From a virus: DNA of 33,183 nucleotides. Positions 1-33,183 of this stretch are shown here, one piece after another; positions within the stretch are counted from its first letter, which is position 1; each line of letters starts with the position of its first letter. Where the stretch lies: positions 1 through 33,183 of the IMG/VR virus record IMGVR_UViG_3300027631_001451; one strand, written 5' to 3'. The position numbers and the translations under genes were made by a program. Below the pieces are notes generated by a model. The model saw only the letters and a list, made by a program, of their open reading frames with translations, made no database searches and was not told the origin of the DNA.

Positions 1-1758
1 GCAGAAACATTAATTTCACCAGGTGTATTAACGAGAGAAAATGATATTTCGTTTATCCAACCACAAGCGGCTGCAGTAGGTGCAGCGTTTATTGGTCCAA
101 CAGTAAAAGGCCCGGTAGAGCAACCTACAGTAGTAACTTCTTACGGACAGTACCAAAGATTATTTGGAACCACAATAGAATCTGGTTCTAATAGCTATGA
201 GTATTTAACATCAATCGCAGTAAAGAGTTACTTTGAACAAGGAGGAAACACAGCATTAGTTACTAGAGTAGTATCCGGCTCTTACACAGCAGCAGATAAT
301 ACTACATTAACAACTGTAGGTGCATCATTTACTAATCCTTTCCAATTGGAAACATTAGGTAAAGGCGCTATCTATAATAATGCAACTGGATCTGCTTCAA
401 CAACAGCTGCTCATAACGCAGACGGTTCTCTTGCTTTAGGTAATGCTGATAACATTAGATACGAAATCGTAAACGTTAATAATACTAGCGGTACATTCTC
501 ATTATTAGTACGTAGAGGAGATGATAGTAGAAAAAATAAGATTATCTTAGAAACATTCAACGATCTATCATTAGACCCAAATTCAGAAAATTATATCGAA
601 AGAGTAATTGGTAACCAAGCTGTATCAAAAACAGTAGAAGGTTCAGAAGTATTTGTTAGTACAACAGGGGAATATGTAAACAAATCTAACTATATTAGAG
701 TAAAGGCGGTAAGTCGTCCAACTTTAAACTACTTAGCTAACGATGGTGTAACAGTTAATACCTTATCCGGAGTTTCTCTTTCAGGATCTCTACCGGTAGC
801 TCAGTCAGGTTCATTCTATAATGCAACAGGCTCACCATTTGCAGGAAAAGGAGAAGGAGCTAAGTTCTTCAAGTATATCACTAATACAGATACACAAGGT
901 TTAGTAGCAGCAAATTATGCAGATGCTATTTCAATCTTAAATAACAGAGACGAATACCAATTCAATATAGTAACAGCACCAGGTCTTGTTTATGACTTCG
1001 GTACACATAAAGCACAATTAGATTCTATCATATCATTAGTAGAAGGTAGAGGAGATGCAATCGCAGTAATTGACTTAGAGCAATACGGCGCAACAGTATC
1101 AAACGTAACAGCAGCAGCTGGAACGGTTAACTCTTCTTATGCAGCAGCTTACTGGCCTTGGTTACAAACACAATCTGCTACAGGTAAGAACGAATGGGTT
1201 CCTGCTTCAACAGTTATACCGGGTGTTTATGCTTTCACTGATAGTGCAGCGGCACCATGGTTCGCACCAGCAGGTTTAGTTAAAGGAGGTATTCCTAACG
1301 TAATACAAGCAGAGCGTAAAGTAAGCCGTGAGCAACGTGATTTACTATATCGTTCTAATGTTAACCCAATTGCTACATTCCCTGGACAAGGTATTGCAGT
1401 ATATGGTCAGAAGACTTTACAGAAGAAAGCTTCAGCTTTAGATAGAGTAAACGTTCGCCGTTTATTAATCGAATTGAAACGCTTCATTGGAGGTCAAGCT
1501 AACAACTTAGTATTCGAACAAAATACAATCGCTACAAGAAACAAATTCTTAGCAATAGTTAACCCTTACTTAGAATCAGTAGTTCAACGTCAAGGATTAT
1601 ATGCTTACAGAGTAGTAATGGATGATTCTAACAATACAGCTGATATCGTAGACAGAAATCAGATAGTAGGTCAGATCTTTATCCAACCAGCTAAGACTGC
1701 AGAATTCGTAGTACTTGATTTCACAATTGAACCAACAGGAGCAACATTTGTAGCTTAA
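1..1758 (+). CDS. Contractile tail sheath protein (5' end cut by window edge)
   Basis: This is the sheath subunit that polymerises around the tail tube and contracts on infection. The frame is open from base 1, where it reads AETLISPGVLTRENDISFI, the typical sheath N-terminus, so probably only the initiating ATG lies outside the window. The N-terminal SPGV motif, the middle variable domain and a C-terminal block (RRLLIELKRFIGG, then a NPYLESVVQRQG-like stretch and FIEP-type end) match the phage tail sheath family. The length of about 586 residues is usual for T4-like sheaths (T4 gp18 is 659). The tube gene follows after 37 bases, as in T4 and P2. An ATG at 346 is internal and should not be taken as the start. 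Confidence 0.95.
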   Translation, partial: AETLISPGVLTRENDISFIQPQAAAVGAAFIGPTVKGPVEQPTVVTSYGQYQRLFGTTIESGSNSYEYLTSIAVKSYFEQGGNTALVTRVVSGSYTAADNTTLTTVGASFTNPFQLETLGKGAIYNNATGSASTTAAHNADGSLALGNADNIRYEIVNVNNTSGTFSLLVRRGDDSRKNKIILETFNDLSLDPNSENYIERVIGNQAVSKTVEGSEVFVSTTGEYVNKSNYIRVKAVSRPTLNYLANDGVTVNTLSGVSLSGSLPVAQSGSFYNATGSPFAGKGEGAKFFKYITNTDTQGLVAANYADAISILNNRDEYQFNIVTAPGLVYDFGTHKAQLDSIISLVEGRGDAIAVIDLEQYGATVSNVTAAAGTVNSSYAAAYWPWLQTQSATGKNEWVPASTVIPGVYAFTDSAAAPWFAPAGLVKGGIPNVIQAERKVSREQRDLLYRSNVNPIATFPGQGIAVYGQKTLQKKASALDRVNVRRLLIELKRFIGGQANNLVFEQNTIATRNKFLAIVNPYLESVVQRQGLYAYRVVMDDSNNTADIVDRNQIVGQIFIQPAKTAEFVVLDFTIEPTGATFVA

Positions 1759-1771
1759 TTAAAATAATTGA

Positions 1772-1780
1772 TATTTATAT
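1772..1780 (+). promoter_or_regulatory. TATTTATAT element upstream of tail tube gene
   Basis: This is an exact TATTTATAT, 15 bases before the ATG at 1796. It is one of six near-identical upstream copies in the window, so it is a candidate late promoter core or other late control site. The strand of action is inferred from gene direction. Confidence 0.5.
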
Positions 1781-1795
1781 AAAACAGATAATAAA

Positions 1796-2281
1796 ATGGC
1801 AGTATTAGATTCTAACGAAATTATGTTCAGAGCCTTCGAACCGAAGGTACAGAATAGATTCATCCTATACAGTGACGCTATACCATCATTCATGGTTAAA
1901 GCAGTAACTGCTCCATCTTTCACAGATGAGGAGATCAAATTAGATCACATCAACTCTTATAGAAAGATTCGTGGAAAGAGAAACTGGGAAAACATGGATA
2001 TGACATTATACGATCCAATTAACCCATCAGGTGCACAAGCAGTAATGGATTGGGCACGTCAATCTTACGAGTCAGTAACCGGTAGAGCTGGTTATTCAGA
2101 TTTCTACAAGAAAGATTTAACTTTGAATCTTTTAGGACCAGTAGGTGATATCGTATCAGAGTGGATCGTTAAAGGAGCATTCATCGTAAACATGGCCCAA
2201 GGTTCTTTGGACTGGTCAACTAGCGATGGTGTTGAATTAACAATCACTGTAGCGATGGACTACTGCGTACTTAACTACTAA
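1796..2281 (+). CDS. Tail tube protein (gp19-like)
   Basis: The 161-residue protein matches the T4-like tail tube family (T4 gp19 is 163 residues), which stacks as hexameric rings inside the sheath. Recognisable features are the N-terminal EIMFRAFEPKVQNRFILY segment, the central RKIRGKRNWENMDMTLYDPI stretch and a C-terminal TVAMDYCVLNY-like beta strand. It lies directly after the sheath gene and is followed by a strong terminator, so sheath and tube probably form one highly expressed transcript, fitting their high copy number in the virion. The start is ATG 1796 after an A-rich leader with no Shine-Dalgarno sequence. Confidence 0.93.
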   Translation: MAVLDSNEIMFRAFEPKVQNRFILYSDAIPSFMVKAVTAPSFTDEEIKLDHINSYRKIRGKRNWENMDMTLYDPINPSGAQAVMDWARQSYESVTGRAGYSDFYKKDLTLNLLGPVGDIVSEWIVKGAFIVNMAQGSLDWSTSDGVELTITVAMDYCVLNY

Positions 2282-2301
2282 TCTGCCTGTAATATATATA
2301 A

Positions 2302-2333
2302 AAAGAGCCCGGAGAAATATTTCCGGGTTTTTT
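2302..2333 (+). terminator. Rho-independent terminator after tail tube gene
   Basis: A perfect six-base stem CCCGGA (2308-2313) / TCCGGG (2322-2327) is extended outward by A-T and wobble pairs. It has an eight-base loop and is followed by TTTTTTT (2328-2333 and beyond). It lies 27 bases after the tube stop codon and before the next gene's upstream element. Confidence 0.88.
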
Positions 2334-2359
2334 GTTGTTTATAAAAGTTATTTTTCATA

Positions 2360-2368
2360 TATTTATAT
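2360..2368 (+). promoter_or_regulatory. TATTTATAT element upstream of gp26-like gene
   Basis: This is an exact TATTTATAT, 27 bases before the ATG at 2396 and just after the terminator of the previous gene. That is where a new promoter would be expected. Confidence 0.5.
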
Positions 2369-2395
2369 GAAATAACGTTATTTAAAATAAAATTT

Positions 2396-3136
2396 ATGGA
2401 TCAAACACAAAAATTCCCTACAGAAATTGTAGACTTGCCTTCGAAAGGATTACTATATCCGGAAGAGCATCCCCTAGCATCAGGTACAGTAGAAATGAAG
2501 TACATGACAGCTAAAGAAGAAGACATTCTTACTAACCAAGGCTTTATCGAAAGAGGAGTTGTAATTGACAAGTTATTACAGTCTTTGATTGTAACCAAGT
2601 TTAACTATGATGATCTTTTAGTAGGAGACAAGAATGCTATCTTAATTGCAGCAAGAGTACTAGGGTACGGTAAAGACTACGAATTTAACTATCAAGGACA
2701 GACTGAAATAGTAGACTTATCCTTAATTGAAAATAAAGTTTTCGATGAAAGCTTATTTCAAGATAGGGTAAATGAATTTGCTTTTGAATTACCATCTACA
2801 GGTAACAAGATTACCTTTAAGTTACTCACTCACGGTGATGAGCAGAAGATTCAACAAGAGATAAAAGGTCTTAAAAAGATACAAAAAGAGTCTTCCCCAG
2901 ACTTATCTACTAGATTAAAGCACATGATTCTTTCTGTTAACGGAGCTACCGATACAAAGAGTATTAGAGATTTCGTAGATAATCATTTTTTAGCAAGAGA
3001 TTCCCGTGCATTTAGAAAATATATCTCAGAGTTCCAACCAGATGTAGATTTGAAATTTTATCCAGAAAATGGACCAGAAGGAGGGGTTGACATTCCGATT
3101 GGAGTAAGCTTTCTTTGGCCTGACGCCAACATATAG
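2396..3136 (+). CDS. gp26-like baseplate/tail assembly protein, zero-frame product
   Basis: The 246-residue protein resembles the T4 baseplate gp26 family (T4_baseplate). It has the N-terminal motif VDLPSKGLLYPEEHPL, then GTVEMKYMTAKEEDILTNQ, a central GNKITFKLLTHGDEQ and a C-terminal IPIGVSFLWPDA. In related proteins as I remember them, the WPDA segment continues into a further domain. Here that domain is present in the +1 frame (3108-3374), and the zero frame stops at TAG 3134. The gene sits between the tail tube and the tape measure, the usual place of a frameshifted tail assembly chaperone. It could therefore serve as a chaperone, a baseplate component, or both. The family call is firm; the role of the two-frame arrangement is inferred. 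Confidence 0.75.
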   Translation: MDQTQKFPTEIVDLPSKGLLYPEEHPLASGTVEMKYMTAKEEDILTNQGFIERGVVIDKLLQSLIVTKFNYDDLLVGDKNAILIAARVLGYGKDYEFNYQGQTEIVDLSLIENKVFDESLFQDRVNEFAFELPSTGNKITFKLLTHGDEQKIQQEIKGLKKIQKESSPDLSTRLKHMILSVNGATDTKSIRDFVDNHFLARDSRAFRKYISEFQPDVDLKFYPENGPEGGVDIPIGVSFLWPDANI

Positions 3137-3374
3137 GGTACAGATTTTTAATCAGATACACGAAATAGTATTTCACGGAAAAGGTGGATACGATCATGAT
3201 ACTGTATATGCAATGCCTATATGGCTACGTAATTTTACCTATCAGAAACTAAGTGAATACTTTGAAAAAGAACAAGAGGCTATGAATAAGTCTAAGAGCA
3301 AAGCACCAAGCAAATCAGCTCCTAGAGGACCTTCAGTAAGAAAACCTTCTTATAGTACTAAGGCTCGCCCATAA
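3108..3374 (+). CDS. Frameshift-encoded C-terminal extension of gp26-like protein
   Basis: This reading frame is +1 relative to the upstream gene and is open from 3108 (preceding in-frame TAA at 3105) to TAA 3372. It has no ATG until 3213, already inside the protein-like part. It reads TYRVQIFNQIHEIVFHGKGG, then YDHDTVYAMPIWLRNFTYQK, then a Glu/Lys helix and a basic Ser/Pro tail. The block continues the WPDA segment of the upstream protein naturally: joining at AAC/TAT gives WPDANYRVQIF. A +1 (or -2) programmed ribosomal frameshift in the overlap 3108-3136 is the preferred reading. A single-base insertion, natural or from sequencing, is the alternative. The tape measure gene begins 43 bases after its stop. 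Confidence 0.65.
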   Translation, partial: AFFGLTPTYRVQIFNQIHEIVFHGKGGYDHDTVYAMPIWLRNFTYQKLSEYFEKEQEAMNKSKSKAPSKSAPRGPSVRKPSYSTKARP

Positions 3375-3384
3375 AGCGAGCTTT
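3360..3384 (+). terminator. Hairpin overlapping the stop of the frameshift extension
   Basis: A six-base perfect stem GCTCGC (3363-3368) / GCGAGC (3376-3381) has a seven-base loop that contains the TAA stop. It can be extended by A-T and wobble pairs. The T tract is only three bases, so it may be a weak terminator or an RNA-stabilising end. Confidence 0.45.
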
Positions 3385-3387
3385 ACC

Positions 3388-3396
3388 TATTTATAT
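3388..3396 (+). promoter_or_regulatory. TATTTATAT element upstream of tape measure gene
   Basis: This is an exact TATTTATAT, 20 bases before the ATG at 3417 and directly after a GC-rich hairpin. Confidence 0.5.
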
Positions 3397-3416
3397 GATA
3401 TAAGTACATCCAGTAA

Positions 3417-6400
3417 ATGGCCGCAAACGATAATACACAGTTAGAAGAAGCAAGAAGACTCTTACAAGAGATTAATACCTTGAGAGCTAGAATGAATCAG
3501 CAACCGTTAACCTTAACGCCAGCTGATGCTGTACAAAATATGCAAAGTTTGCGCAATGAACTGAGAGGGGTACAATCCCAATTCGGTGAAATTGATAATA
3601 CTGCAACAAGTCTTTATGATCAAGTAAGAGCAATCTCTTCGGAATTTAAAAACCAGCCAGGGGCATTGCAGAAGATTAGAGGCTCTATGAAAAAAATAAC
3701 CTCTATTGCAGAAGAACTTAAAATGGAAGAACAGGGTATAAGGGATCTATCTGTAAAACAGTTAGACGACTTAGCTCAAAGACTAAAAGATAATAAAAAG
3801 ATACTTGATGATGAATCGCAAAGGCTACTTAACGGAGAGGATTTATCAGAAGCTGCTCAAAATAATGTAAAGCAGATTCAAGAGTTTATAGAGGAATTAG
3901 GCGGAGTAGGGAACCTTATGGGAGGTAACTTAGATCTTGCACTAGACATGGTTAACATGGCGGAGAACCTTACCGCAGAACAAAAAGCAGCTTTATCTAA
4001 CTACATAGATCAAGGAAGTGCAATTAGTAGTATTGCAGGAAAGATAGAAGAAGTAAAAGAAAAGCAAAAAGAAGTTAATAAACTCTTAGGAGTTGGAGGC
4101 GCGGTTATAGGTGGAATGGAAGGGTTGATGGGGAAGTTAGGAATCAGCGGTGGAAGATTCGGCGATGCTGTTAAAGAAGCTAAAGATAGGATGAAGGATA
4201 CTGCTACAGCAATTCAATCCGGAGCACAAAAAGGCGGTAAATTATCAGTATTAATGTCAGGCTTAGGGCCTCTAGCAAAAGGTTTTGGAGCAGCATTATT
4301 AGATCCTTTATCTATAATATTGAAGATAGTAGACGCTTTCTTTAAAGTAGATAAAGCAAGCACAGAAGTACAACGATTAACAGGTCAGAATTCAGATGCA
4401 ATAGCAGGAGCAAACTTTAGATATGCTACTTCGGTAGACTACCTACAGACAATAGCTGAGCTTACAAAGCAGACTGGTATGAGTGCTCAAAACATATTCT
4501 CACCTCAAGTTATAGCAGGAGCAGCTGAATTAAAAAATACAATGGGACTTGCTGCTGACGAAGCAGGAGGTCTTGCAATAATGGCCCAGACTACTAGCGG
4601 CGATATCGATAAAACAGTCGATAGTATAGTAGATCAGACAAGTGCCTTTAATAAAGCAAATAGATCTGCAGTTAATCAAAATCAAGTCTTAAAAGATGTA
4701 GCAAAAGCATCAGACGGTATTAAAGCCTCTTTAGGAGGAAATCCTGCCGCTCTTGCCAAAGCCGCATCTGCAGCCCGTAGACTTGGAATGGAGTTAGGGC
4801 AGATAGATAAAATAGCAAGTTCCCTTTTAGATTTTGAAGATTCTATTTCAAAAGAAATGGAAACTGAGTTATTAATAGGAAAAGATTTAAACCTAAACAA
4901 AGCTAGAGAGTTAGCTTTAAATAACGACTTAGCTGGATTAGGAAATGAGTTATTTAAAAATGCAGCAGATATTAACGAATTCGGTAAAATGAACCGTATT
5001 CAACAAGAGTCTTATGCCGCTGCATTAGGTATGACTAGAGATGAATTAGGAAAGATAGCATATCAGAAAGCAATTGAAGCAGGAATGACAGAAGAGCAGG
5101 CTGAAGCAGCCGCTGGAGTTAGAGCTGAAGATATGAAAAGAGCAGAAATACAAGAACAGCTTCAAAAATCTGTTGATAAACTTGCACAAGCATTTGCACC
5201 TCTTTTAAGTATAATAGGAGATATTGTCGGTATTATAGCCCCCGCTATTCAAATACTAGGAGGTATTGTAGGATATGCTGTTAAGTTTTTAGATACATTA
5301 GGTATTATAAAACCTTTAATTATAGGTATTGTAGCTGTAATGGCTGCAGGTAAGATAGCAAGTTTCTTTGGGTCCGCAACATCAGGAGCTATGAAGTTCA
5401 TGGACTCATTAAAAGGAATGAAATTCTCTTTTAGTGGAATGATGGACTCAGTTAAGAGCTGGGGATCAGGGATTAAAGACGCTTTTAAAGGAGGAATGTC
5501 AGGAGCAGGTAAATTAGCTGACACGGTAAAAGATAAAGGTGCAGACGTAACAAAAGACGCTGCAGGTAGGTTTAGAGATGCAAAAGGTAGATTCGCTAAA
5601 GCACCAGGGGCGGATAAAGCCGCAGACGTAGCTGGTAAAGCAAAAAATGGTATGACAGGTAAAGCTGCAGCTCAAACAGGAGATTTAGCCGGTAAGACTA
5701 AAGGTGCAGAAGGAGAAGGACCGGGAGGATTTTTAAAATCATTAGGTGATGGATTAGCATCAATTGGTAAACAATTTGGTGATGTAGTAAAAGGTGCATT
5801 AGCTATAGGAATTGCCGGTCTAGCTTTAGGCGGTTCATTTGCATTAGCTCTCAAAATGGTGGACGGTGTTGATCCGGTTTCTATGTTAGCATTTGCTACA
5901 TCTATAGGAATCTTTGGAGCATCGTTAGCATTAGTAGGTAAGTTAGGAAATGACGCAATTAAAGGAGCTATTGCAATGGGCATAGCTGGGGTTGCCTTGA
6001 TACCGGCAGCATACGCATTTAGCCTTATGGCAGGTGTAGATCCAATGTCAGTGTTAGCTTTATCAGGGAGTTTAATAGCTTTAGGTATTGCCGCCGCTTT
6101 AATGGGTAATTTAGGAGGACAGATAATAATGGGAGCTCTAGCTTTAGGTATATTAGCATTAGCTTTAATACCAGCGGCTTACGCTTTTAGCCTTTTAGGA
6201 TCAGTAGATCCAATGTCGATAATGGCTATGACAGGAAGTTTAATAGCTTTAGGAGCAGCTGCCGCCCTTATGGGAATGACAGGACCGATGGTAATAGCTG
6301 GAGCATTCGCAATAGGGATATTAGCATTAGCATTAATACCAGCTGCATATGCTTTCAGTTTACTAAAAGGAGTAGATACAGGTTCAATAATTGCATTCTC

Positions 6401-7094
6401 AATTGCGTTACCTTTATTAGCATTAGCTACAGCAGGGCTAGGACTTGTAGCTCCATTTATAATGGCTGGAGCCGCTGCATTAGCAGTATTAGGTTTAGCT
6501 TTAATACCTGCCGCAGCAGCATTTGGTATAATGGCTGGAGCAGATATACAAGGAGTAGTAGATAAACTTTCAATGTTAGCTGTAATGGGACCTGGTTTAA
6601 TTATGGCTGGAATAGGTTTAATGGCAGCTGCTGGAGGATTAGCATTCTTTGCTGCTGCTTTAGCAGGTGGAAGTTTAATGTCAGGACTTACTTCATTATT
6701 TACAGGTGGAGGAATTATAGAAGATCTACAGAACTTAACAGCCATGGCAGGACCGTTACAATCAGTAGCAGGTTCATTAACAATGATAGCCGCAGCATTA
6801 GGAGGCATCGGAGCTGCTTTAGCTACACTAGAGACTGAAAAGTTAGAGGAGATGCAATCACTTATTAAAACAGCAGCTTTTGCAGCACCTGCAATAGCAG
6901 CCGTAGGAGCAATAGGAGATTTTGTATCAGGTATTACCGGTGGTGGAGAATCTGAAGGAGGAAAATCAGAAAGTAATGATAAGTTAATTGCAAAAATCGA
7001 TGAATTGATAATTGCAGTTAAACAAGGTAAAAATATTAATATGGATAGTAGAAGAGTAAATAACTCTCTACAACAATCAGCAACCAATACATAA
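3417..7094 (+). CDS. Tail tape measure protein
   Basis: The 1225-residue protein is the longest in the tail module and sits just after the tube and the two-frame gene, as expected for the protein that sets tail length and fills the tube lumen. Residues 1-220 are Gln/Glu/Lys-rich and predicted coiled coil. A hydrophobic segment lies near residues 600-640, followed by a Gly/Lys/Ala linker containing GRFRDAKGRFAKAPG. Residues 793 to about 1073 form five hydrophobic repeats of 56-57 residues (starting near 793, 850, 906, 962 and 1018), three with the core ALIPAAYAFSL. The C-terminus is a short polar tail (KIDELIIAVKQGKNI) common in tape measure proteins. Long antisense frames across the Ala/Gly-rich part are composition artefacts. 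Confidence 0.9.
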   Translation: MAANDNTQLEEARRLLQEINTLRARMNQQPLTLTPADAVQNMQSLRNELRGVQSQFGEIDNTATSLYDQVRAISSEFKNQPGALQKIRGSMKKITSIAEELKMEEQGIRDLSVKQLDDLAQRLKDNKKILDDESQRLLNGEDLSEAAQNNVKQIQEFIEELGGVGNLMGGNLDLALDMVNMAENLTAEQKAALSNYIDQGSAISSIAGKIEEVKEKQKEVNKLLGVGGAVIGGMEGLMGKLGISGGRFGDAVKEAKDRMKDTATAIQSGAQKGGKLSVLMSGLGPLAKGFGAALLDPLSIILKIVDAFFKVDKASTEVQRLTGQNSDAIAGANFRYATSVDYLQTIAELTKQTGMSAQNIFSPQVIAGAAELKNTMGLAADEAGGLAIMAQTTSGDIDKTVDSIVDQTSAFNKANRSAVNQNQVLKDVAKASDGIKASLGGNPAALAKAASAARRLGMELGQIDKIASSLLDFEDSISKEMETELLIGKDLNLNKARELALNNDLAGLGNELFKNAADINEFGKMNRIQQESYAAALGMTRDELGKIAYQKAIEAGMTEEQAEAAAGVRAEDMKRAEIQEQLQKSVDKLAQAFAPLLSIIGDIVGIIAPAIQILGGIVGYAVKFLDTLGIIKPLIIGIVAVMAAGKIASFFGSATSGAMKFMDSLKGMKFSFSGMMDSVKSWGSGIKDAFKGGMSGAGKLADTVKDKGADVTKDAAGRFRDAKGRFAKAPGADKAADVAGKAKNGMTGKAAAQTGDLAGKTKGAEGEGPGGFLKSLGDGLASIGKQFGDVVKGALAIGIAGLALGGSFALALKMVDGVDPVSMLAFATSIGIFGASLALVGKLGNDAIKGAIAMGIAGVALIPAAYAFSLMAGVDPMSVLALSGSLIALGIAAALMGNLGGQIIMGALALGILALALIPAAYAFSLLGSVDPMSIMAMTGSLIALGAAAALMGMTGPMVIAGAFAIGILALALIPAAYAFSLLKGVDTGSIIAFSIALPLLALATAGLGLVAPFIMAGAAALAVLGLALIPAAAAFGIMAGADIQGVVDKLSMLAVMGPGLIMAGIGLMAAAGGLAFFAAALAGGSLMSGLTSLFTGGGIIEDLQNLTAMAGPLQSVAGSLTMIAAALGGIGAALATLETEKLEEMQSLIKTAAFAAPAIAAVGAIGDFVSGITGGGESEGGKSESNDKLIAKIDELIIAVKQGKNINMDSRRVNNSLQQSATNT
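5793..6640 (+). repeat. Five 56-57-codon hydrophobic repeats within the tape measure gene
   Basis: The repeats start near bases 5793, 5964, 6132, 6300 and 6468, a period of 168-171 bases. Each unit encodes GA(L/I/F)A(I/M/L)GI followed by ALIPAAYAFSL-type and VDPMS-type segments. The last unit is more diverged. They look like an internal tandem expansion of paired transmembrane-like hairpins. Confidence 0.8.
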
Positions 7095-7102
7095 TAACAA
7101 AC

Positions 7103-7111
7103 TATTTATAA
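7103..7111 (+). promoter_or_regulatory. TATTTATA element upstream of the 68-residue gene
   Basis: TATTTATA followed by A lies 22 bases before the ATG at 7134, in the 39-base gap after the tape measure gene. Confidence 0.5.
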
Positions 7112-7133
7112 ACGAACTAATAAATTAAAAACA

Positions 7134-7340
7134 ATGAAAGGAATTTTAGACAATCAGACTCCAAATTCTAGATTAGGATTGAAGGGTAAGACTCCAAAAG
7201 TACCAGTAGGTGCTACAGGAAAATCTACTCAACATAAAACCTCTTCTATTAACAACGTACCAGAGTTTACTAAAGCGACATCAGGTTTAGACCTAAACGG
7301 TGCTACACCTTCTAAGTATTTAGATAATCCTCCAGTTTAA
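7134..7340 (+). CDS. Small baseplate-region protein of unknown function
   Basis: I do not recognise this 68-residue protein. It is Gly/Thr/Lys/Asn-rich with no hydrophobic segment and looks disordered. It has its own TATTTATA element and ends two bases before the next gene, so it is probably translated with it. A motif KTPKVPVGATGKSTQ near residues 19-33 resembles KTPKVGATSKENKL in the middle of the next protein, suggesting a shared short binding motif or an ancient duplication. The position and upstream element suggest a virion-assembly role, but no function can be read from the sequence. Confidence 0.7.
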   Translation: MKGILDNQTPNSRLGLKGKTPKVPVGATGKSTQHKTSSINNVPEFTKATSGLDLNGATPSKYLDNPPV

Positions 7341-7342
7341 GT

Positions 7343-9127
7343 ATGCCTTTACTACCTCTTCAGACCAATCTTAAGAGCTTAAAGTACGGAGATGCAGGAC
7401 CTTATATCGAAAAAGATATAAACAATCCACCTCGGTATAATGTACTAGGTAATGAAGTAACTGCACGAGTAGATGATCTTAGACGAATAAGTAAACTACT
7501 TGTAGATACTCCTGGATTAAAGTGGACTTTACATCAAGCAGAGTTAAACTTTGCTTTCAATGAAAAGAAAGGCTTTGGGAGAAAGTTACTCAATACATTA
7601 GGCAATACCGCAAAAGTCATCGGGAGTACTTTAGCACAAGTACCTGTTAATGGAACGGGTACCCACTTTGTTATTGGCTTTGGAGGAAATGAATACTTAA
7701 AGCAAGGCGGACAAAGAAGTACATGGTTAGATAGGTTTTTAAAGACTACAGCAGGTACTGGAGGAGTAAACGGAGCAAAAAGTGTCTTAAACGGCAAGAA
7801 TGTAATTCTTGACCATAGAGGTGAAGAAGGTTACAGACCTATGATAGATACTCAGTTTACTGATGAGATTGAGTTTAAAGATGCTCGCCCTATTGATATT
7901 GCACAAAGCTACATTAAACAAGATGGCGGCCTACTTGCAAGAGAGAACGGGAAAGTAATAACAGATAATACTGGTTTAGATGGGTATAGAACCCCAAATG
8001 AAGGTTTAGATAGGATTGATCAAGAGTTAAAAGTAAACATTGATACTACCTATCTGAAACAGGATGGTAGGTTATTACTAAAAGGACTAGAAGGGACAAG
8101 CATAGATGCAAATATACCTACTAGACTAGAAAACGATTCACCAGGTGATGTAATTGAAAAATTTCAAACACCTCTAGCGGACTTAAAGACAGATGAAGCA
8201 GCAAAGTATGATATTACAGCTGCTCGAACTAGAGATAGTAAAGATCCATTCCAGAAATCTAAAAATAAATTAAACCCACAACAGGGGGAAGTAGGAAATA
8301 AAACTCCTAAGGTCGGTGCTACTTCAAAAGAGAATAAATTAGAACCGTACTTACAGCCAGGCGGAGAAGTTAAACAAGGAAAAGATGCCCCAAAAGCAGT
8401 AGCTAATCCTAATTTTAACTACGGTAAGAATATTGGAGGAGCAAACTCAGTAGCTAATCCTGCAATACTTAGAGATTATAGACAAAGAGGATCCGGAGGC
8501 GCAACAGATTACACTACAAAGAGTATTGCTGCTAAAGATACAGCACGTCAAGAAAAAGAAAAAGCTGGTACAGCTATATCAAGGAATGAGGAAATGATCC
8601 CATTCACATTTACTATTATTACACCCGATAATTTTGGATCAGGAGCACCTACGTTACATTTCTGGGCTTTCTTAGATAGCTTAAATGATAACTTTAATGC
8701 TACGTGGAATGGGCAAAAATATGTAGGTAGAGGAGAGTCTTTTTACAATTATGGAGGATTTGAAAGAAAAGCTTCTGTAGGGTTTAAAGTAGCCGGCGGA
8801 AGTTATAAAGAATTAGAAGCATATTATAAAAAACTAAATAAGTTAGCATCATCAACTGCACCCACATATGATACTTCGGGTACATTTATGAGAGGAAGTT
8901 ATGTTAGAGTTAACATAGGAACGTATTTTTACAATCAACCAGTCCTTATGAATAGCGTAGGTATGACTTGGGATCTCGCAACTCCTTGGGAAATAAATTA
9001 TGAATTAGGTCCTGACGTAAGTGAAGTACCCCATGTACTTAGTGTTAATTTAGATATGACAGTAATACATGACTTTACACCAACATATGCTACTGAAGGT
9101 AAAGAATATTTTGGATTTAAGCGATAA
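7343..9127 (+). CDS. Baseplate protein with tube-initiator-like C-terminal domain
   Basis: This is a 594-residue protein. The N-terminal 150 residues contain LRRISKLLVDTPGLKWTLHQ and a Gly-rich stretch. The middle (about 180-410) is polar and low in complexity, with two related segments, YIKQDGGLLAREN and YLKQDGRLLLKGL. The C-terminal 180 residues (from MIPFTFTIITPDNFGSG) are well folded: the pattern RGSYVRVNIGTYFYNQPVL, GMTWDLATPWEI, ELPHVLSV-like VPHVLSVNLDMTVIHDF resembles tail-tube-fold baseplate proteins such as T4 gp48/gp54. Location between the tape measure and the gp53-like gene supports a role at the base of the tube. The domain resemblance is by pattern only. Confidence 0.6.
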   Translation: MPLLPLQTNLKSLKYGDAGPYIEKDINNPPRYNVLGNEVTARVDDLRRISKLLVDTPGLKWTLHQAELNFAFNEKKGFGRKLLNTLGNTAKVIGSTLAQVPVNGTGTHFVIGFGGNEYLKQGGQRSTWLDRFLKTTAGTGGVNGAKSVLNGKNVILDHRGEEGYRPMIDTQFTDEIEFKDARPIDIAQSYIKQDGGLLARENGKVITDNTGLDGYRTPNEGLDRIDQELKVNIDTTYLKQDGRLLLKGLEGTSIDANIPTRLENDSPGDVIEKFQTPLADLKTDEAAKYDITAARTRDSKDPFQKSKNKLNPQQGEVGNKTPKVGATSKENKLEPYLQPGGEVKQGKDAPKAVANPNFNYGKNIGGANSVANPAILRDYRQRGSGGATDYTTKSIAAKDTARQEKEKAGTAISRNEEMIPFTFTIITPDNFGSGAPTLHFWAFLDSLNDNFNATWNGQKYVGRGESFYNYGGFERKASVGFKVAGGSYKELEAYYKKLNKLASSTAPTYDTSGTFMRGSYVRVNIGTYFYNQPVLMNSVGMTWDLATPWEINYELGPDVSEVPHVLSVNLDMTVIHDFTPTYATEGKEYFGFKR

Positions 9128-9129
9128 AT

Positions 9130-9141
9130 TTCGTAAATTAA
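9130..9141 (+). promoter_or_regulatory. TTCGTAAATTAA element before the gp53-like gene
   Basis: This is one of three copies of TTCGTA(T/A)(C/A)TTAA in the window, here four bases before ATG 9146 and just after the previous stop. It is too close to the start for a promoter serving this gene with a leader. It may act on translation or drive leaderless transcripts, or may be chance. Confidence 0.25.
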
Positions 9142-9145
9142 GATA

Positions 9146-9448
9146 ATGAATAGATACGACCTTATACAGGAATATAAAACAATTGATGGAGTACGTTACA
9201 AACGAAACCCCATCTACCCTGATATTCCAGAACATGAGGATGATTTTTATGTTATAACTACAGGCGGAGACCGTTATGACACTCTAGCTTTACAGTACTA
9301 TAAGGATTCTTCACTATGGTGGATTATTGCGAGTGCAAACACATATAGTAGGTACAACCTAATACCAACACCCGGAGTACAGCTTAGAATACCTCATGAT
9401 AAAGATTCTATCATTTTGTCATTTCAGAAGGTAAATAGAGAAAGATAA
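9146..9448 (+). CDS. gp53/LysM-like baseplate wedge protein
   Basis: The 100-residue protein carries a LysM-like pattern: GGDRYDTLALQYYKDSSLWW, then IIASANTYSRYNLIPTPG and QLRIPHDKDSI. This is the arrangement seen in T4 gp53 and LysM-type adaptor proteins that join wedge and central hub in contractile tails. The N-terminal part (NRYDLIQEYKTIDGVRYKRN) is also typical of short gp53-like proteins. It overlaps the next gene by one base (TAATG), implying coupled translation with the hub protein. The family call is good; its precise place in the baseplate is inferred. Confidence 0.75.
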   Translation: MNRYDLIQEYKTIDGVRYKRNPIYPDIPEHEDDFYVITTGGDRYDTLALQYYKDSSLWWIIASANTYSRYNLIPTPGVQLRIPHDKDSIILSFQKVNRER

Positions 9449-12400
9449 TGGGACAGTTTTTAGGACAAAGTATAAGTAAAAAAGTAGACGCACAATTTAA
9501 AGTTAGAAGTGCACTTTTAAAATCCAAAAATTTCGGAGAAGGAGGTAATTCTTTACTGCACGGCAATAGTGCTTTTATCAGCCTATATTCTAGTGTAGAA
9601 GGTAGCGGCTACCCTACCGATTTAACAAGTCCTTGGCATCTCGACGGTGGTTTAGCTTTTAAAGATGATTACCCCAATACACCTAAGGGTTATCATGCAA
9701 AAAGCGAAGACGGTAGAGGGTTTACACCTAGACCAGGAATTACCGGAGTGCAGATTAAAACAAAAGGTACTTTTGGTGCTTTACGAGATGTAGAGGTTAC
9801 TATAAAAGCTTTTAATAGAGATGATTTCAATATAATTTATGACTTATATTGCCGACCCGGTTTTAGTTTTTTATTAGAGTGGGGACATTCAGTTTACAGT
9901 AAAGAGGAAGGTTCGACCCTAACAGTAAAACAGACTGCTGCTAAAGAAGCATTTCTTTCTTCAGGAGCTACCTATAAATCTATACAAGACGCAATAACAA
10001 AATGCCGAGAAGCCTCCGGGTACAATTACGACGGTATGCTTGCGATATGTAAAAACTTTAGTTGGTCGTTTAATGCAGACGGCTCTTATGATACAACCGT
10101 ATACTTAATTTCAAAAGGTGAAGTTATAGAGTCTATTAAATCTTCTTTCGATCCGGGCTTTACAGAAAAAGATGTTGAAGCTTTACAAAAAGGAAACCTT
10201 GATAAATCAGAAAGAAAAAGCCCATTACACTACTTTAGTAAAAGGTTAGAACTAAACAGCCAAGAAGGAGAGTTCGCCGGAGACGCGTGTGTAGACGCTC
10301 TAAAAAATTCCACACCTGGTTTTGCGGGAGTATTGACCCCAAGTGAATTAGAGGTATGGTGTGCTCCTGGATTTGATATTAAACAACCTGATAGCTTTTT
10401 TGATAAAAATACGGTATTCATTTACATGTCTCTACGTACAGTCTGTAGTGTGATAAACTCAGCGAGTATTATGCATGAAGGAAAAGGACAGAGATCATTT
10501 ACCATAAATACAAAACAAAAAAATAAGTATTTTACACATAAGCAACACGGTAGTATTAATCCGTTTGTTTGCGTCTTACCAAATAACGTAGCCGCTACTA
10601 ATGGGTTATTTGAATCAAAACCTGCTGAAAAATTGTTACATCAAAAACTAACAACCTACTTTGCAGGCAGTGGAGCTAATCTTCCTTCTGATGATGTATT
10701 GAGTATATGTGTATCTAATATGTACCTTTATGAAAAATTAGATGAAATATACGATAGTGATCAAGAATCAGAAAATGAACCAGGGTTATTAGATATCTTT
10801 AAAGCAATACTAGGAGGAGTAAATGAAGCATTAGGCGGTATTAATGAATTAGATTTAGATTACGACGAAGAACTAAACGAATGGTCGATTGTAGATAGAA
10901 AATGTAAAATACCACCAGCAAGTGAAAAAGATCAAGTAACAGAGTTAGACTTAGTCGGTTTAGGTTCTTTTGCTTATGACTTTAAAACAGAGTCAAAGAT
11001 AACTAATAAATTAGCAAGCCAAATTTCTATTGCTGCCCAAGCATCCGGTACCGGCACTAAACAAGACGTTAAGGAAATGCTTCTATGGAATAGAGGACAT
11101 TATGATCGTGTTTTCCCTATTAAAGAAGACCCTGGTCCTCAAACACCACAAGAACTCCAACAAGCAGCAAAAGATAAAGCAGCAGCAGCAGCCGCTGCAG
11201 AGGCAAAAGCTAAAGAAGATTTAAAAACTTTTGGGGAGTGGAGAGATAGAGTGGTAGAAGCATTTGAAAAATTTAACGGAACAGAGTTGTTTACAGATCA
11301 ACAATATGACCCAGATTTATTTAAAGGACTTTTATCCGGACACCAGACCTATCAGTCAAAATTTGCTCTCGCTACATGCCAAGCAGAAAATATACCACCA
11401 CCGGGTACTATACCGGTAGAGTTATCTTTTAAATTACATGGAATCGGTGGTTTTAAAATAGGAGAAACTTTTAAGCTATCTGAGAATACATCTAAAATAC
11501 TCCCACAGGTCTACGGTAACGGCTCTATTGGATTCATAGTTATAAAAGTAGACCATACGGTAGGGGATAATGGATGGACAACTGAAGTAGGTGCCTTAAT
11601 GTACAACCTTACAAAACTATCAGGAGGATCTTCTACACTATTATCTGGTGCTGGTTCTGCAACAGCAGGTTCTGTTGTTAAACAAGAACAACCTCCTGCA
11701 AACGAAGATGGATCACCATCTACAGAAGGTGGAACAGATAAGCTCCAAAATCAAACTGCTTTAGGTAAAAACGTTAAATACGCTAACGTAATGGCAGCTG
11801 TTCAGAAAAAAGGGTATACTTGGTTTGCGGGTGAGTTAGAATTAAATATAGTAGGAGTAAGAAATACTTCAGGACAGATTCCTTCTAATCCTACAGGTAG
11901 AGGAGTGTTACATCCGATTACTAATAAATTTAAAGATATAGTAATTGTAGCTTGGGTTGAAAATGGACAACAGTTTGCAGAAAGCTACCCTGCTACTACA
12001 GTACCTGGAGCAGGATGGACTTTAGGTGAGAATGAAAAATTTAAAGCTCAAAAAGCAAAAGATGCAAAAAGCGGAAAGAATTCATGGAACGCAAATGGAA
12101 CGGGAACTTTGTTTGAAAAACAATTTTTAAACCAATACACAACAGGTAAACATAGTTCACACAGTAAAAGCCCCCATCCTGCGTTAGTTTCATTAAAAGG
12201 TCAAACATCATATAGAGATAAAGAATATAAAGATAACTGGATTGATTTAGCAGTTACTCCTAGAGGAACACATGGAACAACTGCAGGTCTTTTTGAAGAT
12301 GGAGGCGGTATGCAGCTACATAACTCAGGTGAGTACGGTGATGCTGCAACTAAGACTGTTGACAACTGGTCTGCAGGATGTCAAGTATTTGCTGACGCAT

Positions 12401-12504
12401 CTCAACATAGAAGACTAATGGAATTAGTTGGAAAAAGTCAGAAAAAGACTAAGAGGAACACCTTCGCTTATACATTATTAAAAGATAAAGATATAACACT
12501 ATAA
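9448..12504 (+). CDS. Baseplate hub protein fused to a YkuD-like C-terminal domain
   Basis: This 1018-residue protein appears to be a large hub or spike-associated subunit. The N-terminal region (ITGVQIKTKGTFGALRDVEV, then a CRPGFSFLLEWGHSVY segment) and the region near residues 640-735 (LSFKLHGIGGFKIGETFKL, IVIKVDHTVGDNGW) have the pattern of gp27-like hub domains. An Ala/Lys helix (AAKDKAAAAAAAEAKAKEDL) links the two parts. The last 180 residues carry MQLHNSGEYGD followed by NWSAGCQVF, with His958 and Cys978 spaced 20 apart. This resembles the YkuD L,D-transpeptidase signature (HG, about 15 residues, SHGC). It is probably a peptidoglycan-acting cysteine enzyme delivered by the tail. The start overlaps the gp53-like stop. 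Confidence 0.72.
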   Translation: MGQFLGQSISKKVDAQFKVRSALLKSKNFGEGGNSLLHGNSAFISLYSSVEGSGYPTDLTSPWHLDGGLAFKDDYPNTPKGYHAKSEDGRGFTPRPGITGVQIKTKGTFGALRDVEVTIKAFNRDDFNIIYDLYCRPGFSFLLEWGHSVYSKEEGSTLTVKQTAAKEAFLSSGATYKSIQDAITKCREASGYNYDGMLAICKNFSWSFNADGSYDTTVYLISKGEVIESIKSSFDPGFTEKDVEALQKGNLDKSERKSPLHYFSKRLELNSQEGEFAGDACVDALKNSTPGFAGVLTPSELEVWCAPGFDIKQPDSFFDKNTVFIYMSLRTVCSVINSASIMHEGKGQRSFTINTKQKNKYFTHKQHGSINPFVCVLPNNVAATNGLFESKPAEKLLHQKLTTYFAGSGANLPSDDVLSICVSNMYLYEKLDEIYDSDQESENEPGLLDIFKAILGGVNEALGGINELDLDYDEELNEWSIVDRKCKIPPASEKDQVTELDLVGLGSFAYDFKTESKITNKLASQISIAAQASGTGTKQDVKEMLLWNRGHYDRVFPIKEDPGPQTPQELQQAAKDKAAAAAAAEAKAKEDLKTFGEWRDRVVEAFEKFNGTELFTDQQYDPDLFKGLLSGHQTYQSKFALATCQAENIPPPGTIPVELSFKLHGIGGFKIGETFKLSENTSKILPQVYGNGSIGFIVIKVDHTVGDNGWTTEVGALMYNLTKLSGGSSTLLSGAGSATAGSVVKQEQPPANEDGSPSTEGGTDKLQNQTALGKNVKYANVMAAVQKKGYTWFAGELELNIVGVRNTSGQIPSNPTGRGVLHPITNKFKDIVIVAWVENGQQFAESYPATTVPGAGWTLGENEKFKAQKAKDAKSGKNSWNANGTGTLFEKQFLNQYTTGKHSSHSKSPHPALVSLKGQTSYRDKEYKDNWIDLAVTPRGTHGTTAGLFEDGGGMQLHNSGEYGDAATKTVDNWSAGCQVFADASQHRRLMELVGKSQKKTKRNTFAYTLLKDKDITL

Positions 12505-12505
12505 A

Positions 12506-13663
12506 ATGGCAAGCTTAAGCGATATAACAGGCTACGTACCAGGTTCTCAGTATATAATAGAAGCTATTGGACAGAATCCCGGTACAGGAGAAGCAATGAA
12601 CGAATACTCTAAGTACGTTGATATACTAAACCAACCTGTGCAAGATACTGTAGCAGTCGTAACATCTTGGGGTGGAAAATATAAGATGGCTTTTGAAGAT
12701 TTAAAAACTGGAAATTTCTCCAAAGCTATTAAGTTGTTTGAAAACGTAGGTTCGAATCCTGCGTACAGTATGGTACCCCCTGGTTTAAAAAATAAATCAA
12801 CAGAGCAGTTTTACTATGCTAAACCGGTAGAAGATGACTACATACAAGGAACTTTTAGAAGGTACTTTCTACAAGATGTAAGAAACGGAGAAATAAAAGA
12901 AATAACATCAGAGACATATAAAAGTATAGCAGATAAAGGATACTATAGAAGAACTAAGTTAGAGTGGAACCTCTTAGGACCCTCCGAAGATGAGAAGGTT
13001 AATGGATATACATACCCCGGAGCAGTAGCTAGGAATAGAGACGTTGTATCACAAGCGGAGGAAGTTATACCAGGTATGACAGAATTTCTTTCTGATTTAA
13101 AACAATTTGTTATAGAAGATTCTTCTAAATTTAAACTATTGAAGAAAGAAAAGAATGAAGTTACAACTATTGAAAAAAATGGTGCTAACGTCGTATCTTC
13201 TGTAACTAAAAAAGTATTTGAAGAAGAACAATTACCCCCTCTTCCTGAATTGCCTCAATCAGAAGTAACCGCAGGAGAAACTGCAGCAACTGAAGGATCA
13301 CAAAGTGCCGATTCAACATCAGCATATGCTAAATCCCTAACATGGTATCAAGCACAAGTCGGTAACCCTAGTGCTGAAAGATCATGTGGTTCGTTTAATG
13401 CGATTAGTATGAAGATTTACAACCAAGAAGGTCCTTTATTAGATGAGGAAGGAAATCCTAAGAAAGACATTTACTACTACAGAACTAAAAACGCTGTTAA
13501 GGGAAACAAATACTTACCAATTAGGAGAATACCAAACCTAAACCCAAAGATACAATCACCAGAATCTTACGAACTCTACTACACTATTCGTGTAGAGGGA
13601 TACGGTGACTATACTGCAAAGATTGATAGGGAAGGAAAACTTTACGACATTAAGCAATGTTAA
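12506..13663 (+). CDS. Baseplate-region structural protein of unknown function
   Basis: I do not recognise a family in this 385-residue protein. It begins one base after the hub gene stop and ends the tail module, so it is probably a virion or baseplate protein. Residues 1-190 are mixed alpha/beta with GYTYPGAVARNRDV near 172. Residues 240-275 are a Pro/Glu/Ser/Thr-rich linker (LPPLPELPQSE, then ETAATEGSQSADSTS). The last 110 residues look like a separate beta domain with a Cys (ERSCGSF) and a C-terminal Cys that could pair. No signal peptide or membrane segment is visible. Confidence 0.6.
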   Translation: MASLSDITGYVPGSQYIIEAIGQNPGTGEAMNEYSKYVDILNQPVQDTVAVVTSWGGKYKMAFEDLKTGNFSKAIKLFENVGSNPAYSMVPPGLKNKSTEQFYYAKPVEDDYIQGTFRRYFLQDVRNGEIKEITSETYKSIADKGYYRRTKLEWNLLGPSEDEKVNGYTYPGAVARNRDVVSQAEEVIPGMTEFLSDLKQFVIEDSSKFKLLKKEKNEVTTIEKNGANVVSSVTKKVFEEEQLPPLPELPQSEVTAGETAATEGSQSADSTSAYAKSLTWYQAQVGNPSAERSCGSFNAISMKIYNQEGPLLDEEGNPKKDIYYYRTKNAVKGNKYLPIRRIPNLNPKIQSPESYELYYTIRVEGYGDYTAKIDREGKLYDIKQC

Positions 13664-13664
13664 G

Positions 13665-13695
13665 TTTGATCTTAACAGATTAGTTCGTATATTAA
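13665..13695 (+). promoter_or_regulatory. Candidate promoter upstream of the DNA polymerase gene
   Basis: TTTG (13665-13668) and TAGTTCG (13681-13687) are arranged roughly like the Bacteroidota -33 TTG and -7 TAnnTTTG elements, although the -7 match is imperfect. The core TTCGTATATTAA (13684-13695) recurs before the SSB gene. The ATG is at 13713, leaving a short leader. It begins the replication module after the tail genes. Confidence 0.45.
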
Positions 13696-13712
13696 GTAAA
13701 AGGTTATAAGAA

Positions 13713-15035
13713 ATGTTTTATATAGTAGAAAATAAACAGCAGCTTGATAGGCTCCGTAGTTACCCGGATATTGATGTCTACGTAGATGTAATTTCATCTA
13801 ATGATTACTTCCATCCTAAATTTACAACAACCGTAGCAATCTACATAAGACCCCTAGATGACTCAGGAGGTTACATTATACCTATAAACCATGATGAAGG
13901 TTTAAATGTTAGTAAGGAAGAAGCTTTTGACCTCTTAAAAGCATACAAAAGGATTTATGTATTAGATAAGAAAAACCTGCTTTACCACTTTCCACTTGTA
14001 GATGTAATAGATATAAACTTATGGAGAGCATTCTGGTACTACGATAAAATAGAACTTCCAAGTAAAATATCAACAATAAACTGGTTCTATAACAAATTTA
14101 AAGACTTTGATAATATTAATCAGATAATACCTTTATCTAAATTACACGAACAAAGTGAAAGGGTATTTGATGCAATAGAAAAGTATATAGAAGAACCTAA
14201 AGAAGATACCTTTAAGTTCTATAACGATGTTGCTGTTAAGGTATTTTACTTACTAGAACAACACGGACTTCGAGTAGTATACCAACCTTTTATAGACTTA
14301 TTTAAACCAAATACACCTAAGTATAATATAAAGGATAATATTACATACACGTATTACAACCTTTACAATAGTACGTCAAGACCTACTAACGCTTTTAATA
14401 GTGTAAACTTCGCAGCTATACCTAAAGGAGAAGAGTTTAGAAAAGCTATTATACCACAGCACGATTGTTTTGTTGAATTTGACTTTGACGGGTACCATTT
14501 AAGACTATTATCAGAACAAATCGACTTTAAAATAGAAGGTGAATCAGCCCACAAAGCCTTAGGTAAATACTACTTCGGTAAAGAAGACTTAACAGAAGAA
14601 GAATACGCTCAAGCAAAACAAATTAACTTTCAGGCTATATACGGGAGAATACCAGATGGATATAAGAACTTAGAGATATTTGTGAAACTAACTAAGTACA
14701 TAGACCGGTTATGGGATGAGTTCTCTAAGGGGGTAGTAAGAACTCCTATAAGTAACAAACCTTTTAATAAGCACCTTAAGGAAATGCATCCGCAGAAACT
14801 TATGAATTATATCATGCAATCGTTGGAAACTGCAAGAAATGTTCTTATCTTAAAAGAAGTGCTAAAGTATCTTAGAAATAAGAAAACAAAAATAGCTCTC
14901 TATACTTACGACGCAATATTATTTGATTATGCTAAAGAAGATGGAGAACATATAATAAATGAATTAGCTTTGATACTAAGTGAAAATAAAAAATACCCAG
15001 TTAAAATAAAAACATCTGAAAACCTGGTTTTGTAA
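13713..15035 (+). CDS. Short, divergent family A DNA polymerase
   Basis: The 440-residue protein carries the three family A palm/finger motifs: motif A FDFDGYHLR (Asp257), motif B AKQINFQAIYG (Lys, Phe and Tyr in the O-helix spacing) and motif C YTYDAILFDY (Asp400). Both catalytic aspartates are kept. Departures from Pol I are His262 in place of the motif A glutamate, Tyr-Asp-Ala instead of His-Asp-Glu in motif C, and Tyr in place of the O-helix arginine. The first 150 residues resemble an exonuclease fold but lack the DxE motif (YVDVISS) and the usual HNxxFD. It is much shorter than Pol I (928) or T7 polymerase (704). The neighbours SSB, UvsX, FEN and helicase support a replicative role, possibly with the 5' nuclease supplied by the gene at 17456. 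Confidence 0.78.
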   Translation: MFYIVENKQQLDRLRSYPDIDVYVDVISSNDYFHPKFTTTVAIYIRPLDDSGGYIIPINHDEGLNVSKEEAFDLLKAYKRIYVLDKKNLLYHFPLVDVIDINLWRAFWYYDKIELPSKISTINWFYNKFKDFDNINQIIPLSKLHEQSERVFDAIEKYIEEPKEDTFKFYNDVAVKVFYLLEQHGLRVVYQPFIDLFKPNTPKYNIKDNITYTYYNLYNSTSRPTNAFNSVNFAAIPKGEEFRKAIIPQHDCFVEFDFDGYHLRLLSEQIDFKIEGESAHKALGKYYFGKEDLTEEEYAQAKQINFQAIYGRIPDGYKNLEIFVKLTKYIDRLWDEFSKGVVRTPISNKPFNKHLKEMHPQKLMNYIMQSLETARNVLILKEVLKYLRNKKTKIALYTYDAILFDYAKEDGEHIINELALILSENKKYPVKIKTSENLVL

Positions 15036-15045
15036 AACCTTTTAA

Positions 15046-15054
15046 TATTTATAT
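15046..15054 (+). promoter_or_regulatory. TATTTATAT element upstream of the 15-kb hypothetical gene
   Basis: This exact TATTTATAT overlaps the first possible ATG (15053). It argues that the used start is ATG 15074, 19 bases downstream, matching the spacing at the other copies (15-27). Confidence 0.5.
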
Positions 15055-15073
15055 GTACACAATGGAAAATGTT

Positions 15074-15520
15074 ATGTCTCAACATCGATTCGATTACGAT
15101 ATCGATCAAATATATTTAACTGAGGATATGAGTAATAAGCTGTTTTGCACCTTCTCTACAGGAGAGGAACTAGAGGCGACATTAGAAAATATAGTACAAA
15201 AATATAGAATTATCTATAATAAAATATTCGTTTTGTATTCTAAAAGTCAAGACGAGTATATCTGCACCTATAATGTAGATTTTGGTAATGTTTCTAATTT
15301 TATCGATAATACTATTTTAGTACATCGAAAGAAAGAAGCAAATACCCTGTATACGATTAACGCTCTCAACACACTAATTAAGGAACTTAATAACGGAGTA
15401 TTAGATACTACTTTTAAAATTAACTGGACGGACTACAAAAACTGTATTCTATTAACGAAGGGTCCGGAATTAAAAAGAGTAAATACCAAATTATTTAAGA
15501 TCGTAGAGTTGGAGAATTGA
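15074..15520 (+). CDS. Conserved-looking phage protein of unknown function
   Basis: About 148 residues from ATG 15074. In-frame ATGs at 15053 and 15062 are disfavoured because a TATTTATAT element overlaps the first and ends 7 bases before the second. I do not recognise a named family. The C-terminal half (ILVHRKKEANTLYTINALNT, LIKELNNGVLD, then INWTDYKNCILL) is compact and looks conserved, while the N-terminus is acidic. It lies between the polymerase and the single-stranded DNA-binding protein, yet it carries the element otherwise found before structural genes. It may be a replication or late-transcription accessory factor. That is a guess from context only. Confidence 0.6.
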   Translation: MSQHRFDYDIDQIYLTEDMSNKLFCTFSTGEELEATLENIVQKYRIIYNKIFVLYSKSQDEYICTYNVDFGNVSNFIDNTILVHRKKEANTLYTINALNTLIKELNNGVLDTTFKINWTDYKNCILLTKGPELKRVNTKLFKIVELEN

Positions 15521-15539
15521 GATATATTTCGTATCTTAA
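15519..15539 (+). promoter_or_regulatory. Candidate promoter upstream of the SSB gene
   Basis: TATATTTCG (15523-15531) resembles the Bacteroidota -7 TAnnTTTG, with TTG triplets upstream at about 15510 and 15517. It contains TTCGTATCTTAA (15528-15539), almost identical to the element before the polymerase gene. The ATG at 15568 leaves a leader of roughly 25-30 bases. Confidence 0.5.
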
Positions 15540-15567
15540 ATAAGTTATAAACAATTAAAGTTATATT

Positions 15568-16377
15568 ATGAATCTAGATGCAATCAAAGCAAAGCTGTCT
15601 GCGTTAAATAACGGCGGACAAGAAAGAGAGAAGGTAGACTATTCAGCTACTTTCTGGAAACCCGAAAACGGTAAAAGCACCATTCGTATTGTACCTTCTA
15701 TGTATGATCCTAATCTTCCGTTTAAGGAAGTGAAGTTTCACTATGGAATTGGTAAGTACCCGATGGCCGCTTTATCTAATTTTGGAAAACAAGATCCTAT
15801 TGAAGAGTTCATTAAGGAATTAAAGAAGACTTCAGATAAGGATAACTGGACATTAGCCGGTAAACTTAACCCCAAGACACGTATTTTCGCACCAGTAATT
15901 GTAAAAGGTGAAGAAGATAAAGGTGTTCGTTTATGGGGATTTGGTGTAACAATCTACAAAGCGTTATTAGCGTTAGCTCAAGACGAAGAAGTAGGAGATT
16001 ACACAGACGTAATGAATGGATGGGACCTAGTAGTAGAAGTTGCTCCAGGTAACCCGTACCCAACCACATCGGTTCGTATTAGACCTAAACAAACTCCGCT
16101 ATCAGATAATGCAGCGCAAGTTGATTTATGGTTAAAGAACCAACCACACCCTGTTGAGATTCATACTCAATACGATTATGAGTTCATTAAAAAGCAGTTA
16201 CAAAATTACTTAACACCAGGTTCAGCAGAGGACGAAACTCCTTCAGCACCTGCACCTCAGGCATCTAATTCCTTAACTGAGACTCTAGGAAGTCATTCAA
16301 CCGACTTTTCTTTAGAGACTTCAACACCAGGAGTTAAAGACGCGGTAAGTAAATTTGATGACCTTTTTAACGAATAA
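15568..16377 (+). CDS. Single-stranded DNA-binding protein, gp32-like
   Basis: This 269-residue T4 gp32-like protein coats ssDNA during replication and recombination. The N-terminus (MNLDAIKAKLSALNNGG) resembles the self-association segment. The OB-type core has FWKPENGKSTIRIVPS, RIFAPVIVKGEEDKGVRLW and GWDLVVEVAP. The C-terminal tail (from about residue 215) is Ser/Thr/Pro/Ala-rich and ends in the acidic tip SKFDDLFNE that recruits partners in gp32. No cysteine is present anywhere, so the zinc-binding subdomain of T4 gp32 (three Cys and a His) is lost or replaced. A UvsX-like gene follows five bases later, the functional partnership known from T4. Confidence 0.88.
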   Translation: MNLDAIKAKLSALNNGGQEREKVDYSATFWKPENGKSTIRIVPSMYDPNLPFKEVKFHYGIGKYPMAALSNFGKQDPIEEFIKELKKTSDKDNWTLAGKLNPKTRIFAPVIVKGEEDKGVRLWGFGVTIYKALLALAQDEEVGDYTDVMNGWDLVVEVAPGNPYPTTSVRIRPKQTPLSDNAAQVDLWLKNQPHPVEIHTQYDYEFIKKQLQNYLTPGSAEDETPSAPAPQASNSLTETLGSHSTDFSLETSTPGVKDAVSKFDDLFNE

Positions 16378-16382
16378 AATAA

Positions 16383-17456
16383 ATGGCAAAAAGCGCAACA
16401 GCAGAAAAAGCATCTGCTATAGTAAAGAGTGGATTTAATTTAGGTAATTTCAAAAAGAAGAAGGGATTTGCAAATGCCTCGGTAAAGTTTAAAGAGCAAG
16501 GGTGGATACCTTTATCAAAAGCCTACCAAGATATTACTTCTATGCCAGGTATACCGACAGGTCATATTACCTTATTAAGAGGTCATAGTGATACGGGTAA
16601 GACTACGGCACTATTAGAAGCAGCAGTATCAGCTCAGAAGTTAGGAATTTTACCGGTATTAATTATCACGGAGATGAAATGGTCTTGGCAACATGCCAAA
16701 GAGATGGGACTACAGTTTGAGGAAGTTGTAAATGAAGCAACTGGAGAAATAACAGACTACGAAGGCTTCTTCCTTTACTCAGATAGAGGTACGTTAAATA
16801 CTATTGAAGATGTAGCATCTTATATAGCAGATCTTTTAGACGAACAGGCTAAAGGAAACCTACCTCACGACTTATGTTTCTTCTGGGATTCTGTAGGCTC
16901 TGTACCTTGTGATCTTTCAGTACGTTCTAATAAGAATAATAACGAATGGAATGCAGGAGCAATGTCTACTCAATTTGGAAATAACTTGAATCAGAAGATC
17001 TTGTTATCTCGAAAAGAAGGAAATCCGTACACTAATACGTTAGTAGCTATTAACAAAGTATGGACTCAAAAACCTGACTCACCGATGTCTCAACCTAAGT
17101 TGCAAAATAAAGGCGGGATGTCGATGTGGTACGATGCGACATTAGTAGTTACTTTTGGTAATATTACTAACCCAGGTACGTCTAAAATTAAAGCCATAAA
17201 AAGCGGCCTTCAAGTAGAATTTGCTAAGAGAACAAACATACAAATTGAAAAGAACCATATTGAAGGAGTTCAAACAAGAGGAAGAATTGTAATGACCCCT
17301 CACGGTTTTATTGCCGACGATAAGAAGGCAATCGATAAGTATAAAGACCAACATAAAGAACATTGGTTAAAACTTTTAGGATCTATTGACTTTAGTCTAG
17401 TTGAAGAAGGTGATATGGAAGAAGATTACATCTCACCAAACTTACTAGACGATTAA
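16383..17456 (+). CDS. uvsX: UvsX/RecA-like recombinase
   Basis: The 357-residue RecA-family strand-exchange protein has Walker A GHSDTGKT at residues 67-74, a Walker B-like strand LCFFWDSVGSVP, and segments MSTQFGNNLNQKI and NKGGMSMWYDATLV in the positions of RecA loops. The length is close to T4 UvsX (391). The order SSB-UvsX-nuclease-helicase forms a compact replication/recombination operon. Its stop overlaps the next start by one base (TAATG). The N-terminal 35 residues are Lys/Ala-rich, and the C-terminus ends acidic (EEGDMEEDYISPN), as in UvsX. The protein would drive recombination-dependent replication on gp32-coated DNA. Confidence 0.92.
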   Translation: MAKSATAEKASAIVKSGFNLGNFKKKKGFANASVKFKEQGWIPLSKAYQDITSMPGIPTGHITLLRGHSDTGKTTALLEAAVSAQKLGILPVLIITEMKWSWQHAKEMGLQFEEVVNEATGEITDYEGFFLYSDRGTLNTIEDVASYIADLLDEQAKGNLPHDLCFFWDSVGSVPCDLSVRSNKNNNEWNAGAMSTQFGNNLNQKILLSRKEGNPYTNTLVAINKVWTQKPDSPMSQPKLQNKGGMSMWYDATLVVTFGNITNPGTSKIKAIKSGLQVEFAKRTNIQIEKNHIEGVQTRGRIVMTPHGFIADDKKAIDKYKDQHKEHWLKLLGSIDFSLVEEGDMEEDYISPNLLDD

Positions 17457-18478
17457 TGGCAGACTATAGTAAAATTTTAAAGAATCTTAAAGAGTCCCCT
17501 CCTAGAGAGTTAAATGATCATTTATTGATTATAGATTCTATGAATACATTTATTCGTAGCTTCTCAACCCTAAGAGCAATGAACCCTCAAGGCCACCATA
17601 TCGGTGGTCTTGTAGGCTTCTTAAGATCGCTAGGATTCCTAGTAAGAACAATCGACCCTACAAGAGTTATTTGTGTATTTGATGGAAAAGGTTCTTCTAC
17701 TAATAGAAAGAATATAGATCCTAATTATAAAGCACAAAGACAGCATACGAGAATCACCAACTGGGGTATGTATGAGAATAAGCAAGAAGAGTATGAATCG
17801 CTATCTGCACAGTTAGATAGATTAAAAGACTATCTTGAATGTTTACCTCTACATAGTTTAACGATGGAGAAGTTAGAGGCAGATGATATCATAGCAGACT
17901 TAGCATTAGGAGCATCAGCATCCGGTAAACAAGTTACTATTGTTTCTTCTGATAAAGATTTCTTACAATTAATAGACGGATGTATTTCAGTATACTCCCC
18001 TATAAAGAAAACACTTTTTACAAAAGATAATATTATTGAAGAGTTAGAAGTACTACCTCAGAACTATAATATTGTAAAAGCATTATTAGGTGACAACTCT
18101 GATAACCTTGCCGGAGTTAAAGGATTAGGTTTAAAGACCTTAATCAAAGAATTCCCAGGACTAAATACAAATCCAAATTACGAGTTAGAAGATATCTATA
18201 CGGTATGTGAGCAGAACCTAGACGGTAAGTCTATTTTTGCTAAAATAATTCACAACTGGGATCGGGTAAAAACAAATTACCAATTGATGAATTTACATGA
18301 AGGACAGTTGGATGATAAAGAAATTCTTCATACATTAAATGTATTAAAAGAAGCTGTACCACCTCTACAAACAGGAGCCTTTCTACATCTATTAGATATA
18401 GATAAAATCGAAGGCATTACCAAGAACACAGAAGGATGGTTAGAGAATTTTAGAACATTAACGGTTTTTAAACAATAA
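17456..18478 (+). CDS. 5'-3' exonuclease / T4 RNase H-like FEN nuclease
   Basis: This 340-residue flap-endonuclease-family protein would remove primers and flaps on the lagging strand. The acidic metal-binding motifs are clear: LLIIDSMNTFIRSF, VICVFDGKGSSTNRK, KLEADDIIADLA, VTIVSSDKDFLQL and GDNSDNLAGVKGLGLKT, the last being the helix-hairpin-helix of Pol I-type 5' nucleases and T4 Rnh. The length fits T4 RNase H (305). It may supply the 5' nuclease activity that the short polymerase lacks. It is translationally coupled to uvsX by a TAATG overlap and is followed five bases later by the helicase gene. Confidence 0.9.
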   Translation: MADYSKILKNLKESPPRELNDHLLIIDSMNTFIRSFSTLRAMNPQGHHIGGLVGFLRSLGFLVRTIDPTRVICVFDGKGSSTNRKNIDPNYKAQRQHTRITNWGMYENKQEEYESLSAQLDRLKDYLECLPLHSLTMEKLEADDIIADLALGASASGKQVTIVSSDKDFLQLIDGCISVYSPIKKTLFTKDNIIEELEVLPQNYNIVKALLGDNSDNLAGVKGLGLKTLIKEFPGLNTNPNYELEDIYTVCEQNLDGKSIFAKIIHNWDRVKTNYQLMNLHEGQLDDKEILHTLNVLKEAVPPLQTGAFLHLLDIDKIEGITKNTEGWLENFRTLTVFKQ

Positions 18479-18483
18479 GTTAT

Positions 18484-19821
18484 ATGACATTGCAAAAGTT
18501 AACGCAATATGGAAAACCCTTCCAGATTAAAGTAATAGGCGCCTTACTAACAGATAAAGGCTACTTACTGACAGTAAGAGACGTATTAAGAGAAGAGTAC
18601 TTTGATTCAGATACACATAAATGGATTATAGGTCAGATTCTAAAATACTTTGATAAGTACCACACTACTGTTACGATGGACGTTCTAAAGGTAGAACTTC
18701 AAAAGATTGAAAACGAAGTACTACAGGTAGCAGTAAAAGAAGAGTTAAGAAATTCTTATGCCGCTTCTCAAGATGATTTGGATTACGTAGAAGAAGAATT
18801 TACTACGTTTTGTAAAAATCAAGAAATGAAAGCAGCTATTTTGTCTTCTGCAGACTTATTAAAGCAAAGTGATTTTGAAGGTATACGTAACCTGATTGAA
18901 AAGGCTATGAAAGCCGCGATGGATAAAAATATTGGACATGAGTACGATAAGGATGTTGAGTCTCGATATAGAACGGACTATAGACCTACTATACCTACTC
19001 CATGGCCATTATTAAACGAAACTATACAAGGAGGATGGGGACCAGGAGACTTGATTATCGTATTTGGTAACCCAGGTGGTGGTAAATCTTGGACGATGGT
19101 AGCCGCAGCAGCACATGCTGTAAAACTAGGCTTTAAAGTTAATTATTATACCTTGGAATTAGGGGAAGAGTATGTAGGTAAGCGATTCGACTGCTACTTT
19201 ACAGGTTACTCTATTGACGAGGTTAATAGACATAGAAAAGAAGTAGAGACGCAAATTAATAACTTGAAAGGTAGACTGATAGTAAAAGAATATGCTCCTA
19301 AAGCAGCGACAGTAAATAACATTAAGAGCCACGTACAGAAGTGTATTGATATGGGTCATAAACCGGACTTGATTATTATTGATTATGTAGATTATTTAAA
19401 AGCACCATCTAGAGGTAAATACTCAGAACGTAAAGATGAAATTGATGATGTATTTATTGCTACTAAAAGCTTAGCTAAAGAATTAAAAATACCGATACTA
19501 ACACCATCTCAGGTTAACCGTATGGGGGCTAAAGATAACGTAATCGAAGGAGATAAAGCAGCAGGTTCTTACGATAAGATGATGGTAGCTGATATATGTT
19601 TATCGTTATCAAGACAAAAAGAAGATAAAGTTTTAGGTACTGGCCGTCTACACGTTATGAAGAATAGATACGGACAAGACGGCATGACATATAATGTTAA
19701 GATGGATACTAATAACGGTCATATTGTAATTGAAGGAAAGGCAAACATAGACGATGAAAATAGTAGTCCGCAAGGTACTCATTTTGAAATTGCTAAGAAA
19801 TTTTTCGAGCAAAATCAATAA
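18484..19821 (+). CDS. Replicative DNA helicase, gp41/DnaB-like
   Basis: This 445-residue SF4 hexameric helicase has an N-terminal helical domain (residues 1-140) that resembles the DnaB primase-interacting domain. The RecA-like core has Walker A GNPGGGKS at 195-202, the H1a-like strand NYYTLELGEEYVGKR, Walker B LIIIDYVDYLKAP, and an H3 block PILTPSQVNRMGAKDN, with a SLSRQKEDK segment and HVMKNRYGQDG near the C-terminus. T4 gp41 is 475 residues. It ends the replication operon and is followed by two consecutive hairpins. No primase is visible in the window. Confidence 0.92.
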   Translation: MTLQKLTQYGKPFQIKVIGALLTDKGYLLTVRDVLREEYFDSDTHKWIIGQILKYFDKYHTTVTMDVLKVELQKIENEVLQVAVKEELRNSYAASQDDLDYVEEEFTTFCKNQEMKAAILSSADLLKQSDFEGIRNLIEKAMKAAMDKNIGHEYDKDVESRYRTDYRPTIPTPWPLLNETIQGGWGPGDLIIVFGNPGGGKSWTMVAAAAHAVKLGFKVNYYTLELGEEYVGKRFDCYFTGYSIDEVNRHRKEVETQINNLKGRLIVKEYAPKAATVNNIKSHVQKCIDMGHKPDLIIIDYVDYLKAPSRGKYSERKDEIDDVFIATKSLAKELKIPILTPSQVNRMGAKDNVIEGDKAAGSYDKMMVADICLSLSRQKEDKVLGTGRLHVMKNRYGQDGMTYNVKMDTNNGHIVIEGKANIDDENSSPQGTHFEIAKKFFEQNQ

Positions 19822-19830
19822 CAAATAGTA

Positions 19831-19851
19831 GTAGAAGCTATTTATTTCTAC
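19831..19851 (+). other. Hairpin with TATTTAT in the loop
   Basis: A perfect six-base stem GTAGAA (19831-19836) / TTCTAC (19846-19851) encloses a nine-base loop containing TATTTAT. It is directly followed by a second, GC-richer hairpin. Whether it belongs to the helicase 3' end or to a leader for the nrd genes cannot be told. Confidence 0.4.
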
Positions 19852-19896
19852 ATCCCCGAAAGCAGAGTAATGCTTAAAATCACGGGGATTTTATTA
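19852..19896 (+). terminator. Terminator after the helicase gene
   Basis: An outer stem ATCCCCG (19852-19858) / CGGGGAT (19883-19889) and an inner stem AAGCA (19860-19864) / TGCTT (19871-19875) are followed by TTTTATTATTT. The position, 30 bases after the helicase stop and before nrdB, fits a terminator separating replication from nucleotide metabolism genes. An attenuator is also possible. Confidence 0.7.
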
Positions 19897-19918
19897 TTTA
19901 AAACATTAAAAATACACT

Positions 19919-20896
19919 ATGGGACTAAGAGATGAAAGAGTTGTTTATAAGCCGTTTGAATACCCTCAAGCGTATGAATATTGGTTAAAACAACAGCAAG
20001 CACATTGGCTTCATACAGAAGTTCCAATGGCTCAGGACGTAACAGATTGGAAATCTAATCTTAAAGACCATGAGAAAAATGTAGTCGGTGGAATACTAAA
20101 AGGATTCGCTCAAACAGAAACAGTAGTAAATGATTACTGGACTGGACTGGTAACTAGTTGGTTTAGAAAGCCGGAGATTATTATGATGGGAGTAACTTTT
20201 GGATCTTTCGAAACGATCCATGCTGAAGCTTACTCTCTACTTAATGAGCAGCTAGGTTTAGATAACTTTGCAGAATTTCTAGAAGACGAATCTACAAAAG
20301 CTAAGATTGAATCTTTAATGAATGTCAGAGATAGTCATAATGGAGAACCAGACTGGCATGAAAGAGCTAAATCATTAGCTATATTTTCAGCATTTACTGA
20401 AGGCGTTAATTTATTTTCTTCATTCGCAATACTATTATCATTTAAAATGAGAAATAAATTAAAAGGTATTGGCCAGATTGTTGAATGGTCTGTACGAGAT
20501 GAATCTTTACACTCTGAGGCTGGTTGTTGGTTATTTAGACAACTACTTTCTGAATACCCAGAGATTAACACAGAAAAATTACAAAGCGAAATTGAAACAG
20601 CAGCTCACTTAGCTATTAAGTTAGAGTTTGATTTTATTGATAAGGTTTTTGAATTAGGAGATTTAGAAAACCTATCTAAAGAAGATCTAAAAAACTTTAT
20701 AAAGCATAGAGTTAATACTAAGATGGGAGATTTAGGTTTGAAACCTCTAATTCCTTCTGATCAAATTGATACAGGAGCATTAAAGACTATGAAATGGTTT
20801 GATGCAGTAATTGCAGGTAAACAACACACAGACTTTTTTGCAAGTAGAGTAACAAATTACTCTAAAGGGCATATGGATTGGTCAAAAGTATTTTAA
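19919..20896 (+). CDS. nrdB: Ribonucleotide reductase class I small subunit
   Basis: The 325-residue di-metal subunit generates the radical used by NrdA. Ligand motifs are visible: Glu67 (AQTETVV), Glu98-x-x-His101 (FETIHAEAY), a Glu in FTEGVNLFSSFA and Glu/His in SVRDESLHSE. The radical tyrosine position is kept as Tyr105 (E. coli Tyr122). The first ligand is Glu, exactly 31 residues before Glu98 as Asp84 is before Glu115 in E. coli, so Asp is replaced by Glu as in some class I variants. The length is shorter than E. coli NrdB (376). nrdA follows 21 bases later. T4-like phages commonly carry both genes to raise dNTP supply. Confidence 0.94.
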   Translation: MGLRDERVVYKPFEYPQAYEYWLKQQQAHWLHTEVPMAQDVTDWKSNLKDHEKNVVGGILKGFAQTETVVNDYWTGLVTSWFRKPEIIMMGVTFGSFETIHAEAYSLLNEQLGLDNFAEFLEDESTKAKIESLMNVRDSHNGEPDWHERAKSLAIFSAFTEGVNLFSSFAILLSFKMRNKLKGIGQIVEWSVRDESLHSEAGCWLFRQLLSEYPEINTEKLQSEIETAAHLAIKLEFDFIDKVFELGDLENLSKEDLKNFIKHRVNTKMGDLGLKPLIPSDQIDTGALKTMKWFDAVIAGKQHTDFFASRVTNYSKGHMDWSKVF

Positions 20897-20917
20897 TAAA
20901 ATTAACTAGAGTATATT

Positions 20918-22633
20918 ATGGCATTACAAGTAGATACTTCCGCTTGGGAAGCAGGAAAAGATTATCCTGAATGGATGAATGAAATTTCTCTATCAACAAT
21001 TTCTAAAGGTTATCTCTTACCGGGTGAAAATCCTCGTAAAGCATTTAAGAGAGTTTCAGATACAGTAGCAGCAAGATTAGACCGACCAGATTTAGCAGCA
21101 AAGTTTTTTAAGTACATGTGGAAAGGTTGGTTAAATTTAGCTTCACCGGTTTTATCTAACACAGGTACAGATAAAGGCTTACCTATTTCATGCTTTGGTA
21201 TTGATACACCGGACTCTATTAGAGGAATTGGGCTAACGAATGCCGAGTTGATGAGATTAACTTCACTAGGAGGTGGAGTAGGTATTGGTCTTTCTAAAAT
21301 TAGAGGAAGAGGATCTAAGATCGGGAATGGAGATTTAGGTCAATCAGAAGGAGTTATACCCTGGGCTAAAATATACGACTCTACTATTATTGCAACTAAC
21401 CAAGGTGCGGTACGTAGAGGAGCCGCTTCCGTAAATTTAGATATTAATCATCCAGATATTAAGGAATTCCTACAAATTAGACGACCAAAAGGAGATCCGA
21501 ATAGACAGTGTCTTAACCTACACCAATGCGTGGTAGTGGATGATAACTTTATGCAAAAGATCGAGCGTAGAGACGCTGAGGCAATGGAGGTCTGGGTAGA
21601 AATACTAAAGGCCAGGGTAGAGACTGGAGAGCCTTATATTATGTTTAAAGATAATGTAAATAACGCTAACCCTCCTGCTTATATTAAAAATAACTTAGAA
21701 GTGACTATGACGAATATATGTTCGGAAATCACTCTACATACAGATGAAGAACATAGTTTTATATGCTGTTTAAGTTCAGTTAATTTAACGAAGTGGGATG
21801 AATGGAAAAATACAGACTTAATTGAAACAGCAATTTACTTCTTAGACGGAGTAATGGAAGAATTTTTAATTAAGACTAATGGGAAAGAATCTTTAATTAG
21901 AGCTCACCGTTCTGCTAAAAAAGGCAGAGCAATTGGACTGGGAGTGCTAGGATGGCATACACTACTACAGCAAAAGAAAATTCCTTTTATCGGTATTGCA
22001 GCAAATAGCTTAACACATCAGATTTTTTCTCAAATTAAATCACAAGCCGAAGCTGCTTCTAGAAAGTTAGCAGATGAATACGGAGAACCAGTTTGGTGTA
22101 AAGGAACGGGAGTGAGAAATACGCACTTACTAGCGATTGCACCAACAGTATCTAATTCAACTATATCAGGAGGAGTATCGGCAGGTATTGAACCACTACC
22201 GGCAAACATTTATACATTTAATTCAGGGAAGGGAACTTTTATTCGTAAAAATCCTGAACTAGAAAACTATTTATTAGAAAGAGGTCATAATACAGAAGAA
22301 GTATGGGACCAAATTATGAAAGATAGAGGTTCTATTGCAAATTTACCAGAAGATGTAATGCCTGCAGAGGATAAAACAATCTTCTTAACGTTTGCTGAGA
22401 TTAATCAGTTACAATTAGTAGAGCAAGCAGCACTACGTCAACAGTATATTGATCAGACTCAATCTTTAAACTTAGCTTTTGATCCAACAGACAGTCCTAA
22501 ATTTATTAATTTAGTTCACCAGACGGCTTGGAAGTTAGGAGTAAAAACCTTATATTATTTAAGAACAGATTCTGTAATTAACGGAGATATTGGGAGTAGA
22601 ACAACAGAAGACTGTGTAGCTTGTGACGGATAA
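20918..22633 (+). CDS. nrdA: Ribonucleotide reductase class I large subunit
   Basis: The 571-residue catalytic subunit converts ribonucleotides to deoxyribonucleotides. All key residues are seen: Cys92 (PISCFGID) and a downstream Cys in FICCLSSVNL as the redox pair, Asn266-x-Cys268-x-Glu270 (TNICSEI) as the radical-site triad, Tyr546-Tyr547 (TLYYLRT) for radical transfer, and a C-terminal Cys566-x-x-Cys569 (EDCVACDG) for re-reduction. It is much shorter than E. coli NrdA (761). The N-terminus begins almost directly at the LLPGENPRKAFKRV segment, so the ATP-cone activity regulator is missing. It forms an operon with nrdB, and the hydroxylase gene starts 14 bases downstream. Confidence 0.94.
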   Translation: MALQVDTSAWEAGKDYPEWMNEISLSTISKGYLLPGENPRKAFKRVSDTVAARLDRPDLAAKFFKYMWKGWLNLASPVLSNTGTDKGLPISCFGIDTPDSIRGIGLTNAELMRLTSLGGGVGIGLSKIRGRGSKIGNGDLGQSEGVIPWAKIYDSTIIATNQGAVRRGAASVNLDINHPDIKEFLQIRRPKGDPNRQCLNLHQCVVVDDNFMQKIERRDAEAMEVWVEILKARVETGEPYIMFKDNVNNANPPAYIKNNLEVTMTNICSEITLHTDEEHSFICCLSSVNLTKWDEWKNTDLIETAIYFLDGVMEEFLIKTNGKESLIRAHRSAKKGRAIGLGVLGWHTLLQQKKIPFIGIAANSLTHQIFSQIKSQAEAASRKLADEYGEPVWCKGTGVRNTHLLAIAPTVSNSTISGGVSAGIEPLPANIYTFNSGKGTFIRKNPELENYLLERGHNTEEVWDQIMKDRGSIANLPEDVMPAEDKTIFLTFAEINQLQLVEQAALRQQYIDQTQSLNLAFDPTDSPKFINLVHQTAWKLGVKTLYYLRTDSVINGDIGSRTTEDCVACDG

Positions 22634-22647
22634 AAAAAATAGATTAT

Positions 22648-23898
22648 ATGGAAAGAATATACATAGAGAACAGCCATGGATTGGAAATGTTTACTATACC
22701 GCAGTTTTTAACTAACGAAGAATGTGACCATATTGTAAGGTTAACAGAGACTGGAAGTACTCGATCAAGCGTAGCCGGTACCGGAGCACAGTCTATTATT
22801 TACAACGAAGGTCGTACTAGTTCTACAGCAGTTCTACTCGACACTGAACCGGTTGTAAGTCAAGTAAACCAGAAGATGTATACAGAGTTAGGAATAGAAG
22901 CCTCTTACTCAGAACCAACTCAAGGACAGATTTACGAAGTAGGTCAAGAATTCAGGCACCACCAGGACGCTTTTGGCAAAGACGCATACCATAACCACTG
23001 TTTATCAAGTGGCCAAAGAACTTGGACATTTATGGTATACTTAAATAATGTCGAAGAAGGAGGGGAGACTGATTTTTCAGTACTACAGAAAACTATTACC
23101 CCAGTAAAAGGTACAGCAGTAGTTTGGAAGAACTCAGACGGTACAGGAAGTGAAAATCCAGCAGCACTTCACGCAGGACTACCTATTATAAAAGGTAAAA
23201 AGGTTATTATAACTAAGTGGTTTAGAGAAAATGTATTTAATAGTGCGGAAGACGCTAAATTAGCGAAAGAATACTTAGAAATGGCATTACCGGTAAAACT
23301 AGTAGAAAAAACATTTTCTAAAAAAGAAGATTTGCCAAAGTTAACGGAATTAGGGTTCAAGGTAGTTAAAGTACCTGAAAAAACCTTTCAACTTATAAAT
23401 GAAGCATATAGCTTACTAAAACACACTGTTAAAGACGAAAACTGGGACGGTATTACAAATTTCATACATGACAACCAAGGTAATGCTCCAGTTGAAATAT
23501 TTAGTATGGATGCTTTTACTCGTATAAGAGAGATTATCTCAGAAGAATTGCAACCACTCCACGAAGAATTTATAGGACATAAAGAAAAATTAATCCCTAA
23601 GTGGATTTATGGAATTAGGTCATATAAAAGAGGATCTATCTTAGTACCTCATACAGATACATTTACTACTCATCATATTTCTTCTATTGTTATAGTAGAT
23701 AAAGAAGTAGATAGAGATTGGCCTATAGATATACAAGACCATTTAGGAAGATGGCATAAAGTTTATGCAGATGTAGGAGAAATGATTTTATATGAGTCTG
23801 CTACTAATAAGCATGGCCGAATTGAACCTTTCGAAGGTGAATACTTTAGAAACTTCTTCTTACATTATACATTAGCAGATTATAAATTTGTACCTTAA
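22648..23898 (+). CDS. Tandem 2OG-Fe(II) oxygenase with prolyl 4-hydroxylase-like N-terminus
   Basis: The 416-residue protein has two complete 2-oxoglutarate/Fe(II) dioxygenase cores. Domain 1 (about 10-195) matches prolyl 4-hydroxylases: IPQFLTNEECDHIV, His105-x-Asp107 in FRHHQDAF, VYLNNVEEGGETDF, then GTAVVWKNSDG, distal His175 (ALHAGLPI) and a 2OG-binding Lys near 184-185 before TKWFRE. Domain 2 (about 235-416) has His335-x-Asp337 in VPHTDTF, distal His389 (NKHGR) and Arg401 before NFFLHY. Domain 1 would hydroxylate a peptidyl proline; domain 2 may act on another residue or on a glycan. It is followed three bases later by a gene with a hydroxyproline-type glycosyltransferase domain. DNA-base oxidation is less likely because the motifs are of P4H type, not TET/JBP type. 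Confidence 0.85.
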   Translation: MERIYIENSHGLEMFTIPQFLTNEECDHIVRLTETGSTRSSVAGTGAQSIIYNEGRTSSTAVLLDTEPVVSQVNQKMYTELGIEASYSEPTQGQIYEVGQEFRHHQDAFGKDAYHNHCLSSGQRTWTFMVYLNNVEEGGETDFSVLQKTITPVKGTAVVWKNSDGTGSENPAALHAGLPIIKGKKVIITKWFRENVFNSAEDAKLAKEYLEMALPVKLVEKTFSKKEDLPKLTELGFKVVKVPEKTFQLINEAYSLLKHTVKDENWDGITNFIHDNQGNAPVEIFSMDAFTRIREIISEELQPLHEEFIGHKEKLIPKWIYGIRSYKRGSILVPHTDTFTTHHISSIVIVDKEVDRDWPIDIQDHLGRWHKVYADVGEMILYESATNKHGRIEPFEGEYFRNFFLHYTLADYKFVP

Positions 23899-23901
23899 TA
23901 A

Positions 23902-26655
23902 ATGGACTATATTGTTGTTGGAACTAGTCGGTGTGAATACCAAGCATGGCAGATAAAGTTACTACACTGGTCATTAAAAAAAGTAAATCAAAAAGGTAAA
24001 TTAGTAGTTCTACTTTCCGGAGATTACGGACATAGACATGAAGCACCAGATTTTAGTTTTTTATCAGACGCAATAGTAATAGATCAGCCTGACTATGCAC
24101 ACCTGTGGCAAACAGCAAACGACGACTGGTGGGGTGGTATTCCTAATAAATATAGATCTGTAGAATGGTTATGTGAGAACAACTACTTTAAAGAAGAAGA
24201 TAAACTTTTATTTTTAGATCCCGATATGTTGTTTACTAAAGCAGTAGATTTCGATCTAGAAGATAATCATATAGTTGGTCAAGACTTTATACACTACATG
24301 CCACTTAAAGGATGGGAAGATCGAGATAAAGATAGTCTTAATACTAAAGGTATAATGTACCCTTTCGCTCTGAAATTTAAGACTTTAAAGAAGTTTTATA
24401 AAAAATATACAGAGTATTGTGAGCAAATACGTAAAAAAGAAGGTAGATGGGAAGCTGAAATGTGGGGATTAGATTATGCTATTAAAGATTCTAATATTAA
24501 AGTAGACCTTATACAAGATATTGGAACTTGTACAGCTTGGAATGACCGCGAAAGAACTATACTAGGAAGTATTATGCATTACCCGAATGTTATACCAGAT
24601 AAAGAAGGAAGTACATTATTTTTTAAACAAGACCATACTTTCGATCAAAAAAAGAAATACGATTTATCTAAAACAATTAGTGAAGCAGGTAATAAAATGG
24701 TTACTGGAGTTGATCAATTTAGAACAGATTATATTTACTATACAAAGTGGGATTTTGAAAATATTTTTAAATTCTATAACGGAAGTAAAGGGTATATAGT
24801 TTTTAGACCATGGCCAGGTGGTTTTAATAATATAAGGATGTCTTTAGAGCTAGCAGTCTGTATAGCTTACTTAACAAACCGAAAATTAGTACTAACCCCA
24901 GAGTATAATATGTACCTTTTACAGGGACATTCAAGCATGGAATCGTTTTTTGATACTTCTAACCTAGGAGTAATCTCTATTTCGTTTGATGACTTCTGTA
25001 AAGAGAAAGGATTAGATACTAATTACGAAAGTGTAAAAGCAGTATCGAAAGTATTAGACTACGACGCAGTAAGACATGTAATAAATTTTGAAAAAATACC
25101 AGTTCCTAATAAGTTCTCAAAATATCGTCCAATACTTAATAAAGAAGACCTCTATACAGATGAGGAATACTTATTTCTAGAATCAAACTTACTAGGAGTA
25201 ACACATCAGACCCTATTTACTAGTTTAGATGTAGAAATTAAAAAACTTATTGCAAAGTATGTCCATTATCGAACAGATATTTTTGATCTAGCTTGGCAGT
25301 TTATTAATAAGTTAGGAGATAAGGAATACTATTCAATTCATATTAGACGAAATGATTTCCAATATAAAGAGTTATTTATTCCTTGCGAACAGATCTTAGA
25401 AAATATAAAAGGTATAATTCCGCAAGGTAGTAAGTTGTATATAGCAACAGACCATAGAGATAAAGAATTCTTTAAACCATTATCAGAGCACTATCAAATA
25501 TTTTTTTACGAAGATATAAAAAAAGAAATAAGTATTTTCACCGAGTTTGATATTAACTGGGTTCCAATTATAGAACAATTTATATGTACTAGGGGTATTA
25601 AATTTATAGGTAACAGCCATTCAACACTATCTTCTTACATTTATAGAATGAGAGGATACATGTCAGATATTGAGGATAAAAACTACTACCTTAACACAGA
25701 AACATTTGAACAATATAATCAAGTACCTTTTACAGCTGATACTCAGTATAAAGGAAACTGGTTTAGAGAATATAATGATAGTTGGAGTTTCGGTAACGGG
25801 AGTATATTTGTATCAATTGCAAGCTACTGTGATTCTCAGATTATAGACACATTAAAGAGTTTATATTCAGAAGCTATAGATCCTAGTAGAGTATACGTAG
25901 GAGTTAATTTGCAGGATACAGAGGAAGCATACGAAAGACTAAAGCAACTTAACTTCCCAAATTTAAAGATAATATTTACACCTAAAGAAGAAGCAAAAGG
26001 TGTTGTATATGCTAGAAATAGAATAAAAAACGAGCTTGTAGGGAATGAAGATTACTTTTTACAAGTAGATTCACATAGTAGATTCAGACAGGCTTGGGAT
26101 GCAATCTTAATACATCAGTATAACAGTATAGAAGAAGGTAAAGTAATTTTAACCACCTACCCTAATCATTTTGATGTTCCAGATTACGAAAAAAAATATT
26201 TAGATAAGCCAAACAATACACCTTTACGTATAAGAAGGTTTTTACAAGAATCAAGTAATAACGATAATAGACATATAGCTGAAAATTTACCTACACTAGA
26301 AGACTATAAAGTAGTAGAGACTAGATGGGCTGCCGCAGGATTTTTATTTACTAGGAGAGAATGGTTAGAAGAAGTAAAGATACCGAATAATATAAGATTT
26401 AACGGAGAAGAAGATTTTCAAACATTTCTTAGCTACTTAAAAGGTTGGAATTTGAGAGTTACATCTTTAGCAACAGTATGGCATAACTACAACTTTAAAA
26501 CATCTGATACAGATGAACCGTACAGAGAGCATAATAATAAGTACTTTATAGATGATACGGCAATAGACTTAGTCAATCATTTTCTATTTAACGAAACACA
26601 TACACGAACATTAGATGATTTAGAAAGTTATTTTAATATAAAATTAAAAAGGTAA
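23902..26655 (+). CDS. Three-domain glycosyltransferase (HPAT-like, O-FucT-like, GT60-like)
   Basis: This 917-residue fusion has three glycosyltransferase domains. Residues 1 to about 265 are GT-A type: YQAWQIKLLHWSLKK, VEWLCENNYF and Asp106-Pro-Asp108 (LFLDPDMLF) resemble hydroxyproline O-arabinosyltransferase/peptidyl-serine galactosyltransferase proteins. Residues about 297-605 resemble protein O-fucosyltransferases: RPWPGGFNNIRMSLELAVC, HIRRND (480-485) and FIGNSHSTLSSYI. Residues about 633-917 match the GlcNAc-transferase family that includes Skp1-hydroxyproline GlcNAc transferase: FVSIASYCDS, VVYARNRI, FLQVDSHSRF (Asp723, His725), AAGFLF and FNGEEDFQ. The hydroxylase gene is immediately upstream, supporting action on hydroxyproline. 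The second and third domain calls are firmer than the first. Confidence 0.82.
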   Translation: MDYIVVGTSRCEYQAWQIKLLHWSLKKVNQKGKLVVLLSGDYGHRHEAPDFSFLSDAIVIDQPDYAHLWQTANDDWWGGIPNKYRSVEWLCENNYFKEEDKLLFLDPDMLFTKAVDFDLEDNHIVGQDFIHYMPLKGWEDRDKDSLNTKGIMYPFALKFKTLKKFYKKYTEYCEQIRKKEGRWEAEMWGLDYAIKDSNIKVDLIQDIGTCTAWNDRERTILGSIMHYPNVIPDKEGSTLFFKQDHTFDQKKKYDLSKTISEAGNKMVTGVDQFRTDYIYYTKWDFENIFKFYNGSKGYIVFRPWPGGFNNIRMSLELAVCIAYLTNRKLVLTPEYNMYLLQGHSSMESFFDTSNLGVISISFDDFCKEKGLDTNYESVKAVSKVLDYDAVRHVINFEKIPVPNKFSKYRPILNKEDLYTDEEYLFLESNLLGVTHQTLFTSLDVEIKKLIAKYVHYRTDIFDLAWQFINKLGDKEYYSIHIRRNDFQYKELFIPCEQILENIKGIIPQGSKLYIATDHRDKEFFKPLSEHYQIFFYEDIKKEISIFTEFDINWVPIIEQFICTRGIKFIGNSHSTLSSYIYRMRGYMSDIEDKNYYLNTETFEQYNQVPFTADTQYKGNWFREYNDSWSFGNGSIFVSIASYCDSQIIDTLKSLYSEAIDPSRVYVGVNLQDTEEAYERLKQLNFPNLKIIFTPKEEAKGVVYARNRIKNELVGNEDYFLQVDSHSRFRQAWDAILIHQYNSIEEGKVILTTYPNHFDVPDYEKKYLDKPNNTPLRIRRFLQESSNNDNRHIAENLPTLEDYKVVETRWAAAGFLFTRREWLEEVKIPNNIRFNGEEDFQTFLSYLKGWNLRVTSLATVWHNYNFKTSDTDEPYREHNNKYFIDDTAIDLVNHFLFNETHTRTLDDLESYFNIKLKR

Positions 26656-26656
26656 T

Positions 26657-28201
26657 ATGTTTAATTTAGGTTTTTTTGGATCACATAATGGTAGTTTAGC
26701 CATCTCCTTTAAAGGAAAAGTCCTAGAAGTAGTAGAACTTGAACGTTTAATTAACGTAAAGAATGCTGCTTTCTTTTATTGGGGGCATCATGATAATATA
26801 GTGGAATTATTAACAGAAATTAAAAACTACTTTAATACAAAATACGGAGTAGAAAAATACGACAACGTAATCTATAACTCAGTAGATAAAGAGATGTGGA
26901 AAATATTCCCAGCTAACAACTACCAATGGTTACCGCATCACGAAGCTCATGCTTATTCCGGACTATATCAATCTAACTACGATAAAGCATTAATTATATC
27001 CTTTGACGGAGGAAGTGACGAAGGTTTTTTTAATATTTACCTAGGAGATAAGAATAGTCAAACACCTATAGAGAAGATTTACGTAGGTAAGAAAGACTAT
27101 GCAGTATCGTACATGATGCCTTCTCATTTTATCTCGGATATAAAACAAGAATGGATATACACAGGTAATCTTATCTATGCCGGCAAACTAATGGGATTAG
27201 CTGGCTTTGGGAAAGTAGACCAGAATCTTATTCAACCTTTCAGAGATTTTTACTATTCCAATACAACAGATAATATAAGTGAAGCATTAACTCGCTTTAT
27301 GAAGATATTCAATATAGAATCGGAGCAGACACGATTAGAGGGGGATTCTGCTAAGAACTTAGCTGCTACTAATCAGTATGTGTTTGAACAGTTATTTGAA
27401 GAAGAAACAAGAAATATCCTAGAACTTTATAATAATATTCCTCTTATTATTACTGGCGGCTGTGGTTTAAATATATTACTAAATACTAAGTTAGCAGAAC
27501 AAAGAGAAACTTTCGTTACTCCTAATCCAAACGATACAGGTTTAGCAGTAGGATTAGTTTGTAGTAAAATAAAACCATATGACCCGGTGGATACAACCTA
27601 CCTAGGTCCGGAAGTTTGGGATAGAAACTTACTACCTAAAATACTATACGATAGGAAAGGTAGTAAAATAAAAATAATAGAGCTAGTACAAAAGTTAATT
27701 AACGGTGAAATTATTGGGATAGTTAGAGGTAGGTCCGAACATGGACCAAGAGCTTTAGGAAATAGAAGTATAATATGCGACCCAACAATTGGAGAAATGA
27801 AAGATACTTTAAATGCTAAAGTAAAAGGAAGGGAATACTATAGACCTTTCGCACCAGTAGTTAGATTAGAAGATATTAATAAATACTTTAACTGGAATAA
27901 AGAATCTAGATGGATGTCTTTTTGTCCTGAAGTTAAGGAAGAATATAAGAATGTACTAAAAGCTATTACCCATGTAGACGGAACAGCACGAGTACAGACA
28001 GTTACAAGAGAGCAAAATGAATTTTTATACGACCTTTTAACAGAAATGCATAACCAAAAAGGTATTGGAGTACTACTTAACACTTCTTTTAATATAGCAG
28101 GAAAACCTATCTTAAATACATATGAAGATGCTCTTTGGGTATTAGATAATAAACAAATGGATGCACTTTTATTAGAGGATTACTACATTAAAAAAACATA
28201 G
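26657..28201 (+). CDS. O-carbamoyltransferase 1 (NodU/CmcH/TobZ family)
   Basis: The 514-residue enzyme of the carbamoyltransferase family transfers a carbamoyl group from carbamoyl phosphate, through carbamoyl-adenylate, to a hydroxyl, usually on a sugar. The N-terminal Kae1-like half has the metal motif HxxxH in HHEAHAYSGLYQ and ISFDGGSDEG, then AGKLMGLAGFGK, IITGGCGLN and PNPNDTGLAVGL. The C-terminal half has SEHGPRALGNRSIIC, KVKGREYYRPFAPV, THVDGTARVQTV and LLNTSFNIAGKPI. All family blocks look intact. It starts one base after the three-domain glycosyltransferase and is paralogous to the gene at 29932, sharing these blocks with many substitutions. The acceptor is probably a sugar made or attached by the neighbouring enzymes. 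Confidence 0.92.
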   Translation: MFNLGFFGSHNGSLAISFKGKVLEVVELERLINVKNAAFFYWGHHDNIVELLTEIKNYFNTKYGVEKYDNVIYNSVDKEMWKIFPANNYQWLPHHEAHAYSGLYQSNYDKALIISFDGGSDEGFFNIYLGDKNSQTPIEKIYVGKKDYAVSYMMPSHFISDIKQEWIYTGNLIYAGKLMGLAGFGKVDQNLIQPFRDFYYSNTTDNISEALTRFMKIFNIESEQTRLEGDSAKNLAATNQYVFEQLFEEETRNILELYNNIPLIITGGCGLNILLNTKLAEQRETFVTPNPNDTGLAVGLVCSKIKPYDPVDTTYLGPEVWDRNLLPKILYDRKGSKIKIIELVQKLINGEIIGIVRGRSEHGPRALGNRSIICDPTIGEMKDTLNAKVKGREYYRPFAPVVRLEDINKYFNWNKESRWMSFCPEVKEEYKNVLKAITHVDGTARVQTVTREQNEFLYDLLTEMHNQKGIGVLLNTSFNIAGKPILNTYEDALWVLDNKQMDALLLEDYYIKKT

Positions 28202-28202
28202 T

Positions 28203-29027
28203 ATGAACTACTTAATAGGGTCTATAAAACATTGTGATAAACTTAGAATTAATAGCTGGATACAGAGTGCTTTAAAGTATTGTGATTGTAAAATCGTACT
28301 TTTAGTATTAGATCAAGAAATTCCTAATAGTTTATTAGAACTTGAAACACTAGGAATAAAATTAATACATTCTCCTACTAAGGATGAAATAGATACTAAT
28401 ATATGTAAATGGGAAAGGCATTTTAAAGCTAGAGAATTTTTAAAGACCTTAACACAGGAAGACATAGTTCTTTTAACAGATACGGTAGATGTTATTTTTC
28501 AAAAAGATCCATTTGAATGGTTTTTAAAAAACGCAACAAAAGATGTAATACTTACCTCAGAAGGTATTGAACATAAAGATGAACCTTGGAATAGAAAAGC
28601 TATTGAAATAGACCATACTGAATTTTGTAAAGAATTAGAAAATAAAGAAGTAATAAACTCAGGAATTATTTTTGGCAGACCTCACCCCGTTACAAACATA
28701 TTACTACATATGTATGTTGCTACTAGAAAACAAAATTTAGAAAGTGCTGATCAACCTGCTTTGAATGTAGCACTACTTTCTACTTTTCTAACCGATAATA
28801 TTCAGATAGTTAACAGTGATAACGGATTAGCGGTACATTGCGGAGTAGCCGGCCCTAGTGGTGTATTTTACGAATGGGGTTTCGCAGACAAATATAAGTA
28901 CGGAGTGCCAATTAAAGAAGATAATGAGATTGTAAATAAGAAGACTAAAGAAACTTTCTGTATAGTACACCAGTATAATAGGGTACAAGAATGGAAGGCA
29001 TTTTTTACAGAACTTTATAATAATTAA
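28203..29027 (+). CDS. GT-A fold glycosyltransferase
   Basis: This is a 274-residue single-domain glycosyltransferase. A Rossmann-like N-terminus (NYLIGSIKHCDKLRINSWI) leads to the nucleotide-sugar motif LLTDTVDVIFQKDPF with Asp93 and Asp96, followed by VINSGIIFGRPHPV, ADQPALNVALLS and a late His-Tyr/His pair (AVHCGV, CIVHQYNRV). The pattern resembles the glycosyltransferase domain of procollagen lysyl hydroxylases and related GT-A enzymes. It is distantly like the first domain of the 917-residue protein. It is one base after carbamoyltransferase 1 and two bases before a GT60-like gene. Donor and acceptor cannot be read from the sequence. Confidence 0.7.
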   Translation: MNYLIGSIKHCDKLRINSWIQSALKYCDCKIVLLVLDQEIPNSLLELETLGIKLIHSPTKDEIDTNICKWERHFKAREFLKTLTQEDIVLLTDTVDVIFQKDPFEWFLKNATKDVILTSEGIEHKDEPWNRKAIEIDHTEFCKELENKEVINSGIIFGRPHPVTNILLHMYVATRKQNLESADQPALNVALLSTFLTDNIQIVNSDNGLAVHCGVAGPSGVFYEWGFADKYKYGVPIKEDNEIVNKKTKETFCIVHQYNRVQEWKAFFTELYNN

Positions 29028-29029
29028 AA

Positions 29030-29935
29030 ATGGGTAATACAATTTTTATATCTATTGCTAGTTTTATAGACACAGACTTAAGGAATACAATACTAAGCTG
29101 TATTAATCAAGCTAAACACCCAGAAAATATTACTTTTGGAATAATACTACAATATAATAACGAAGAGGGGACTAATGAAACATGTATAGATGATTTAATT
29201 AATAGGTATAATATTAGAATAAAAAAATACTGGTTTGAAGAATCGAAAGGAGGTTGTTGGGCTAGAAATCAGGTAACTACTCTATACCAAAATGAAGATT
29301 ATGTACTACAGTTAGATGCTCATATTAGGATGATCAAAAACTGGGATGTACTGTTAGTTAGAGAATATTTAGAACTAAAAGAAAATAATAATAAGCCACT
29401 TCTTTCTTACCTATCACCATCATTTTTTAGAAAGGAAGAGTTAGGATTAGATTATGACTTTAAACATATAGATGATCCATATATCATAAATGTACCGACA
29501 ATAAAGTCTATCACAGGAGACTACTGGCCTATGTTTGGAGGATATGAAGATGAAGCCCATACTAATAGAAAACCTAATAACGTATCTTTATTATACGCGG
29601 GGTTTGTATTTACCCAAGGAAGTTGGCTTCTAGAAGTAAAAAACGACCCTGAACATTACTATACAGGAGAAGAATTTGCTTTATCTATACGATCATTCAC
29701 TCACGGGTATAATATTTATATACCCAGTCAGATAATGTCTTGGCATTTATCTAGACCTAATCATATACATCATTTCAAAGTATTAGATGGTAATAAAAAC
29801 CATATTAAGGCAATGGAACAACTTTATAAATTAATATTTGGAGGAGATTTAGGTGAATACGGATTAGGAACTGAAAGAACATTACAACAGTACGAAGAAT
29901 TTGCAAAAATTAATATAAAAGAAAGAAGAATATGA
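29030..29935 (+). CDS. GlcNAc-transferase family (GT60-like) glycosyltransferase
   Basis: This 301-residue protein is homologous to the C-terminal domain of the 917-residue glycosyltransferase and to Skp1-hydroxyproline GlcNAc transferase-type enzymes. Shared marks are TIFISIASFIDTDLRNTI, GGCWARNQVTTL, YVLQLDAHIRM with Asp96 and His98 as the metal motif, a YAGFVFTQGSWL stretch, YYTGEEFALSIRSFTHGYNI, and a late MSWHLSR. The length is close to that single domain alone. It overlaps carbamoyltransferase 2 by four bases (ATGA). The arrangement glycosyltransferase then carbamoyltransferase occurs twice in the cluster. It could act on hydroxyproline or extend the glycan begun there. Confidence 0.8.
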   Translation: MGNTIFISIASFIDTDLRNTILSCINQAKHPENITFGIILQYNNEEGTNETCIDDLINRYNIRIKKYWFEESKGGCWARNQVTTLYQNEDYVLQLDAHIRMIKNWDVLLVREYLELKENNNKPLLSYLSPSFFRKEELGLDYDFKHIDDPYIINVPTIKSITGDYWPMFGGYEDEAHTNRKPNNVSLLYAGFVFTQGSWLLEVKNDPEHYYTGEEFALSIRSFTHGYNIYIPSQIMSWHLSRPNHIHHFKVLDGNKNHIKAMEQLYKLIFGGDLGEYGLGTERTLQQYEEFAKINIKERRI

Positions 29936-31503
29936 ACATACTAAGTGTGTTTTTAGGACACAATGCATCAATGACCATTTCAAAAGATGGAGAGATATTA
30001 GAAGTCTTAGAATTCGAAAGACTCACTAATGTTAAAAATGGTGGTTGTTTAGCTCAAGTAGGAGTTAAAGATCCTAAAACTATTATGACATTAATTAAAG
30101 ATTACCTAATGGTAAGATTTGGAGTAAAGCATTTTGACTTACTACTTCTTAATCAGATAGATCTTTCATTTCTAAGAAAACAACATTTTACTACAGATAC
30201 AGAATTATTAAAATTCTTTAATGCAGAAAGATATGAATTAGTTAATCACCAGCATGGACATATGGCCTGCGCTTTTTACCAATCATCATACAACACTATA
30301 AGAGGATGTAGCTTTGATGGCGGCGGTAATGATGGAAATTTTAATATATTTGACTGTTCTAGAGAAAATGGAGTTAGACAAATAGCACAAATACCTAATC
30401 ATTCTTTAGGAATGAGATTAGCTGAACTAGGTCAGTACACTAAATCGTTAAGAAGAGAAAGAGACTTTTGGACAGACGGAGGCTTAGTATACCCAGGCAA
30501 ACTTATGGGATTATCATCTTACGGTAAAGTAGTAGATGAATGGCTCCTAGCATTTGAAGAATTCTATACAGGAGTGTACCACTCTAGCGACCTACATGCT
30601 AACTACAAAAGATTAAAAGAAAAATTAGACTTACCTGACGAGTACGAAGGAGAACTAGAAGTTAACTTAGTAGCTACTTCCCAAAGAATGTTTGAAGAAA
30701 AATTTGATAAATTAGTAAGACCTTATTTTGAAAATCAGAATTCATTTATAATCACCGGAGGATCAGCTTTAAATATAATTAATAATCAACGTTTATCTAA
30801 AGAAAGACAAATATTTGTTCCACCTAATCCAAGTGATTGTGGTTTATCTTTAGGGTTTATGTTAGATTATTTAAAACCTAAGACTGCATTTAACGGAACT
30901 TATTTAGGACCTGAAGTTTGGGATAAAGCAATGTTAACTGAGTACGTAGAAAAGTATAATGGTAAGAAGTATAGTTTTGATGATATTATTCCGGACCTGA
31001 TAGCAGGAAAAATTATAGGAGTAGTACGTAAAGGATCAGAACTAGGACCAAGAGCGTTAGGTAACAGGAGTATAATATGTCACGCTGCAATACCGGGTAT
31101 GAAAGATATCTTAAATGCAAAGGTAAAGAATAGGGAAGCATATAGACCATTTGCTCCTGTATGCCGACTAGAAGACTCTTACCAGTATTTTGATATTAAA
31201 AATACAGATAATAAATGGATGTCATTCTGCCCTGATGTAAGACCAGAATACAAAGGTATATTATCATCAGCAACACATATTGACGGAACAGCTCGATTAC
31301 AGACAGTAACTCAGTCGCAAAATGACTGGTTATACTACTTACTAACTAGATTTAAAGATTTTAACCCTCACCCGGTGTTATTAAATACATCTTTTAATAT
31401 AGCAGGTAAGCCAATCTTAAACAGTTATCGAGATGCTATATGGATGTTAGAGAATACTCAAATGGATGGATTAATATTAGAAGATTATTATATAAAAAAA
31501 TAA
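29932..31503 (+). CDS. O-carbamoyltransferase 2 (NodU/CmcH/TobZ family)
   Basis: This 523-residue paralogue of carbamoyltransferase 1 is also apparently complete. The metal motif is HxxxH within NHQHGHMACAFYQSSY, followed by SFDGGGNDGNF, PGKLMGLSSYGK, IITGGSALN, PNPSDCGLSLGF, SELGPRALGNRSIIC, KVKNREAYRPFAPV, THIDGTARLQTV and LLNTSFNIAGKPI. The ATG lies inside the preceding gene's stop region (ATGA), so the two are translationally coupled. Two copies differing along the whole length suggest two carbamoylated positions or two sugar acceptors rather than a recent duplication. GDP-mannose epimerase follows four bases later. Confidence 0.92.
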   Translation: MNILSVFLGHNASMTISKDGEILEVLEFERLTNVKNGGCLAQVGVKDPKTIMTLIKDYLMVRFGVKHFDLLLLNQIDLSFLRKQHFTTDTELLKFFNAERYELVNHQHGHMACAFYQSSYNTIRGCSFDGGGNDGNFNIFDCSRENGVRQIAQIPNHSLGMRLAELGQYTKSLRRERDFWTDGGLVYPGKLMGLSSYGKVVDEWLLAFEEFYTGVYHSSDLHANYKRLKEKLDLPDEYEGELEVNLVATSQRMFEEKFDKLVRPYFENQNSFIITGGSALNIINNQRLSKERQIFVPPNPSDCGLSLGFMLDYLKPKTAFNGTYLGPEVWDKAMLTEYVEKYNGKKYSFDDIIPDLIAGKIIGVVRKGSELGPRALGNRSIICHAAIPGMKDILNAKVKNREAYRPFAPVCRLEDSYQYFDIKNTDNKWMSFCPDVRPEYKGILSSATHIDGTARLQTVTQSQNDWLYYLLTRFKDFNPHPVLLNTSFNIAGKPILNSYRDAIWMLENTQMDGLILEDYYIKK

Positions 31504-31507
31504 ACAT

Positions 31508-32479
31508 ATGAAAACAGCATTAGTACTAGGTGCCGGAGGTTTTATTGGTTCACATTTAGTTACAAGATTAAAATCAGAAGGGTACTGGATAAGAGGAGTA
31601 GATATTAAATACCCAGACTTTTCACATTCTACAGCAGATGACTTTGTTATAGCTGATTTAAGAGACCCGTTAAAAACATCTGTAGTTATGTATGCACCAG
31701 ACAGTAAACCTTTTGATGAAGTTTACCAATTAGCAGCAGATATGGGAGGAGCAGGTTATATTAATACTGGAGATCATGATGCGGATGTGGTTCATAACTC
31801 AATGTTGATAAATCTTAATGTATTAAACGAAGCACATAAGAAAAATGTAAAAAAGATATTTTATGCATCATCTGCCTGTGTTTATAACGAACATAACCAG
31901 TTAAATCCTGAAAATCCAAACTGTAAAGAAGATTCTGTATACCCTGCACAACCAGATTCGGAATATGGGTGGGAAAAACTATTTTCTGAACGATTATATG
32001 CAACATATAACCGAAATTACGGTGTAGATATAAGAGTTGCTCGTTTCCATAATATATTTGGACCAGAAGGTACTTTTGATGGAGGTAAAGAGAAAGCACC
32101 CGCAGCAATCTGCCGTAAAGTATCAGAATCGCTAGCAAATAGTGAAATAGAGGTATGGGGAGATGGATTACAAACTCGATCATTCCTTTATATAGATGAA
32201 GCTATAGAAGGTGTCCGTCGATTAATGAATTCTGAATATAAAGAACCTATTAACATAGGTAGTGATGAAATGGTTTCAATAAACCAACTAGCCGAATGGA
32301 CAATTGAAATAAGCGGTAAAATGATAGGTATTAAAAATATTCCTGGTCCTCAAGGAGTGAGAGGTAGAACATCTGATAACACTTTAATAAAAGAGAAGTT
32401 AGGTTGGGCACCATCACAACCCTTGCATGTAGGTTTAACTGAAACTTATAAATGGATAGCTAGTAAAATAGAGTCTTAA
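31508..32479 (+). CDS. GDP-mannose 3,5-epimerase
   Basis: This 323-residue extended SDR enzyme is very like plant GDP-mannose 3,5-epimerase, which converts GDP-D-mannose to GDP-L-galactose (and GDP-L-gulose). It has the Rossmann motif GAGGFIGSH (8-16), QLAADMGGAGYI, ASSACVY, SEYGWEKL, RFHNIFGPEGT, EKAPAAICRK, EVWGDGLQTRSF, NIGSDEMVSI and GVRGRTSDNTLIKEKLGWAP. The residues I recall as catalytic in Arabidopsis GME (Cys145, Tyr174, Lys178, Lys217, Arg306) align at a constant offset of 21 as Cys124, Tyr153, Lys157, Lys196 and Arg285. It ends the glycan operon and would supply a GDP-L-sugar donor, plausibly for the O-fucosyltransferase-like domain upstream. Confidence 0.92.
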   Translation: MKTALVLGAGGFIGSHLVTRLKSEGYWIRGVDIKYPDFSHSTADDFVIADLRDPLKTSVVMYAPDSKPFDEVYQLAADMGGAGYINTGDHDADVVHNSMLINLNVLNEAHKKNVKKIFYASSACVYNEHNQLNPENPNCKEDSVYPAQPDSEYGWEKLFSERLYATYNRNYGVDIRVARFHNIFGPEGTFDGGKEKAPAAICRKVSESLANSEIEVWGDGLQTRSFLYIDEAIEGVRRLMNSEYKEPINIGSDEMVSINQLAEWTIEISGKMIGIKNIPGPQGVRGRTSDNTLIKEKLGWAPSQPLHVGLTETYKWIASKIES

Positions 32480-32483
32480 TTGC

Positions 32484-32491
32484 TATTTATA
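32484..32491 (+). promoter_or_regulatory. TATTTATA element upstream of the Pro-rich protein gene
   Basis: TATTTATA lies 25 bases before ATG 32517, five bases after the epimerase stop. It places the Pro-rich gene in the same class as the tail genes, unlike the operon before it. A Shine-Dalgarno-like AGAGG (32509-32513) precedes this start, which is unusual in this window. Confidence 0.5.
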
Positions 32492-32516
32492 CAATATAAT
32501 TAATTAGTAGAGGTAG

Positions 32517-33183
32517 ATGCCAAGTTATCAGTTCCCCAATACGAGTAGTGGTATAAATGTTGACGATCACTTAAATGATTTTCTTGTTGAAAATGATTTA
32601 CTGGGTCTGCATTCACATGTCTGGCCAGCTAGACAGGGCTTTTATACAGTCGAAGACGATATGGATCATTTTCGCGGTAAATGGGGTTTTTACTTTAACG
32701 CATACGTAACAGGATCAGATACAAACGGTTCTGCAATAATGTTCCCATCAGGCGCTTTAAGGTTTACTGGACCAGCTTTTACTTCTTCCTACGCACAAGA
32801 ATACCAAGGCGGTATAACAGGATCTAAGAAAGTATTTCTTTATGACCCCTACCCCTCTGCAAGCTTTTCCGCTACAGGTTCAGCTGGATTTGTATTAGTT
32901 AGATGGGCTAGCGGTAATCAAGATAATAGACCACTTATTCAAGGGTATTCAAACTCAAATGCAACTTATTCTACTAATAACGATATAACAGTTCCGTACA
33001 GTAGTAGTATTAATACATTATATGCGGTCTTTGAAAGAGATTGTACATTAGATATAACTGGAGCAGAATGTGATATTAGATTTACTGCATTACAACTAAC
33101 ACCGGCACCTACTCCTGCACCAACAGCAGCTCCGACTGCCGCTCCGACTGCCGCTCCTGTAACACCTGCACCAACAGCAGCTC
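32517..33183 (+). CDS. Probable virion protein with Pro/Thr/Ala-rich repeats (3' end cut by window edge)
   Basis: The frame is open from ATG 32517 to the window end (222 codons, no stop). Residues 1-194 look like a folded beta-rich domain, with GKWGFYFNAYVTGSDTNGSA, GFVLVRWASGNQDNRP and two Cys at DCTLDITGAECDI. From residue 195 the protein becomes TPAPTPAPTAAPTAAPTAAP-like, with nine prolines in 28 residues. No homologue is recognised. The upstream TATTTATA element fits a late structural gene, perhaps a fibre or surface-exposed protein. It is the first gene after the hydroxylase/glycosyltransferase operon, and AP/TP dipeptides are the kind of sites hydroxylated and glycosylated in plant arabinogalactan proteins, so it is a candidate target. 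Confidence 0.75.
   Translation, partial: MPSYQFPNTSSGINVDDHLNDFLVENDLLGLHSHVWPARQGFYTVEDDMDHFRGKWGFYFNAYVTGSDTNGSAIMFPSGALRFTGPAFTSSYAQEYQGGITGSKKVFLYDPYPSASFSATGSAGFVLVRWASGNQDNRPLIQGYSNSNATYSTNNDITVPYSSSINTLYAVFERDCTLDITGAECDIRFTALQLTPAPTPAPTAAPTAAPTAAPVTPAPTAA
33099..33183 (+). repeat. Pro/Thr/Ala-coding tandem repeat
   Basis: An identical 19-base segment occurs at 33114-33132 and 33165-33183, giving a 51-base (17-codon) period. Inside it lies a 12-base unit encoding PTAA in near-perfect copies. The repeat continues past the window end. Confidence 0.85.

What the first reader, a model, noticed from the sequence alone, without database searches (positions are those of the whole stretch)
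32517..33183. Pro/Thr/Ala repeat protein beside the operon as candidate glycan acceptor
A late-type gene directly after the modification operon encodes a folded domain followed by AP/TP dipeptides in a 17-residue period, similar in composition to plant arabinogalactan glycomodules that carry hydroxyproline-linked glycans. It was missed by a simple start-to-stop search because it runs off the window. A glycosylated, carbamoylated stalk on the virion could shield it or mediate binding.
Basis: inference. Interest (0 to 1): 0.72.

Follow-up and report, generated by a model that had tools for sequence, protein, structure and literature searches.

The report
Phage proline-rich protein beside hydroxyproline-glycosylation genes
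A phage carries a long proline/threonine/alanine-repeat protein next to genes resembling those plants and algae use to hydroxylate prolines and attach sugars to them, and these parts recur together in many unrelated phages, which suggests (but does not yet prove) that phages build sugar-coated, plant-cell-wall-like fibres.

Summary
The ORF at 32517-33183 is real and cut by the contig end. Complete relatives encode 739-966 residues: a conserved N-terminal domain, then hundreds of TPAP/TAAP/VTPAP/TPSP residues broken by Cys-rich mini-domains, plus two further TP/AP-rich genes. The '17-residue period' is not general (main lags 4, 5, 13).

The upstream enzyme is a tandem 2OG dioxygenase whose first half matches prolyl 4-hydroxylases (best fold match: algal P4H with a (Ser-Pro)5 peptide). 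The next protein's N-terminal domain belongs, by its orthologs, to Pfam HPAT (hydroxyproline O-arabinosyltransferase), fused to O-FucT and GT60 domains; GT60 includes the Skp1 hydroxyproline GlcNAc-transferases. Of 26 non-redundant P4H loci with flanks, 18 hold an XP-repeat ORF (11 abutting; 9% for other genes). Of 65 loci anchored on HPAT, 61 hold P4H and 56 an XP-repeat ORF. Controls: GT4 loci 0/80; P4H-lacking relatives 0/55; HPAT 0/48. A relative with GT60s but no P4H has no repeat protein.

Best reading: a phage hydroxyproline-O-glycosylation system acting on its own repeat protein, probably a virion fibre. Nothing biochemical is shown.

The parts
32517..33183 (+). XP-repeat stalk protein, truncated by the contig end: N-terminal domain 32517-33098 (194 aa), start of the TP/AP repeat 33099-33183
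   Evidence: complete in L005-L007
22648..23898 (+). tandem 2OG-Fe(II) dioxygenase: first half prolyl 4-hydroxylase, second half another 2OG domain
   Evidence: PF13640 E 2.7e-16; P4H structures by sequence E ~2e-24; AF2 pLDDT 91, best PDB match algal P4H with (Ser-Pro)5, 3gze, E 3e-17; both HxD...H sets invariant in 36/36 non-redundant relatives
23902..26655 (+). three-domain glycosyltransferase: HPAT-type (about 23920-24558), O-fucosyltransferase-type (24793-25662), GT60/Gnt1-type PF11397 (25939-26499)
   Evidence: HPAT below cut-off in the window (E 0.0018), above it in orthologs (best E 5.8e-12)
26657..28201 (+). O-carbamoyltransferase 1 (TobZ/GdmN/NodU-like)
28203..29027 (+). PF03407 (Nucleotid_trans, GT77-type) glycosyltransferase; absent in some relatives (L005, L006)
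29030..29935 (+). stand-alone GT60/Gnt1-type glycosyltransferase (PF11397)
   Evidence: E 2.2e-43
29932..31503 (+). O-carbamoyltransferase 2
31508..32479 (+). GDP-mannose-3,5-epimerase-like sugar-nucleotide epimerase
   Evidence: plant GME 2c59, E 1.2e-95

Best explanation
This is the start of a long XP-repeat protein that is the substrate of a phage-encoded hydroxyproline-O-glycosylation pathway. Proposed steps: (1) the tandem dioxygenase hydroxylates prolines in [A/T/S/V]-Pro repeats; (2) the HPAT-type domain next to it, and/or the GT60 domains, attach the first sugar to hydroxyproline, and GT60 may also use Thr; (3) the O-FucT-type domain, possibly fed with GDP-L-galactose by the GDP-mannose-3,5-epimerase, and the PF03407 enzyme extend the glycan; (4) the two carbamoyltransferases cap sugars. 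The product would be an extended, sugar-coated polyproline-type rod with Cys-rich beads, most likely a virion fibre or surface stalk. Shown here: sequences, domain families, conserved catalytic residues, conserved gene association. Inferred: every catalytic step, sugar identity, and virion location.
For: P4H anchor: of 36 non-redundant P4H loci, 26 have >=3 kb on both sides; 18 of these hold an XP-repeat ORF and 11 abut one (<=100 bp), against 9% of other genes in the same loci, 0/10,000 permutations. HPAT anchor: 61/65 loci with P4H, 56/65 with an XP-repeat ORF, several of the rest being contigs too short to judge. Controls: GT4 loci 0/80 and NrdB loci lacking P4H 0/55 on the sense strand; single-domain bacterial P4H loci 1/48; HPAT 0/48 in records lacking this P4H. 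Whole records in the same phage group: tract in 7/7 with P4H, 2/43 without (single matches). L234 keeps GT60s and an epimerase but lacks P4H and the repeat protein. Immutovirus lacks the operon and the stalk. The repeat gene moves (upstream of P4H in L047, L048, L130 and the marine group; downstream in the window group), so linkage is not mere synteny. 46-49% of repeat prolines fit the plant P4H motif quoted in PMC7960765, against 1.5% in other window proteins. GT60 loci without P4H carry Thr-rich tracts (median T+S per P 1.79, against 0.72 with P4H; p 5e-12), as expected if the acceptor shifts from Thr to Hyp. Fold and catalytic residues. Virion context in relatives: the repeat gene and P4H lie among virion structural genes (phrog_14478 E 7e-236) or after a Peptidase_S74 tail fibre.
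Against: No hydroxyproline or glycan has been measured. HPAT in the window itself is below Pfam's cut-off (18.1 against 23.9 bits) and several P4H records give no match to the Pfam HPAT model. Two P4H records lack an XP tract: G051 (52 kb; HPAT present) and G053 (41 kb; HPAT and GT60 present), both partial. In the window's own group the stalk gene lies after NrdA, outside the tail module, so its virion location is weaker there. P4H loci share descent, so counts are not independent. A published attempt found no hydroxyproline in virions of PBCV-1, which also encodes a P4H (PMC7019647).
Confidence: 0.68

Rival explanations
1. The repeat is hydroxylated but not glycosylated: hydroxyproline only stiffens a polyproline-II stalk, and the transferases and carbamoyltransferases modify something else (capsid, lipopolysaccharide, DNA).
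For: In many marine relatives P4H abuts the repeat gene while the HPAT-FucT-GT60 fusion is not detected. L048's repeat protein ends in a collagen-like GPP run.
Against: Those relatives often carry a stand-alone HPAT-type transferase just downstream; 61/65 HPAT loci have P4H. GT60 loci without P4H are also tied to Thr-Pro-rich ORFs (35/69 against 0/80).
Confidence: 0.12
2. Mucin-type route: GT60 glycosylates Thr/Ser of the repeat; P4H and HPAT domains act on a different protein.
For: GT60 includes Thr-modifying mucin-type enzymes (PMC8724618). 35/69 GT60 loci without P4H carry TPTPTP or TPSITPS ORFs.
Against: Within the window's group the repeat protein follows P4H, not GT60 (L234, L218). Tracts with P4H have far less Thr/Ser per Pro.
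Confidence: 0.1
3. Unmodified low-complexity spacer; the association reflects hot spots where phages swap surface genes.
For: Pro-rich linkers are common in secreted proteins (general knowledge); bacterial tandem-P4H loci have plain TPTPTP linkers in 12/32.
Against: Abutment far above other genes in the same loci; empty control with another glycosyltransferase; synonymous-codon mixing shows protein-level selection; 30-fold enrichment of plant-P4H motifs.
Confidence: 0.07

Closest known systems
Plant and green-algal hydroxyproline-rich glycoproteins (arabinogalactan proteins, extensins) with P4H and HPAT
   Same: P4H of the algal fold (3gze, E 3e-17); HPAT-family transferase; clustered non-contiguous [AST]-Pro repeats fitting the plant P4H motif; PF03407 and GDP-mannose-3,5-epimerase enzymes
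   Different: phage-encoded, no signal peptide seen by eye, presumably cytosolic; enzymes fused (HPAT-FucT-GT60); second 2OG domain; carbamoyltransferases; no plant-AGP-type galactosyltransferase recognised
Skp1 hydroxyproline glycosylation of Dictyostelium and Toxoplasma (P4H, then Gnt1 of GT60, then a Gal/Fuc transferase; GT77 AgtA in Dictyostelium)
   Same: cytosolic-type P4H plus GT60 transferases, fucosyltransferase-type domain and a PF03407 (GT77-type) enzyme; fusions are common there too (PMC8724618, PMC6939170)
   Different: one proline in Skp1 against more than a hundred here; target is a repeat protein; HPAT and carbamoyltransferases added
Chlorella virus PBCV-1 prolyl 4-hydroxylase
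   Same: virus-encoded P4H of the same fold (5c5t, E 8.5e-14); described as active on Pro-containing peptides (PMC7019647)
   Different: single domain, not reported in a glycosylation operon beside its substrate; hydroxyproline was not detected in virions
Cyanophage S-SCSM1 2OG/O-FucT/carbamoyltransferase cluster
   Same: 2OG, O-FucT, second 2OG domain and carbamoyltransferase genes together with GDP-fucose synthesis genes
   Different: domains on separate genes, no HPAT, no XP-repeat gene beside it

Membership tests
Prolyl 4-hydroxylase (2OG-Fe(II) dioxygenase) | double-stranded beta-helix fold with HxD...H iron site and 2OG-binding Lys | tested here: met
   PF13640 E 2.7e-16; P4H PDB hits; H105, D107, H175, K185 invariant in 36/36
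Prolyl 4-hydroxylase (2OG-Fe(II) dioxygenase) | hydroxylates peptidyl proline | not testable with these tools
   needs an enzyme assay
HPAT (PF23452, hydroxyproline O-arabinosyltransferase family) | match to the family model above its cut-off | tested here: inconclusive
   window domain 18.1 bits, E 0.0018, below the 23.9 cut-off; 7 of 9 orthologs match and several exceed the cut-off; 0/48 in control phages
HPAT (PF23452, hydroxyproline O-arabinosyltransferase family) | transfers L-arabinose to hydroxyproline | not testable with these tools
   donor and acceptor unknown; no arabinose pathway recognised in the window
GT60 / Skp1 Gnt1 family (PF11397) | match to the family model | tested here: met
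   149.5 and 129.8 bits against cut-off 21
Skp1-type hydroxyproline glycosylation pathway | Skp1 as target, single hydroxylated proline | tested here: not met
   candidate target is an XP-repeat protein with many prolines; no Skp1 recognised in the window
Hydroxyproline-rich glycoprotein / arabinogalactan-like glycomodule | clustered, non-contiguous [ASTV]-Pro repeats in P4H-recognised context | tested here: met
   46-49% of repeat prolines in the plant motif against 1.5% elsewhere; 0-2 PP per protein
Hydroxyproline-rich glycoprotein / arabinogalactan-like glycomodule | hydroxyproline present and O-glycosylated | not testable with these tools
   needs mass spectrometry
GDP-mannose-3,5-epimerase | full-length similarity to GME above other short-chain dehydrogenases | tested here: met
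   GME 2c59 E 1.2e-95, next family 2e-25
Phage tail fibre / virion structural protein | present in virions | not testable with these tools
   relatives place the repeat gene among structural genes; no proteomics at hand

The most novel reading that the evidence does not exclude
Diverse phages of aquatic bacteria carry a self-contained hydroxyproline-O-glycosylation system (tandem P4H, HPAT-type and/or GT60 transferases, capping enzymes) dedicated to their own XP-repeat fibre proteins, making virions with plant-cell-wall-like glycoprotein rods; this would be a route of protein modification not described for phages in the papers searched here, and may bear on where the eukaryotic hydroxyproline glycosylation enzymes come from.
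Probability: 0.55. Interest if true: 0.9.

Novelty: new variant of a known kind. Interest (0 to 1): 0.8.

Why it matters
Prolyl 4-hydroxylase was among the more abundant virus-borne metabolic genes in Baltic Sea water, and how viruses use it 'remains cryptic' (PMC9301287). Here a substrate is named: the adjacent XP-repeat protein, with a hydroxyproline-type glycosyltransferase beside it. The prediction is directly testable by mass spectrometry.

Tried and rejected
N-terminal stalk domain: AlphaFold with 11 sequences gave pLDDT 37, so no fold search was done; Pfam, PHROGs, PDB and INPHARED searches found no credible relative. 17-residue period: rejected. T4-late promoter: rejected. Apparent exception L143 (172 kb record) was withdrawn: the narrow DNA pattern had missed its TAPPTTAPTVAPT proteins. 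L134, L139, L146, L018 and L022 lack the repeat ORF but their contigs end too early to judge. GT60 alone as driver of the repeat gene was rejected for this phage group (L234, L218), though GT60-only loci elsewhere do carry Thr-Pro tracts. XacN1 and RAS14 (GT60 plus carbamoyltransferase, many TP tracts) lack this P4H near their GT60 genes and lack HPAT, so they are not filed as members. Literature searches for a phage hydroxyproline-glycosylation system found none in the held library.

Full report
What is there. The window is a complete IMG/VR record of 33,183 bases from a T4-like phage: tail sheath at its start, then, from sequence and synteny with Immutovirus, tube, tape measure, RecA/UvsX-type recombinase, helicase and ribonucleotide reductase. 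The sheath's closest cultured relative is Flavobacterium phage Immutovirus immuto (65% identity), so a Bacteroidota host is likely (inference). The ORF at 32517 follows the seven-gene enzyme stretch 22648-32479 and is open at the contig end. Eight relatives were found. L005, L006 and L007 hold the complete gene (739, 966, 875 aa): N-terminal domain, long TP/AP/SP/VTP blocks, Cys-rich mini-domains, and a Cys-rich C-terminus. L006 and L007 have two further TP/AP-rich genes right after it (about 250 aa each). The repeat is protein-level: synonymous codons are mixed and Pro is isolated; main lags are 4, 5 and 13.

What the operon encodes. The first enzyme has two 2OG-Fe(II) domains. The first half hits P4H structures by sequence (E about 2e-24). 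The AlphaFold model (35 sequences, pLDDT 91) matches best the algal P4H solved with a (Ser-Pro)5 peptide (3gze, E 3e-17). All iron-binding residues of both halves are invariant in 36 non-redundant relatives, as is the 2OG-binding Lys of the first half; the equivalent Arg of the second is kept in 35. The second protein (917 aa) has an N-terminal domain that 7 of 9 orthologs assign to Pfam HPAT, hydroxyproline O-arabinosyltransferase (best E 5.8e-12; the window copy alone E 0.0018, under the cut-off), then O-FucT and PF11397 domains. PF11397 recurs as a separate gene. By general knowledge of Pfam and CAZy it is the Skp1 Gnt1 / GT60 family; GT60 includes Skp1 hydroxyproline GlcNAc-transferases and mucin-type Thr transferases (PMC6939170, PMC8724618). 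The last enzyme is a GDP-mannose-3,5-epimerase (E 1.2e-95 to plant GME). Two carbamoyltransferases resemble TobZ and GdmN.

Does the repeat protein go with P4H? Anchoring on P4H gave 57 further loci, 41 with an XP-repeat ORF. After reduction to 36 clusters, 26 have at least 3 kb on both sides; 18 of these have the ORF and 11 abut it within 100 bp, against 9% of other genes in the same loci (0/10,000 permutations). The repeat proteins differ greatly (TPAP, PTPPTPP, TPVPVP, GPSPTPGPSP), and lie before or after P4H. Anchoring on the stand-alone HPAT-type transferase gave 65 loci: 61 with P4H, 56 with an XP-repeat ORF. Controls: 80 loci of another phage glycosyltransferase (GT4), none on the sense strand; 55 NrdB loci of the same phage group without P4H, none; single-domain P4H in bacteria, 1 of 48; HPAT in 48 phage records without this P4H, none. 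Whole-record searches in the phage group: tract in 7/7 with P4H and 2/43 without, the two being single matches.

Natural experiments. Immutovirus has NrdA and the following genes but no P4H, GT60, carbamoyltransferase, stalk domain or TP/AP-rich gene of this kind. L234 has GT60 genes and an epimerase at the same place but neither P4H nor the repeat protein, and runs straight into the gene that follows the repeat genes in L006. So here the repeat protein tracks P4H rather than GT60. Elsewhere, GT60 loci without P4H carry Thr-rich TP tracts (35/69), with 1.79 Thr+Ser per Pro against 0.72 in P4H loci (p 5e-12). This suggests two modes: Thr-linked without P4H, hydroxyproline-linked with it (inference).

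Virion or not. In marine relatives the repeat gene and P4H lie among virion structural genes (phrog_14478, phrog_13764). In L048 the repeat gene follows a Peptidase_S74 tail fibre. In the window's group the gene lies after NrdA, and neighbours further on look exported (C-type lectin, cohesin), so the virion assignment is an inference there. No signal peptide is apparent at MPSYQFPNTG by eye.

Weak points. Thresholds for XP tracts were set after seeing a clearly bimodal distribution. P4H loci share ancestry (tree). Two partial records with P4H lack a tract (G051, G053). Bacterial tandem-P4H loci show TPTPTP ORFs in only 12 of 32 within 8 kb. Hydroxyproline was not found in PBCV-1 virions although that virus encodes a P4H. 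No chemistry is shown here.

Noticed in passing
L342-L373 (bacterial genomes): The two-domain P4H also occurs in marine Gammaproteobacteria and a few other bacteria; 12 of 32 loci have a TPTPTP-linker ORF within 8 kb, some abutting (L364, L368).
   Followed up: partly
L050-L118: GT60-family loci without P4H carry Thr-Pro-rich, mucin-like ORFs in 35 of 69 cases, against 0 of 80 for a GT4 control: a possible phage mucin-type O-glycosylation system.
   Followed up: partly
L035 (XacN1) and L036 (RAS14): Jumbo phages with adjacent GT60 and carbamoyltransferase genes and many TP tracts across the genome, with no P4H of this family near them.
   Followed up: partly
L254, 3261-5678 and 6380-10564: Cyanophage S-SCSM1 has the same kit on separate genes: 2OG, O-FucT, second 2OG domain, carbamoyltransferase, GDP-mannose dehydratase, GDP-fucose synthase.
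   Followed up: no
L121, 4170-5388 and 5397-7803: P4H and GT60 reading frames are broken in this record (two pieces each), while the TP-rich stalk is intact: decay or sequencing error.
   Followed up: no
L121, 10375-11550: TP-rich protein whose C-terminus looks by eye like a Hint (hedgehog/intein) autoproteolytic domain; Pfam gave no match.
   Followed up: no
L006, 14811-19940: Genes after the repeat proteins encode C-type lectin and cohesin-type proteins that look exported or lipoprotein-like; Immutovirus has lectin and cohesin genes after NrdA too.
   Followed up: no
L048, 4421-5974: The repeat protein ends in a collagen-like GPPGPPGPPGPPG run, another typical P4H substrate.
   Followed up: no
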